Assembly (NCBI GenBank): GCA_016192035.1
Contig: JACPUW010000019.1
Location: 1 to 64,000 of the forward strand
Length of the DNA: 64,000 nt
Source: Bacteroidota bacterium
GTDB lineage: Bacteria > Bacteroidota > Bacteroidia > CAILMK01 > JACPUW01
Direction: 5' to 3'
In this document: positions 1 through 64,000 of the stretch, piece by piece
How the letters are laid out: every line of letters starts with the position of its first letter
Numbering within the stretch: position 1 is the first letter of the stretch
Program-made: the position numbers and the translations under genes
The notes under the pieces: model-generated
Databases searched by the model: none
Seen by the model: only the letters and a program-made list of their open reading frames with translations
Told to the model about the DNA's origin: nothing

Positions 1-448
1 GCAGTATGGGCCGCATAGTGCCAAGCAAATCAGATACATGTAAAATGGGCAAGGCGTTTAACACAGTACAAATTTTGGTTACAAAGACAAACATAGGCCA
101 TTATTTGGTACGTGAGGCCTCACCGGCAAGTAAACCCAATATACCGCAGAACACCGTACCCTACGGCATGCACTGGCCGTTTTCACTATAGCCTACTTAG
201 TGTCAGGCTTGAAACCTGGCCTTTCATGGCCGGTATGGGGCAGGCCCAGGCGTGGACCCAAATTTCCCTTGGCTTCTACTTGACCTTGGGGCCAATTGTT
301 TCGTTTACCGGTAGCCCTTTGGCGCATGGTGGGCAAAGTAACTACTTGATATCCTTGCTACAGCCCAAAGCACTAGACACTATCCGCGAAAAATTTCTCA
401 ATGCGTGCGCTTACCTTATCCTATTGTTCCAGAGGGCCAAATTCACCG

Positions 449-1402
449 TCATACTGCATGGGCCACCGCCACCTTGCCCCGGGTGCGCATGGCCTCTATG
501 TGGGCTATGGCGGCTGGCAGTTCGGCAAATTCATAGGTTTTCTCTATGTGTGGCTGCAGCTTGCCTTCTTCGGCCATCTGGGCCAGTGTGTTGAGGTCGG
601 CGGTATTGGGCTGTGCCGTGAATATGGCAATGGGATGACGCCCAATGGTTTTGAGGGTAGCCAGGGCCAGCATACGGGCCAGCGTGGTGAACCCTATGGC
701 CACCCCGCGCTGCCCCAGTCGTTTGAAATCGGCATAGCCCAAGTTTCCGTGGGTGTCGAGCACCAAATGGTGCTGCCCGCTGTGCGAAGCCAAAGGCTTA
801 TGGTCGTACGCCACTACCTCTTGGGCCCCCAAGGAGCGCGCAAAATCGGCATTGCGGTTGGAGCATACGGCGGTAACCCGGGCGCCCATGGCGGTGGCTA
901 TCTGAACGGCCAGGTGGCCTACCCCACCCGAAGCCCCGTTGATGAGCACCGACTCTGATGGCTGCAGTTTACCATGGGTAACCAGCCCTTGCAGGGCGGT
1001 AAGCCCGGCTATGGGGAAACAGGCCATGGACACAAACTGGGCACCGTGCGGCATAAGGGCGCAAACGGAAGGCTTCACATTGATATATTCCCTAAACGTG
1101 CCCACTTCCAGTGCCTCGCCAAAAATGTGGTCGCCCACGCGGTACTGGCCTTCGAGCCCCTGGCCCACCTGCTCCACCACCCCGGCAAAATCGCCGCCCA
1201 GGAATTTATTGCGGGGCTTGAAAAGGCCAAAGGCCATGCGTGCTATGATGGGCGAGCCGCGCATGACATGCCAATCGGCGGGGTTTACCGAATTGGCCAG
1301 TACACGTACCAGCAGGTGGCCGGGCAGGGGGCCAGGCTGGTCAACTTCTTCTAAATGGAGGACTTGTGGGCCTCCGTAGCGGTGCATTACATATGCTTTC
1401 AT
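449..1402 (-). CDS. MDR-family NAD(P)-dependent alcohol dehydrogenase / quinone oxidoreductase-like
   Basis: 317 aa; N-terminal GroES-like fold, 'GGDFAGVVEQVG', Rossmann 'INGASGGVGHLAVQIA'. Confidence 0.9.
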   Translation of the reverse strand: MKAYVMHRYGGPQVLHLEEVDQPGPLPGHLLVRVLANSVNPADWHVMRGSPIIARMAFGLFKPRNKFLGGDFAGVVEQVGQGLEGQYRVGDHIFGEALEVGTFREYINVKPSVCALMPHGAQFVSMACFPIAGLTALQGLVTHGKLQPSESVLINGASGGVGHLAVQIATAMGARVTAVCSNRNADFARSLGAQEVVAYDHKPLASHSGQHHLVLDTHGNLGYADFKRLGQRGVAIGFTTLARMLALATLKTIGRHPIAIFTAQPNTADLNTLAQMAEEGKLQPHIEKTYEFAELPAAIAHIEAMRTRGKVAVAHAV

Positions 1403-1507
1403 GGTGTAGGCTTTGTGTAGGGCGCGAGGGCCCGTGTTTGGTTTAGGTTGTGTGGCCGAAAGTAGGGCAAGTGCCCAGGGCGGTGGGCGTACAATGGGCT
1501 GGGCGGT

Positions 1508-1529
1508 AAAAAACCCGCCACAGGGCGGG
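1508..1529 (-). terminator. Rho-independent terminator candidate downstream of the 1709-3355 gene
   Basis: CCCGCC-acag-GGCGGG stem preceded by AAAAAA on + strand (T-tract when read on minus). Confidence 0.6.
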
Positions 1530-1708
1530 CAGGCCGAAATGATGAACGGGCGACCGGGCAGTCCGCATGGCTAGGGCTTGAGGGCAGGAACGCACGCCAA
1601 GGCGGCTACGGGCAGTACCCGCCCTATGGCCTGTATGGTGGTAGGATGTACCCTAAATAAAAAATCGCCAGGCCAGGGCCTTTGGTTTGCGCTGAGTGCC
1701 CAGGCCGG

Positions 1709-3355
1709 TTAGTCCTTTATGGTGAGGTGGCCAAACCGGTATTTAAACCATCCTTTGGTTGTAAGGAGCATTACCGAGTTTTGATTGGTAACCCGGCTCC
1801 CTGAGATTTTTAAGTACGTTTTTAATCCTTTTTGAGAATAAATGATTTCCTTTTTTATATCGCCTTTGGCATCCATGGTCACCAAGAACGGTTCGGTTAA
1901 GGAACGGCCGCCAGTAGGTTCCACCCCCTTTGCATCCTTAACCTTAAGATTATCAGGGTTATCATTGTAAATGAAGTAGAGCTTGTCGTCCTTGTAAATC
2001 ACCAGAAAAGACAAATAAGCACCTACAGAGCTATACTGTTTCTTGAATATTTTCTTGGCCCACAACAAGTTGCCAGATGCATTTAGGTTAAGTACTATAA
2101 TGTCGGAATAATTATGCACATAATAAGTAGTATAACCTGATCCTGAGCTTCTTGTCCTTGTTTCAAGTGTGTACTCCTCTGCAATGAGGTAGTAGCCCCC
2201 GTCATCCTTTTTGATGAGGTCGCGGAACTCAAAATTCATTAGTTCCTCGTTCTTTCCTTTTTCAAGTCTATCTTCTACTTTTTCAGACTTTCGCTCAGAG
2301 AGGCCCTGGGTCAAGAAATCGGCCTTAAAAGGTTCAAAGATGGATATGAGCACATTGCCCGTTGTTTTATCAAATTTCTGGAAGTAGTGTCCGGCTATGC
2401 CCAGTCCGCGCCGGTCACCGTAAAACCCGGTGAAAATGGGATTTTGGTCTAGGTCAAAGTCCAAGGTCACGTGCGTAACAAAATGGCCCTCTACGCTCAC
2501 CACCTGTTCTATGGTTTCATTGCCTACTACAGGATACTTGAGCAGGATGTAATGATAGTTGGGTATGTCCTTATCCTTAATATCTTCCAGGGTCCTCTTT
2601 CCCAAGATGTACGTATTGCCATCGCCATCTACGTGAAATTTTATGATGGAAAATTCCTTTTCGGTGTAGGGCAATACCACATTTTGTTGCTTGATAACGT
2701 CCAGGTTTTCATCGAGCACCGTAAACCCAAATTCTTCATATTCCCGGTCTTTATAGGGCAATTTGTGGCGAAGGAGTGTTTTCGATCCGTCAATTGACAC
2801 CACGGGAATAAAACTGCCCTTGAACAGGATATTCCAAGAGGCATAGTCAATCTCGGCTACCCGTTTGCCCGCCCCCTTAAAGGCCATGTCGTCCAGGTCA
2901 ATCCGGTGGGCATACAATTGGTATTTTTTTGCTTCGCGATCTACATGACTAATATAGGCCACCACTTTTCCGTCGTTGTTGGTCAAAAAATCTACCTGCT
3001 CCCAGTTGTCTTCCGGCGTTAGGTCAAGTATCCTCGTCATATCTGTCTTGCCATCGTACTCACAAAGCTGATGGTAGGTAGTGACTGGTATCCTGCCATA
3101 GCCACTGGGCCTGGTAAGGTCGAAATACAGTTTTTCACCATCAAGTACAAGCAAGTCTAAACCTTCGGTCTTGTATTTCTTGGGTCCTTTGCCAAACCAC
3201 TGTATTGTAACGTTTTTGGACAATGTTTGTGCACCACCGGCCAGCGGCAAAGCCAAGGCCAAGGCCACCAGCGACATGGCACATCCAAAGCGGAACGTAC
3301 TTCCATTCAAGCTTTTGTCAGACAATTGTTTAACTTTAGAAAATAGGTTGTTCAT
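1709..3355 (-). CDS. Hypothetical secreted protein
   Basis: 548 aa ORF with N-terminal signal-like hydrophobic stretch; no recognised domain. Confidence 0.75.
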   Translation of the reverse strand: MNNLFSKVKQLSDKSLNGSTFRFGCAMSLVALALALPLAGGAQTLSKNVTIQWFGKGPKKYKTEGLDLLVLDGEKLYFDLTRPSGYGRIPVTTYHQLCEYDGKTDMTRILDLTPEDNWEQVDFLTNNDGKVVAYISHVDREAKKYQLYAHRIDLDDMAFKGAGKRVAEIDYASWNILFKGSFIPVVSIDGSKTLLRHKLPYKDREYEEFGFTVLDENLDVIKQQNVVLPYTEKEFSIIKFHVDGDGNTYILGKRTLEDIKDKDIPNYHYILLKYPVVGNETIEQVVSVEGHFVTHVTLDFDLDQNPIFTGFYGDRRGLGIAGHYFQKFDKTTGNVLISIFEPFKADFLTQGLSERKSEKVEDRLEKGKNEELMNFEFRDLIKKDDGGYYLIAEEYTLETRTRSSGSGYTTYYVHNYSDIIVLNLNASGNLLWAKKIFKKQYSSVGAYLSFLVIYKDDKLYFIYNDNPDNLKVKDAKGVEPTGGRSLTEPFLVTMDAKGDIKKEIIYSQKGLKTYLKISGSRVTNQNSVMLLTTKGWFKYRFGHLTIKD

Positions 3356-3493
3356 ATTAGTTTAGGTTATTTAACGATTGCAATGTTACAACCGCAAGAT
3401 GTATAAATTGTGGAGAAGGCCATTTGGATCTGCACAGGTGTGAAAGGCATCGAAAACCATAAAACAGCCGACAGCCCCCCTACGGACATTCGC

Positions 3494-4519
3494 TTAGAGC
3501 AAACCACATAATTTGTACAGCAGGCGGGCTGAAACCACGCCGTCCCATGAGCCGTTTCCGGTTTCGCTCAGGTCAAAACCTATTACCTGGCGGCCACTCT
3601 GCCCGAGTAGGTACAGCAAGTGCGCCACTTGGTCAAAATCAAGCCCACCGGGCACAGGTGTGCCGGTGGCTGGGCAAAGGGCCGGCTGGAGTCCGTCCAC
3701 GTCCAGGCTCACATACACCTTATGAGGCAGTTCATCAATGATTTGCGCCGACAAATTGGCCCAAGTCCCGCCTTCGTACAGCGCGCGCTTCATATCGGCA
3801 TCAAAGTGCGTCCTTATCCTGTCATCATGCGCTATCCGTGCGCGTTCGCCCGCCGAATAATCGCGAATGCCCACCTGTACCAACTGTATGTCAGGGCTAT
3901 AGGCCAACACATTGTGCATGATACTGGCATGGCTGTAGGTAAACCCCTCATAGGCGGCGCGCAGGTCGGCGTGGGCATCTATCTGTAGGATGCCATATGC
4001 CCCAAACCTGTCGGCCAGGGCCTCCATATAGCCCAGTGGGCAACTGTGGTCACCGCCCACCATGCCCACCTTGCGGCCATCGTCCATCAGGCCCAGGCAC
4101 AGGCCTTTCACGGTTTCCTTTAGCTCATGGCAAGCCTCATTCACCTGCTTGAGCACTTCCTGTGGCCCGGTGGCGCCCTGCTCCAGGTGGGCTATATATC
4201 CCTTGGCCAGTTTGCGCACGTGCCCATTGAGCTTGAGCACTTCACCATAGTGCTCTTGTAGCATGAAAATGCCCTTTTTCCACACTTCCCCAAAGTGGGC
4301 GTCCCACAAGTCTAGCTGGGGCGATGCGGCAAATACCTGCTGTGGGCCCAGGGCAGTGCCCTCTCCATAGCTCACCGTCACCTCCCAGGGCACAGGGCAT
4401 AGCACCACTTCAGATTGGGCATAGCCAAATGGCAATCCGAAAATTCCGGCATTCACGGCCATTGAATTGTCGGCATCAAAGGCGGCCACCGCCGCCGCAC
4501 GCGCTTCGTTATCCATCAT
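3494..4519 (-). CDS. speB: Agmatinase / ureohydrolase family protein
   Basis: Ureohydrolase motifs [20 protein letters not shown]; overlaps the polyamine gene upstream. Confidence 0.8.
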
Positions 4520-5840
4520 GTCGCAGGTTTTTTACAAAGTTGGGGGTAGCAAACGAAGCCTTGTGTATGTGTCCGTTGTAGTAGCGCAAACCCTGGGCTT
4601 GGCTAAATATATCAATGGCCTCTACCTCCACCCCGTGCAGGGGATTAACCTGCCCTTTGGCGCAGAGGGCAAAACTCCACATGCCACTGGGGTAAGTGGG
4701 CACAAAAAAGAAATAGTTCCACACTTTGTGGCTGCCGAATATGGCACCAAAACAGCGTCGTAGGTCAACAAAGGCATGCTGGTTAAACCAGGGGGATTCA
4801 CCCTGCGCCACCAATATACCGTTGTCATTGAGCACCCTATGCACATTGTGGTAAAAGGAATCGCTAAAAAGGCCCTTTGCCGGGCCCACGGGGTCAGACC
4901 CGTCCACCACCACCAGGTCAAAGGCGCCAGAGGGCGCCTGGCCCACATAGGCTATGCCATCGCCTATTACCAGTTCCAGCCTGGGGTCGTGAAAGGAAGC
5001 GGCTATAAAGGGCAGGTGTTGGCGGCAGGCGCGCACCACCGCCTCATCAATCTCCACCATGGTCACTTTTTCTATGTTCTTGTGCCGCAGCAGTTCACGC
5101 ACGGTTCCGCCATCGCCACCGCCTATCACCAGCACACGGCGCACAGCACCATGTGCCATAACCGGTACATGGGCTATCATTTCATGATACACAAATTCGT
5201 CGTGCTCGGTGGTCATAAACATGCCGTCTATGGTGAGGGCCTTGCCGTAGGCATAGGTTTGCAGTATCTGCACTTTTTGGTAGGGCGATTGCTCCCTAAA
5301 CAGTACGTCGCCGGTATGCCTGAGCGATAGGGCTATGTTCTCATCGCGGTCGGTGAACCAGATATTTCGGTTTTGGGCCACCTTCCTGGGCGCATCTTGG
5401 TCGCGGGTAGGCTCAAAAGCAAAATCCTTGCGCTCCAGCAAATGGCGCTGCCCCCTGAGCAATTCCATGGAAGACCCATATTCGGCCCTAAACTGCACTT
5501 CCAGAAATTTATATGATATCCAAGGGTTTACGGCTGTGCCACAGGTAAATATGTCCACTGCCGCATATCCGTATTCTGGCCAGGTATGTATGGCCAGATG
5601 GCTCTCTTCTATCACCACTACCCCACTCACGCCATAGGGTGAAAAGTGGTGAAACGTGGAATTGACCACAGTGGCTTGTGCCTCCTGGGCAGCAGCTACC
5701 ATATATTGTTCTATCAGGGCCACGTCATTCATTATTTGAGGGTCGCAGCCATAGAACTCAACCAATATGTGTCGGCCCAAATTTGGGGCCTGTTCATTCT
5801 CTATCAGCAATTTGCTCATTGGTGTTAAGTGAGTTGGCAA
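4509..5840 (-). CDS. Fused S-adenosylmethionine decarboxylase (SpeD/SpeH) - spermidine synthase (SpeE)
   Basis: 443 aa; N-terminus '[14 protein letters not shown]...[28 protein letters not shown]' (AdoMetDC), C-terminus '[18 protein letters not shown]...[12 protein letters not shown]' (aminopropyltransferase). Confidence 0.9.
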
Positions 5841-5910
5841 AGGTAAGCCCTGCCCTGAAGCCCCATCGGTAAGCCGCTGTTAAGGTTTGGCCATACACAG
5901 GCTACACCGT

Positions 5911-6477
5911 CTATTTCCACTTTGCAAAAGGAATTCGGGGCCAGAGCGCGGGTACCTCTTTTTGGTAAGTTTGGTAAGCAGCACCAAACTGGGCTATGAG
6001 CTTGCGTTCTTCAAGCCAAATACCAATGGGCAGATAGGCCAACCATGCCAAGAGCATCACCAAGTTGGCCCATATGGGCTGCCATATGAAGAATCCTATG
6101 CCCAGCAGGATGGTGGCCGTATATAGTGGGTGGCGCACCCGCGCCAGAATGCCCTTCCGCACCAGGGTTTCCGCTGTTTGGGGCTTTAGCCCCACAAATT
6201 GGCGTATGCCGTACAGGCGCAAGGCGGCAGCGCCCATTTTATATGCCCCAAATCCAAAACCCAGTCCAATTACCTGCCCTACAATCCCCCCATTCCATAG
6301 CGGTTCAAACGGAAGTGAGGCCCTGAGCAACCACAGTGGGGCCAAGGTGAGCATGGCCATGGCCGTGTAAAACAGCCGGTAGTGCTGCCATTGACCAAAA
6401 AGCCGTTTGGCCCAGGCCGAGGCCAATACACTATGAAGGATAAAGTAGGCCATCCAGCCTACTGCGTATGCTATCAT
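5911..6477 (-). CDS. Membrane methyltransferase, isoprenylcysteine carboxylmethyltransferase/NnrU-like
   Basis: Multi-TM protein with 'RHPLYTATILLGIG' and 'EERKLIAQFGAAYQTYQKEVP'; start placed at MIAYAV, overlapping the upstream stop. Confidence 0.75.
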   Translation of the reverse strand: MIAYAVGWMAYFILHSVLASAWAKRLFGQWQHYRLFYTAMAMLTLAPLWLLRASLPFEPLWNGGIVGQVIGLGFGFGAYKMGAAALRLYGIRQFVGLKPQTAETLVRKGILARVRHPLYTATILLGIGFFIWQPIWANLVMLLAWLAYLPIGIWLEERKLIAQFGAAYQTYQKEVPALWPRIPFAKWK

Positions 6478-6478
6478 G

Positions 6479-7384
6479 TTATATCCTAAAGAGAAAGCCC
6501 ACGTTAAACACGTATTTCCACTGCACCCTGGGGCTGCTGCTACCATCATCATTGGGAAAAAGAACGTCCTCATCATAAATCATCTGGGTGGAAATAGTAG
6601 AAGAAATGAAGTCGTTGACTTTAAGCTCCAGGAGGTTGTCCCACATCACGTCCACCATGGCGCCCTGTCGGTAGGCTTGAAAAAAGTTGGCCTTGGTTTC
6701 AAACTTCACATTCTTGGCCAGTTCCCTGGCATAGCGCATGTTGATTACCGCCCCAAGCTCCTTTCTCAGGGTTTTGCCGCTGTCAACCCCAAAAGCCCCC
6801 ACTGCCGAGAGGGCATTGTCCATGACAAAGGTGAGCTTGCCCGAGAGGGGTGAAACCATGGCGTAGAACTCGTCAGACGGTTTGTAAGAGGCACCAAGCG
6901 AAAGGGCCAGGTAGCCTGGGGCCATGAGCCGTGAAATCACCTCGCGTTGCCAGGCACCGTCCTCATCTTGAAAATAGTTATATCCATTGGTCATCTGGGT
7001 CCTAAAATCAAGCAGGGCGGTATAGGCCAAATGTTTAGTGCCAAAATCCCTTGACCACTTGGAAACGAGGATAAGCCTGTCGTCACTCTTTCTAAACTCC
7101 GATATGCTTCCCTGCCTTACCAGGCCATAGCCAGCCTCAAGGGTATTGAGCCACTGCACCCGGTTTTTGGTATAGGTGGCTTCCCCTTTAAGCAGGCCTG
7201 CTATGGAGAAACTGTTTTCACCGCCACCGGCCCAGTTCTGTAGGCCCACATTGGTCACGTTCAGCCCAAGGGAAGCCGTAGTGGCCCAATTTTTCGGTAC
7301 CGGCGTTCCTTCGCCCTCCTGGGCCACTGACACCCCGCCCGCCAGGCAGGTCATGGCCACGAGTACGCACGCAAAACCTTTCAT
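6479..7384 (-). CDS. DUF3078-like outer-membrane/periplasmic protein
   Basis: Signal peptide from MKGFACVLVAM; 'WGTKH..YTALLDFRTQMTNGYNY'-type beta-barrel pattern. Confidence 0.65.
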   Translation of the reverse strand: MKGFACVLVAMTCLAGGVSVAQEGEGTPVPKNWATTASLGLNVTNVGLQNWAGGGENSFSIAGLLKGEATYTKNRVQWLNTLEAGYGLVRQGSISEFRKSDDRLILVSKWSRDFGTKHLAYTALLDFRTQMTNGYNYFQDEDGAWQREVISRLMAPGYLALSLGASYKPSDEFYAMVSPLSGKLTFVMDNALSAVGAFGVDSGKTLRKELGAVINMRYARELAKNVKFETKANFFQAYRQGAMVDVMWDNLLELKVNDFISSTISTQMIYDEDVLFPNDDGSSSPRVQWKYVFNVGFLFRI

Positions 7385-7463
7385 CTTACTATCTATTTTG
7401 AAATTAATTTGCCTGCGAATTTCCCAATGCTTTCTCTTTGTCTCACCAATCAATTAGCCCCCT

Positions 7464-8585
7464 ATGCGCCGAGTACTCCTTACCATTTTAGGCCTTATTG
7501 TGGCCATATACTTGGTTAGCCACCTTATGGGCCTGGGCTATGTATGGAAGGCATTGGTGTATAACTACGTGGATTATGATGACTATAAACTGTTTGAAAA
7601 CCGGGAAATCGCCTCGGGCCCCGAGGAAGGCTGGCCACTGGCCAAGAGGTTTGGCAGTGTCAAGCTGCCTCCACCCCTGGAGCAATACCTGGCCGATATG
7701 CACACCATTGCTTTTCTGGCTATAGTAAATGATTCGTTGGTATTTGAAAAGTACTGGAATGGCCATGACGAAAACACCATGGCCAATTCGTTTTCGGTAG
7801 CCAAGAGCTACATCACCATGCTTACCGGTTTTGCATTGGCCGATGGCCACTTTTCATCGCTTGACGACCCAATAACCAAATACTTACCTGAACTTGACCC
7901 ACAAGTGTTTGCACCAATAACACTGCGCCACTTGGCCACCATGAGTTCAGGCCTGGATTGGAAAGAAAGCTATGGGGGCGTGGTGAACCATACCACAGAA
8001 TCGTACTATGGAAAAGACCTGTGGAAACTGGTATCGGGCTTGGGGCCCAAGGCCCAACCGGGCACCTTGTTTCACTATAAGGGTTGCGACCCCCAATTGT
8101 TGGCCTTTGCACTTGAAAAGGCCACTGGCAAGACCGTTTCGGCTTACTTGTCAGAAAAATTCTGGAAACCGACGGGTGCCTATCCCAGCGGGCTATGGTC
8201 ACTTGACCATGGCGATGGGACAGAAAAAGCGTACTGCTGCCTGAACACCACGGCCCGCAACTTTGCCAAGATTGGCCAGCTATACCTCCACCACGGACGG
8301 TGGGGAAACCAACAATTGCTGGATAGTGCCTGGGTGGCTCAAAGCATAGAGCCACACTTGATACCGGATAAAAATGGGAAGCCCACCCAATACTATGGTT
8401 ACCAATGGTGGTGTATGGACGACCTGGGAAAAGACGTGTTTTATGCGCGGGGCCTCAATGGGCAGTATGTCATTTGCCTACCCAAGAAAAACACCATTTT
8501 AGTGAGGCTGGGCGAGAAAAGGGAAAGTTCGGGCAACCATCCGCCCGACGTGATGCGCTATGTGGAATGGGCTGAGGGGCTGTAA
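7464..8585 (+). CDS. Serine hydrolase, class C beta-lactamase-related
   Basis: SxxK motif 'FSVAKSY', 'GLDWKESYG', 'YYGYQWW'. Confidence 0.85.
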   Translation: MRRVLLTILGLIVAIYLVSHLMGLGYVWKALVYNYVDYDDYKLFENREIASGPEEGWPLAKRFGSVKLPPPLEQYLADMHTIAFLAIVNDSLVFEKYWNGHDENTMANSFSVAKSYITMLTGFALADGHFSSLDDPITKYLPELDPQVFAPITLRHLATMSSGLDWKESYGGVVNHTTESYYGKDLWKLVSGLGPKAQPGTLFHYKGCDPQLLAFALEKATGKTVSAYLSEKFWKPTGAYPSGLWSLDHGDGTEKAYCCLNTTARNFAKIGQLYLHHGRWGNQQLLDSAWVAQSIEPHLIPDKNGKPTQYYGYQWWCMDDLGKDVFYARGLNGQYVICLPKKNTILVRLGEKRESSGNHPPDVMRYVEWAEGL

Positions 8586-8612
8586 CAACATAAAATATTA
8601 GACCAAGGAACC

Positions 8613-9533
8613 ATGCCCAACTGGCTTCTCTTTGCCATAGCCTCGCTTATCTGGGGCACCACTTGGTATGCCATTAAATTTCAGCTCAATGGCACTTCTC
8701 CGCTGCTGAGTATCTCCTTTAGGTTTGCCCTGGCAGCCCTTATCTTGTTTGTTTCGTTGGCCGTAGGCCGCCAGCGCCTCAAATACCCACTCCGTCACCA
8801 CGCTTGGTTTGCCCTCCAGGGGGTATTGCTTTTTGGGCTCTGCTACTGGTTTACCTATCTGGCCGAGATAGGCCTTACCAGTGGGCTGGTAGCCGTGCTA
8901 TCTAGCCTCATCATTTTCTTCAATATCGTGTTTGGCAAACTGTTGTTTGGCCAGCGCATGTTGCCCAAGCTGCTCTTGGGCTTCTTATTGGGCATAGTGG
9001 GCATGGCATTTTTATACCGCGACGAGTTGGAACTGGCCGAGAAGGCCACCAGTGGATGGGGCTTGCTCGTGGTTGCCGTGTTTTCCAATGTGTTTGCCTC
9101 CCTGGGCAATATGGTATCCATGCGCAATCAACAAGCAGGGCTAACGGTATCGGTCACCAATGCCTACGGCATGGCTTATGGATCACTTTCCATGATGTTG
9201 CTGGCCCTGTTTACCGAGCAAGGCCTTGCGGTGGACTTCACCCCCACGTATGCCCTTTCATTGGTCTATTTGGCTGTTTTTGGATCGGTTATCGCGTTTT
9301 ATTGCTACCTGACCCTCCTGGGCCGCCAGGGCCCAGGCAAGGCAGCCTATACCACCCTTACCGTGCCGGTCATTGCCATTTTCGTTTCTACCCTGTTTGA
9401 GGGATTTACCTGGACTTGGGCTGCATTTGTAGGCCTGCTCTTGGTGCTGAGCGGAAACTGGGTGGCACTCCGAAAAAAACCGGTCTCAACCCCTGCAAAA
9501 TGGGCCGATAATGAAAAGGTTTCAAGTCAATAA
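8613..9533 (+). CDS. EamA/DMT family transporter
   Basis: 10-TM duplicated EamA pattern, 'SLIWGTTWYAIKF'. Confidence 0.9.
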   Translation: MPNWLLFAIASLIWGTTWYAIKFQLNGTSPLLSISFRFALAALILFVSLAVGRQRLKYPLRHHAWFALQGVLLFGLCYWFTYLAEIGLTSGLVAVLSSLIIFFNIVFGKLLFGQRMLPKLLLGFLLGIVGMAFLYRDELELAEKATSGWGLLVVAVFSNVFASLGNMVSMRNQQAGLTVSVTNAYGMAYGSLSMMLLALFTEQGLAVDFTPTYALSLVYLAVFGSVIAFYCYLTLLGRQGPGKAAYTTLTVPVIAIFVSTLFEGFTWTWAAFVGLLLVLSGNWVALRKKPVSTPAKWADNEKVSSQ

Positions 9534-9641
9534 CGGCCACTAAAGGCAGCGGGCATCTATCTAGGCGTTGGGCACCTGATTACTTGTTCAGCGGGAAATG
9601 TTCACCGTATTTTGCGCCTCCATTCCCTAAAAGCCAAACGA

Positions 9642-10580
9642 ATGAAAGCCTTATTGAGCATTGCGGCCCTATTGTGTGCTGGGCACATAGTTGCCCAGAA
9701 TACAGACATAATAATTAAAACACCTGATAGCCTTGATTTTGCCCTATTTATTGATGGCAAAGAGTATAAAACCGATAGGGCTGACTTAATAAAAATTACC
9801 GACATACCAGAAGCTGCCCTGCTCAACGTGAACGGGGTGCTCACCGGCAACAGGCCCATGACGTTTTTTGAAAGGGTGGAGTGCACGGGCAGCAAGGAGT
9901 GGTACTTTGAGGTGGTAATAACCGCCAAAGGCGATAATCTTATCCTGGAATTGGTAGCCGAGCGGGCAAAAGACAAGGATTTCAAGCAAATGGACATGGG
10001 TGCGGATTATATTGTATATCGGTTTGGCAAGTATGCCACTCCGCAAGAGCGGGCCAAATCAACGGTAGATGCCAGTTCATCTGTCAAATCCAAGCGAACA
10101 AAGGAAGAGACCCCTACCATGGTGATGGAAGACGAGGATGGCAATCTGGTAGAAAAAAAGGAGGAGCGCCGCCAGACCGTTTCCGAGAGTGGTTCATCTA
10201 CGGTGATCAAGAGTGAAAGGACCACCACCAGCACGGGCGATGAAAGGGAGCATACCATACTAAAACCCAGGGCCGAAACCTGTGGATCGGCATGGGAAGC
10301 CTCTGTGCGCGAAAGCCAAATGGGAAGGCTATATGAGGAAAACGACGATCCAGGGAGGCTCTACATGGGCAAGGTGCTGGCCATAGAAAATTGCATGACG
10401 GCCGAGGACGCCGGCCTGATCGTGTCACAGCTGGGCACCGAATCCATGCGCATGGAAATGGCCAAGTTTATCTATCCCAGCATAGTAGATCCCGACAATT
10501 TTGAATTGCTGGAGCAATACTTTGATACCAAGAGTGCCTGGGAGGCCATAGAGCTGTACATAGACGTGAAGTATAAGTAA
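9642..10580 (+). CDS. DUF4476-like domain secreted protein
   Basis: Signal peptide MKALLSIAALLCAGHIVAQ; C-terminal 'FIYPSIVDPDNFELLEQYFDTKSAWEAIELYI' typical of DUF4476. Confidence 0.75.
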   Translation: MKALLSIAALLCAGHIVAQNTDIIIKTPDSLDFALFIDGKEYKTDRADLIKITDIPEAALLNVNGVLTGNRPMTFFERVECTGSKEWYFEVVITAKGDNLILELVAERAKDKDFKQMDMGADYIVYRFGKYATPQERAKSTVDASSSVKSKRTKEETPTMVMEDEDGNLVEKKEERRQTVSESGSSTVIKSERTTTSTGDEREHTILKPRAETCGSAWEASVRESQMGRLYEENDDPGRLYMGKVLAIENCMTAEDAGLIVSQLGTESMRMEMAKFIYPSIVDPDNFELLEQYFDTKSAWEAIELYIDVKYK

Positions 10581-10838
10581 CAGGGCAGGAACGGTGGGGA
10601 TTCATTGCGTTGGTGTCCGCTCAGGCCGCCGCACGAGCGGTTTGGAAAATGCTTGGCATTTGTGAAACGTAGGCTTTGTGTGTCGGGCAAAACCAAATGT
10701 GCCGGTTGTGCGGTGGGCTTTATCAGCATGGCAGACAACGTTTTCGGGACCTGGGGCAGTGGCGGGATTTTTACCACTAATGTTGATGCGGAGCACAAAG
10801 CTCCAAGTTTGTACGTCAACCAGCCTGAGGCAAAACCC

Positions 10839-10848
10839 GTGTTATAGC
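10839..10848 (+). repeat. Left arm of 10-bp inverted repeat (GTGTTATAGC)
   Basis: Perfect inverted match to GCTATAACAC at 11876-11885, flanking an AT-rich gene. Confidence 0.7.
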
Positions 10849-10860
10849 CAGTGGTTCTTG

Positions 10861-11832
10861 TCATTCTTGGTCTGTCGGTATATGTTTTTCCTTGCAATAT
10901 TTTTCTACTTCTGTGTCGTTTGCAAAGTAGTCGTCACAAAATTCGTCAAGTTCTTTCTCTGCACCTGAAACATACTTTTCACTTGCTGTCATTAGTTTTT
11001 CGGTCTGCTCTATGAACCTATTGAACTTATCATTCATTTTGCAGAGTTTGTCAATCGTCTTAAAGTCCAAGTCACGATATGTTGCAGGAAAAAGTATCTT
11101 ACTTTGATACGGATTTGCATTGAGTTCAATTATACCAATTCCAAAAGATTGGTTTAGTCGTCCCATTTCTTCCTTCAAACTGTCGCTAAACTCAAAAGCA
11201 ACCAAGTAACCATAGTTTGCCCAACTTGAATTTGAAACTGCTTGAAAGAATGCCTTTTTAAGTTCGCTGTCACTGTTGATTTCCTTTTTCAATTCATATG
11301 AACTCATTTTAAAGGTGTCAACACGATTGATAGATTTTAAAAAGTTTTGACTGGCTTTGGTTTGCAAGTTCATAAACTTAATTCCAACCATATCTGGGTG
11401 TGTCCAAATTTGGTTGTTGTCCTTGCCGTTTGATTGTTCGTGAAAAATTGTCTTCGAGTAGGTGTCAGTATTTTTTAAATAGCTACTTAAAAGTTTATGT
11501 AAATCTCTTTCGTCAAAGGATTTTGCTTTGTCCGTCTTCGTAACTTTTGTTGTTTGTGTTTCGGTTTCACCTGATAAAATATCAATACCAATGTTCTGCT
11601 CGTTTTTTGTCCAGTAGTAGGAGTAAGTCCCACCATGTTGTTTAATACGCTTAACTCTTGTGTCACCGTTACGAATGAAGTCTCCAAGACAAGCCGAAAC
11701 TGTCGAGCCAGGTGTTTTACCTGATCCAAAGTCAAAATACTTTTTAGCAAGAATGTGATTTAACACATCTGAGTAATTTGTCAAATTACCAATATCTTCT
11801 AAACTTTTTATTACGGCTTCTTTTAGTGTCAT
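10861..11832 (-). CDS. HARE-HTH domain protein, COG2958/HrgA-like (putative restriction-associated)
   Basis: N-terminal 'AVIKSLEDIGNLTNYSDVLNHILAKKY...STVSACLGDFIRNGD' HARE-HTH-like; C-terminal alpha/beta region with conserved-looking 'WTHPDMVGIKF'; AT-rich composition. Confidence 0.65.
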   Translation of the reverse strand: MTLKEAVIKSLEDIGNLTNYSDVLNHILAKKYFDFGSGKTPGSTVSACLGDFIRNGDTRVKRIKQHGGTYSYYWTKNEQNIGIDILSGETETQTTKVTKTDKAKSFDERDLHKLLSSYLKNTDTYSKTIFHEQSNGKDNNQIWTHPDMVGIKFMNLQTKASQNFLKSINRVDTFKMSSYELKKEINSDSELKKAFFQAVSNSSWANYGYLVAFEFSDSLKEEMGRLNQSFGIGIIELNANPYQSKILFPATYRDLDFKTIDKLCKMNDKFNRFIEQTEKLMTASEKYVSGAEKELDEFCDDYFANDTEVEKYCKEKHIPTDQE

Positions 11833-11875
11833 TATCTGTTCCTTTTTATGTCACGGTTCGGCCGTCCTACTATTA

Positions 11876-11885
11876 GCTATAACAC
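11876..11885 (-). repeat. Right arm of 10-bp inverted repeat (GCTATAACAC)
   Basis: Inverted match to 10839-10848. Confidence 0.7.
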
Positions 11886-12271
11886 CCCCCCCCACCTGAC
11901 CTATTGCGTATATATTGACTATGTGCGAGGTGGTTTGAGTTTGGCATAGTCAAAGGTAGCTGTACCAAACATACTATCCCAGGGGCTGGGCAAAGTTTTG
12001 TTGTTGACGTACCTAGCGCCTGTGGCGCTACCGTTTTCATGCTGCCCGTATGCCCCGGTGCTGGTTGTACCTGGCCCCTGGTCCATGCCCCGTGGTGGCC
12101 CTGCACCCCAGCCTGGGCTAGGGGGTTAGGATATATTGTATTGATAGTGTGTAGAAAATATCGCTCCTATGGGTTTATTAAACACATGGTGCGCCCTGCA
12201 CTACCATAGCCTTGGCCGGTAGCTGCCCCCATGGGCACGGGCGGCAGGGCTTCGATTGCCCCGCCCGGCTC

Positions 12272-12303
12272 AAAAAAAATAACCACCCCGTGCAGAGGTG
12301 GTT
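12272..12303 (-). terminator. Rho-independent terminator of the 12334-13227 gene
   Basis: AACCACC...GGTGGTT stem with A8 on + strand. Confidence 0.75.
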
Positions 12304-12333
12304 ACCAGGCAATTACAAAACACTAAACACGTA

Positions 12334-13227
12334 TTAACCTCTCTTTCTTGGTCGGTGCTTGCCCCGGCCCTTGCGCTTTTCGCGCAGTTGGTCTAGGTCC
12401 ACTTCCTTGGTCTCGCCGTCCTTGGTTATGGTGGCCTTGCTGTCGCAGCTACCATCGCCAAAGTCTATGGTTACCTCGCCCTTGGGGCCTTTCATGGTTA
12501 CCACGCCGCTGAGCGGATACTTGCAGCTACGGCTGCGCACTATGGGCTTCACTATGGTGCGCGTGCCCATGGCTTCGCTGTCGCGGGTGGTGGTTCCCCC
12601 TCCGGTTATTGATACCACATTGTCAAGGCAATCCTCTGTATCATAGCCTTCCAGCCATTCCAGTTCACCATCCGACTCCCGCTCAAAATCGCCCTTTGGG
12701 CCTGTGCCTTTCTCGCTAAGGCTGTGTTTGTACACATAGTTGCCCGCACTGTTCTGGCCCAAGTTTTCCACTACCCTGGTCCCTGTTACGCCAAACCCAT
12801 CCTCCCCCTGGTGTTCAAAACTTACGGTGCGTTTAGAGCCTTTCAGTTTCATGTCGCCGGTTTCCACAATGCTTACTCTGCCTGTCATGGTCCGTCCGTG
12901 GGGGCCCTGGCAGCCTTCGGCAAACACAATCTCAATGGTTTTGGGGTACCCCTCGCCACTCTCTGTTACCGTAGCGCATTCGGGCAGCCTTTCGCGCCAT
13001 TCCCCATCGCAGGGTGGCATGTCCATTTCCCCGTGCATCATAAAAGGGCCTTCGTGCCCGGCCCCTTCACCGGTGCAGCCCGTGCTTTCCAGTAGCAGGC
13101 TTTCGGTTTCGCTCACCGATGCCTCAGGATCCAGGTTTGACAAAAGGCCTTCACTGCAAGCGCTCAAATACACCACGGCACCCAGCGCAAGCATGATGTG
13201 TGTGGCAGCCATTTTTAAAGTTTTCAT
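12334..13227 (-). CDS. Hypothetical lipoprotein
   Basis: 297 aa with lipobox-like 'VVYLSAC'. Confidence 0.75.
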   Translation of the reverse strand: MKTLKMAATHIMLALGAVVYLSACSEGLLSNLDPEASVSETESLLLESTGCTGEGAGHEGPFMMHGEMDMPPCDGEWRERLPECATVTESGEGYPKTIEIVFAEGCQGPHGRTMTGRVSIVETGDMKLKGSKRTVSFEHQGEDGFGVTGTRVVENLGQNSAGNYVYKHSLSEKGTGPKGDFERESDGELEWLEGYDTEDCLDNVVSITGGGTTTRDSEAMGTRTIVKPIVRSRSCKYPLSGVVTMKGPKGEVTIDFGDGSCDSKATITKDGETKEVDLDQLREKRKGRGKHRPRKRG

Positions 13228-13293
13228 AAAATGATGTTGTTTAATTGGTAATGGGGCAAAGACCCAATAACCCCCCGGTGGTTTAATGCCTCC

Positions 13294-14136
13294 CTACGAA
13301 AAAAGCCAATCTTTCAGCAATTCATGGATAACCAAGGGTTTATCTGGTCGTAGAAATTCGCTATCCAGCTTGCCCACCCATTGTATTCCCTTTACCGCAT
13401 TGGTGAGCCAAGCGCCTTCTGCCCCATGGAGCAGGTCAAGCGTGGCATGTGTTTCCTGGCAGTCTATGCCCGATTCGCGCAGCTTTTGGAGCAAAAACCG
13501 CCTGAATACCCCATTGACGCATCCGGTATGTAGTGCCGGGGTATATACCACCCCCGCCCGCTGCCACCACACATTGCTGCCAACTGCCTCGCAGATTTCT
13601 CCTTTTTCATTGCACAATATCACGTTATCAGTTCCCAAAAGCGGGCATTCCCTTGCCGCCTGCACGTAGTCCATGGCCGAAAGGCTTTTGAAACCTGCAC
13701 CCCAGCTGGGCAAACATACCGAACCAGATGGGGCCACCTGCAGTCCTATGGGCTGCCAATCCAAAAGGCCCTTTCCCTTCAATTCATAAGCACCTATGGC
13801 ATACCCCGCCAAATTAGTGGCCGGTGCATACAAGCCCCCGCCTGACCTATATACCACCACTTTAGCTCGCGCTTCCTTGCCATATAGGCCATTCGCCTCT
13901 ACCAGCTCTTGTATCTTGTGCATTAAATCATTCATGCTCAGCGATAGCTCCAACCCATACACCCTCATTGCGCCAAGAAGCCGCTGCACATGATACGGCC
14001 ATAGAGGAATTTCCCCGTGGCGCACGTACATGGATTCAAAGGCCCCATCGCCATAGGCAAAGGCGCGGTTGCCAAACCCAACGATTGGCCTCTGGCTATC
14101 TACCAGTTGCCCGTTGTCACTGATCAGGCCCTCCAT
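13294..14136 (-). CDS. Class IV aminotransferase (aminodeoxychorismate lyase/BCAT-like)
   Basis: 'FAYGDGAFESMYV', 'EAVGSNVWW', 'HTGCVNGVFRRFLL' fold-type IV PLP motifs. Confidence 0.85.
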   Translation of the reverse strand: MEGLISDNGQLVDSQRPIVGFGNRAFAYGDGAFESMYVRHGEIPLWPYHVQRLLGAMRVYGLELSLSMNDLMHKIQELVEANGLYGKEARAKVVVYRSGGGLYAPATNLAGYAIGAYELKGKGLLDWQPIGLQVAPSGSVCLPSWGAGFKSLSAMDYVQAARECPLLGTDNVILCNEKGEICEAVGSNVWWQRAGVVYTPALHTGCVNGVFRRFLLQKLRESGIDCQETHATLDLLHGAEGAWLTNAVKGIQWVGKLDSEFLRPDKPLVIHELLKDWLFS

Positions 14137-14767
14137 ACTCCTTTTTATTGCCAATAAACAATGCCAGAAGGAGTTTAATATTGGAATAGCTCCCTTCTAT
14201 ATAGGGTTCCAAGTCTGCTTGCTTTACCCAGCGCGTCTCGGTTATGCCCTCTTCTATCTGTGGCTGGGCACGTTCTGGGTCGGCGCAGTCCATGAGGTAC
14301 CAAAAAGTGGTTTTGAGCACCCGTTGGCCTTTCAGGTCGTAGATATGAAAGGTGGGTTTGATGGTAGAAACTATGCGCAGTTCCTGCACGCCGCATTCTT
14401 CCCTCACTTCCCTCATAGCTGCCTGGCGCAAGAACTCGCCTGCATCCACCTTGCCCTTTGGCAGGTCCCACATGCCATTGCGGTGTATAAGAAGTACCCT
14501 GCCACTGGGATCTACCACCAGTCCTCCGGCGGCCTTCACCTCAGCGAATGATGTACAAAAGCGGTGAAACATTTCGCCGGGTTTTGATGACATAAATACC
14601 ACTCCCTGCTTGTCAGGATGGCGGGAGAGTAGTTCCAAATACGGATCTATGCCATCATAATCAATGGCATCTATAGGGAAAACAATATGGTCTTGATAGG
14701 GGTGAGGGCTTGTCCCGGCTACTATGAATGATTTGTCGCCATAGAATACCTCATACTTTTGTGCCAT
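14117..14767 (-). CDS. NUDIX hydrolase
   Basis: Nudix box GKVDAGEFLRQAAMREVREECGV. Confidence 0.9.
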   Translation of the reverse strand: MAQKYEVFYGDKSFIVAGTSPHPYQDHIVFPIDAIDYDGIDPYLELLSRHPDKQGVVFMSSKPGEMFHRFCTSFAEVKAAGGLVVDPSGRVLLIHRNGMWDLPKGKVDAGEFLRQAAMREVREECGVQELRIVSTIKPTFHIYDLKGQRVLKTTFWYLMDCADPERAQPQIEEGITETRWVKQADLEPYIEGSYSNIKLLLALFIGNKKEYGGPDQ

Positions 14768-15407
14768 GCTGCAAAATGTTGATAGAGAAAGGCTAATTGC
14801 TCAATACTTACTGCAAATTAATGCTGTGGTACTCAAACCGTCCGACCCATTTGTGTGGGCTTCGGGCTGGAAATCGCCCATATACTGTGACAATAGGCTC
14901 ATACTAAGCCATCCTGCCATAAGGGCTGAGGTAGCCAAAGCGTTTCGGGAAGCCATTTCCACCCATTATCCCCAAGCCAAGTCGCTGTCGGGGGTGGCTA
15001 CCGGCGGCATAGCACTGGCCGCCATAGCTGCCCATACCATGGAGCTGCCCATGACCTATGTGAGGGGCGAAAAGAAAGGCCATGGCCGGCAAAACCAAGT
15101 AGAGGGCGTGGTGCGCCCCAATGAACCCATAGTGGTGATAGAAGATTTGGTATCTACAGGTGGCAGCTCCATCAAAGCCGTTGAGGCGCTGCGTGATAAA
15201 GGCGCCAAGGTGCTGGGCTTGATAGCGGTATTTGATTATGGATTTCAGGCCGCCAGGGAGGCTTTTGCCCAAGCCGGGGTTAAGGCTTCGTCGCTCACCG
15301 GCTATGAAACCCTGCTGATGGAAGCCATAGCCCTGGGCTACATAGACAGTATGTATGCCGAAACACTGGGCAAGTGGCGGCGCGACCCTGCCAATTGGCC
15401 GGCCTAA
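14766..15407 (+). CDS. pyrE: Orotate phosphoribosyltransferase
   Basis: 'WASGWKSPIYCDNRL', PRPP loop 'VVIEDLVSTGGSSI'. Confidence 0.95.
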   Translation: MLQNVDRERLIAQYLLQINAVVLKPSDPFVWASGWKSPIYCDNRLILSHPAIRAEVAKAFREAISTHYPQAKSLSGVATGGIALAAIAAHTMELPMTYVRGEKKGHGRQNQVEGVVRPNEPIVVIEDLVSTGGSSIKAVEALRDKGAKVLGLIAVFDYGFQAAREAFAQAGVKASSLTGYETLLMEAIALGYIDSMYAETLGKWRRDPANWPA

Positions 15408-15973
15408 GCCCTACCGGGCACGCCGTACTCCAAGAAAAAACGTTGCAGCAGGATCAAGGTCTTGGCATCTTCCCAGCTTCCGTTTAGGAGCTTCGCCCAA
15501 GCCTCTTCTTTGGTCATTTCAACCACCGTGATGCGCTCATGCTCACTGTCCAGCCCCCCGCCCTTGCCTATCCTATCGGCATGGGTTACCGCAGCGTGGT
15601 AGTAGTGCATGGTTTCGGTAAGTATGCCCGGTGCCGAGAGGGCCTTGCCCCAATACACCAGTGGCCCCACCCTAAACCCAATTTCCTCCATACACTCCCT
15701 TTTGGCGGTGCCCTCGGGGTCTTCACCAGGCTCCAACATGCCCGCCACTACTTCCAGGGTAGTGGCATCGGCCTCCCGGTACTTGCAGGCCCTAAGCTGG
15801 CGCACAAAATAGAACCTGCCATTGTCCGTGTTATATACCAGTACGGCCACCGCGTCCTTTGCCGTAACCAGCATACGATCAAATGTTTGGCCATCTGATG
15901 TGATGTGGAGCTTGTCCACGCGCACAAAATCGGAAACCAGGGCTTCTATCCGTACTTGATCTATGATTGGCAT
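15404..15973 (-). CDS. NUDIX hydrolase (ADP-ribose/GDP-mannose pyrophosphatase-like)
   Basis: Nudix box GMLEPGEDPEGTAKRECMEEIGF. Confidence 0.85.
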   Translation of the reverse strand: MPIIDQVRIEALVSDFVRVDKLHITSDGQTFDRMLVTAKDAVAVLVYNTDNGRFYFVRQLRACKYREADATTLEVVAGMLEPGEDPEGTAKRECMEEIGFRVGPLVYWGKALSAPGILTETMHYYHAAVTHADRIGKGGGLDSEHERITVVEMTKEEAWAKLLNGSWEDAKTLILLQRFFLEYGVPGRA

Positions 15974-15997
15974 TTGAAAGGTGTTGACTTGTACAAC

Positions 15998-16030
15998 AAA
16001 AAAAGGAGATGCCCTGAGTAGAACATCTCC
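15998..16030 (-). terminator. Rho-independent terminator of the thrS-infC-rpmI-rplT operon
   Basis: GGAGATG...CATCTCC stem with A7 on + strand. Confidence 0.8.
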
Positions 16031-16054
16031 TGAATCTTTAATTGGTGATAGTGG

Positions 16055-16399
16055 CTACTTTACCTTCTGCACTATGGCATTGAAGGCCTCGGGGTGGTTC
16101 ATGGCCAAGTCGGCAAGGACCTTTCGGTTCATCTCTATACCGTTGGTTGACAGCTTGTTCATAAACACCGAGTAGCTCATGTCGTGCTCACGCACTGCAG
16201 CGTTGATGCGCTGGATCCAAAGGCCCCTAAAATGGCGCTTTTTGGTCTTCCGGTCGCGGTAGGCATACGCCCAACCCTTTTCCACCGCGTTTTTGGCTAC
16301 GGTGAAAACGTTTTTCCTTCGGCCAAAATAACCCTTGGCAGCCCTGAGGAATTTCTTTCGTCGGGCCCAAGAGGCCACACTGTTTACTGAACGAGGCAT
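16055..16399 (-). CDS. rplT: 50S ribosomal protein L20
   Basis: '[32 protein letters not shown]'. Confidence 0.98.
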
Positions 16400-16406
16400 G
16401 GTATTT

Positions 16407-16607
16407 CTATTTTCCTATTGTCAACAATAATTTGATATTCCCTTCGTCGGCCTTGTCCACCGTGCCAAAATGGCCCAGACGGAGTTTCCGCTTGTTGCTC
16501 TTCTTGGTAAGGATGTGGTTTACAAAGGCGTGCTTTCGCTTGATCTTGCCGGTGCCGGTGAGCTTAAACCGCTTGGCGGCACCTCGGTTGGTTTTCATTT
16601 TAGGCAT
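16407..16607 (-). CDS. rpmI: 50S ribosomal protein L35
   Basis: '[27 protein letters not shown]'. Confidence 0.98.
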
Positions 16608-16622
16608 TGCTGTATCTCTATA

Positions 16623-17129
16623 TTATGCTTTCTTCGGTGATTTGGCCGGGGTAAGAAACATGATCATGCGCTTACCCTCCAATTTTGGCATGCTTTCTAC
16701 CTTGCCGTGTTCTTGTAGGGCCTCGGCAAATCGAAGCAGCAGGATTTCTCCCCGCTCCTTATACACTATGGCCCTTCCCTTAAAATGTACAAAGGCTTTC
16801 ACCTTGGCACCTTCGTCCAGGAACTTCTCGGCGTGCTTGGTCTTGAATTCAAAATCGTGCTCATCGGTATTGGGCCCAAATCGGATTTCCTTTACCACGG
16901 TCTTGGCACTCTTTGACTTCAGTTCCTTCTGCTTTTTCTTACGCTCATACAGAAACTTGCTGTATTCGGTAATCTTACAGATAAAAGGCACCGATTTGTC
17001 GCTGATCACCACCAAGTCAAGACCCAATTCACGGGCCATTTCAAGTGCCTTGGAGGTGGGATAAACGCCATTTTCAACATTATCGCCCACGAGTCTTACC
17101 TCGGGGTTCCTAATCGCTTCGTTGATCAT
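16623..17129 (-). CDS. infC: Translation initiation factor IF-3 (true start possibly AUC at 17177)
   Basis: 'INEAIRNPEVRLVGDNVENGVYPTSKALEMARELGLDLV'; operon context. Confidence 0.96.
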   Translation of the reverse strand: MINEAIRNPEVRLVGDNVENGVYPTSKALEMARELGLDLVVISDKSVPFICKITEYSKFLYERKKKQKELKSKSAKTVVKEIRFGPNTDEHDFEFKTKHAEKFLDEGAKVKAFVHFKGRAIVYKERGEILLLRFAEALQEHGKVESMPKLEGKRMIMFLTPAKSPKKA

Positions 17130-17190
17130 AAACTCAGGCTCCTTGCTCCTGGCTTGATTTGGGTTATCCTTCCTGATAGTAGGCTCTTAT

Positions 17191-19137
17191 TTAAATCTTT
17201 ATATTGATCTCCTCAGCGATTAAGTCAGAAAAACGTCCGATTGACATGGAACCCACATCACCTTGCCTGTGCTTGCGCACCGAAACTGCCCCGGCTTCTA
17301 CTTCCTTTTCACCGATTATGAGCATGTAAGGCACTTTGTTGAGCTCCGCGTCGCGTATCTTTTTGCCAATTTTCTCGCCACGCGCGTCAATCGAGGCGCG
17401 AATATCGCACTTATTTAATTGGTTCAACACTTTTTCTGCATAATCCAAAAATCTATCGCTGATAGGCAGCACGATGGCTTGCTCAGGTGTGAGCCACAGC
17501 GGGAACTCGCCCGCCGTATGCTCTATTAGGACGGCAATGAACCGCTCCAAGCTGCCAAATGGGGCCCGGTGTATCATTACCGGCCTATGCCGTTCATTGT
17601 CATTGCCCACGTACTCCAGCTCAAAGCGTTCGGGCAGGTTGTAGTCCACTTGTATGGTGCCCAACTGCCACTTGCGGCCTATGGCATCGCGCACCATAAA
17701 ATCGAGCTTTGGGCCATAGAACGCGGCTTCATTATATGCTGTCACGGTGTGCAGCCCTTTTTCTTGTGCGGCTTCTATAATGGCTTGTTCCGCCTTGGCC
17801 CAGTTCTCCTCGGTGCCTATGTATTTGCTGCGGTCTTCTTGGTCCCTCAGCGAAACCTGTGCCTCAAAGTCGGTAAAGCCCAGTGCTGAAAAAACTTTGA
17901 ATATCAGATCGATAACTTTCTTAAATTCCTCTTTTACCTGGTCTGGGCGGCAAAACACGTGGGCATCGTCCTGTGTAAATCCCCTTACACGGGTAAGCCC
18001 ATGGAGCTCACCGCTCTGCTCATACCTATATACGGTGCCAAACTCTGCCAGCCGCAAGGGTAGATCCCTGTAGGAGCGTGGTGAACCCTTGTATATTTCG
18101 CAGTGGTGCGGGCAGTTCATTGGTTTCAAGAAAAATGACTCGCCCTCACTTGGAGTGTCTATGGCCCTAAATGAATCGGCCCCATACTTTTCATAGTGGC
18201 CAGAGGTAACATACAATTCCTTGAGCGCTATATGTGGGGTAATGACCTGCAAATAGCCTATTTCCTTCTGTGCCTGGCGCATAAACCGTTCAAGGCGTTC
18301 CCTCAAGGCGGCTCCCTTTGGGAGCCAAATGGGCAAGCCCTGCCCTACTTTTTGAGAAAACATGAACAAACCCAGCTCTTTGCCCAGTTTGCGGTGGTCG
18401 CGCTTCTTGGCTTCCTCCAGCCTAAGCAGGTGTTCGTCTAGCAGGGCCTTTTTAGGAAAACTCACCCCGTAGATGCGGGTAAGCATTTGGTTTTTCTCAT
18501 CGCCGCGCCAGTATGCACCTGCCACGCTCATGAGTTTTATGGCCTTGATGTGCCCGGTATGGGGCACATGGCCTCCCCGGCACAAATCGGTAAAATTGCC
18601 ATGCCGCACAAAGGATATATCGCCGTCCTGCAGGCCCTGCAGCAAGTCCAGCTTCAGGTGGTCGCCTTTGGCTTCAAAATACGCAAGGGCATCAGCCTTT
18701 GGCACTAAATACCAATTAAAAACACTGTTGTTTTTGGCCAACTCCAGCATCTTGGCCTCTATGGCGGGCAAATCGGCATCGGATAGTTTGTGCCCGCCAA
18801 AATCCACATCATAGTAGAAGCCATTTTCTATGGGCGGGCCTATGCCAAATTTCACCTGGCCATACAGCGCTTCCAATGCCTCGGCCAGTAGGTGTGCCGA
18901 TGAGTGCCAAAACATGGTTTTGCCCTCGTCATCGTCCCAACGGACTATTTTTATGGTACCTGATTCGGCAATTGGACGTTGGAGTTCCACCTGCCGCCCG
19001 TTTATCACAGCGCCGAGTGCGGTACGCCCCAAGCCCTCACTAATGGATGCGGCCACCTGTGCACCAGTGGTGCCCTGCGGAAAGGTGCGCAAGGAACCAT
19101 CAGGAAAAACCAACTCTATGCTGCTACCGGTTGACAT
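17191..19137 (-). CDS. thrS: Threonyl-tRNA synthetase
   Basis: TGS domain '[19 protein letters not shown]', '[34 protein letters not shown]'. Confidence 0.97.
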
Positions 19138-19174
19138 ACCGCGAAAGGGGCTTTTTGAAAAATGGGGTGCAAAC

Positions 19175-20107
19175 TTATGGCAAAGTGGCCAGTTCACGCA
19201 AGGCGTCGGCATCATTTGGGTCAATCGCCAGCATATTTTCAAAACACTTTCGTGCCTGATCTTCCTTGCCCATTTCTTTCAGGCAAAGCCCTTTGCCCAA
19301 CTGTGCATCCAGATCTAGGGGGGCTAGTCGCATACAGCGGCGGAACAAGCCCAGGGCTGGCCCAAACTCGGCAAACTGAAAGTGGAAATACGCCAAATTG
19401 AATATGTACTCAAAATTGGTGGTATCCATCTGTATGGCCCGGGTAAAATCACCAAACGCCGACTTATACTGCGCAAAGTACTCGAATGCTTTGGCTCTCA
19501 AAAAAATGGCCCTGGAATTGGAGGAATCGGCGCGCACAGCGTTGTGGTAGTATGCCAGGGCTTTGTAATTGGAATCGGCCATAAGCCACTCCCCCATTTT
19601 TAGCATTGCGTGTTGGTTATCGGGATCAAAGTCTATGGCAGTTTGAAGGCTTAAATAGGCCTGCTCCATGTCGGCCTTGGCGGCAAAGCACATGGCCCTG
19701 CCCACATAGGCATCCGCATTGGTTGGGTTTGCATTAATGGCCATTTCAAAGTATTTTAAGGCACTGGTGTAATCTTTTTGCAGTAAATAAGCCTTGCCCA
19801 GCCTAGCCCAAACCTCAGGTGCACGGGGCTGCCAGCGCAAACCGGTCACGTAGGCCGCCATGGCCCTTTGAAAATCGCTTTGCGCCCAATACACATCCCC
19901 TTCCATAAGCTTGGCATGCAGGTGGTTTGTGTCAGTTTGAAGCACCTTAGAAATATACGCCAAAGCCGAATCAAACATACCGGCATCATATTGTAATTGT
20001 GCCGATTGCATCCATTTAACAGCCATTTCACCGCTGTTGTCCGCAGGCTTTTTATTGCCACAAGCCCATACCAATGAGAGTGACAGCCACACCATGTACT
20101 TATGCAT
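19175..20107 (-). CDS. TPR-repeat lipoprotein
   Basis: Lipobox-like '[10 protein letters not shown]'; tandem TPR motifs. Confidence 0.85.
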
Positions 20108-20228
20108 GGGACAAAACTAGATTGCAGGCCTGTTTATACCTCCTTCACCTGGTATAGCGAATTGATATAAAACAAGTTTGCTCGTATGCCGCCAAGTAGA
20201 TTTGCTGCCCAAATTGCACCACTAAATC

Positions 20229-21290
20229 ATGTTAAAGCATTCTTTTTGTGCCATATCGCTTCTGTACATACTGAGCGGATGCGGCCAGGACAACAGCACG
20301 CATTACCCTGAAGAAGTACACTTATCGAATGTGCGCCAACTCACCAATGGTGGCGACAATGCCGAAGCGTATTGGAGTTTTGGCAGCGATGCCTTGGTGT
20401 TTCAAACCAACCGGGCAGAATGGGGGTATGCCTGCGACCAGATTTGCTACTTCCCTCTAAGCGATGGGGATATGCTGGACAAGCAGCCGCAGCAGATCAG
20501 CACCGGTAAAGGCCGTACTACTTGTTCATACTTCCTTCCGGGCGATACGCTCATCATATATTCCTCTACCCATTTGGCCGGCGAAGCCTGCCCACCGGAA
20601 CCAGAGCGCACCAAAGACAAATATGTTTGGCCCGTGTATGAAAGCTTTGACATTTTTGTGGCTGACTTAAAGGGCAATATCGTGCAGCAGCTAACCCATG
20701 AGCCAGGATACGATGCCGAACCTACCGTTTCGCCCAATGGCGACAAAATAGTGTTTACCTCCCTGCGTTCGGGCGACCTGGAACTCTATACCATGAACCT
20801 GGATGGCAGTGATGTGGTGCAGGTAACCCATGATTTGGGATATGACGGGGGGGCCTTTTTCTCACCTGACGGAAACAAGCTGGTGTTCAGGGCTTCAAGG
20901 CCAAAAACAAAGGAAGAACAAGACAAGTATAAAGCACTGCTGGCCCAGGGACTTGTAGAACCCAGCGACATGGAAATTTTTGTGTGCAATGTGGACGGAA
21001 GTGACCTAAGGCAGGTTACCACGCTTGGCCGCGCCAATTGGGCCCCATTTTATCACCCCAGTGGCAAAAAAATCCTGTTTTCTACCAACCATGCCAGTTT
21101 GCTTCCCTGGAAATTCAACATTTACATGTGCAATGAAGACGGTAGCGAACTGGAACAAGTGACTTTTGACGGCACATTTGATGCTTTTCCCATGTTTTCG
21201 CCTGATGGCAAAAAGCTGGTATGGAGCAGCAACAGGAACAATGGTGACACGCGGAACACCAACTTGTTCATAGCCGACTGGAAGGACTGA
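20229..21290 (+). CDS. TolB/PD40 beta-propeller lipoprotein
   Basis: Lipobox 'LYILSGCG'; repeated 'FSPDGNKLVF', 'VSPNGDKIVF', 'HPSGKKILF'. Confidence 0.85.
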   Translation: MLKHSFCAISLLYILSGCGQDNSTHYPEEVHLSNVRQLTNGGDNAEAYWSFGSDALVFQTNRAEWGYACDQICYFPLSDGDMLDKQPQQISTGKGRTTCSYFLPGDTLIIYSSTHLAGEACPPEPERTKDKYVWPVYESFDIFVADLKGNIVQQLTHEPGYDAEPTVSPNGDKIVFTSLRSGDLELYTMNLDGSDVVQVTHDLGYDGGAFFSPDGNKLVFRASRPKTKEEQDKYKALLAQGLVEPSDMEIFVCNVDGSDLRQVTTLGRANWAPFYHPSGKKILFSTNHASLLPWKFNIYMCNEDGSELEQVTFDGTFDAFPMFSPDGKKLVWSSNRNNGDTRNTNLFIADWKD

Positions 21291-21413
21291 GAAGTACATC
21301 TTTTTCATGGCAGATGGACGGGGCAAAGCCATGGGGCACCGTGAAACCCCACCCAGGAAAGGGATTAAGGAAATGGTACATTTGCCACCCCCAATCAACC
21401 TATTAAGTTACCT

Positions 21414-22376
21414 ATGGCAGAGTACGTATTGGATTTTGAGAAGGACATAGTGGTATTAGAGGCACAGATAGCCAAAATGAAAGAAAAGGAGGGGGCTGAT
21501 GACAATGAAGCCATAGCGCGGGAGATAGCAGGGATGGAAAAGCGCCTGGACAAGATTCGCGCGGAGGTGTACGCCAACCTGAGCGGCTGGCAAAAGGTGC
21601 AGGTATCTCGCCACCCCGACCGGCCCTATACACTTGATTATATAGAACATATATTCACCGACTTTATTGAACTGCATGGAGACCGCTTGGGTTTTGACGA
21701 CAAAGCCATTGTAGGCGGCTGGGCCAAGCTAGATGGACAACCGGTGATGTTGATAGGCCACCAAAAGGGTAAGAACACAAAGACGCGCCAGTACCGCAAC
21801 TTTGGTATGGCCAATCCCGAGGGTTACCGCAAGGCACTGAGACTTATGAAAATGGCCGAAAAATTTGACCGTCCGGTCATTACCATGATTGACACCCCAG
21901 GGGCTTACCCCGGGCTTGAAGCCGAAGAACGTGGCCAGGGGGAAGCCATAGCGCGCAACCTGAGGGAAATGGCCGTGCTCAAGGTACCCATCGTGTGCGT
22001 AGTGATTGGTGAGGGCGCGTCGGGAGGCGCACTGGGCATAGGCGTGGGCGACAGGGTGCTCATGATGGAAAACACCTGGTACTCCGTTATTTCGCCCGAA
22101 TCATGCTCTTCCATACTCTGGCGAAACTGGGACAACAAGGAAATAGCTGCCGAAGCTCTTAACCTAACCGCCGATAAAATGTTGGCCAACGGCCTGATAG
22201 ACGGTATAATAAAGGAACCGCTGGGGGGTGCCCATGCCGACCATGAAAAAACCTACAAACTGGTAAAGGCAGAACTGAAAAGGCATATCAAGGAGCTAAA
22301 GGACATAGAACCGGATCAATTGGTGATGCTGCGCATTGACAAGTTCTCACACATGGGACACTTTCAAGAAGGCTAA
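21414..22376 (+). CDS. accA: Acetyl-CoA carboxylase carboxyltransferase subunit alpha
   Basis: '[36 protein letters not shown]', '[26 protein letters not shown]'. Confidence 0.97.
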
Positions 22377-23014
22377 GCCCGTGGCCATGTGGGCAGGTAG
22401 CCATAGGCCTGAGGGCCCTGGTTCATTATCAAATCAATGATGCTGAGACCGGGCACAAATTTGTGTAGGGAAAAACACTGCGGATACGGTTGGTATTCTA
22501 TGCCATTGCCTGAATTGCCAAGTGGCTTCTTTGGGTGCAGGGCTCCATGCATAAGAATATAAGTATGGTCTATGGATGCGCCGCTAGGTACTACCTGTGC
22601 GGGGTCTAAGCCCAATACCTTTTCAGCCCATCGGATGGTAGCCAGGTTCAAATGGGCCAATTCTTGCCAAGTGCTGCCCAAAATGGCTTCCAGTTGGGGC
22701 ATGTAGTGCGCATAAAACGGGGCACGCCCGTAGCATGTGGCCATGGTGCGTTGGTGCAGGCGCCCCCATGCCGTACGGTTGACCACCCCTACCTCACCAG
22801 TTGTGCATTGGGTCTTGCCTTTCTGCACGGGAACCGTCAAATTGAGCACACCATCGGCGGCCAATAAGCAGCACCTATTCCTAAATGTTTGTTTTTCAAA
22901 CCGCTCACTTAAATCTATGTATATGTCAACCCCTGGCCCATACCACCCAAAAAAGCCCAAGGGAGGAAAGTATTGGGCTGATACCAATAGCTTTGTCTTA
23001 CCGCTCACCTGCAT
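22373..23014 (-). CDS. WbqC family protein
   Basis: '[17 protein letters not shown]' N-terminus and WbqC-like organisation; start chosen at MQVSGK. Confidence 0.75.
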
Positions 23015-24380
23015 GAATATAATAATGGCAAAACTACCAATAACCGCCGCCACAAGCGTATATGCCGTGTTGTGCTGCTTGATATGGGCACCTATGGCCA
23101 TGGCCCTGGAGGTACAGGTACAGGCCAAGTCATACCTGGACAAAGACCTGAACCCCTACCTGGAACTGCACATACGCATCCCCTCGGCGGGCCTTTCTTT
23201 TGACAAGAACGAAAACGGCAAGTGGCAAGCGGCTGCCAAACTGGAAATAGTTGTGGCACAAAAGGGTGTGTCGGTTATGCATGAAACGTATCCCTTGATT
23301 TCCCCTGAATTGGACCAAGCCAACCTGCACTTTGACCTCATAGACCTAAAAAGGGTACGATTAGCCCAAGGCCCTGTTTCGGTGTGGGTATGGGCCATGG
23401 ACTACCTCAGTGGGCAGCGCGACTCACAGAGTGTGGAGCTGCTGTTTCAGCCGCCCTACCTCCATTCAGACCTAAGCTTGCTGCATAGCTACCACGTACT
23501 GAAAAAAGCCACGGAAAACGCCCACGGACAGGTATTTATAGTGCCCCGCCTGGTAGCTGATTATGGCCCTCAAGATGACACGCTGCTGCTGTATTTTGAA
23601 ACCTACCGAAAACCAGGTGAATACCAAATACTTGTGATGGATATGTTGGGCAAGTTGCACTATACTCAGGTGCTAAATCACGAAAATGATGGGTTTAAGC
23701 AACATATAGTCCGATTGCCCAAATTGAAAATAGGAAGTGGCCAACTGGAACTGGTGCTGGCCAATGCCCTGGGCGAACCCTTGGCCTCAATGCAGGTAAT
23801 GGTGGCCAAACCGGACGACAGGGATCTCTTTATGTCATTGACTACTTGGGAGCTAAAACGTCATTTCAAGTCACTGGAGCCTTTTGCCGGCGCGGTAGTA
23901 CTTGGCCGTTTTCAGGAATTGATCCAAAATGGCGACAGCCTGGAGGTAAAGGAGGGGTTTATGAATTTTTGGATAGAAGAAAACCGCGATTTCCCTTGGC
24001 AAGCCTGGCAGCTATACCTGGGCAGCGTGGACTATGTGAACCAAACCTTTGCCACCCCTGACAAACCCGGCTACGCCACCGACCGCGGCAGGGTATTCCT
24101 TAAGTACGGGCCGCCAATTGACATTATCGAGATGCATGACAACCCACAGACCTATCCCTTTGAGATATGGCAATATGGACAAGACGGCAAAATGGGGGAT
24201 TCTAAGTTTTACTTTGTGAATTACACTTTTGGCCCCAACAACTTTAGCCTGGCGCACAGCACGGCACTGGGCGAGGTGCAAAACCCCAACTGGCGCAAGA
24301 CCATAGACCGCGGAAACCAGCGAGAAGGCCACCAACGCGACATAGGCAGTGGGTGGGAAAATGAATATATTGACGATTAG
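23013..24380 (+). CDS. GWxTD-domain protein
   Basis: 'GYATDRGRVFLKYGPPIDIIEM' GWxTD-like motif; signal peptide from MNIIMAKL. Confidence 0.75.
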   Translation: MNIIMAKLPITAATSVYAVLCCLIWAPMAMALEVQVQAKSYLDKDLNPYLELHIRIPSAGLSFDKNENGKWQAAAKLEIVVAQKGVSVMHETYPLISPELDQANLHFDLIDLKRVRLAQGPVSVWVWAMDYLSGQRDSQSVELLFQPPYLHSDLSLLHSYHVLKKATENAHGQVFIVPRLVADYGPQDDTLLLYFETYRKPGEYQILVMDMLGKLHYTQVLNHENDGFKQHIVRLPKLKIGSGQLELVLANALGEPLASMQVMVAKPDDRDLFMSLTTWELKRHFKSLEPFAGAVVLGRFQELIQNGDSLEVKEGFMNFWIEENRDFPWQAWQLYLGSVDYVNQTFATPDKPGYATDRGRVFLKYGPPIDIIEMHDNPQTYPFEIWQYGQDGKMGDSKFYFVNYTFGPNNFSLAHSTALGEVQNPNWRKTIDRGNQREGHQRDIGSGWENEYIDD

Positions 24381-24534
24381 GAAATTGCCCATCCCATTCA
24401 TAGCCATGTAGATACCCAGATGGCACTCACCATGGCCAGGGGCATTACTTGAAAGTGGACTTGTACACCCTGGGGTTCAATTGCTATCCATCTAATGGGC
24501 CATGAGCTACATATGGCTTTACCACAATTTACTT

Positions 24535-24960
24535 AGCTCCGATTGGTCAAAAGCGATAAACTGTTCTTTCCAGGGCAAATGAAATTGGTATTTGCTTACA
24601 TAAAGCTACTGGGGCATGCCCTACATGGCGTATTCCACCATCTGGAATCCTTTTTCGGCGCATGGCAATATGCCAATGGTGGGATTGTCATCGGCCAATC
24701 TTTCATTGCCGTTATGGTAGGCCATATAACTATTTAGCTGCTACAGGTAGCCATGCCTAAACTTGTCGGCCTTAAGCTCTATAAGCACATGGATTTGAGA
24801 ATCCTGTGATAGATCACCATATCCACGAAGTAGTTTCATTGTCTATCATCATGCGCTTTTGCCGCGCCTCAACGCAAAATCCATTGCCCTGTCCTATGAT
24901 ATCTTGCACCCAGTTGCATGTAAGACATCCAAGCCTGATTGCCGTGGGCATTCCCTTTAG
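24535..24960 (-). pseudogene. Decayed DUF1016/YhcG PDDEXK nuclease family C-terminal region
   Basis: Minus strand reads 'GQGNGFCVEARQKRMMID', 'YFVDMVIYHRILK', 'HVLIELKADKFRHGYL*QLNSYMAYHNGNERLADDNPTIGILPCAEKGFQMVEYAM*GMPQ*LYVSKYQFHLPWKEQF' across two frameshifts and three TAG codons. Confidence 0.8.
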
Positions 24961-25030
24961 CAAAAAAGTAAGTGTAAATTATTAAAAGACAATGCTATGA
25001 CCTCATGGACCTGTAACTGCCTTGATAGGG

Positions 25031-26104
25031 CTATCTCTGCATCACATAATTAATGGCCACGGCCTTACCCCCAAGAGGTGTCCAAGCTATGCCCACGCCG
25101 TGGGTGCCAAATACCGTCCTGAACTTGAACCATCCCCCTTGGGTCACTGTGAGCACATTGGCCGGCGACGAAAAGGTGAGGGCCTCCAGGCTGGCAAAAG
25201 TGCCAAAACCCAGGGAGTCGATAGCCAGTTCAAAATCAGGTATGGTCAAGAAAATATCGGGGTGGGCGGGTATGGCAAGCGGTTCAAATTCAGCCCCATT
25301 GAACCCAAGGGCAGGAAAATTGTCGAAATACTCATCTAGGTAACCTTGCTGTCTATACTCATCAGAAGAAACCAGTTGAAACGAAGCACTGTCGGTATAT
25401 GCCCCAAAAATGGCAAACTGACTGCGGTCTTCTTCATTGGCCGACAGGCCGCTAGCAGAACTACAGCCAAAGGCTTCATTGGGGCCGGCGGTCATGCCGG
25501 GCATTTCATAGTACGGTGCCACAAAGAAATACGCTGCGTTGAGGCCCGTAGTGCCCACCGCACTGCAAGAATGAGGGGCGGCTATGGTAGCCGCACTGCC
25601 TATCATGGTGGAATTGGCATTGGCTACCTGTACCTTAAGTGGCCCCTCTTTCACGCTGTCGCCACTGGCGGTGTACAGGGTGAAGTAGGCTTCAAAACTC
25701 TCCTCTGCCGGGTGTGCATAGGTATATGCACTGGCTTTAATAATGGTATTGGCGGCGCGAACAACACCCGAACTTGAAGTGAGCGAAAGCCTTAGGCCCG
25801 TGGCCGGATTGTCTTCGGGTGTACTTATATTTATGGAGAACAACACCATAGCACCAGCTTTGACCGATATTTCAGTGGGCAAATCCTCCTGTGAACCACT
25901 AAACATGGGCCCATGCTGACCCTCGTAATCATTTCGCCAGTTGAGCCGTACGCTCAGCGTGGCCTTTTCCTCTTCACCATCTAAACAAGAGCCCATGCCC
26001 AGCATGGACAACAAAAGGGCACACATGAGGCCTGACTTTGCCAAGCCCATCCTTTGGCGAAGATTCTCTCTCATATTTCTGATTTTTAATATTTTACAAT
26101 CCAT
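25031..26104 (-). CDS. Hypothetical lipoprotein
   Basis: 357 aa; lipobox-like 'LSMLGMGSC'. Confidence 0.7.
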   Translation of the reverse strand: MDCKILKIRNMRENLRQRMGLAKSGLMCALLLSMLGMGSCLDGEEEKATLSVRLNWRNDYEGQHGPMFSGSQEDLPTEISVKAGAMVLFSINISTPEDNPATGLRLSLTSSSGVVRAANTIIKASAYTYAHPAEESFEAYFTLYTASGDSVKEGPLKVQVANANSTMIGSAATIAAPHSCSAVGTTGLNAAYFFVAPYYEMPGMTAGPNEAFGCSSASGLSANEEDRSQFAIFGAYTDSASFQLVSSDEYRQQGYLDEYFDNFPALGFNGAEFEPLAIPAHPDIFLTIPDFELAIDSLGFGTFASLEALTFSSPANVLTVTQGGWFKFRTVFGTHGVGIAWTPLGGKAVAINYVMQR

Positions 26105-26470
26105 TATACCTTTTTTAAGGGCTTATACCTCAAGGGTTTTAATCCAATTTATCCTACAAATAGCGATTGTAAAAGTATTGTTAAACACCCAACTTAAGCA
26201 ACTGGTCCATACAAAAGTTGGTATAAACAGGATGACACCCTGGTATCTATTTGTTTTATATGTCATTATATAGCAAGGCTATTTCTACAAAGTCCCGGCA
26301 TTGCGTTTACTGATTGTATTCTTGTATAGGGCTATACATCCTCCAAAACAGAAATGAATGGAAAGTTAAATTAGTTGATAACATGGTGTTTGTGGGACAA
26401 TCTGTAGGGCAAACCTGCGCCGGGATAAGCCCCAATGGCATATGTGCGTTATGCCTACTTTCGCCCGCCC

Positions 26471-27502
26471 ATGCAGCCCTCCCATGTAGCTACCGCCATA
26501 CTCAACTGGAACGGGAAAAACTGGCTGGAACAATTCCTGCCCAGCGTGCTCTCCACCCGGTACCCGCGCCACTCTGTGGTACTGATTGACAATGGATCCA
26601 CCGATGATTCCGTGGAGTTCGTGCGCAACAACTATCCCAATATCATGGTGGTAGTCAATGAGGGCAACCTGGGTTTTGCCGGTGGGTATAACGAAGGTTT
26701 GCGCGAAGTGCAGGCCGATTACTACGCCATACTCAACTCTGACGTGGAGGTGGATGCCAACTGGCTCCAACCCCTGGTAGATTTACTAGATTCCAACCCG
26801 CAAATTGCTGCTTGCCAGCCCAAAGTACTGTCTTTTGCCCAACCCGATTCGTTTGAATACGCCGGAGCTTCAGGTGGATTTATTGACCGGTACGGTTTCC
26901 CGTTTTGCAGGGGGCGGGTTTTTGAAACCTGTGAGCATGACCACGGCCAGTACAACGATGCCCGTCCCGTATTTTGGGCTACCGGGGCTGCCCTTTTTAT
27001 CCGGTCTGGGCTGTTTCACTACCATGGCGGGTTTGACAAGGATTTTTTTGCCCACATGGAAGAAATAGACCTCTGCTGGAGGCTACAAAATGCCGGTCAT
27101 GAAATATGGGTGCAGCCGCGGTCAGTAGTGTACCATGTAGGCGGTGGCACCCTGGGCAAGGAAAATCCGCGCAAAACATATCTGAATTTTAGGAACAACC
27201 TGATTATGATGACCAAAAACCTGCCCTTGTGCCAGGTTTTTACACGGATCCCCCTTCGCATGGGCATAGACGGGCAGGCAGCATTAAAGGAGCTGTTTGG
27301 GGGCAATTGGGGCTTTTTCAAAGCCATTTTCACAGCCCATATGCACTTTTACGCATCACTGCCATCTACCTTGGCCAAACGGCGACAGGGTAAGCGCAAA
27401 CGGAAATTTCATGGGCTGGCAGGGGTCTATGCCCGCAGTGTAGTGCTATGGTACTATGCCAGGGCCAAAAGGACCTTCCTCCAATTGCCCAACCATCCCT
27501 AA
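26471..27502 (+). CDS. Glycosyltransferase family 2
   Basis: 'ILNWNGKNWLEQFLPSVL...VLIDNGSTDDS', 'ILNSDVEVD'. Confidence 0.92.
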   Translation: MQPSHVATAILNWNGKNWLEQFLPSVLSTRYPRHSVVLIDNGSTDDSVEFVRNNYPNIMVVVNEGNLGFAGGYNEGLREVQADYYAILNSDVEVDANWLQPLVDLLDSNPQIAACQPKVLSFAQPDSFEYAGASGGFIDRYGFPFCRGRVFETCEHDHGQYNDARPVFWATGAALFIRSGLFHYHGGFDKDFFAHMEEIDLCWRLQNAGHEIWVQPRSVVYHVGGGTLGKENPRKTYLNFRNNLIMMTKNLPLCQVFTRIPLRMGIDGQAALKELFGGNWGFFKAIFTAHMHFYASLPSTLAKRRQGKRKRKFHGLAGVYARSVVLWYYARAKRTFLQLPNHP

Positions 27503-27555
27503 TACACCCTATATAGTGCACATATTATTGTGCATGATCAAAATAACCCATTGCC

Positions 27556-28998
27556 ATGATTGAGATCCTGAATTATATCAACGGAGCTTTTATACCGGCC
27601 AATAGTGGCACCTGGCTTGCCAACCGCAATCCGGCTACCGGACTACACTACGCACAAATACCTGATTCAGATGCTTCTGATGTGGATCAGGCGGTAGCAG
27701 CCGCCTATGCTGCCCGCCAGATATGGGCGCAAGCCCCAGCCAAAAAGCGGTCGGACCTTCTCCTGCAAATGGCCCAAGGAATTCGCGATAGGCTAGACGA
27801 ATTTGCCCTGGCCGAGACCAATGACAACGGTAAGCCACTATGGCTCTCCAAGACAGTAGATATTCCCAGGGGAATTGCCAACCTCGAGTTCTTTGCCACA
27901 GCCATATTGCACGGCCAGTCTGATGCGTACCATACCGACGGGCTTGCCCTTAACTACACCCACCACCAACCCATTGGGGTAGCAGGCTGTATCTCGCCCT
28001 GGAATTTGCCCATTTATTTGTTTACCTGGAAAATAGCCCCTGCCCTGGCAGCGGGCTGTACGGTAGTGGCCAAACCATCGGAGGTAACACCCATGACAGC
28101 CTACCTCCTGTGCCAGGTAGCCCATGAAGCAGGTTTGCCCCACGGCGTGCTCAATGTGGTGCACGGATTGGGGCCCAAGGTAGGCCAGCGCATTGTGGAG
28201 CACCCTAATGTGCCAGCCATATCATTTACCGGTGGCACAGCCACGGGAGCCCACATAGCCCGTACCGCAGCGCCCATGTTCAAGAAACTGAGCCTGGAAC
28301 TGGGCGGCAAAAACCCCAACCTGATTTTTGCCGATTGCGATTTTGATGAAATGATTGCCCAAACCATCCGCTCATCCTTTGCCAACCAGGGACAAATTTG
28401 CCTCTGTGGATCACGGATCTATGTAGAAAGGGCAATCTATGACCGCTTTATGGATGCCTTTGTGTCCAAGGCCCAAAAACTGCTTGTGGGCAATCCGCTC
28501 GACGAGCACACAAAAACAGGTGCCCTGGTGTCAGAGTCGCACATGGAAAAGGTATTGGCCTATATAGCACTGGCACAGGAAGAAGGCGGCAGGTTGCGCT
28601 GTGGCGGCCATAGGGTGTTTCCTAAGGGTTTTGAAGGAGGGTACTACGTGCAACCGGCTGTGATAGAAGGCCCTGCCAATCACTGCCGCAGCAACCAAGA
28701 GGAGATTTTTGGCCCAGTGGTGACAGTACAGGCATTTGATACCGAAGAAGAAGCACTTGGACTGGCCAACGACAGCCGCTATGGGCTGGCGGCAATCCTC
28801 TGGACCAAGGACCTAAAACGGGCGCACCGGGTGGCACATGGCCTACAAACAGGAATAGTATGGGTAAATTGCTGGTTGTTAAGGGATTTACGCACACCTT
28901 TTGGCGGGGTTAAATCCAGCGGGGTAGGCCGGGAGGGTGGGTTTCATGCCCTGGAGTTCTTTACAGAACCAAAAAACGTGTGCATCAAAATCCATTGA
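27556..28998 (+). CDS. Aldehyde dehydrogenase
   Basis: 'ELGGKNPNLIFADCD', catalytic 'FANQGQICLCGSRIYV', 'EEIFGPVV'. Confidence 0.95.
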   Translation: MIEILNYINGAFIPANSGTWLANRNPATGLHYAQIPDSDASDVDQAVAAAYAARQIWAQAPAKKRSDLLLQMAQGIRDRLDEFALAETNDNGKPLWLSKTVDIPRGIANLEFFATAILHGQSDAYHTDGLALNYTHHQPIGVAGCISPWNLPIYLFTWKIAPALAAGCTVVAKPSEVTPMTAYLLCQVAHEAGLPHGVLNVVHGLGPKVGQRIVEHPNVPAISFTGGTATGAHIARTAAPMFKKLSLELGGKNPNLIFADCDFDEMIAQTIRSSFANQGQICLCGSRIYVERAIYDRFMDAFVSKAQKLLVGNPLDEHTKTGALVSESHMEKVLAYIALAQEEGGRLRCGGHRVFPKGFEGGYYVQPAVIEGPANHCRSNQEEIFGPVVTVQAFDTEEEALGLANDSRYGLAAILWTKDLKRAHRVAHGLQTGIVWVNCWLLRDLRTPFGGVKSSGVGREGGFHALEFFTEPKNVCIKIH

Positions 28999-29075
28999 AA
29001 AATAGCGGTGTAGCATCCTTTAACGCGATTTGGTTGATAGGGCCTTGCGCTGCTCACTTACTTTTGTAAGTAACA

Positions 29076-29645
29076 TTGTTTGCCATGACCCTTTCCCCAC
29101 TTTTTACCCGCCTTCTGGCCTTGGTCTTTTCCCTTTGCATTTTCGTGGCCGATCTATTCATTCCTGCGGGTATAAGTGTGGGCATTTTGTACTTGGTGGC
29201 CATGCTACTGGTTTCAGGTGACCGGCGCGCCATTATACTCTTGGCTGCAGGCATTGCCTCTATCCTAACCTTCATGCCCATCCCCATCTTTCTTGACGAG
29301 TATTGGACCAAGCAAGTGCTGTTGAACCGCCTCATCACCCTGGGCGCCATCTGGATTTTTGGCCTTGTTTCCATCCGCTTGGCTAAGGCGAAAACAAGGA
29401 TACTGGAAGCCCGAAACCGGTACGTGAAGGCACTGGAAGAAATGCTGTACATGACCTCACACCGCGTGAGAAAGCCACTGGCTACCTGCCTGGGCATTTT
29501 CAACCTTCTGGATACCACCAAGGAACTCAACCAAGAAGAGCTGCGAAAGGCCGTGGTGTATCTCAAGTCAAGTGCCGACGAACTGGACGATTTTACCCGT
29601 GAACTGACCAGGTTTATGGAGCGCACCAGGGTACAAAGCGCCTAG
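29076..29645 (+). CDS. Membrane protein with histidine-kinase DHp-like domain, no HATPase domain
   Basis: N-terminal TM helices then 'EEMLYMTSHRVRKPLATCLGIFNLL' H-box-like; ORF ends shortly after. Confidence 0.7.
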   Translation: MFAMTLSPLFTRLLALVFSLCIFVADLFIPAGISVGILYLVAMLLVSGDRRAIILLAAGIASILTFMPIPIFLDEYWTKQVLLNRLITLGAIWIFGLVSIRLAKAKTRILEARNRYVKALEEMLYMTSHRVRKPLATCLGIFNLLDTTKELNQEELRKAVVYLKSSADELDDFTRELTRFMERTRVQSA

Positions 29646-29825
29646 TCACCACCTCTTTACCCATTCATTTTTCATGCCCGGCCCACCGCCGTGCCTATGG
29701 GGCATATAGGCTTTTTTTGGTCTCCCAAAAATTCATTTCCACCACTTTTTCCCACATTAATCATCAATCAATTACGATTAAATTGCGCATTATCGGACTG
29801 TTAATTTCGCTGTGTATAAAAAAGG

Positions 29826-29850
29826 TGGGGAAAAGTGGGATAAATAGGAA
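29826..29850 (+). promoter_or_regulatory. Candidate MraZ operator
   Basis: TGGGG-aaaag-TGGGA-taaat-AGGAA: TGGGN-like repeats with 5-nt spacers (10-bp period), upstream of mraZ. Confidence 0.7.
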
Positions 29851-29898
29851 TTATGCCCCTACATTTACCCCGCTTTTACTGGCCTCGGCGCACACTAC

Positions 29899-30372
29899 AT
29901 GTTACACCTAATTGGAGAATATACTTGTAAATTAGACGATAAGGGAAGGTTGGCCCTTCCCGCTGGGCTAAAGCGCCAAGTTCCCACCGACAACAACGAG
30001 CGATTTGTAATAAACAGGGGATTTGAAGCCTGCTTGGTGCTTTACCCATTCAAGGAATGGGAAGAAGTGGTGGCCAAGATTGCCACCCTTAACCAGTACA
30101 AGGCCGAGGTGCGCCAGTTCGTGCGCCATTTTCACCGGGGCGCTACGGAACTCCAGCTTGACAGCGCTTCCAGGCTCAACATACCCAACCACCTACTGGA
30201 TTACGCCGGCATAGACCGGGAGGTGGTACTGTTTGCCCATACCAACAAGATAGAAATATGGAACAAGCAGGCATATGAATCCATGCTAGGCAATGATCCT
30301 GAATCATTTGCCCACCTGGCCGAACAAGTAATGGGCCATTTGAACACCACCGGTAATGGAAACAATGACTGA
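29899..30372 (+). CDS. mraZ: Transcriptional regulator MraZ
   Basis: 'LIGEYTCKLDDKGRLALPAGLKRQ'; first gene of dcw cluster. Confidence 0.95.
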   Translation: MLHLIGEYTCKLDDKGRLALPAGLKRQVPTDNNERFVINRGFEACLVLYPFKEWEEVVAKIATLNQYKAEVRQFVRHFHRGATELQLDSASRLNIPNHLLDYAGIDREVVLFAHTNKIEIWNKQAYESMLGNDPESFAHLAEQVMGHLNTTGNGNND

Positions 30373-31270
30373 TTACCATATACCCGTGATGCTTGAACAA
30401 TGCCTGGAGGGCTTGGGCATAGTGCCCCATGGCCTGTACGTGGACGCTACCTATGGCGGTGGGGGCCACAGCAGCGCCATCCTCCACCTCCTTGGGCCAT
30501 CAGGCCGGTTATTGGCTTTTGACCGCGATGCCGATGTCATAGGACAAAAGGCACAAGACCAGCGACTTATCCTAATTAACCACGACTACCGCTGGATCAC
30601 CAATTTTCTTGACTACCACACAGCAGTACCAGTTCATGGAATCTTGGCCGATTTGGGAGTCTCCTCGCATCAGTTTGATACCGATGCGCGGGGATTCTCA
30701 TTTCGCCGGGATGCCCCGCTGGACATGCGCATGGATATAGACCTGGCCCTCACGGCCGCCGATGTGCTCAATGCATACACCGAGGGGCAGTTGCAGCGTG
30801 TTTTCACACTCTACGGAGAGATAAAAAACGCCAAAACCCTGGCCCAACTCATTGTAGATAAGCGTAAAATGGCCCCAATTACTACCACAGGCCAGTTGGC
30901 TGCCGTGGTTGGACATGCCATGCACCGCAACGACAAGGAACACAAATACCTGTCGCAGGTCTTTCAGGCGCTGCGCATAGAAGTTAACCACGAGCTAGAG
31001 TCCCTCTCCCTTTTCCTAGAGCAGGCGCCTATGCTGCTCAAACCCGGTGGACGCCTGGTAGTCATTTCCTACCACTCACTGGAAGACCGCTTGGTGAAAA
31101 ACCTAATGGAAACCGGCAATCTTGAAGGCATAAGCCATACCGATTTGTACGGCAACATTTTGCGCCCATTAACCCCGGTCTTGCGCAAGCCCCTGCTCCC
31201 CAGTGCCCATGAGGTGGCCAACAACCCACGTTCGCGTAGTGCCAAACTTAGGATAGCCGAAAAAGCATGA
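30356..31270 (+). CDS. rsmH: 16S rRNA (cytosine(1402)-N(4))-methyltransferase
   Basis: 'YHIPVMLEQCLEGL', 'DATYGGGGHS', 'ILADLGVSSHQFD'. Confidence 0.97.
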   Translation: METMTDYHIPVMLEQCLEGLGIVPHGLYVDATYGGGGHSSAILHLLGPSGRLLAFDRDADVIGQKAQDQRLILINHDYRWITNFLDYHTAVPVHGILADLGVSSHQFDTDARGFSFRRDAPLDMRMDIDLALTAADVLNAYTEGQLQRVFTLYGEIKNAKTLAQLIVDKRKMAPITTTGQLAAVVGHAMHRNDKEHKYLSQVFQALRIEVNHELESLSLFLEQAPMLLKPGGRLVVISYHSLEDRLVKNLMETGNLEGISHTDLYGNILRPLTPVLRKPLLPSAHEVANNPRSRSAKLRIAEKA

Positions 31271-31617
31271 ACAAGGCCCGAACACAAGACCCCGGCGCAA
31301 ATGCCAAGAAAAACCCTTTTGTGAGGGCACTTGAAATAGATTTCATTTCTAAGTCCGACATACAGAAGTGGTTCCCCTTTGCGCTGTACTGTGCCGCTTG
31401 GGCTTTTGTGTATATAGCCAATAGGATATATGCCGAGAAAAACGAACGCTTGCTCAACCAACTCCACGTAGAAGTGCGCGATGCCCGCGCCGATTATTAT
31501 ACCATCGTGTCGCGCATAGAAAACCTGCGCAAGCCCAGCGAGATAGAACGGCGGGTGCGGCACTTGGGGCTTCGCCAAGACCTTAAACCTGCCGAAACCA
31601 TCAAGAAATCCGATTGA
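31267..31617 (+). CDS. ftsL: FtsL-like division protein
   Basis: 116 aa, single TM, coiled coil, position between rsmH and ftsI. Confidence 0.8.
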   Translation: MNKARTQDPGANAKKNPFVRALEIDFISKSDIQKWFPFALYCAAWAFVYIANRIYAEKNERLLNQLHVEVRDARADYYTIVSRIENLRKPSEIERRVRHLGLRQDLKPAETIKKSD

Positions 31618-33740
31618 GCAGCAAAAGCACCATATTCTGGCGGGTATATCTGGCTTTCTTTACCCTGGCCCTCTTTGCCCTGGCCATCCTGGCCAAAATA
31701 GCCGTGATACAAACGGTAGAAGGCGAAACCTGGAGGGCACTGGCCGATAGCCTCACCACCCAATATGTGGAGGTAGCGCCCAATAGGGGCAATATATACG
31801 CCAGTGACGGAAGGCTTTTGGCCACCTCACTATATGAATACAACCTTCATATGGACCTGGGCACCGCATATATTAAGGAGCTACATGCCCAGGGCCTATT
31901 GTGGAGCGAACTCGATGCCCTTGCAGGAGCGCTTGCCCAGTACTTTAATGGCGAGGGTGAAAAAACCAAGTGGCAGTGGTCACATGAACTGAAGTCGGCC
32001 TTTGAACAGGGGCGGCGCTACCACCCAATAAGAAAAACCGTGGACCACATACAGCTCAAGCAGATACGGAAATTCCCCTTGTTTTCATTAGGCCAGTATA
32101 AAGGAGGACTGATAGTAGAACAGGGAACCATGCGAAAACGGCCTTACAACCTACTGGCCAAAAGGACTATAGGATACCATGGGGATAAGATGGTAGGGCT
32201 TGAGGGCGGCTTTGATTCACACCTGGCAGGGGTAAAAGGCCAGAGGTTGCTCCAGCGCGTGTCATACAAGGAGTGGATACCCATACATGATGCCAACGAG
32301 GTAGAGCCCGAAAACGGGAAGGACCTTTATACCACCCTTGACATTTATATACAAGACTTTGTAGAGCAAAGCCTTAGGCAGCAGCTTGCCAAAAGCAAGG
32401 CCGACCACGGCTGCGCCATAGTGATGGAGGTTTCTACCGGCAAGGTGCTGGCCATTTCAAACCTAAAAACCTATGATGATGGACAGTCGGTAGATGAGAT
32501 ATACAACTACGCCATAGGTGAAGCCACCGAACCAGGTTCCACCTTTAAGCTGGCATCCCTGCTGGCCCTACTGGAGGGGGGCTACATGCAGCTTGACGAC
32601 ACGGTGCGCACGGGCAAAGGGAGCCAAAACTTTCACAACCTGGTGATGTACGACTCCAAAATAGGCGGCCACGGCACCATCAGCCTTCAAAAGAGTTTTG
32701 AGGTATCGTCCAACATAGGTTTTGCCAATGCCGTGGGGCAGCACTTTGGCCCCAACGAATCGCGGTTTACCGAATTCCTTCAGTCCCTAAGGCTGCATGA
32801 AACCCTGGATTTGCCCATGCAGGGTGAAGGACAGCCCCTTATAAAAACGCCGGGCTCAACCGGGTGGTCGGGCACCACCCTGCCCTGGATGGCACATGGA
32901 TATGAGTTGATGCTCACCCCACTACAGACCCTGATGATATACAATGCCGTGGCCAACAACGGCATACTGATGGAGCCACTGTTTGTTACCGCCATAAAGG
33001 AGGTTAACCACACCCTTACCACCTTCGAACCCCGTGTGCGGGTACAGGGCGTATTGTCCCAAAGGACTGTAGCCTTGGCCAAAGAAGCCCTGGTGGGGGT
33101 GATAGAGTCTAGGGAAGGCACAGCACACAACCTATATAAGCCTTACCTAAGCCTAGCTGGGAAAACCGGTACTGCCGTACTCGAAAAAACGGAAAAGGGC
33201 GAGAAGATCTACCAAGCCTCCTTTGCGGGTTTTTTCCCGGCCGAAAACCCAAAATACTCATGCATAGTGGTGATAAACAACCCCGATAGAAGTACCTGGA
33301 GGTACAGCGGCAGTGATGTGGCCGGCCCCGTATTCTTGGGCATTGCACAAAACCTGTACTCTTATGACATAAGCCTTCAGCAACCCAAATATGAGGTTGC
33401 CATGGAAAATATACAGGCGCGCCCCACTTTCTTGGCTGCTACCATTGATGACCTGAGCAACATATACCAAGGGCTGGGCATAGACGTAAAAACACCAGCC
33501 GAGGCTACCTTATGGGCGGAACCTCAGCTACAGGGCAAATCCATAGCACTCATAGCGAAGGATATGCCCACCCATACCCTGCCCAACCTAAAAGGGCTTT
33601 CACTGAGTGATGCCCTGTACCTCTGTGAAAACCTGGGGATACAAGTACAGCACCGAGGCATGGGCAACGTGTACCGGCAGTCGCCGGGGCCGGGCACCGA
33701 TTTACAGAAAGTATCAAAAGTATATATAGACCTCAATTGA
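31614..33740 (+). CDS. ftsI: Penicillin-binding protein (FtsI/PBP3-like) with C-terminal PASTA
   Basis: 'EPGSTFKLASLLA' (SxxK), 'LAGKTGTA' (KTG), PASTA-like 'MPTHTLPNLKGLSLSDAL'; TTG start. Confidence 0.93.
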   Translation: MSSKSTIFWRVYLAFFTLALFALAILAKIAVIQTVEGETWRALADSLTTQYVEVAPNRGNIYASDGRLLATSLYEYNLHMDLGTAYIKELHAQGLLWSELDALAGALAQYFNGEGEKTKWQWSHELKSAFEQGRRYHPIRKTVDHIQLKQIRKFPLFSLGQYKGGLIVEQGTMRKRPYNLLAKRTIGYHGDKMVGLEGGFDSHLAGVKGQRLLQRVSYKEWIPIHDANEVEPENGKDLYTTLDIYIQDFVEQSLRQQLAKSKADHGCAIVMEVSTGKVLAISNLKTYDDGQSVDEIYNYAIGEATEPGSTFKLASLLALLEGGYMQLDDTVRTGKGSQNFHNLVMYDSKIGGHGTISLQKSFEVSSNIGFANAVGQHFGPNESRFTEFLQSLRLHETLDLPMQGEGQPLIKTPGSTGWSGTTLPWMAHGYELMLTPLQTLMIYNAVANNGILMEPLFVTAIKEVNHTLTTFEPRVRVQGVLSQRTVALAKEALVGVIESREGTAHNLYKPYLSLAGKTGTAVLEKTEKGEKIYQASFAGFFPAENPKYSCIVVINNPDRSTWRYSGSDVAGPVFLGIAQNLYSYDISLQQPKYEVAMENIQARPTFLAATIDDLSNIYQGLGIDVKTPAEATLWAEPQLQGKSIALIAKDMPTHTLPNLKGLSLSDALYLCENLGIQVQHRGMGNVYRQSPGPGTDLQKVSKVYIDLN

Positions 33741-35197
33741 ACCCCTTATCCAAATTGACCGAAGGGCTTAGTCCCATAGCTGTATATGGGCCGGGCGACC
33801 CTGACATACTGGGCTTGGCCATAGATTCCCGTGAGGTAGGGCCCGGGTACCTCTTTGCCGCACTTGTGGGTACCCAAGTGGATGGGCACGGATACATACG
33901 CCAGGCCGAGCAGCGCGGAGCCATAGCCATTGTTTGCCAGCAACTACCGCCCGAGCCCACCCAGGGGATAATTTATCTGGTGTTTTCCAACCCATCAATG
34001 GCCTTGGGGCACATAGCATCAGCATTTTATGGCCACCCCTCGCATGACATGCAGGTGGTGGCAGCCACCGGCACCAATGGAAAAACCTCTGTGGTGACCC
34101 TACTGAGCAATGCCATGACTAACCTGGGATATAAAACCGGGCTGATAAGCACCGTGCACATACAAATAGGCGGGAAGACCCTGCCCTCTACCCATACCAC
34201 CCCCCATGCACTATCGCTGCAACACCTGCTCCACCTCATGGCCGAAGATGGCTGCGATTACGTGTTCATGGAGGCTAGCTCACATGCCATTGACCAACAG
34301 CGGATAGCGGGTATCAAGTTTGCCGGGGCCATATTTACCAACCTAACACACGACCATTTAGATTATCACAAAACATTTGATAACTATCTAAAAGCCAAGA
34401 AGTCACTATTTGACCAATTGCCCGCCCCTGCATTTGCACTGAGCAATGCCGACGATAAAAATGGGGCCGTGGTGCTACAAAACACCAAGGCCAAGCGGAT
34501 GTACTACGCCTTGCAGCAAATGGCCGATTTCAAGGGGCGGATCATGGAACAAGATTTCACAAGTATGCTGTTGTTCATCAACGGACAAGAGTTTTACACA
34601 GGGCTACCGGGCACCTTTCAAGCGTATAACCTCACCGCCGCGTTTGGCGCTATGGTCCTGCTACATGTGCCGCCTGACACTGCCCTTCTGGGCCTAAGCC
34701 AAGCCAGGGGAGCTGAGGGTAGGTTGCAATGGATAAAGAACCATCGCCGTCAGGTAGGAATTGTGGACTACGCCCATACGCCTGATGCCCTTGACAATGT
34801 GCTTAAAACCCTAAAGGACTTAAATACCCAAGGTGGCAACATCATAAGCGTGGTGGGCTGCGGCGGCAACCGCGACCGCGAAAAGCGCCCCAAAATGGCC
34901 CAAATAGCCTCCAATGGATCGCAATGGGTGATACTCACCAGCGATAACCCCAGGAACGAAAAAGCCGATGACATAATAGCCGAGATGGAAGCCGGCATAC
35001 CTGTGCATAAGAAACTGCAAGTGATGAGCATAGCCGATAGGAGAACGGCAATAAAAACAGCTTGCGCCCTGGCGCGAGATGGTGACTTGATTTTGGTGGC
35101 CGGCAAAGGCCATGAAAAATATCAAGAAATAGATGGGGTGAAACACCCTTTTGACGATATGGCCATACTGAGTGAGTATTTACAACCAATAATCTAG
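33737..35197 (+). CDS. murE: UDP-N-acetylmuramoyl-tripeptide synthetase
   Basis: 'GTNGKTSVV', '[16 protein letters not shown]', dcw context; TTG start. Confidence 0.95.
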
Positions 35198-35205
35198 CCC
35201 TAAGC

Positions 35206-36465
35206 ATGTTGTACTACCTATTTCGGTTTATTGAACAGGAATTTGGCCCCCCGGGAGCCGGATTGTTTGAGTATATTTCATTCAGGGCCTCCTTGGCCTT
35301 TCTCCTTTCCCTACTTATTACCCTTGTTTTTGGCAAACGGATTATTTACTTCTTGCAAAAGAAGCAAATTGGCGAAACCATACGCGACCTGGGATTGGAA
35401 GGACAACTGCAGAAAAAGGGTACCCCCACCATGGGCGGGCTCATGATGATAGCAGGCATATTGATTCCTACCCTGCTCTTGGCCAAATTCAATGTATATA
35501 TCGCCCTTTTGCTGGTATCTACACTATGGCTGGGGGCCATAGGTTTTGCCGATGACTATATCAAGGTATTCAAAAAGAACAAAGAAGGTCTTAGGGGCAA
35601 GTTTAAGGTACTGGGACAGATAGGTCTGGGGCTACTGGTAGGAAGCACCCTATACCTAAGTCCCGATGCGGTGATACAAGAAAAGGTGCCCGCCGACCAG
35701 GCCTACCGCTTGGATGAATTTGACAACATAGTAACCCAAGAATATATAGAGCGGCCAGGGGAAGCCTATTACTTGGTGAGCTTTAAGTCCATGAAGTCCA
35801 CCACGCCCTTTTTCAAGAACAACGAATTCGATTATTCAGAATTGGTAGATTGGTGTACCGACAAACCCTGGAACTGGGTTTGGATCGTGTTCATACCCAT
35901 AGTCATCATTATTATCACGGCAGTGTCCAATGGGGCCAATATCACCGATGGCATTGACGGGCTTGCGGCGGGTACCTCGGCCATTATCATTGTTACCCTC
36001 ACCATTTTAGTCTATGTGAGTGGCAACTTCTTTTTTGCCGATTACCTCAATGTGATGTATATGCCCCATATGGGCGAATTGGCCATTTTTACGGCTGCCA
36101 TGATAGGTGCCTGCGTGGGATTCTTGTGGTATAACACCTATCCCGCCCAGGTGTTTATGGGCGATACGGGCAGCCTCATGCTGGGCGGACTGATAGCCGT
36201 GCTGGCCATCATCACGCGCAAAGAACTGCTCATACCCGTACTGTGTGGCATCTTCTTGGTTGAAAACCTGTCGGTTATCATGCAGGTGAGCTACTTTAAG
36301 TACACCAAGAAAAAATATGGCGAAGGGCGCAGGATCTTTAAAATGTCGCCCCTGCACCACCACTACCAAAAAAAGGAATATCCAGAACCCAAAATAGTCA
36401 TTCGGTTTTGGATAGTGGGCATATTCTTGGCAATCATCACTTTATTAACCCTAAAGCTGCGTTAG
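35206..36465 (+). CDS. mraY: Phospho-N-acetylmuramoyl-pentapeptide-transferase
   Basis: '[13 protein letters not shown]', '[14 protein letters not shown]', '[16 protein letters not shown]'. Confidence 0.97.
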
Positions 36466-36469
36466 GCCC

Positions 36470-37825
36470 ATGAATCCCTATTTGAATTTTCAACACATAG
36501 CCATACTGGGCGGGGGCGAAAGCGGCCTGGGGGCTGCGGTGCTGGCCGTGAAACACCGGCTTATGCCGTTCTTGTCAGACAGCGGCGAAATAAAACCCAA
36601 ATACAAGGCCGAATTGGAGGCATTGGGCATAGACTATGAGGAAATGGGCCATGACGAAGAACGGATACTCTCGGCCAAAATCATTATAAAAAGCCCTGGC
36701 ATAAGCCAAAAAAACCCATTGATAGTAAAGGCTAGACAGAAGGGTATCAAGGTAATATCTGAAATTGAATTTGCTTCTCAATTTACCGATGCCAAACTAA
36801 TAGGCATAACGGGCACCAACGGAAAGACCACAACCACAAGCCTAACCTACCACATACTGAAAAATGCTGGGTTTAAGGTAAAAGCAGCTGGCAACATAGG
36901 CAACAGCTTTGCCCGTGAAGTGGCCAACGATGAGGGTGAAATGGATTATTATGTGCTGGAAATTAGCAGTTTTCAGCTAGAAGATACCGAGCACATGCGG
37001 CTGTATCTCTCGGTGCTGCTCAACCTAAGCCCTGACCACCTGGACCGGTACGAATCCCTGGAAGACTACATAAGGGCCAAGCTGAACATAGGAAAAAACC
37101 AGCGCCCGAGCGACAGTTTTATTTACAACATAGATGATAATCTGATTGTCAAATATTTACCCGAAACCCCTGGTGAGGGAACCCAGGTGCCCTTTTCACA
37201 CAATAGCACATTACTAAACGGAGCATATATGGACCAACAACACATGAACCTACTCTCAGACAATGAGTGGATGCAATTTTCGGTAAAGGACATAGCCCTC
37301 AAAGGCAGGCACAACCGGTACAACAGCATGGCCGCAGCCATAGTGGCCAAAGCGCTCAACGTGAAAAAAGAGGTGATACGCGAAAGCCTTTCATCCTATA
37401 AAAACGTGGAGCACAGGCTTGAACATGTAGCCAGAATAAAAAACGTGGACTACATCAACGATTCAAAGGCCACCAATGTCAACGCCGCGTGGTATGCCCT
37501 GGAGAGCATGGAAAACCCCACGGTGTGGATAGCAGGTGGGGTTGACAAAGGCAATGATTACAGCGAGTTGGCCCAACTGGTGCGCAGCAAGGTAAAAGCA
37601 CTGATATGCCTGGGCACCGACAACGAAAAACTCGTGGAGAGTTTTAAGAAAATGGTACCCATCATACTGGAAACCAACAGCATGACCGAAGCGGTGGAAC
37701 TGGCCTACAAGCTGGCCGAACGCGAAGACAACGTGTTGCTGGCCCCAGCCTGCGCCAGTTTTGACCTTTTTGAAAACTATGTGGACAGGGGCAACCAATT
37801 CAAAAGGGCCGTTCTCGGCCTCTAG
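36470..37825 (+). CDS. murD: UDP-N-acetylmuramoylalanine-D-glutamate ligase
   Basis: 'GITGTNGKTTTTSL', 'INDSKATNVNAAWYAL'. Confidence 0.96.
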   Translation: MNPYLNFQHIAILGGGESGLGAAVLAVKHRLMPFLSDSGEIKPKYKAELEALGIDYEEMGHDEERILSAKIIIKSPGISQKNPLIVKARQKGIKVISEIEFASQFTDAKLIGITGTNGKTTTTSLTYHILKNAGFKVKAAGNIGNSFAREVANDEGEMDYYVLEISSFQLEDTEHMRLYLSVLLNLSPDHLDRYESLEDYIRAKLNIGKNQRPSDSFIYNIDDNLIVKYLPETPGEGTQVPFSHNSTLLNGAYMDQQHMNLLSDNEWMQFSVKDIALKGRHNRYNSMAAAIVAKALNVKKEVIRESLSSYKNVEHRLEHVARIKNVDYINDSKATNVNAAWYALESMENPTVWIAGGVDKGNDYSELAQLVRSKVKALICLGTDNEKLVESFKKMVPIILETNSMTEAVELAYKLAEREDNVLLAPACASFDLFENYVDRGNQFKRAVLGL

Positions 37826-37843
37826 TACCCTTTAAGCACTGGC

Positions 37844-39016
37844 ATGAACTGGATACTCAACCGGATAAAAGGTGACCCCGTGATTTGGGGAATTGTCCTT
37901 ATGCTGTCGCTCATAAGCGTCCTGGCGGTGTATTCCAGTACCAAAATGATAAGCTATTATGGAGTGGAAGACCTGGGTGATGCGAATACCGAACGCTTTG
38001 TCTTTAAGCATATGGCAATCATGCTTTTCGGTTTTGTGATCATTTTCATTGCCCATAGGATCAATTACCGTTTCTACTCCGGTTTTTCCAAGCTATTGAT
38101 GCCCATAGGCATCTTGCTGGTAGTGCTCACCTACTTTCTGGCCGAAGACCACAATGAAGCCCGTCGTTTCCTCCCCCTGCCCATCCTATCTCTTACCCTA
38201 CAAACCTCAGATGTGGCCAAATTGGGCCTTATTATGTTCATGGCCAGGACTATAGCCAAAAAACAAGAGACCATCACCGATTTTCAAAAAGGGTTTTTGC
38301 CCCTTATGTTGCCCATTCTTCTGGTGTGCCTAAGCATAGCGCCCAGTGATTTTAGCACCGCCGCCGGGCTCATGCTCACTTCTTTAACCCTTCTTTTTAT
38401 TGGCAGGGCCAATATAAAGCACATAGGCTTGGTGCTCCTGGTGGCCAGTGTTACCCTCCTGATCATGATAGGCTTGGCCCAGGCCTTTGATTGGGAATGG
38501 CTGCGTTGGGCCACATGGGAGTCCCGGCTTGCCGATTTTCTAGGAGGGGGTGAAGGCTCCTTTCAAAACCAGCAGGCCAAGATAGCCATAGCAAGGGGCG
38601 GGCTTTTTGGGGTAGGGCCTGGCAATAGCATGCAGCGCAACTTCCTGCCAAACCCATACGCCGACTTCATTTTTGCCATTATTGTGGAGGAATACGGTTT
38701 TCTGGGCGCCCTTATCCTGGTATTTCTCTACCTCCTGCTTTTGCACCGGTCCATAAGGATCCTGCTCAAGGCCCCCAATTCATTTGGTGCCCTTCTAGCG
38801 GTAGGCCTAAGCCTTTTAATGGTGATTCAGGCCATGCTCAATATGGGGGTGGCCGTGCACATACTGCCCAACACCGGACTTCCCATGCCCTTGGTAAGCA
38901 TGGGAGGTACTTCTATGGTCTTCACCTCATTTGCCATTGGCGTGGTGCTGAGTGTGAGCGCGTTTAGTGAAGAAAACGAAGGCAATAAACCATCAAAAGC
39001 AACAAAGGATGCCTGA
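37844..39016 (+). CDS. ftsW: Peptidoglycan polymerase FtsW
   Basis: SEDS multi-TM; 'NTGLPMPLVSMGGTSMVFTSFAIGVVLSV'. Confidence 0.95.
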   Translation: MNWILNRIKGDPVIWGIVLMLSLISVLAVYSSTKMISYYGVEDLGDANTERFVFKHMAIMLFGFVIIFIAHRINYRFYSGFSKLLMPIGILLVVLTYFLAEDHNEARRFLPLPILSLTLQTSDVAKLGLIMFMARTIAKKQETITDFQKGFLPLMLPILLVCLSIAPSDFSTAAGLMLTSLTLLFIGRANIKHIGLVLLVASVTLLIMIGLAQAFDWEWLRWATWESRLADFLGGGEGSFQNQQAKIAIARGGLFGVGPGNSMQRNFLPNPYADFIFAIIVEEYGFLGALILVFLYLLLLHRSIRILLKAPNSFGALLAVGLSLLMVIQAMLNMGVAVHILPNTGLPMPLVSMGGTSMVFTSFAIGVVLSVSAFSEENEGNKPSKATKDA

Positions 39017-40127
39017 AAACCAAGCCAGGTACCAGCCCATAAGAATGGTGATAAGCGGAGGCGGTACCGGCGGCCATTTGTTTCCTGCCATTGCCATAGC
39101 GCAGCAAATCACCACCCTTAGCCCGGGCAGCGAGGTACTCTTTGTAGGTGCCCTAGGTAAAATTGAAATGGATAAAGTGCCCCAGTATGGGTTCAATATC
39201 ATAGGGCTACCCATAAGCGGTTTTAACCGCCAGCATATGTGGAAGAATGTTATGCTGCCTATTAAACTGTTTCGCAGCCTTCTACGGGCTTGGACTATCT
39301 TAGGGTCCTTCAAGCCCCAAGTGGCCGTAGGCGTAGGTGGCTATGCCAGCGGGCCCCTGCTCTACCTGGCAGGCCTGCGCGGTTTGCCTACCTTGATCCA
39401 AGAACAAAACAGCTACCCGGGGGCTACCAATAAAATACTGGCCCGCAAGGCCAAGACCATCTGTGTGGCTTTTCAAGGCATGGAGAAACACTTTCCAGCG
39501 CAGAAAACGGTACTTACCGGAAATCCCATCCGCAAAGGACTGAAAACCATACCGAAATCCGAGGCAGCAGCCATATTTGGATTGGATCCCAACAAAAAAA
39601 CCCTACTGGTGATAGGCGGAAGCCTGGGCGCCCGCACCCTCAATGAATCTATGGTGCGTGGATTAGATAGGCTCAAACAGTCGGGCATTCAGCTTATATG
39701 GCAGTGTGGCCCCACCTATTTCCAAAAACTACACGCTGACATAGGGCATGAATTGTCAAAAGACATGGCCCTCATGCCTTTTATAGCCCAAATGGATGCG
39801 GCCTATAGCCTGGCTACCTTGGTGGTTTCCAGGGCCGGCGCCCTATCACTGGCCGAAATTACCTTTCTGGGCAAGGCAAGCATCTTAGTGCCTTCACCGA
39901 ACGTGGCCGAAGACCACCAAACCAAAAATGCGGATTCATTGGCAGCTTCGGGGGCCGCCCTGGTGGTGCCCGACCGGGAGGCTGCCAGCCATTTGGTGGA
40001 CCTGGCCTTGGAAACCCTGGGCAACGATGAAAAAATTGCGGACATGGAGGCCAAGTCTGCTTCCATGGCCCTGCCCAATGCCGGTGCTGCCATAGCCGCC
40101 GAAATCTTAAAAATAGCCATTCATTGA
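39009..40127 (+). CDS. murG: UDP-N-acetylglucosamine transferase MurG
   Basis: 'MVISGGGTGGHLFPAIAIA', 'GGSLGARTLNE'. Confidence 0.96.
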   Translation: MPENQARYQPIRMVISGGGTGGHLFPAIAIAQQITTLSPGSEVLFVGALGKIEMDKVPQYGFNIIGLPISGFNRQHMWKNVMLPIKLFRSLLRAWTILGSFKPQVAVGVGGYASGPLLYLAGLRGLPTLIQEQNSYPGATNKILARKAKTICVAFQGMEKHFPAQKTVLTGNPIRKGLKTIPKSEAAAIFGLDPNKKTLLVIGGSLGARTLNESMVRGLDRLKQSGIQLIWQCGPTYFQKLHADIGHELSKDMALMPFIAQMDAAYSLATLVVSRAGALSLAEITFLGKASILVPSPNVAEDHQTKNADSLAASGAALVVPDREAASHLVDLALETLGNDEKIADMEAKSASMALPNAGAAIAAEILKIAIH

Positions 40128-41494
40128 ACCCCTTTGAACATATCAAACAGGTATATTTCCTTGGTATAGGGGGTATTGGCATGAGTGCCTTGGCCCGCTA
40201 TTTCAAGCAGGTGGGCATGACCGTGGCTGGGTATGACAAAACCCCTACCCTACTTACCCAAACTCTTGAGAAAGAAGGAATGGAGGTTATTTACACCGAC
40301 AATCCGGACCTTTTGCCCCATTGGCTCGGCAGCTACCCACCAAGTAGCCTTGTGGTGTACACACCGGCCATACCCGCTACCCTGCAGTTGGCCGCAGCCA
40401 TAAAATCCCTAGGGCACGAACCCATAAAAAGGGCCCAAGCATTGGCCATGTGTACGCTGGGCACCCAAACCATAGCCGTGGCCGGCACACACGGTAAAAC
40501 CACCACTACTACCTACCTGGCCCATTTGTTCCACTGTGCCAACAAACCCTTTCGCGCCTTTCTGGGAGGCATCTCAAGCAACTACGGCAGCAATTTTATA
40601 TCAAAAACAGGTAACGGAGCCTGTTTTAGCATAGTAGAAGCCGATGAATATGACCGGTCATTCCTAACCCTAAGGCCAAGCATAGCCATAGTTACGTCCT
40701 GTGAACCTGACCACCTGGACATATATGGCGACTTTGACGCGCTCCTATCCAGCTACAACTTATTTATTAATCAAGTGGTAGAAAACGGACACCTGGTATT
40801 GCATGAGAGCTTGGAAGGCAAGTTTCAAATCAGGCCCGACATCAAGGTGACCTTTTTTGGCCAAACAAAGGGAGCACAGATTACCAACCTACAGGTGCGC
40901 CAAGGACAATACGTGTTTGATCTGAAACCCTTGGAACTGTTCGGCCTGCGCAATGGACTGCCCGGGCTTCACAATGCCCTAAATGCCACCGCAGCCATTG
41001 CCGCCTCCCACCATTTGCTTCCCCGCCATGACATAGCCGCTGCCGTAGAAAGCTTCAAGGGCATACACCGCAGGTTCCAAACCATATGCTCCTCAGCGCA
41101 CTACGCCTATATTGATGACTATGCGCACCACCCTACCGAGCTACAAGCTGCTATTTCCACCGCCAAATTGCTGTATCCTGACAGACCGCTAACCGTGGTA
41201 TTTCAACCCCACCTTTATAGCCGTACCCGCGACCTGGCAGCGGGATTCAAAGAAGTGCTTTCACAAGCCGATAGCCTAATAATTATGCCGATTTACCCGG
41301 CACGTGAGCTTCCCATACCCGGAGTGGGCGCTGAAATGATCAGGCCCCAAGCAGCTACACCCATCCTCACACATGCAGAAGTACTGCGCTACATAGCCGG
41401 GCAGCGTCCTGCCCTATTGCTCACCGTGGGTGCTGGCGATATTGACTTACTTCCTACCCAAATAAAGGAAATCTACGAGCATGGCAGTGAGTAA
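40124..41494 (+). CDS. murC: UDP-N-acetylmuramate-L-alanine ligase
   Basis: 'YFLGIGGIGMSALARYF', 'VAGTHGKTTTTTYLAH'; TTG start. Confidence 0.96.
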   Translation: MNPFEHIKQVYFLGIGGIGMSALARYFKQVGMTVAGYDKTPTLLTQTLEKEGMEVIYTDNPDLLPHWLGSYPPSSLVVYTPAIPATLQLAAAIKSLGHEPIKRAQALAMCTLGTQTIAVAGTHGKTTTTTYLAHLFHCANKPFRAFLGGISSNYGSNFISKTGNGACFSIVEADEYDRSFLTLRPSIAIVTSCEPDHLDIYGDFDALLSSYNLFINQVVENGHLVLHESLEGKFQIRPDIKVTFFGQTKGAQITNLQVRQGQYVFDLKPLELFGLRNGLPGLHNALNATAAIAASHHLLPRHDIAAAVESFKGIHRRFQTICSSAHYAYIDDYAHHPTELQAAISTAKLLYPDRPLTVVFQPHLYSRTRDLAAGFKEVLSQADSLIIMPIYPARELPIPGVGAEMIRPQAATPILTHAEVLRYIAGQRPALLLTVGAGDIDLLPTQIKEIYEHGSE

Positions 41495-42251
41495 GAAAAA
41501 GATAGAACACCTGGTGCAGGTAGCCACCACGCTTATGCTGTTGGTCCTGGTGTCATTTGGGCAGCGCCAGATAAGGGACACGGCCATAACCTCTTTGGAA
41601 ATTGAGATAAAACCTACCCTGCATGGCACGTTTATCACGCCCGATGAGGTAAAGCAGACCATCAACGCGTATTTCCCTCCCACCGCTGTGGGCCACAAAA
41701 TCAATGAACTATCCATGTTTCACGCCGATTCGGTGGTGACCCAAAACCCTTTTGTGAAAGGTGCGGTGGCGTATGCCAATGTGCAGGGCCATATGTATGT
41801 GGAAATAGAGCAAGAAGTACCCATTCTAAGAATTATCAACAACCAAAGCGAAGGATTTTATTTGGGCATGGATGGCCAAAAGGTACCCCTATCTCTACAG
41901 AGAACTGCCCGGGTGCTAGCTGCAACTGGCAGTATTACAGAACGTTTGTCGCCTTCAGATAGTCTTGTGACCCAGGTAGCACGTGATCTTTTGGTTATTG
42001 CACAATATCTTGATAATCATGTTTTTTTCAAAGCCTTGGCTGCACAGTTATTTGTAGAATCAAACGGCGATATTGTAATGGTTACCAAACAAGAAGAGCG
42101 TCATGACGTGGTATTGGGCAACGCCCAAGACCTAGACCACAAGTTTGACAAGCTCAAAGAGTTTTATACCAAGGTATTACCAATAAAAGGTTGGGGAGCC
42201 TACCGAAGGATAGACCTTCGGTACAAGGATCAAATTGTCGCCAAAAAGTAA
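41481..42251 (+). CDS. ftsQ: Cell division protein FtsQ
   Basis: Single N-terminal TM, POTRA-like region, between murC and ftsA. Confidence 0.88.
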   Translation: MAVSKKKIEHLVQVATTLMLLVLVSFGQRQIRDTAITSLEIEIKPTLHGTFITPDEVKQTINAYFPPTAVGHKINELSMFHADSVVTQNPFVKGAVAYANVQGHMYVEIEQEVPILRIINNQSEGFYLGMDGQKVPLSLQRTARVLAATGSITERLSPSDSLVTQVARDLLVIAQYLDNHVFFKALAAQLFVESNGDIVMVTKQEERHDVVLGNAQDLDHKFDKLKEFYTKVLPIKGWGAYRRIDLRYKDQIVAKK

Positions 42252-42259
42252 CATTGAGT

Positions 42260-43540
42260 ATGGATAATTCAAAAATTATAGTAGGACTTGACATAGGCAC
42301 CACCAAGATTTGTGTGATAGTGGGCCTTAGAAACGAAAACGGAAAAGTAGATGTGCTGGGCATAGGCCAGAGCCCTTCGGATGGGGTCATGCGCGGCATG
42401 GTGGCCAACGTGGACCGCACGGTAGAAAGCATCAAGACCGCCGTACAAATGGCATCCAGGGTTTCTGATGTGGAGATTACCCACGTGCATGTAGGTATTG
42501 CCGGGCAGCACATAAAGAGCCACCACCACCGGGGCTCCATTGTCCGCCGCAACTACGAAACGGAAATCACCGATGAGGACGTGAAGCGCTTGTTTGACGA
42601 CATACAGAAAGTAGCTACCGGGCCAGGCCAGAAAATCCTCCACATTATTCCTCAAGAATATACGGTTGACAACGAGCACGGCATCAAGCATCCCGTGGGC
42701 CACTCTGGGGTAAAAATTGAAGGCAATTTTCACATTATCACCGGACAGGTAACTGCGGCGCAAACCATTCACCGGTGCGTGGAAAAGGCAGGCCTACAGG
42801 TGGTAGGCATTACCCTGGAGCCATTGGCCAGCGCTGCCGCCGTGCTAAGCGAAGAAGAAAAAGAAGCAGGCGTGGCACTGGTTGACATAGGCGGCGGCAC
42901 TACGGACCTGGCCATTTTCCAAGACCATTTTATCCGCCACACTGCGGTTATACCCTTGGGAGGCAACATTATAACCGAGGATATAAAACAAGGGTGCTCC
43001 TTGATGACCAAGCAGGCCGAAGCGCTGAAGACCAATTTTGGCAGTGCCCTGGCCGAGCAGGTGGACCTGGGAGAGATCATTACCATACCCGGTATTTCGG
43101 GGCGCGAGCCAAAGGACATACTCCGCCGAAACCTGGCCCATATCATACAGGCCAGGGTGGAGGAAATTTTTGAGCACGTGCTCTTTGAAATCAAAAGCTC
43201 CGGCTACGCCGACCGGCTTTTGGGCGGCATAGTCCTTACCGGAGGCGGGGCCATGCTCAAAGACATTATCCACTTGGTAGAGTTGGTTACCGGCATCAAT
43301 ACCCGCATAGGCACACCAGGTGTACACCTGGGCCATGGTCTCACCGAAAAGGTGAACGACCCCATGTACGCCACCGGGGTGGGCCTGGTAGTCAATGCCC
43401 TGGACAACAACCTAAATACAGGTGACAACAAACAATCAAACGCCGATACCAAAACCCGAAACCAAAAATCAAAAATTGGTGGGCAGTTTGTCGATATGTT
43501 CAAAAATTGGTTCAAGGACGACCTAGAAGATTTCAAGTAA
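42260..43540 (+). CDS. ftsA: Cell division protein FtsA
   Basis: 'IIVGLDIGTTKICVIVG', 'VALVDIGGGTTDLAIF'. Confidence 0.97.
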   Translation: MDNSKIIVGLDIGTTKICVIVGLRNENGKVDVLGIGQSPSDGVMRGMVANVDRTVESIKTAVQMASRVSDVEITHVHVGIAGQHIKSHHHRGSIVRRNYETEITDEDVKRLFDDIQKVATGPGQKILHIIPQEYTVDNEHGIKHPVGHSGVKIEGNFHIITGQVTAAQTIHRCVEKAGLQVVGITLEPLASAAAVLSEEEKEAGVALVDIGGGTTDLAIFQDHFIRHTAVIPLGGNIITEDIKQGCSLMTKQAEALKTNFGSALAEQVDLGEIITIPGISGREPKDILRRNLAHIIQARVEEIFEHVLFEIKSSGYADRLLGGIVLTGGGAMLKDIIHLVELVTGINTRIGTPGVHLGHGLTEKVNDPMYATGVGLVVNALDNNLNTGDNKQSNADTKTRNQKSKIGGQFVDMFKNWFKDDLEDFK

Positions 43541-43541
43541 T

Positions 43542-44945
43542 ATGAAATTGGAATTTATAACCCCAGAGAAAAAGAGCCACATCATCAAGGTGTTTGGTGT
43601 GGGCGGAGGTGGCGGCAACGCGGTAAATCACATGTTTCGCCAGGGTATTGAAGGCGTTGACTTTATAATAGCCAATACCGATAAACAGGCCCTCAACGCC
43701 AGTCCGGTTCCCACCAAGTACCAGATAGGCCAGTCGCTCACCGAAGGCCTGGGCGCGGGTGCCGACCCCGAGACCGGAAAAAAGGCTGCCCTTGAGAGCA
43801 TTGACGATATTAAAAAGGTACTGGCCGACAACACCAAGATGGTATTTATAACTGCAGGTATGGGCGGCGGCACCGGTACAGGCGCTGCACCCATCATAGC
43901 CAAGACCGCTCGGGAGATGGGCATCCTTACCGTGGGCATAGTAACCACCCCTTTTAAGTTTGAGGGCAAGAAACGCATGGACCGCGCCAGCGACGGTATA
44001 GCCAAGATGAAAGAATCGGTGGACAGCTTGCTTGTGATAAACAACGAAAAACTGCGCGACATGTACGGCAACCTGCCCCTAAACAAGGCTTTTGAACATG
44101 CCGACAACATACTTGCCACGGCAGCAAAGAGCATAGCTGAAATTATAACCTTTGAAGGCTATGTGAATGTGGACTTTATGGATGTGCGTACCGTAATGGC
44201 CAACAGCGGGGTAGCCCTGATGGGCACTGCCCAGGCCGAAGGTGACCAGCGCGCCATTACAGCTGCCAAAAAAGCCCTCTTGAGCCCCCTGCTAGCCGAA
44301 AATGACATTAAGGGAGCCAAAAACATCCTGGTAAACATCACCTTTGGCAAGCATGAAATACTTACCGATGAGGTGATGGAAATAACCGACTTTGTGAGAA
44401 TGGAAGCTGGAGAGGATGCCGATTTGATTTTTGGATGCGCCCAAGACCATGCGCTGGGTGAGCAAATCAGCGTCACCATCATTGCCACAGCCTTTGAATC
44501 CAAAATAGACAAAGCTCCTGAAATCAAGGCCAAACCCTCACCTGAGTTTATAATAGAAGACCTAACCGGGGATTTGGGCCTGGCAAACCCAAGTGCGGGT
44601 GCCGTGCAGGAGGAAGCCAAGTCAAGCGCGCCCACCCCACCCGAACCCCCTGTGCAGGTAGCTGACAAAAAGGGTTCCTTTGATGTGGACCACTATATAC
44701 ACTCACAGTCAGAGCACAATAACGTGATACTGGACATAGACCGCTATGGCAATAAAATGGGGACTCCGGAAATGGACTTGAACCACCTTGAAAAAGTACC
44801 GGCTTATTTGAGGCGCAACCGAAAACTGGAGCCATTGGTGCATTCGTCGGTGAGCAAAATCTCAAAACTGGTGCTTAATACCGAAGATCTAAAAAAACCA
44901 GAAATACGCCCTAACAACCGATACCTCAACGATAACGTGGACTAA
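43542..44945 (+). CDS. ftsZ: Cell division protein FtsZ
   Basis: 'IKVFGVGGGGGNAVNHM', 'AGMGGGTGTGAAP'. Confidence 0.98.
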   Translation: MKLEFITPEKKSHIIKVFGVGGGGGNAVNHMFRQGIEGVDFIIANTDKQALNASPVPTKYQIGQSLTEGLGAGADPETGKKAALESIDDIKKVLADNTKMVFITAGMGGGTGTGAAPIIAKTAREMGILTVGIVTTPFKFEGKKRMDRASDGIAKMKESVDSLLVINNEKLRDMYGNLPLNKAFEHADNILATAAKSIAEIITFEGYVNVDFMDVRTVMANSGVALMGTAQAEGDQRAITAAKKALLSPLLAENDIKGAKNILVNITFGKHEILTDEVMEITDFVRMEAGEDADLIFGCAQDHALGEQISVTIIATAFESKIDKAPEIKAKPSPEFIIEDLTGDLGLANPSAGAVQEEAKSSAPTPPEPPVQVADKKGSFDVDHYIHSQSEHNNVILDIDRYGNKMGTPEMDLNHLEKVPAYLRRNRKLEPLVHSSVSKISKLVLNTEDLKKPEIRPNNRYLNDNVD

Positions 44946-44992
44946 ACCCCTAGAAATCCTGTAATTATCCATACCATTTTTTCCTGTGTAAG

Positions 44993-45025
44993 GCCGCTGT
45001 CGTCCCACGACGGCGGCTTTTTTTT
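44993..45025 (+). terminator. Rho-independent terminator after ftsZ
   Basis: GCCGCtGTCGT-ccc-ACGACgGCGGC followed by about 9 T. Confidence 0.85.
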
Positions 45026-45036
45026 ACCCGGTTTGT

Positions 45037-45618
45037 TTATGCCATGGCCACCCGGAGTTGGGGCAACATGTGGTGCAGCACTTCCAGTGCATGGTCGTTG
45101 TCAGTATCTGTAGTAATGGTGTGTAGGCGGTGCAGCGACCGTATTTGAGGCGAAACCTCAGCCAACTGACATGCCATAACCGACAGGTGCCTAAGCGATT
45201 CGGGAAGGTTCATGGCGTTTCGCGCAGCAAAAGGGTTCATAGGGTTCTGGTCTAAGTGAAGCACGCGCAAACGCGAAATGTGCAGCATTTCGCCCGGTAT
45301 TACCGTCAAGTTATTGTCGGCCAGGCTAAGCCGCTGTAGTGCAGGACACTCAGTAATCAAGAGCAGGGCTTTTGGCCAATTCATCTTGGGGTTGTTGGCC
45401 AAGTTCAGCCCTTTGAGGTGTTTTAACCGGGCCAGCGAATCTGGAAGGGAGGTAAGCCTGTTGCCCGAAAGGTCCAGGTGTTCCAGGCTGGGGAACCTCC
45501 CCAAATCGATGGGCAAGGCCTGTAAGCCCATGTTTCTAAATGACAATGCCCTAATCACCAGGTTGTCTATCAATGGTGAAGTGGAGGTAGGTTGGTGTGT
45601 CTTGGCTATGGTGCTCAT
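45037..45618 (-). CDS. Leucine-rich repeat protein
   Basis: LRR units 'LEHLDLSGNRLTSLPDSLARLKHLKGLNLANN'; start chosen at MSTIAK. Confidence 0.8.
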   Translation of the reverse strand: MSTIAKTHQPTSTSPLIDNLVIRALSFRNMGLQALPIDLGRFPSLEHLDLSGNRLTSLPDSLARLKHLKGLNLANNPKMNWPKALLLITECPALQRLSLADNNLTVIPGEMLHISRLRVLHLDQNPMNPFAARNAMNLPESLRHLSVMACQLAEVSPQIRSLHRLHTITTDTDNDHALEVLHHMLPQLRVAMA

Positions 45619-45835
45619 ATGGCTTTTTGTATTAACTGCACCAAAGGAGTACAAGCACTGCGCAAGAATGGTGCGCAGTAAAAACATAAAGAAATTAAAA
45701 TATGTCAAAACCCCACTGCGCGCCCAAAGGAATGGTATTTGGCATATGCGCCATAGCCACAGGGCCATGCCCTTCTATCCCTACCTTTGGTGCAACCCAA
45801 GACAAAGGTTTGTCATTGAAGCCCCCAAGCAACGC

Positions 45836-46408
45836 ATGGTGGAAAATATCAATATTCAAGAAGTCATAGACGGCTGCGTAGAAGGAAAGCGCAAGTACCA
45901 GTACAAGCTGTACCAAATGTATGCCTCCAAAATGATGGGACTCTGCATGAGGTACGCCCAAAACCAAGCCGAAGCAGAAGACATTCTGCAAGATGGATTT
46001 GTTAAGGTATTTGGGCATATCCATAAGTTTCAGCCCTATGGCCCTTTTGAAGGTTGGGTACGGCGCATTTTTGTGAATACGGCCATAGAGTATTACCGGC
46101 AGAGGCGAAAATTCCTCATTAATGATATAGAGATTGAAAATCAAGATTTTGAATTTAACGAAAATGTAGTGGACTCCCTTGCGGCCGAAGAAATCCTAGG
46201 ACTGATAAAGGAAATGCCCGACGGGTACCGCATGGTGTTTAACATGTATGCCATAGAAGGATACAGCCACAAGGAAATAGCTGATGAACTGGGCATATCG
46301 GTGGGCACGTCCAAATCACAGTATTCACGGGCCCGTTCTTATTTACAGAGACAAATGGCCGCTATAGAGAAAAGGGAATTGCAAACCGTAAAAGCCGCCA
46401 GGATATGA
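45836..46408 (+). CDS. RNA polymerase sigma-70 (ECF-type) factor
   Basis: 'QAEAEDILQDGFVKVFGHIHKF' (region 2), 'YSHKEIADELGISVGTSKSQYSRAR' (region 4). Confidence 0.93.
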   Translation: MVENINIQEVIDGCVEGKRKYQYKLYQMYASKMMGLCMRYAQNQAEAEDILQDGFVKVFGHIHKFQPYGPFEGWVRRIFVNTAIEYYRQRRKFLINDIEIENQDFEFNENVVDSLAAEEILGLIKEMPDGYRMVFNMYAIEGYSHKEIADELGISVGTSKSQYSRARSYLQRQMAAIEKRELQTVKAARI

Positions 46409-48135
46409 GTAAACGGCTACAAAACACCCTTCGTGAACGGTTTGATGGTTTTTCAATCCCACCCCCACCCCACAGTTGGGACCAAATATCCTCTAGGCTC
46501 AGCCCTTCATTTGAAGACCAAGTGGACGGCAAACTTCATGACTTACCTTATGGTGTGCCAACCTACATTTGGCACGGGATAGCTTCACAACTACCTGATA
46601 GCCTTGAATCTAAAATCGATTCCAAGACAAAGGGAATCCAGCAGGTGCCCGGCCAGGCACAGTGGGAGGCCATAGCCAGCCGGATAGAACACCAACCTGG
46701 CGTGTTTGAAGAAGCCCTTGCCTCCAAACTGGCCCATTACCAGGCCCCTGTATCGCGGCAGCTTATGCACCGCATATTGTCTCAAAGCCATACAGCCGCT
46801 CCCCTTTACTGGAAAAGGGCCATTACCTCAATAGCCGCAGTATTCCTGTTGTTTATAGGATTTAGCCTTATACCCAGCCAACTCAGGTCGCCCTATACTG
46901 GCGTGGCCAATACAAGCCCATCCCTAATGGACAGCCCATCCAATCAAAAAGGCGAAACGGCAATGGCACACACTGATTTTGCTGATAATCAATCTAAAGA
47001 AAACAGAAACAAACCCTTGGCGCCTACCCTGTACGCTGAAGGTGCCCAATCACCCGTGTACCCTAACCCGGCCTATGCTGCCATTAGCCAAACCATGGCA
47101 AACACCCTGCATCAAGCAGTAGCCTCGCCTCCGGTGTACCCCACCCATACATATGCCGGCCATAGCGGTGTGAACCCGGCCAGATTTAATGGATCTTCCC
47201 ATGGCCCAATTCTGGACAGCATTGGGGTGGCCACCATGAAAAAGCCTATAGTCAAAGACTTGGAGCCTATCGTCGAACCGACTATTGAAATATTGGACTA
47301 TCACATTGCAGAATACAAGCTGGTAAAGTTGGTGGCACAGGAACCTCCCGTGCAGGTGGGAATCAAAATGTCCACCGGTTTCTTTGGTGTACACAGCAGC
47401 GCCCCTGCCGACGACCCGATTTACGACCGCTCTTTTGCCAGTTTCCAAAATGACATTTACCAGCCTGGGCAATATGTAACCATTGGCGCAAGGATCAGTT
47501 ATGCCATCCATTCGGCAATCGACCTGGTAACGGGCCTGGACATTAGCAGTACCCAGCAAAATCAATCTTTTGATTTATACGCCTTTGACAACTACGATAA
47601 TTACGAGAGCATCACGAGCGACGGTGCGGTAATCACCAAAACCTTCAATCCGGACAACAACCAATTGCGCCAGAAAAAATCCATGGACGAGGAAACGCGT
47701 GAGGTGCTGGCCGAACTCAACCTGATGCCCGATAGCGTGATGGTGGGCGAAACCTACGCCATAACTGACCGCTACCTGCTGGCCGACATACCTCTAGGAA
47801 TAGAATTGGATGTCTATCAGTTCTATAAGGGCAGTTTGGGCATTGCAGTAGGCGGCAAGTACCGCATAGTGGCCGGTGCCAACACATACCATATCACCGC
47901 CGACCGAGGCACCATGGTAGAGGTAAGCCCCGCATTGGCCCCTACCTTTTACCGCAACAGCGTGGTGGCAACTGCCGGAATTTGGTATAAAAAACACGTG
48001 GGCAAGCATATGGAACTCCATGTAGGCCCTGAAATCAATATAAACCTTAGCCAACTGAACCAGTCCCATTCGTGGGTTTCCATGCGCCCGGTACAGTTAG
48101 GGCTTAATGTAAGCCTTAGGCAGCGACTGGGCTAA
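46405..48135 (+). CDS. Candidate transmembrane anti-sigma factor with periplasmic/beta-barrel-like C-terminus
   Basis: ATGA overlap with sigma gene; N-terminal repeats 'P..W..I.S.L..sfE..v..KL', TM 'ITSIAAVFLLFIGFSLIP', beta-rich C-terminus. Confidence 0.65.
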   Translation: MSKRLQNTLRERFDGFSIPPPPHSWDQISSRLSPSFEDQVDGKLHDLPYGVPTYIWHGIASQLPDSLESKIDSKTKGIQQVPGQAQWEAIASRIEHQPGVFEEALASKLAHYQAPVSRQLMHRILSQSHTAAPLYWKRAITSIAAVFLLFIGFSLIPSQLRSPYTGVANTSPSLMDSPSNQKGETAMAHTDFADNQSKENRNKPLAPTLYAEGAQSPVYPNPAYAAISQTMANTLHQAVASPPVYPTHTYAGHSGVNPARFNGSSHGPILDSIGVATMKKPIVKDLEPIVEPTIEILDYHIAEYKLVKLVAQEPPVQVGIKMSTGFFGVHSSAPADDPIYDRSFASFQNDIYQPGQYVTIGARISYAIHSAIDLVTGLDISSTQQNQSFDLYAFDNYDNYESITSDGAVITKTFNPDNNQLRQKKSMDEETREVLAELNLMPDSVMVGETYAITDRYLLADIPLGIELDVYQFYKGSLGIAVGGKYRIVAGANTYHITADRGTMVEVSPALAPTFYRNSVVATAGIWYKKHVGKHMELHVGPEININLSQLNQSHSWVSMRPVQLGLNVSLRQRLG

Positions 48136-48212
48136 AAAAGAATTTTACTGCGCAGCATTCCTGCATGGCATAACAAGAGCATTGTGGCATAAACCCATTA
48201 ACCACTTGCGCC

Positions 48213-48320
48213 ATGCAGACACCCATTGAAAAATCAGTTGACAAACTCACCGCCTATCTCCTTCTCATAGGGGTTTTTGCCCCTCTACTGCTGCTTTTGG
48301 TGAAGCACCTTCTTTGGTGA
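48213..48320 (+). CDS. Small (35 aa) predicted single-pass membrane protein
   Basis: ATG...TGA reading MQTPIEKSVDKLTAYLLLIGVFAPLLLLLVKHLLW; below ORF-track length cutoff. Confidence 0.4.
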   Translation: MQTPIEKSVDKLTAYLLLIGVFAPLLLLLVKHLLW

Positions 48321-48350
48321 ACAGCCTAAATTGCACCTTCAAATTGCCCT

Positions 48351-49736
48351 TTGGCCATCAGCCCTTTGCCCTTATTCCTTGTGTGTTCCTTGTTGGCCGG
48401 GGCCCTGCAGGCCTCCGGTCAATCCAGCTTTGAGCTACACATAAGTTTTCAGGGAAACACGCGCACCAAGGAGGCCACACTCCACCGAATTGTCCCAATG
48501 CAGGGCAGCCAAGTGGCTGCCACCGACACCGCAGCGGCAATAGCACAGGCCCAAAAAGACCTATACAATACCAAGCTATTTTCCAAAGTGGGGCACCGCG
48601 CCCAGGCCGTGGGCAATCAGTTGATTGTTAAGTTTATACTTAAGGAAAGGTGGTTTACCCATGGAGTACCCTACATGGGTATCATAGACCGGAATTTCAA
48701 CGAGTGGTGGGTGGTGCAGGGCCATGACCCAGACAGGGTAATGCTTGGCGCAGATGTGGTCCAGAACAACCTGACGGGAAGAAACGATAGGCTTATGTTG
48801 TCGCTCCTGGTGGGCTACCAAGAGCGCTGCGAACTGGAGTACAGGCTGCCCCAACACTTGCTAAAAGGCAAGGTGGGCCTGCACACCGCCCTTCTGTACC
48901 ATAGGTACCAAAGCGTGAACTATGGCACCGCCGGCAACCAATTGCAGTACGTATTGGCCGATAGCCCACAGCTCCGCCGCCTAGGCTTTGAAACCGAAGC
49001 CACCTACCACTGGGATTTCAACAAATGGTGGTGGCTGGCCCTATCATGGCAACAGGAAACCATAGGCCGCGAAGTGATTTCACTGGCCCCCAACTATATA
49101 CACTATGGCATAGACACATGGAACCATGCAAGGCTCCGTATGGGCCTGCGCCTTGACCTACGCGATGTGAGGGGCTATGCCCAGCGGGGAAGCCTATTGG
49201 TAGCTGAAATTTCTGCTTTTGTACTTCCGCAATATGTAGGACATGACTACATGCAGGCATACCTGCGCTGGGTACGCCATGTACCCTTAAGCCCCCGGGT
49301 CAACCTGGTCCTTGCCACGGGCACCAAGCTGTCAAACAACCGGATGCGGCCATATATGCTCAACCGTGGCTTGGGCTGGGAGTTGAACCTCTTGCGCAAT
49401 TATGACTATTACGTGGTGGACGGGCATTTTTATTTTTTTCAGAAGGCATCACTCCGGTATTTGTGTATAGACAAGGCCATTCGATTGGAGAAATCACCTC
49501 TGGGCCAGTTCAAGTATATACCTTTCAAACTGGCTCCCAACCTATATGCCGACCTGGGCTATGTGGCCAACGCGGCCGATGGCCCGGTAGAATCTTTTGC
49601 CAATCGCCCCCTGTACAGCGCAGGTATAGGACTGGAAATGGTTTTCTTTGACGATTCGGTTTGGCGCCTGGAGTACGGGGCCAACCACACCGGTGAGACT
49701 GGGGTGTATATCAACTTTACCGCCGCCATACAATGA
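48351..49736 (+). CDS. POTRA/surface-antigen outer-membrane protein
   Basis: 'ISFQGNTRTKEATLHRIV...AQKDLYNTKLFSKV' POTRA-like, beta-barrel C-terminus; TTG start. Confidence 0.75.
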   Translation: MAISPLPLFLVCSLLAGALQASGQSSFELHISFQGNTRTKEATLHRIVPMQGSQVAATDTAAAIAQAQKDLYNTKLFSKVGHRAQAVGNQLIVKFILKERWFTHGVPYMGIIDRNFNEWWVVQGHDPDRVMLGADVVQNNLTGRNDRLMLSLLVGYQERCELEYRLPQHLLKGKVGLHTALLYHRYQSVNYGTAGNQLQYVLADSPQLRRLGFETEATYHWDFNKWWWLALSWQQETIGREVISLAPNYIHYGIDTWNHARLRMGLRLDLRDVRGYAQRGSLLVAEISAFVLPQYVGHDYMQAYLRWVRHVPLSPRVNLVLATGTKLSNNRMRPYMLNRGLGWELNLLRNYDYYVVDGHFYFFQKASLRYLCIDKAIRLEKSPLGQFKYIPFKLAPNLYADLGYVANAADGPVESFANRPLYSAGIGLEMVFFDDSVWRLEYGANHTGETGVYINFTAAIQ

Positions 49737-49743
49737 TTAGTCG

Positions 49744-52700
49744 TTGGCTCCTAACTTTATGGCCGTGTTTTGGCGCGTTATCATAGGTATTGTGGGGCTT
49801 ATGTCCACCCTAAGGCCAGCCAGTGGCCAATTGGTTGGTGCCTCCCTAATACCCATCCATGTGGCTGCCGACAGTGTGAAGTTTAAGGCACAGGTATATT
49901 ATCCATGTGACAGTGCCCCAGCATATATACATGATACCCTGCGCCTGGCCGTAGCACATAATTTTGGTGACACCGTGTATATCTTGGTGTTTCCATGGAA
50001 AAGGTCGGTAGATACCCTAGCCATAAGCTGTGTGCCGCTGCGTTGCGGCGATTCCACAACCAAACCGGGCCCTCTTGTGAAATATACCGCCCACTATGAT
50101 ATTAGCATTAAACATTTAGGTTTCAACAGTGTATGCGGGCTAGAAGCTGAGTTTCAGCCGGGCAATCGCTTGAGGGGCATACGCAACCACCCTGCGGCCT
50201 CGGGCAACCCGCTAACGGTGAGGGCAGGTGTCCATTTATGCAAGATTTCAGGAGAAAGAAATTATAACCTGGTGCTAGATCCCCAGTTTTATGCCATAGA
50301 GAACCAATCCTATCTCAGTGCACCTGGTTTTGAGCAATCATTTGGCAAAAAAGCAGTTAGGCCTGATTCCATCATTGCCAACCTGTCTTCGCCCACCGAT
50401 CATACCGGCAGGCCTTTGGCTTTCAAGCGTGGGTTTGACAGCTACAGCCCCTTGTACTACACGGGCTACCCTAATAGTACCGACACATTTCCTCAGGGGT
50501 TTCACCTCATGCCCCTTACGGGCGATTTTAGGTTCGTACCCACTCGCCAGGGGCGCTACCTGTTAAAAACAAGGTACACCGCACACACCAAAGGGAAGGT
50601 GCTGCTGTATGGGGAACGGGAGTACCTGCTAAGTGTATTAACAAGTACCGGAAAATCAGCCCCGTACCTTACTGGACGGGATTTTTCATCGCATTATTCC
50701 TATGACAATTTCCGAATGATGCACTGCTTTGGACAATCCAAGACACATACGTTCCTGGCACTGGATAATGATAGTCAAAAAATTGGTATCCAATGGTATA
50801 TAGATCCAGGTTTAAGCAGGTACGTATCCTTGAGGCAAGGCGGCGACACCCTAGCAGTAGTGGCCAACTGGGATACACTAACCCTGTCGTCCAACCCCAT
50901 GCGCATTACCTTGATGCTCAATGATTCGGGTTGTCAATTGGGCACGCAGGGTTCATATACTTTATTGTTTTACAACAACAAAACCCCAAAAACCTCTGCC
51001 AAGTTAAGTTTTGAGGGCAACCGCACCATTCGGCTTAGGGCACTGGGCCACGACGGATTTAAGACCGACCGCTACGAATGGAAGTTTCTGGGCATGCGGC
51101 TTACCGGTGCCGACACGCTGGCCCAGGTAAAGGTTCCGGGAGACTACGGATATAGGTTGGTGAGCCTGGGCCTGGGCGGATGCCATGATACCATATATGG
51201 CAACTACTCCACCCCAAATTTTCCTTACATATTGATCAACAACTCAAAAAAGAAATACTGCCTTGGCGACAGCATAGGCCTAACAGCGACTTTTCACCAT
51301 GCTACCACTGCCCCTGACCTGTACTGGAACGAACAACACCTGGGTGCACGGTTTGACATAGTGCTTTTCCACGATACCCAAATAGTGGTAGTGGCTATCT
51401 TTAAGGATAGCTCTACCAGCCATGATACCCTGTATATCCATGCCCTTGACAATCCGGTACCGGCCATATCAGGGCTGGGCCACCACTGCCCTGGCAACCT
51501 GCTTAGGCTTAGCAGCGCCATACCCACCCGCCTGGATAGTGCGCGGGCCACCGTGGAGTGGCTGTTTAACCAACAGTTGGTGAGCGATTCGCTGAGCTGC
51601 CTCATTAGCGGGGAGGGAACCGTGAACCTGACCGTGCGATATATAAATGGCTGTGAACAAAATACAAGCTCCTACATACCCTATGACATAAGCTATGACC
51701 CCGGCCGCTACCCAGATAAAAGCTGCCCGCAGCAACCGCTGCTCCTTGAAATAGCAGGCTATCACGGTTTTGAGCATTTTTGGTACTTATACGACTCGTT
51801 GGTACACCAGGGCTCGGCCACCTATCAGCTGCCGCGCACTACCAAGAATACCAAGGTGTTGGTACGCACCACGTATGATGAATCGATGGTGAGCTGCACC
51901 TTTTGGGATTCACTGCCCATTACCATACTGCCGGTTACCATGCCCACCTTGCTATCAGACACCGTGTTTTGCACCAACGACTCCACTATTGACTTGCTCA
52001 GCCAAGACTTTATACAGCCTAACAGCGGCACTTGGCGGGCTTTAGACAATGAGAAACTGCTAGAACAGGGCAGGTACCTATCCCCGGGAAAAAGTGGGCT
52101 TAACGGAGGGGCCGTATCATTGGAATACACTACCGTTCATCCAATTAGCAGCTGTAGAAACCTGCGGGTGGTAGATATGGAAATCCGTCCGGTGATACAG
52201 CCCCAGTATGTTTCCGACTCCATAAAGCTCTGTATAGGCGGCAGTGACATATTGCTCAATAATGCCGCCTACGCCATACCCTCCAATGGCCTGTGGGAAG
52301 GCCCCGGCACCTATGCCGATAGCAGTTCCCATTATTTCTCCCCTTCACTGGTAGGGATAAACAGCTCTAATCTAATTCATTACCAATATAGAAGCGGAAA
52401 TGGGTGTACGGCCACCATACCTGTTACCGTGACCGTGAACCTAAAACCCAATCCGGTGGCCAAGGTGAGGAGCAGCTACGCGCCGCGCACCTTGGATTTT
52501 TATGATCAGCGAGATACCAACGACTGCAAAGTAGATATTTGGCTATGGGATTTCAATGACATTTATGGCCTAAAATGCACGCTTGACCAGGTAGTTGACA
52601 GCACCGGCGAACTCTATTGCCGGTATGCCAGTGTGCAGAACCCTGTTCATAGATACGCACATTCAGGCATTTATAGTGTTAAGCTCGTGGTGCAAGACAG

Positions 52701-53016
52701 CAAAACCGGAATTAAGGATTCGGCCATCAAGTCAAACTATATCTTCTTGTTGTCCAGCCAACATGAACCACCGCCAGCCATTCGGTTTTCATTTTACCCC
52801 AATCCTGTACATGGCCAGGTGCAATTTAGCCAGTCAGCGGCAGTGGCCAAAAGCTATACGGTGCATTCCCTATTGGGCAACAAGCTTTTAGGCGGCAAAA
52901 TAGCTGGCACGGAACAACTCATGGTTTTTCCCGAAGGATGGCACGGGCCGGTAGCCATAAGCCTGTTCGACAAAGACCAAAATACCTTGGGCGTCCACTA
53001 TGTGTTGCTGCTTTAG
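49744..53016 (+). CDS. Large secreted protein with PKD-like region and T9SS type A sorting domain
   Basis: 'DIWLWDFNDI...NPVHRYAHSGIYSVKLVVQDS', C-terminal 'FSFYPNPVHGQVQF'. Confidence 0.8.
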   Translation: MAPNFMAVFWRVIIGIVGLMSTLRPASGQLVGASLIPIHVAADSVKFKAQVYYPCDSAPAYIHDTLRLAVAHNFGDTVYILVFPWKRSVDTLAISCVPLRCGDSTTKPGPLVKYTAHYDISIKHLGFNSVCGLEAEFQPGNRLRGIRNHPAASGNPLTVRAGVHLCKISGERNYNLVLDPQFYAIENQSYLSAPGFEQSFGKKAVRPDSIIANLSSPTDHTGRPLAFKRGFDSYSPLYYTGYPNSTDTFPQGFHLMPLTGDFRFVPTRQGRYLLKTRYTAHTKGKVLLYGEREYLLSVLTSTGKSAPYLTGRDFSSHYSYDNFRMMHCFGQSKTHTFLALDNDSQKIGIQWYIDPGLSRYVSLRQGGDTLAVVANWDTLTLSSNPMRITLMLNDSGCQLGTQGSYTLLFYNNKTPKTSAKLSFEGNRTIRLRALGHDGFKTDRYEWKFLGMRLTGADTLAQVKVPGDYGYRLVSLGLGGCHDTIYGNYSTPNFPYILINNSKKKYCLGDSIGLTATFHHATTAPDLYWNEQHLGARFDIVLFHDTQIVVVAIFKDSSTSHDTLYIHALDNPVPAISGLGHHCPGNLLRLSSAIPTRLDSARATVEWLFNQQLVSDSLSCLISGEGTVNLTVRYINGCEQNTSSYIPYDISYDPGRYPDKSCPQQPLLLEIAGYHGFEHFWYLYDSLVHQGSATYQLPRTTKNTKVLVRTTYDESMVSCTFWDSLPITILPVTMPTLLSDTVFCTNDSTIDLLSQDFIQPNSGTWRALDNEKLLEQGRYLSPGKSGLNGGAVSLEYTTVHPISSCRNLRVVDMEIRPVIQPQYVSDSIKLCIGGSDILLNNAAYAIPSNGLWEGPGTYADSSSHYFSPSLVGINSSNLIHYQYRSGNGCTATIPVTVTVNLKPNPVAKVRSSYAPRTLDFYDQRDTNDCKVDIWLWDFNDIYGLKCTLDQVVDSTGELYCRYASVQNPVHRYAHSGIYSVKLVVQDSKTGIKDSAIKSNYIFLLSSQHEPPPAIRFSFYPNPVHGQVQFSQSAAVAKSYTVHSLLGNKLLGGKIAGTEQLMVFPEGWHGPVAISLFDKDQNTLGVHYVLLL

Positions 53017-53058
53017 CCTTCCAGTCAATAGCTTTGGCCCAGAAGTTTATGCACAAAT

Positions 53059-53487
53059 ATGGCAGACCAGCACAGCATACATTCAGAAAATGCCCCCAAG
53101 CCGGTAGGCAGCTACCCACACGCCAAAAAGGTAGGCAATTTGCTGTTTTTGAGCGGAATAGGCCCACGGGTGAAAGACAATGCCCACATACCTGGCGTGG
53201 AACTGGACGCACATGGGAATGTGCTGCACCATGACATAGTTCTGCAAGCCGAATCGGTATTTGCCAATGTGCGCACGGTACTGGAATCAGCCGGGGCACA
53301 ATGGGCAGACCTAGTTGACGTAACCATATTCCTTACGGATATGAAAGGCGATTTTAAGAAGTTCAATGAAGTGTGGGCCAAGTATTTTCCAGTGCCAGGC
53401 CCCTGCCGCACCACGGTTGAAATCCTATCACTCCCCACGCCTATAGCTATAGAACTCAAGTGTATAGCGGCCATAAAGGAGGCATGA
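53059..53487 (+). CDS. RidA family protein
   Basis: 'KPVGSYPHAKKVGNLLFLSGIGPR', 'PGPCRTTVEILSLP'. Confidence 0.88.
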   Translation: MADQHSIHSENAPKPVGSYPHAKKVGNLLFLSGIGPRVKDNAHIPGVELDAHGNVLHHDIVLQAESVFANVRTVLESAGAQWADLVDVTIFLTDMKGDFKKFNEVWAKYFPVPGPCRTTVEILSLPTPIAIELKCIAAIKEA

Positions 53488-54221
53488 TCCTAGCCCTAGA
53501 TTTTGGCAATAGCCAACTGAAAGCCGGTTTGTTCAAAAATGCCGAGGCCGAACCATACAGGGTAATCACCCTACCATATAAAGGCTTGGAAGGCGCGTTT
53601 GACCAATTGCTGCATGACATATCCAGTTCATTTACTTGCATGTACAGCTCTAGTTTGCCGCCAGGACATGAGGCACTCAGGGTACTGGGCCGCGTGCCTG
53701 CCGCCACGCCGCTTAGCCATACGCTGCACCTACCCTTCCGCACGGCTTACCGCACGCCACATACCCTGGGTCTTGACAGGATAGCGGCCTGTGCGGGCGC
53801 CATAGCCCTGGGCTACCCTCTACCACTCTTGGTAGTTGATGCAGGAACCTGCATCACTTATGATATAATAGATGAAACCCATACACACCAGGGAGGCGCC
53901 ATATCGCCGGGCATAGCCATGCGCCTAAAGGCCATGCACCACTATGCGCCGGCGCTGCCCTTGATTTCTCATAGAGATGATTTTCAACCATTTGCAATAG
54001 GTAAAACCACTGCCGACAGCTTGCTGGAAGGCGCCATAGGCGGGGTAGTCTTAGAAATACAGGGATTTGCTGCAACGTATGGTAAGCAAAAGGCATTAAC
54101 GACGGTGCTAACGGGAGGTTCCTCAGGCTATTTGGCAGGTAAGCTAGAAAGCGGCATTTTTGCAGCGCCAAACCTGGTCTTGGTAGGCCTCTGTAAAATA
54201 AATAGACTCAATGCCATATAG
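53484..54221 (+). CDS. coaX: Type III pantothenate kinase
   Basis: 'MILALDFGNSQLKAGLF', 'LGLDRIAACAGA', 'LVVDAGTCITYD'; ATGA overlap with ridA. Confidence 0.9.
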   Translation: MILALDFGNSQLKAGLFKNAEAEPYRVITLPYKGLEGAFDQLLHDISSSFTCMYSSSLPPGHEALRVLGRVPAATPLSHTLHLPFRTAYRTPHTLGLDRIAACAGAIALGYPLPLLVVDAGTCITYDIIDETHTHQGGAISPGIAMRLKAMHHYAPALPLISHRDDFQPFAIGKTTADSLLEGAIGGVVLEIQGFAATYGKQKALTTVLTGGSSGYLAGKLESGIFAAPNLVLVGLCKINRLNAI

Positions 54222-55611
54222 CGTGGCGGTGCTTGTAACCGCGTGTATTTTAGCTTTCAACAGCCTAGAGGCCCAAGACATATTCTCACCACTTTCTACC
54301 CAAGGGATAGGCCAACTGCGCTACCGCACCTTTGCCCACAACCAGGGTATGGGCAGCTTGGGCACAGCCTATACCAGGCGTGATTCCATGGCCTACTCCT
54401 TAAAAAACCCCGCTACTTCCTCCTATCTCAAGTTCACGTCCATAGATATGGGCATAAAATTGGGGCTCAACGAAGTGGTAGGACAGGGAGAAGGAAACCG
54501 GGGCATGTTTGATGATTATGGACTGAACTACCTGTCATTGGCTTTTCCGCTTAACCCGAGGAAAGGATGGACCTTAGGCACTGGGATAGCGCCCTTTACT
54601 GCCTATGGTTATGAGTCATTTACCATGTCGGCTGATTCGTTTATGGTAGAGGAACACCTTTTTGACGGCGGGGTGAGCGAGGTGTATCTCAACACGGCCA
54701 TACGGCTGTGGTCAAACCGTGAAAAGAGAAAGGAAGCCCAGCTCCAACATGCGTTATCACCAGCCGATTCCAATTGGCGGCTGCCCCTGGCTCAAACCCT
54801 ATCGGGTGGGGTGCAGGGCAACTTCCTTTTTGGCCAAAAAGCCTACACGCACAACCTGTATTTCCCCAATGCCACTGACCTGGCAGCAGTGCAGATGAAG
54901 AGCAATTATATAATCAGGGGGTTCACCTATAAAGTTGGCCTGCACTACAAACTGTCTGACCTGCACTTTACCAGGTACAAGACCACCCCTGAAGGTGGCA
55001 AAAAGAAGGTGGACCACTATATGGACATAGAGTTGGGCGCATACATGGGCAGTTCGGCCAAGAACCGGGCTAGCCTAGAGCAGTACGCCACTTCGTTTTT
55101 TGTATCGGGTAGCGGCACCAGCCTGGCCGACACCTCCATGCCCTTAACCACCACCAATGCCACGTTTACCCTACCGAATGCATTTGGCTTCGGGGTAATG
55201 TTTACAAAAATGGACATATGGAAGCTGGGCTTTGACCTGGACTACACCCAGTGGTCGCGTTTTGCACTGGAAGGATTGCCCTACCGGGCATTTGACGAAT
55301 GGCGGATGACCCTGGGGGGAACGTACTCACCCAAAAACGATAACCGCTTTTGGCAACGGTTGGAGTACCGCGCTGGTGCCTCCTATTGGAAATCTTTTCT
55401 TAACCAAAACAACAAACAGCTACCTGGTGTTAGCACGACTTTTGGCCTTGGAATGCCATTCGGCAAAACGGTAAAGAGTACGGTGAACCTGGGCATGGAG
55501 GTAGGCGCCCTGGGCAACCGCAACATCAACCCTTTTGAAGAAAGGTTTTACAATGTGTATCTCGGTTTCACCATAAACGAATTTTGGTTTCATACACTTA
55601 AAGAAAAATAG
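54211..55611 (+). CDS. Outer-membrane beta-barrel protein
   Basis: 466 aa, signal peptide, alternating beta pattern, aromatic C-terminus. Confidence 0.75.
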   Translation: MPYSVAVLVTACILAFNSLEAQDIFSPLSTQGIGQLRYRTFAHNQGMGSLGTAYTRRDSMAYSLKNPATSSYLKFTSIDMGIKLGLNEVVGQGEGNRGMFDDYGLNYLSLAFPLNPRKGWTLGTGIAPFTAYGYESFTMSADSFMVEEHLFDGGVSEVYLNTAIRLWSNREKRKEAQLQHALSPADSNWRLPLAQTLSGGVQGNFLFGQKAYTHNLYFPNATDLAAVQMKSNYIIRGFTYKVGLHYKLSDLHFTRYKTTPEGGKKKVDHYMDIELGAYMGSSAKNRASLEQYATSFFVSGSGTSLADTSMPLTTTNATFTLPNAFGFGVMFTKMDIWKLGFDLDYTQWSRFALEGLPYRAFDEWRMTLGGTYSPKNDNRFWQRLEYRAGASYWKSFLNQNNKQLPGVSTTFGLGMPFGKTVKSTVNLGMEVGALGNRNINPFEERFYNVYLGFTINEFWFHTLKEK

Positions 55612-55618
55612 CAATACC

Positions 55619-56971
55619 ATGAGAATAAAACAAATAGCAGCAACCCTACTGGTCATGGCCCTCATAGCTGCCAATGTTCAGGCGCAGAATTGCAACCCAC
55701 AAGACTGGAGCGGCCACGATGGCGACAAATGCAAGCAAAACCTATCGGTTTTTCACAGCGACGTGAAACAAAGCAATTTTGAAGGTGCCTACAAGCCCTG
55801 GCGCTACTATTACTGCAACTGCCCCAAGGAAGACGGCAGCCAAGAGTGGGTTTATATAGACGGTGCCAAGCTGGTGATAGAAAAAATCAAGGAAAACAAA
55901 AGTGACAAGGCCTTGCTGGATGCCTGGTATGACACCCTGATGATGGTGTATGACAACTGGCAACTGAGCTATGGCAAGGAAGGCAAGATAGCCGGATATA
56001 AAGGGCTATATACCTATGCATACCAAAACCACAAACTGGAAAGGCTGGTAGAGTCACAGGCTTACTTTGAAAAAAGCATTGCCCTGCTCGACAGCTCTAC
56101 CGCTTACACTACGGTGTCATACTACATGGCGGTGCTGCAAAAACTGGCCAAGTACAAGAAAGTAGATACCGCCTACTGGGTGGACAAATACTTTGTGGTG
56201 AGTGAGATAGTAGATGAAAACATAGCCAAGGGGGGCACTTATCTCAGCAAGTGGCAAAAGACCCGTGCGGATATTGACAACCTGATGCAGCCCGTGCTCA
56301 CCTGCGATCAGTTACTGCCCATATATGATAAAAAGCTGGAAAACACCCCAAGTGCCGATGACCTGAAAAAGATGGTGGCTTTTATGGAACTGAAAGAGTG
56401 CACCAGTTCACCCACGTATGAAAAAGCTGCCAACATGCTCTGCAACCTGGATCCTTCGGCCATATGCAAGAATGCCCTGGCAAGGCTCAAGTACAAGCAA
56501 GACAATTACTCAGAGGCCAAGAAGTATGTGGAAGAAGCCATAACCTATGAGGAAGACCAGCTCAAGAAAAGCGATTACTACCTATTGCTGGCCGACATAA
56601 ACGAAAAGCTGGGCAGCAATTCGGCATCAATGGATGCGGTGAACAAGGCACTTGCCATAAACCCAAACAATGCCCGCGCCTACATTATCAAGGGGGGCCT
56701 ATATGCCGAGTTGGCCAAAGGATGCAGTGATTTTGACCGCAAGGCTGCCTACTGGGTAGTGGTGGACCAGTATAGCAAGGCCAAAACCCTGGATGCATCA
56801 CAGTCAGATCTTTGCAATTCGCGCATAGCTACCTACAGCCAGTACTTCCCCACGGCTGGAGAAATATTCTTCCAGACCGATGCCAATGGTCAAACCCTGA
56901 AAGTGGGCGACAGCTATACGGTGGCTTGTTTGGGAGTGAGCACCACCATACGGGCAAAGGTGGGCGAGTAA
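55619..56971 (+). CDS. TPR-repeat secreted protein
   Basis: Signal peptide; TPR-like 'ASMDAVNKALAINPNNARAYIIKGGLYAEL'. Confidence 0.82.
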   Translation: MRIKQIAATLLVMALIAANVQAQNCNPQDWSGHDGDKCKQNLSVFHSDVKQSNFEGAYKPWRYYYCNCPKEDGSQEWVYIDGAKLVIEKIKENKSDKALLDAWYDTLMMVYDNWQLSYGKEGKIAGYKGLYTYAYQNHKLERLVESQAYFEKSIALLDSSTAYTTVSYYMAVLQKLAKYKKVDTAYWVDKYFVVSEIVDENIAKGGTYLSKWQKTRADIDNLMQPVLTCDQLLPIYDKKLENTPSADDLKKMVAFMELKECTSSPTYEKAANMLCNLDPSAICKNALARLKYKQDNYSEAKKYVEEAITYEEDQLKKSDYYLLLADINEKLGSNSASMDAVNKALAINPNNARAYIIKGGLYAELAKGCSDFDRKAAYWVVVDQYSKAKTLDASQSDLCNSRIATYSQYFPTAGEIFFQTDANGQTLKVGDSYTVACLGVSTTIRAKVGE

Positions 56972-56973
56972 CC

Positions 56974-57570
56974 ATGTGGCACAATAACCGAATACCAAAA
57001 GCGCAGCGGAACTCCGTTGCGCTTTTTTTATGGCTTTCGGGCCTGTGCCTTATTGCTAATGGATGCCGTGAAAATGACCTAAAAAAAGTGGCCTCGCTGA
57101 GCAACGAACTGGAAAGCCCCACGGTGGTGATGGAAAATGCGGAGATAGAATACACCGATTCGGCCAGGCTCAAGGCGGTGATAGCGGCAGGATATGTAGA
57201 AACCTACCTATACTACAATGACAACAATGAGGTGATAGACCAAAAACTGGTGATGAGCCGAGGGGTAAAAGCGGATTTCTACAATGAAAACTCCGTAAAA
57301 AACAGCACCCTTACGGCTGACCAGGCCATACGCCGCGAAAAAGACCGTGCCACCGAAATAGTGGGCAACGTGATAGTGGTGAACGTGCAGGGCGACTCGC
57401 TGAGCGGTGAATACCTACTATGGGACGAGGCAAAAAACACCATCTCATCACACAAGAGCGTGCGCGTGAAAACGGCTGATGAAATCATCTTTGCAGAAGG
57501 CTTTGAGTCAGATGTAAACTTTCAGGAATACACCTTTGAACGGGTAACGGGCACCATTCAGCTCAAATAG
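56974..57570 (+). CDS. lptC: LPS export ABC transporter periplasmic protein LptC
   Basis: Lipobox 'LIANGC'; 'PTVVMENAEIEYTDSARLKAVI...VNVQGDSLSGEYLLWDEAKNTISSHKSVRV'. Confidence 0.85.
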   Translation: MWHNNRIPKAQRNSVALFLWLSGLCLIANGCRENDLKKVASLSNELESPTVVMENAEIEYTDSARLKAVIAAGYVETYLYYNDNNEVIDQKLVMSRGVKADFYNENSVKNSTLTADQAIRREKDRATEIVGNVIVVNVQGDSLSGEYLLWDEAKNTISSHKSVRVKTADEIIFAEGFESDVNFQEYTFERVTGTIQLK

Positions 57571-57617
57571 GCAACGGATTGGGGAAGCGTTCTTAGGGCT
57601 AGGCACACCCCCACCCT

Positions 57618-58271
57618 TTATTCCACCTTTTTATAGTCGGCCAGAAACTGGGCCAGGCCAATATCGGTGAGGGGGTGGTTAAACAGTTTATCAATGGAAG
57701 AAGCCGGACAGGTTACCACATCGGCGCCCATCTTGGCGCACTCCACTATGTGTACCGGATGCCGAATACTGGCGGCCAATACTTCCGTGAACATGTCATA
57801 ATTGTTAAACACGGTAACTATGTCTTGAATAAGGGCCAACCCATTGGTTGACACGTCGTCGAGGCGGCCCACAAATGGCGAGACATAGTCGGCGCCGGCC
57901 TTTGCGGCCAAGAGTGCCTGGCCCACGGTAAACACCAGGGTGCAATTGGTGCGGATACCTTGCTCAGAGAAAGCATTGATGGCCTTAATGCCATCGCGGG
58001 TCATAGGCACCTTTACCACTATGTTGTCGTGCAGGTTGGCCAGTTCCATGCCCTCTCGCATCATTCCCTCAAAGTCGGTGGCTATCACCTCAGCGCTTAT
58101 ATCGCCTTCTACCATCTCACAAATGGCCAGGTAGTGGTTCAGCACATTTTGCCTACCGGTAATACCCACCTTTGCCATAAGGCTCGGGTTGGTAGTCACA
58201 CCGTCAAGCACGCCCAGGTCGTTCAGCTCCCGTATCTCATCCAGGTTGGCCGTATCCACAAAAAACTTCAT
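57618..58271 (-). CDS. Fructose-6-phosphate aldolase / transaldolase family
   Basis: 'MKFFVDTANLDEIRELNDLGVLDGVTTNPSL', 'GADYVSPFVGRLDD'. Confidence 0.93.
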   Translation of the reverse strand: MKFFVDTANLDEIRELNDLGVLDGVTTNPSLMAKVGITGRQNVLNHYLAICEMVEGDISAEVIATDFEGMMREGMELANLHDNIVVKVPMTRDGIKAINAFSEQGIRTNCTLVFTVGQALLAAKAGADYVSPFVGRLDDVSTNGLALIQDIVTVFNNYDMFTEVLAASIRHPVHIVECAKMGADVVTCPASSIDKLFNHPLTDIGLAQFLADYKKVE

Positions 58272-58307
58272 ATATCCATTGATTAGGGGGTAAATGTAAA
58301 TAAAAAA

Positions 58308-58412
58308 GGTAAGCTAACTGTATCGCACCGCTCAACCGCCTTAACCTTGCTACCTTCCGGTCCTGGGGAAATAAGCAGGAGCTGGTCGTACAGCGCTTAC
58401 CCGGCGCAAAGG
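58308..58412 (-). ncRNA. ffs: Signal recognition particle RNA (small bacterial type)
   Basis: Minus strand 'GTAAGCGCTGTACGACCAGCTCCTGCTTATTTCCCCAGGACCGGAAGGTAGCAAGGTTAAGGCGGTTGAGCGGTGCG' containing the SRP core AGGACCGGAAGGTAGCA; ends approximate. Confidence 0.85.
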
Positions 58413-58541
58413 TATCCCATGTACCGCCCATATGCGGCACAAAAGGCAATAATTTCTTAATCCCACTACTACAGGCTTAGTTTCCAACAGGGCATTAGCG
58501 CGCGCGCCTGAGTACTTTCGAGGCTTTAGAAACCATAGAGC

Positions 58542-60185
58542 ATGACCGCAAGCACCACCGATATAGCCTTTAACAAAAATGAAGACGACAACAAGCTCAA
58601 ACTCATGCAACTCAGGCAGGAGCTTAAGAAGATACACCTGGGCGGGGGGGCCAAACGCCTTGATAAGCAAAAGGCCCAGGGCAAACTGACCGCCCGCGAG
58701 CGGGTGGCCTACCTACTCGACAAAGGGAGCGAGTTTTATGAAATAGGGGCTTTTGCCGGATATGACATGTTTGCCGAGCACGGGGGTTGCCCTGCCGGTG
58801 GCGTAGTGGCCGGGGTGGGCCATGTGAGTGGGCAGCAGTGCCTGGTAGTGGCCAATGATGCCACCGTGAAGGCCGGGGCCTGGTTTCCCATCACGGGCAA
58901 AAAGAACCTGCGCCTACAGGAAATAGCCCTTGAAAACCACCTGCCCATCATATACCTGGTGGACAGCGCGGGGGTTTATCTGCCGCTGCAAGATGAAATC
59001 TTCCCTGACAAAGAACACTTTGGGCGGATTTTTCGCAACAATGCCGTGCTATCGTCCAAAGGCATAGTGCAGATAGCGGCCATCATGGGTTCATGTGTGG
59101 CGGGCGGGGCTTACCTGCCCATTATGAGCGATGAGGCGCTCATAGTAGAAGGCAGCGGGTCTATTTTTTTGGCGGGCCCCTATCTGGTAAAAGCCGCCAT
59201 AGGCGAAACCACCGACCAAGAAACACTGGGCGGGGCAAGCACACAGAGCGAAATATCAGGCGTGACCGACAACAAATTCCCCAATGACCAATCGGCGCTT
59301 GACTATATCCGCAAGGTGATGGGCAATTTGGGCACCTTTGAAAAGGCGGGGTTTAACAGGGCCAAACCAATAGCCCCGATGAAAAACCCCAACGAGCTAT
59401 ACGGCCTGGTACACCCAGACAATGCCAAACCCTACGACACCCTGGAGCTGATAGAACGCCTGGTGGACAATTCGGATTTTTTACAGTACAAGGAGAAATA
59501 CGGGCAGACCATAGTGTGTGGCTATGCCCGCATAGATGGCTGGTCGGTGGGCATAGTGGCCAACCAGCGAAAGATCGTAAAGAGCGCAAAGGGCGAAATG
59601 CAGTTTGGCGGGGTGATATACTCAGATTCGGCCGACAAGGCGGCGCGGTTTATCATGAATTGCAACCAAAGGCGCATACCCTTGGTGTTTTTGCAAGACG
59701 TAACGGGTTTTATGGTAGGCACGCGCAGCGAACACGGGGGCATAATAAAAGATGGGGCCAAGCTGGTGAGCGCGGTGGCCAACAGCGTGGTGCCTAAGTT
59801 TACGGTGGTGGTGGGCAATTCATATGGAGCGGGCAACTATGCCATGTGCGGCAAGGCCTATGACCCCCGGTTTATCGTAGCCTGGCCCAATGCCAAGATA
59901 GCGGTGATGGGCGGCGACCAGGCTGCCAAGGTACTTACCCAGATACAGTTGGCATCTATGCAGCAGGGCAACGATGCGGTGGATGATGCCACCCAGGCCA
60001 AGCTATATGCCGAGATAAAGGCGCGGTACGACCACCAGACCACGGCCTACTACGCAGCTGCCCGCCTATGGGTAGATGCCATAATAGACCCTATGGACAC
60101 GCGCAAATGGATAAGCATGGGCATAGCGGCGGCTGACCACAACCCGGAAATGCCCCGGTTTAACGTGGGGGTAATCCAGACCTAG
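58542..60185 (+). CDS. Acyl-CoA carboxylase (biotin-dependent) carboxyltransferase beta subunit
   Basis: 547 aa; 'GAFAGYDMFAEHGGCPAGGVVAGVGHVSGQ', 'FLQDVTGFMVGTRSEHGGIIKDGAKLV'. Confidence 0.93.
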   Translation: MTASTTDIAFNKNEDDNKLKLMQLRQELKKIHLGGGAKRLDKQKAQGKLTARERVAYLLDKGSEFYEIGAFAGYDMFAEHGGCPAGGVVAGVGHVSGQQCLVVANDATVKAGAWFPITGKKNLRLQEIALENHLPIIYLVDSAGVYLPLQDEIFPDKEHFGRIFRNNAVLSSKGIVQIAAIMGSCVAGGAYLPIMSDEALIVEGSGSIFLAGPYLVKAAIGETTDQETLGGASTQSEISGVTDNKFPNDQSALDYIRKVMGNLGTFEKAGFNRAKPIAPMKNPNELYGLVHPDNAKPYDTLELIERLVDNSDFLQYKEKYGQTIVCGYARIDGWSVGIVANQRKIVKSAKGEMQFGGVIYSDSADKAARFIMNCNQRRIPLVFLQDVTGFMVGTRSEHGGIIKDGAKLVSAVANSVVPKFTVVVGNSYGAGNYAMCGKAYDPRFIVAWPNAKIAVMGGDQAAKVLTQIQLASMQQGNDAVDDATQAKLYAEIKARYDHQTTAYYAAARLWVDAIIDPMDTRKWISMGIAAADHNPEMPRFNVGVIQT

Positions 60186-60240
60186 GCGGGCTGGTGAATG
60201 GATGAAAATGCCCGGGTATGTGCAGGGGGCAGCCATGATA
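60066..60240 (+). repeat. Direct repeat copy 1 (carboxylase 3' end plus downstream)
   Basis: Near-identical to 62141-62316. Confidence 0.95.
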
Positions 60241-60260
60241 TGCCCACCCAAAGTACTTAT

Positions 60261-61997
60261 TCACTCCTTAATCACCCTGGCTATTGCCCTTTGCCCATTG
60301 GCATTAATTTCTACAATAAACAACCCAGTACCATCCGGTATTTTGATTTGCAACATATGAATACCAGAAAAAGGCGTTTTCAGCACCACTTGTCCCAGGG
60401 CATTGCGCAGGGTGGCCGTACCATCCAACAGCCTATTCCCAAAATCAATGGTCAACTCACCGCTAGTTGGGTTGGGATAGAATGTTAGGGCGTTTTTGAG
60501 GGTGTTCTCTAAAATACCTGTGTTCCTTCCCTTCAATTTGAGTAAAAAGGCATCGTTCCAGCCCGCCGCAGTCATCACAAAAACTCCAGTATCAGGGTCA
60601 AAATCAGCAAATTCATTATAGTATCCTGCGGAGTAAACATTATCCAATCCATCCAGGGTTATAGAACTGCCCACATCTGTATCGTAACCACCAATTGCTG
60701 TAGCCCATACAAAGTTTCCATTACTGTCCAACATGTTTATAAAAACATCTTCGCCCCCTACTACAGAACACAAAACGTGAGTGCCCTTCCCTGGGTCAAA
60801 ATCCACTTGTCCAGCAAAATAACCCGTAGTATATACATTTCCCAATCCTTGTACCGCGATGGACATTCCGCACGTTTTACCTAGTCCACCCATTTGCCTT
60901 ACCCACAACAAATTGCCACCAGAATCTAACTTAACCACGAATGCATCTTTTTCACCATTAGCCCAAAGATCAATCTGTCCCACTCCGGGGTCAAAATCTG
61001 CTACACCGCCAAAGCTTCCCGTTACAAACAGGTTATTTAACCTGTCAAGGGCAATTTTATTAGCTATATCATAGTCGGCTCCCCCTATTTGTTTGACCCA
61101 TAGCATGTTCCCACTTGATCCAAATTTTGCAATAAATATGTCAAACATACCCAATGAGGTAAGATATAGCGTGTCTTCGTCTTTTGAGCTTGGATTAAAA
61201 TCAACCTTACCCTTAAAATATCCGGTTGTATATATATTTCCTGCACCATCTAAATCCAACGAACTCCCAATGTCCCCGCTTGCGCCCCCCAATTGTACTG
61301 CCCAAACCAGTTGACCCCTTGCTGTTAGTTTGCAAATATAAACATCAGTTTGACCCAATGATATAAGCTCATGATTTGCAGAGATTTGACCTAGATCCAT
61401 GGTGTCTTTAAAATAGCCAATAGTATAAACATAACCTGAATCATTCGCAGCTATGGAAAGACCATTTCCGTAGCTACTCGCCCCCAACTGTTTGGCCCAC
61501 AAAAAGTTTCCTTTCGCATCCAACTTACAAACGAAGATATCCATAATTTTAGCTACAAGCAATTTTGTATTTTGCCCCACCGTCATTCGTATGGTGTCCA
61601 TGAAATACCCTGTGATATACACGTTGGATGAGTCATCTACGGCAATGGCCTTGACCTCAGCTGCCATGGTCGTGCCAGTTTGCCTAGCCCATAATAGCTT
61701 GCCCTGCGAATCCAGCTTACACACAAAACCATCACATGTAAAGCTAGTCTCAAGTGTATATTCATTGTTACTAGGATCAAAATCAGCAACATTCTCGAAC
61801 TGGCCAGCCATATATACGTTGCCATCCCTATCTGTTGCCATGTCATTTGTTCCGTCGTCCCAGATACCGCCTACATGTATAGCCCATGCCAATTGCTGGG
61901 CAACAGAATGCCTGGGCATCAATGAGACTACCAATAAGATGAACATAAGTGAAAACCGAATGATGATGAAAAATACGGGTGGTTTCAGCCGAGCCAT
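60261..61997 (-). CDS. SBBP-type repeat protein with T9SS type A sorting domain
   Basis: Repeated 'GNVYxxGYFxGxVDFDPG...DxFVxKLDSxGNxLWAxQxGG'; C-terminal 'LTFYPNPTSGELTIDFG'. Confidence 0.88.
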   Translation of the reverse strand: MARLKPPVFFIIIRFSLMFILLVVSLMPRHSVAQQLAWAIHVGGIWDDGTNDMATDRDGNVYMAGQFENVADFDPSNNEYTLETSFTCDGFVCKLDSQGKLLWARQTGTTMAAEVKAIAVDDSSNVYITGYFMDTIRMTVGQNTKLLVAKIMDIFVCKLDAKGNFLWAKQLGASSYGNGLSIAANDSGYVYTIGYFKDTMDLGQISANHELISLGQTDVYICKLTARGQLVWAVQLGGASGDIGSSLDLDGAGNIYTTGYFKGKVDFNPSSKDEDTLYLTSLGMFDIFIAKFGSSGNMLWVKQIGGADYDIANKIALDRLNNLFVTGSFGGVADFDPGVGQIDLWANGEKDAFVVKLDSGGNLLWVRQMGGLGKTCGMSIAVQGLGNVYTTGYFAGQVDFDPGKGTHVLCSVVGGEDVFINMLDSNGNFVWATAIGGYDTDVGSSITLDGLDNVYSAGYYNEFADFDPDTGVFVMTAAGWNDAFLLKLKGRNTGILENTLKNALTFYPNPTSGELTIDFGNRLLDGTATLRNALGQVVLKTPFSGIHMLQIKIPDGTGLFIVEINANGQRAIARVIKE

Positions 61998-62140
61998 TAT
62001 AGTAGTAAATTGATTCTTAGCAAATTTAGCAGGAATATCCACTTGGCACCTTTTTCCATGCTTAATTGTGGTTTGAGGTGGGCTACCACAAATCCCATCA
62101 AGTTGAATTGCTGGCAGAAACCCCCAAACCAGCAACATGG

Positions 62141-62316
62141 CTATGGGTAGATGCCATGATAGACCCTATGGACACGCGCAAATGGATAAGCATGGGCATA
62201 GCGGCGGCTGACCACAACCCGGAAATGCCCCGGTTTAACGTGGGGGGTAATCCAGGCCTAGGCGGGCCGGTGAAAGGATGAAAATGCCCGGGTATGTGCA
62301 GGGGGCAGCCATGATA
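62141..62316 (+). repeat. Direct repeat copy 2 (orphan carboxylase 3' fragment)
   Basis: Encodes 'LWVDAMIDPMDTRKWISMGIAAADHNPEMPRFNVG' then shifts frame because of one extra G. Confidence 0.95.
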
Positions 62317-62338
62317 GGCTTTTGTTGGCTATGGGGGC

Positions 62339-63178
62339 TTACCCTACTGCGCGGTCTTTTATGTGCAGGTCTATTTGTGGATAGGGTATGCTTATTCCGT
62401 GTTCCCTAAACTTGGCCTCTATGGCAAACCGCAGGTCACTCTTGATATTTTCCACGCCAAATGTTTCGCTGGTCCAGAAATATAGCTCAAACTGCAAGGC
62501 GCTGTCGCCAAATGCGCAAAAGCGCACAAAGGGGGCCGGGCTGGGCTCCAGTTCCTTATGCCCCTGTGCCACTGATAGCAGCACCGACTTGACCAACTGC
62601 ACGTCGCTGCCATAGGCCACGCCCACCCCTACCTTAAACCGTGTGGACTTGGCAAAATGGCTCCAGTTTACCACATCACCCGATATAAATTTAGAATTGG
62701 GTACTATGATAGAGGTATCTTCCCTTGTTTCTATCTTGCTGGTGCGCAAACCTATATGCTTCACCCTGCCCACCAGGTCGCGGTTTATTTCCACTACGTC
62801 GTCCACCCGTATGGTGCCCTCAAAAAGCAGGATAATGCCGCTCACCAGGTCATAAAACACCTGCTGCAAGCCTAGGCCAATACCTACCAACAATGCCGCG
62901 CTGCCTGCCAGCAGCACCGAAATCTTGAGGCCCAAACTCTCCAGCAGCAGTACAAGGGCTATGGTATATACCAGGTAGGATATGAGCTGTACTATAGCTA
63001 CCATAGAGCCCCTATCAAGCCCGCGACGGCGCACCTGTCTGTATATCACAAACTTGATAAACCAAACCGTGAGCCAGGCGAGCAAGAGTACTACCGCCAT
63101 CCAGAACAGGTTGCCCACTTTAATATGGGCATTTTGGAAGGAAAACAACTCAAAGTCAAGAAATTGGTTAAAATTCAT
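62339..63178 (-). CDS. Small-conductance mechanosensitive ion channel (MscS family)
   Basis: 'SAALLVGIGLGLQQVFYDLVSGIILLFEGTIRVDDVVEI'. Confidence 0.93.
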   Translation of the reverse strand: MNFNQFLDFELFSFQNAHIKVGNLFWMAVVLLLAWLTVWFIKFVIYRQVRRRGLDRGSMVAIVQLISYLVYTIALVLLLESLGLKISVLLAGSAALLVGIGLGLQQVFYDLVSGIILLFEGTIRVDDVVEINRDLVGRVKHIGLRTSKIETREDTSIIVPNSKFISGDVVNWSHFAKSTRFKVGVGVAYGSDVQLVKSVLLSVAQGHKELEPSPAPFVRFCAFGDSALQFELYFWTSETFGVENIKSDLRFAIEAKFREHGISIPYPQIDLHIKDRAVG

Positions 63179-63273
63179 GGTACTTTCTTATGTTGCTGCA
63201 ATATGCCGCTTTTGGCCGGTGTAGCACCTGTGACTGTACAAGCCGGGGCACTACGGCTACATTTGCCATTCAT

Positions 63274-63636
63274 ATGGAACATTCCACTACCAACCCTGCA
63301 CCTTGGCTCTTGGAACTGAAGGTTGACTTGGAGTACTATAAGGAAACCCTTCAAGCCATAGCTCAAGAAGTTATCAAATTTGAAGTGAGTAAGTATCCTG
63401 TTTTTGTGGCACATAAGGAGGAAATAGACTTGGGCAGCAAGGTGCTGGATGCCGAGGAATGGGAAGCCAAATGGGACATAAGTGCCAGCCATCTGGAAGA
63501 GTTTGTGGCCAAGGGGCTTATAGAAAGTGAAAAGATAGATGCCTTTAAAAAAGCCTATAAAGACCCGCATACCCATATGTGCGTGTTTGCGTTCATGGGC
63601 GAGTCCGGGCATTTTGTATTTCTTCCCTACGAATAG
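63274..63636 (+). CDS. Hypothetical protein
   Basis: 120-aa ORF from MEHSTTNPAP, codon usage like neighbours. Confidence 0.6.
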   Translation: MEHSTTNPAPWLLELKVDLEYYKETLQAIAQEVIKFEVSKYPVFVAHKEEIDLGSKVLDAEEWEAKWDISASHLEEFVAKGLIESEKIDAFKKAYKDPHTHMCVFAFMGESGHFVFLPYE

Positions 63637-63643
63637 CCCGGCC

Positions 63644-64000
63644 ATGATGGAGAAAGACATACAATTGCTATTGGAACAATTCAAGCAGAGTACCGGCATT
63701 TGTACCGATACCAGAAAAGTGCAGCCTGGCAATTTGTTTTTTGCGCTCAAAGGGCCCAATTTCAACGGCAACCACTTTGCCCTACAGGCACTTGAACTTG
63801 GCGCCAATATGGCCGTGGTAGATGAGGAGACAAACAGCGACGCCCCCCGGCTACTGCGGGTGCCCCACGCGCTCAGCGCCCTTCAACAACTGGCCCAAGC
63901 CCACCGCCGTAGCTTATCCATGCCCATACTGGCCATAAGCGGCAGCAATGGTAAGACCACGAGCAAGGAATTACTGGCCGCCGTGCTGGGCCGCAAGTAC
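63644..64000 (+). CDS. murF: UDP-N-acetylmuramoyl-tripeptide-D-alanyl-D-alanine ligase (partial at window edge)
   Basis: Translation MMEKDIQLLLEQFKQSTGICTDTRKVQPGNLFFALKGPNFNGNHFA...ILAISGSNGKTTSKELLAAVL. Confidence 0.92.
   Translation, partial: MMEKDIQLLLEQFKQSTGICTDTRKVQPGNLFFALKGPNFNGNHFALQALELGANMAVVDEETNSDAPRLLRVPHALSALQQLAQAHRRSLSMPILAISGSNGKTTSKELLAAVLGRKY

Follow-up and report, generated by a model that had tools for sequence, protein, structure and literature searches.

A single AT-rich gene enclosed by a perfect 10-bp inverted repeat raises the question of what delimits it and what could have moved it. In the window (the whole 64-kb stretch of DNA that was analysed), the gene at 10861–11832 has a GC content of 0.354 against 0.492 and 0.562 in its neighbours, as a sequence-only reading had claimed, and no other stretch of its length in the window is as AT-rich. 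The arms of the repeat were also found where that reading had placed them, GTGTTATAGC at 10839–10848 and GCTATAACAC at 11876–11885, the left arm 12 bp past the stop codon, and exact copies occur at these two places only in the 2.98-Mb assembly. As a signal by itself the repeat did not hold up: perfect 10-bp inverted-repeat pairs spaced 900–1200 bp apart number 39 in the window, compared with 18 in mononucleotide shuffles.

We are confident that gene 10861–11832 represents a real integron cassette and consider it very likely, with slightly less assurance, that it is a one-gene cassette at a decayed integron platform. The repeat arms are the two matching ends of this cassette, namely G^TTATAGC, with which the cassette begins, and GCTATAAC, the R'' box of its own attC. 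Since the cassette starts with TTATAGC and ends with an attC whose R'' box is the complement, the two together appear as an inverted repeat; the left arm is the first box of the attC site, which explains its distance of 12 bp from the stop codon. What delimits the cassette is an attC of integron type together with an attI junction, not an isolated inverted repeat. From the earlier proposal of a single-gene cassette we therefore retain the accessory, probably defence-related cargo, the attC-like site at one end and a recombinase, here of the tyrosine type, as mover, and discard the isolated repeat as boundary. The features, all on the minus strand, are:

11919–12055, minus: decayed remnant of the C-terminus of a tyrosine recombinase of integron type, with the stop codon inside the attI core
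11886–11927, minus: attI remnant, with the 25-mer CGCACATAGTCAATATATACGCAAT at 11903–11927
11876–11885, minus: right arm, the attI/cassette junction GTG^TTATAGC, like the junction in other units and in keeping with the cassette rule
10739–11882, minus: mobile cassette of ~1144 bp, its extent inferred from G^TT to G^TT on the attC match and the cassette rule
10861–11832, minus: cassette gene of 323 aa, with an N-terminal HARE-HTH and a C-terminal domain; GC 0.354
10839–10848, minus: left arm, the attC R'' box, reading GCTATAACAC on the minus strand
10734–10849, minus: attC of the cassette, R'' GGCTATAAC to R' CGTTGTC, matched by covariance model R1

The circle of an integron cassette is cut at the G^TT of its attC, and its first bases derive from R' and complement its own R''. 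In arrays of the window genome and eight relatives, all five bases after the G^TT of one attC were the complement of the next attC's R'' in 41/44 adjacent pairs, compared with 117/2818 (4%) non-adjacent pairs. The window cassette follows this rule over 7/7 bases (TTATAGC/GCTATAA), and the crossover would lie between 11883 (G) and 11882 (T). Because the cassette obeys the rule seen in the arrays, the inverted repeat is, on the sequence evidence, the signature of cassette recombination.

The attC was recognized using covariance model R1, for which five attCs from elsewhere in the genome were used and the window site was left out. These five sites show covariation on 11/28 predicted pairs, and the model matches the window only once in 64 kb, at 10734–10849 on the minus strand (41.2 bits, E 9.3e-9); an Rfam search of the region gave no match. 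Paired R''/R' and L''/L' boxes are accordingly present at the 3' end of the cassette gene, as judged by the R1 match and the family covariation. The earlier reading had suggested looking for attC-like hairpins at the gene's ends; the model recognizes an attC at one end, but the window copy folds poorly: as a single strand it does no better than shuffles (z −0.42), so evidence was taken from the family model. With ~10 of 24 model pairs also non-standard, the window attC is partly decayed. In the unit on contig C31, the first cassette starts TTATAGCC and its gene is followed by GGCTATAAC, a palindromic site of ~130 bp and then AAAACGTTGGC; these make up an attC with its R'', L'', L' and R' boxes, which folds at z −2.05.

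The claim that no transposase or integrase is present was wrong, as a degraded tyrosine recombinase C-terminus, ending in VNNKTLPSPWDSMFGTATFDYAKLKPPRT and a stop, abuts the right arm. The stretch to the right of the gene, 11892–12055, belongs to a dispersed repeat of which the genome has 11 further copies (12 units in all). The best copy (G000:C31, minus strand) ends in GHTSSKTTEVYTRVTSINNKTLRSPLDSLYDTAYL and a stop, matches TIGR02249 at E 1.4e-5 and evidently represents the C-terminal end of a tyrosine recombinase of integron type; the window copy is so short that it reveals neither which recombinase it came from nor whether an IntI insert was present. The units (L056–L066: C31, C17, C18, C19, C13, C7, C8, C35, C38, C36; and window 11892–12055) retain no more than about the final 90 codons, and a search for pieces from the N-terminal side found none. 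An upstream sequence common to several units, RVVDT.GA..LPFAK followed by a stop, lies ~300–500 bp before the relic at L063 and L065 and resembles the end of a type IX secretion tail; the duplicated block is therefore longer than the recombinase and attI.

The most conserved block across the 12 units is the 25-mer CGCACATAGTCAATATATACGCAAT, which ends each copy and is better kept than the coding relic before it. Most copies continue as GCGTATATACGGATG^TT and then an AT-rich gene, and recombinase relic, attI core and cassette start have identical order and orientation in all 12 units. We infer that the conserved core works as attI; in the 12 units it stands beside a relic integrase C-terminus, and in relatives intact recombinases lie upstream of the arrays. 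The window attI is truncated, having lost the half-site (T/G)TGCGTATATACGGATG of other units. The core occurs 11 times in the window genome within three mismatches, and no copy was found in a same-genus or same-family genome. Searches of the window genome for an intact recombinase of integron type and for a canonical IntI found neither, only XerC/XerD.

A tyrosine recombinase, of which only the last codons survive, would thus once have been encoded next to attI at the 3' end of its gene, and circular cassettes would have joined at the attI G^TT. The cassette would now be fixed unless an integrase came from outside; with the recombinase dead, half of attI lost and a poorly folding attC, the window copy is probably frozen.

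The most serious alternative, which we nonetheless regard as improbable, is a lone cassette that an integrase encoded elsewhere inserted off-target, into ordinary intergenic DNA and not into a local attI, the recombinase fragment having arrived separately. Off-target insertion has been proposed for the formation of CALINs (PMC8618304), and the locus in the same-genus genome G001 offers some encouragement. There the flanking genes are collinear with the window, and the interval between a DUF4476 gene and the next conserved gene holds no HARE gene and no attI core. The earlier reading had proposed looking for an empty site in close relatives; here the interval is occupied by another AT-rich gene, of 269 aa, with a weak attC match after it (22.7 bits, E 3e-4), together at L209:10516-11471 in the opposite orientation. 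The syntenic interval differs between the two species by cassette-like content, and as a variable site it also speaks for the main reading. Also missing from this collinear locus is the gene at window 12334–13227, predicted to encode a lipoprotein that fits no clear Pfam family. Against a lone cassette, 12 units have the relic joined to the attI core and the cassette start in one consistent arrangement and orientation.

A non-integron element, that is a MITE or IS-like cassette with terminal inverted repeats and a transposase acting in trans, would account for a perfect 10-bp repeat around one AT-rich gene. It is very improbable, and we rejected it: the arms occur nowhere else in the genome, 10-bp repeats at such spacing are background in the window, and other cassettes have different arms that obey the attC rule.

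We next consider the cargo of the integron cassette. The N-terminal HARE-HTH assignment made by the sequence-only reading is sound for the family, with 10/13 homologues matching (best E 4e-15), and weak for the window protein itself, whose residues 1–62 score 17.7 bits against PF05066 (Pfam gathering cut-off 25.9). In an alignment of 13 homologues, E108, P146-D147, E180-x-K182 and Q197 are invariant, and the C-terminal domain is most likely a PD-(D/E)XK nuclease, a prediction from motif. An AlphaFold model from the single sequence reached a pLDDT of 36, too low to be of use, a PDB profile search gave no match, and NCBIfam and PADLOC searches with the window protein found nothing, PADLOC having no model for it. 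We regard a DNA-binding (HARE-HTH) nuclease for defence as the most likely cargo, the defence role being suggested by the motif and by neighbouring cargo. The sequence-only reading had named beforehand, as the finding that would count against it, relatives carrying the gene without the repeat. Five such relatives exist, at 52–83% identity, and they show no more than that genes of this family have other vehicles as well; the case for a cassette is built on the sites and does not depend on the gene family. These homologues in varied contexts would also suit a foreign gene acquired by homologous recombination or phage with a coincidental repeat, a scenario to which we give almost no weight, given that the attC match (E 9e-9) coincides with the 3' end of the gene and that one arm is the R'' box of this attC.

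A part in defence is likely for the cassette gene because other relic platforms of the genome carry restriction and other defence genes. Platform cargo is mostly AT-rich and often of this kind, including a NotI-like and a BanI-like restriction-modification pair, a type III system and an AriA/AriB-like (PARIS) pair, together with an NsnA/NsnB pair, an Eco57I-type methylase, a Fic protein and a RhuM protein. At L063:1-8195, a five-attC array that extends to the end of the contig includes a helicase-like gene and genes for NYN/LOTUS proteins and may represent an uncharacterised defence cluster.

The window platform appears to belong to a large and little-described family of integrons found across the Bacteroidota. 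Sites of the R1 type, ~133 bp long in this family, were found in 147/194 relatives of the class and in 61/119 genomes drawn from the phylum. Upstream of attC arrays in relatives lie recombinases of 350–450 residues that point into the arrays, with the cassettes in the same orientation; on the Chryseobacterium sp. SNU WT5 plasmid NZ_CP041688.1, for example, the recombinase is followed by cassettes with five attC matches. A long recombinase is present in 100/194 relatives and co-occurs with attCs, which were found in 95/100 genomes with it and 52/94 without it (p 3e-11; counts compiled by hand from two tables). While the attC, the cassette rule, the relic and the spread of the family can be read from sequence, the system presumably also recombines.

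An insert specific to IntI is thought to let the enzyme grip folded single-stranded attC. The array-linked recombinases appear to do without it. Aligned to IntI4 (2A3V), one of them falls into two pieces, with ~42 IntI residues missing between them. The catalytic lysine box is separated from HxLRH by 58–59 residues in every array-linked recombinase measured (57–59 over all measured relatives without the insert), by 65–66 in XerC/D of the window genome and by 100 in IntI1 and in the sole true IntI among the relatives. The array-linked enzymes score 206.7 and 211.4 bits against TIGR02249, below the curated cut-off of 265, which is passed in 1/194 relatives; this sole bearer of a canonical IntI (L106, G147:C40) has no R1-type attC that we could find. 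In a tree, IntI falls inside or beside the Bacteroidota recombinases on a long branch, at a place where long branches meet. The insert has been reported as essential for integron function, yet not fully conserved in its subgroup (PMC8138268). By all the evidence of its sites the system seems to behave as an integron, though one in which no canonical IntI has been recognized.

Array-linked recombinases, among them L159, L157 and L210, also carry an N-terminal extension of ~90 residues, with a motif like ARWSNTRKVWHVP and a weak DUF5710 match, which is absent from Xer and IntI1 and might serve to recognize the site or the strand. The catalytic part of the Bacteroidota enzyme is matched at 47–49% identity by tyrosine recombinases encoded on plasmids of Klebsiella, Aeromonas and Acinetobacter, one of them annotated as TnpF.

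The system shares with canonical integrons (class 1 IntI1, Vibrio IntI4) a palindromic attC, the G^TT cassette rule, attI beside the integrase and AT-rich accessory cargo, and both kinds of recombinase end in SPLD-L. Unlike canonical IntI, the Bacteroidota recombinase lacks the insert, bears the N-terminal extension and stays below the TIGR02249 cut-off, and its attI lies at the 3' end of the recombinase gene. The reverse integrons of Treponema (PMC3607928) similarly align recombinase, attI and cassettes in one direction and leave remnants that outlast integrase loss; those loci were found by their IntI, whereas here the recombinase has no insert and 12 relic platforms occur in one genome. CALIN elements (IntegronFinder 2.0, PMC9024848) likewise have attC cassettes without a recognisable IntI, but many Bacteroidota arrays adjoin a full recombinase that scores below the cut-off of the IntI model. 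The catalytic domain is shared with simple tyrosine recombinases of XerA type (best PDB match XerA 5hxy), and the NF040815 score is just below cut-off; linkage to attC arrays, the N-terminal extension and an SPxD-L C-terminus as in IntI set the Bacteroidota enzyme apart.

Integron surveys use models that demand IntI features, and the Bacteroidetes thereby seem nearly free of complete integrons: the IntegronFinder 2.0 survey lists from them only In0 and one complete integron, in Salinibacter ruber M1 (PMC9024848). We found no description of an insert-less integron class in the literature searched, the scope of which excluded preprints and most subscription papers. One coherent attC family nevertheless occurs in about half to three quarters of the sampled class and phylum genomes, with the linked recombinase in about half of the class sample. 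On balance we favour the view that the Bacteroidota have their own widespread integron class, with a ~133-bp attC, attI at the recombinase gene's 3' end, a novel N-terminal extension and no IntI insert. If so, surveys based on IntI have missed a large pool of cassettes, and the family would constitute an additional major reservoir of them, one rich in defence cargo in the window genome. Cassette recombination at structured sites would then have evolved, or would work, without the IntI-specific insert, and the family would be a natural test of the need for that insert, described as essential (PMC8138268).
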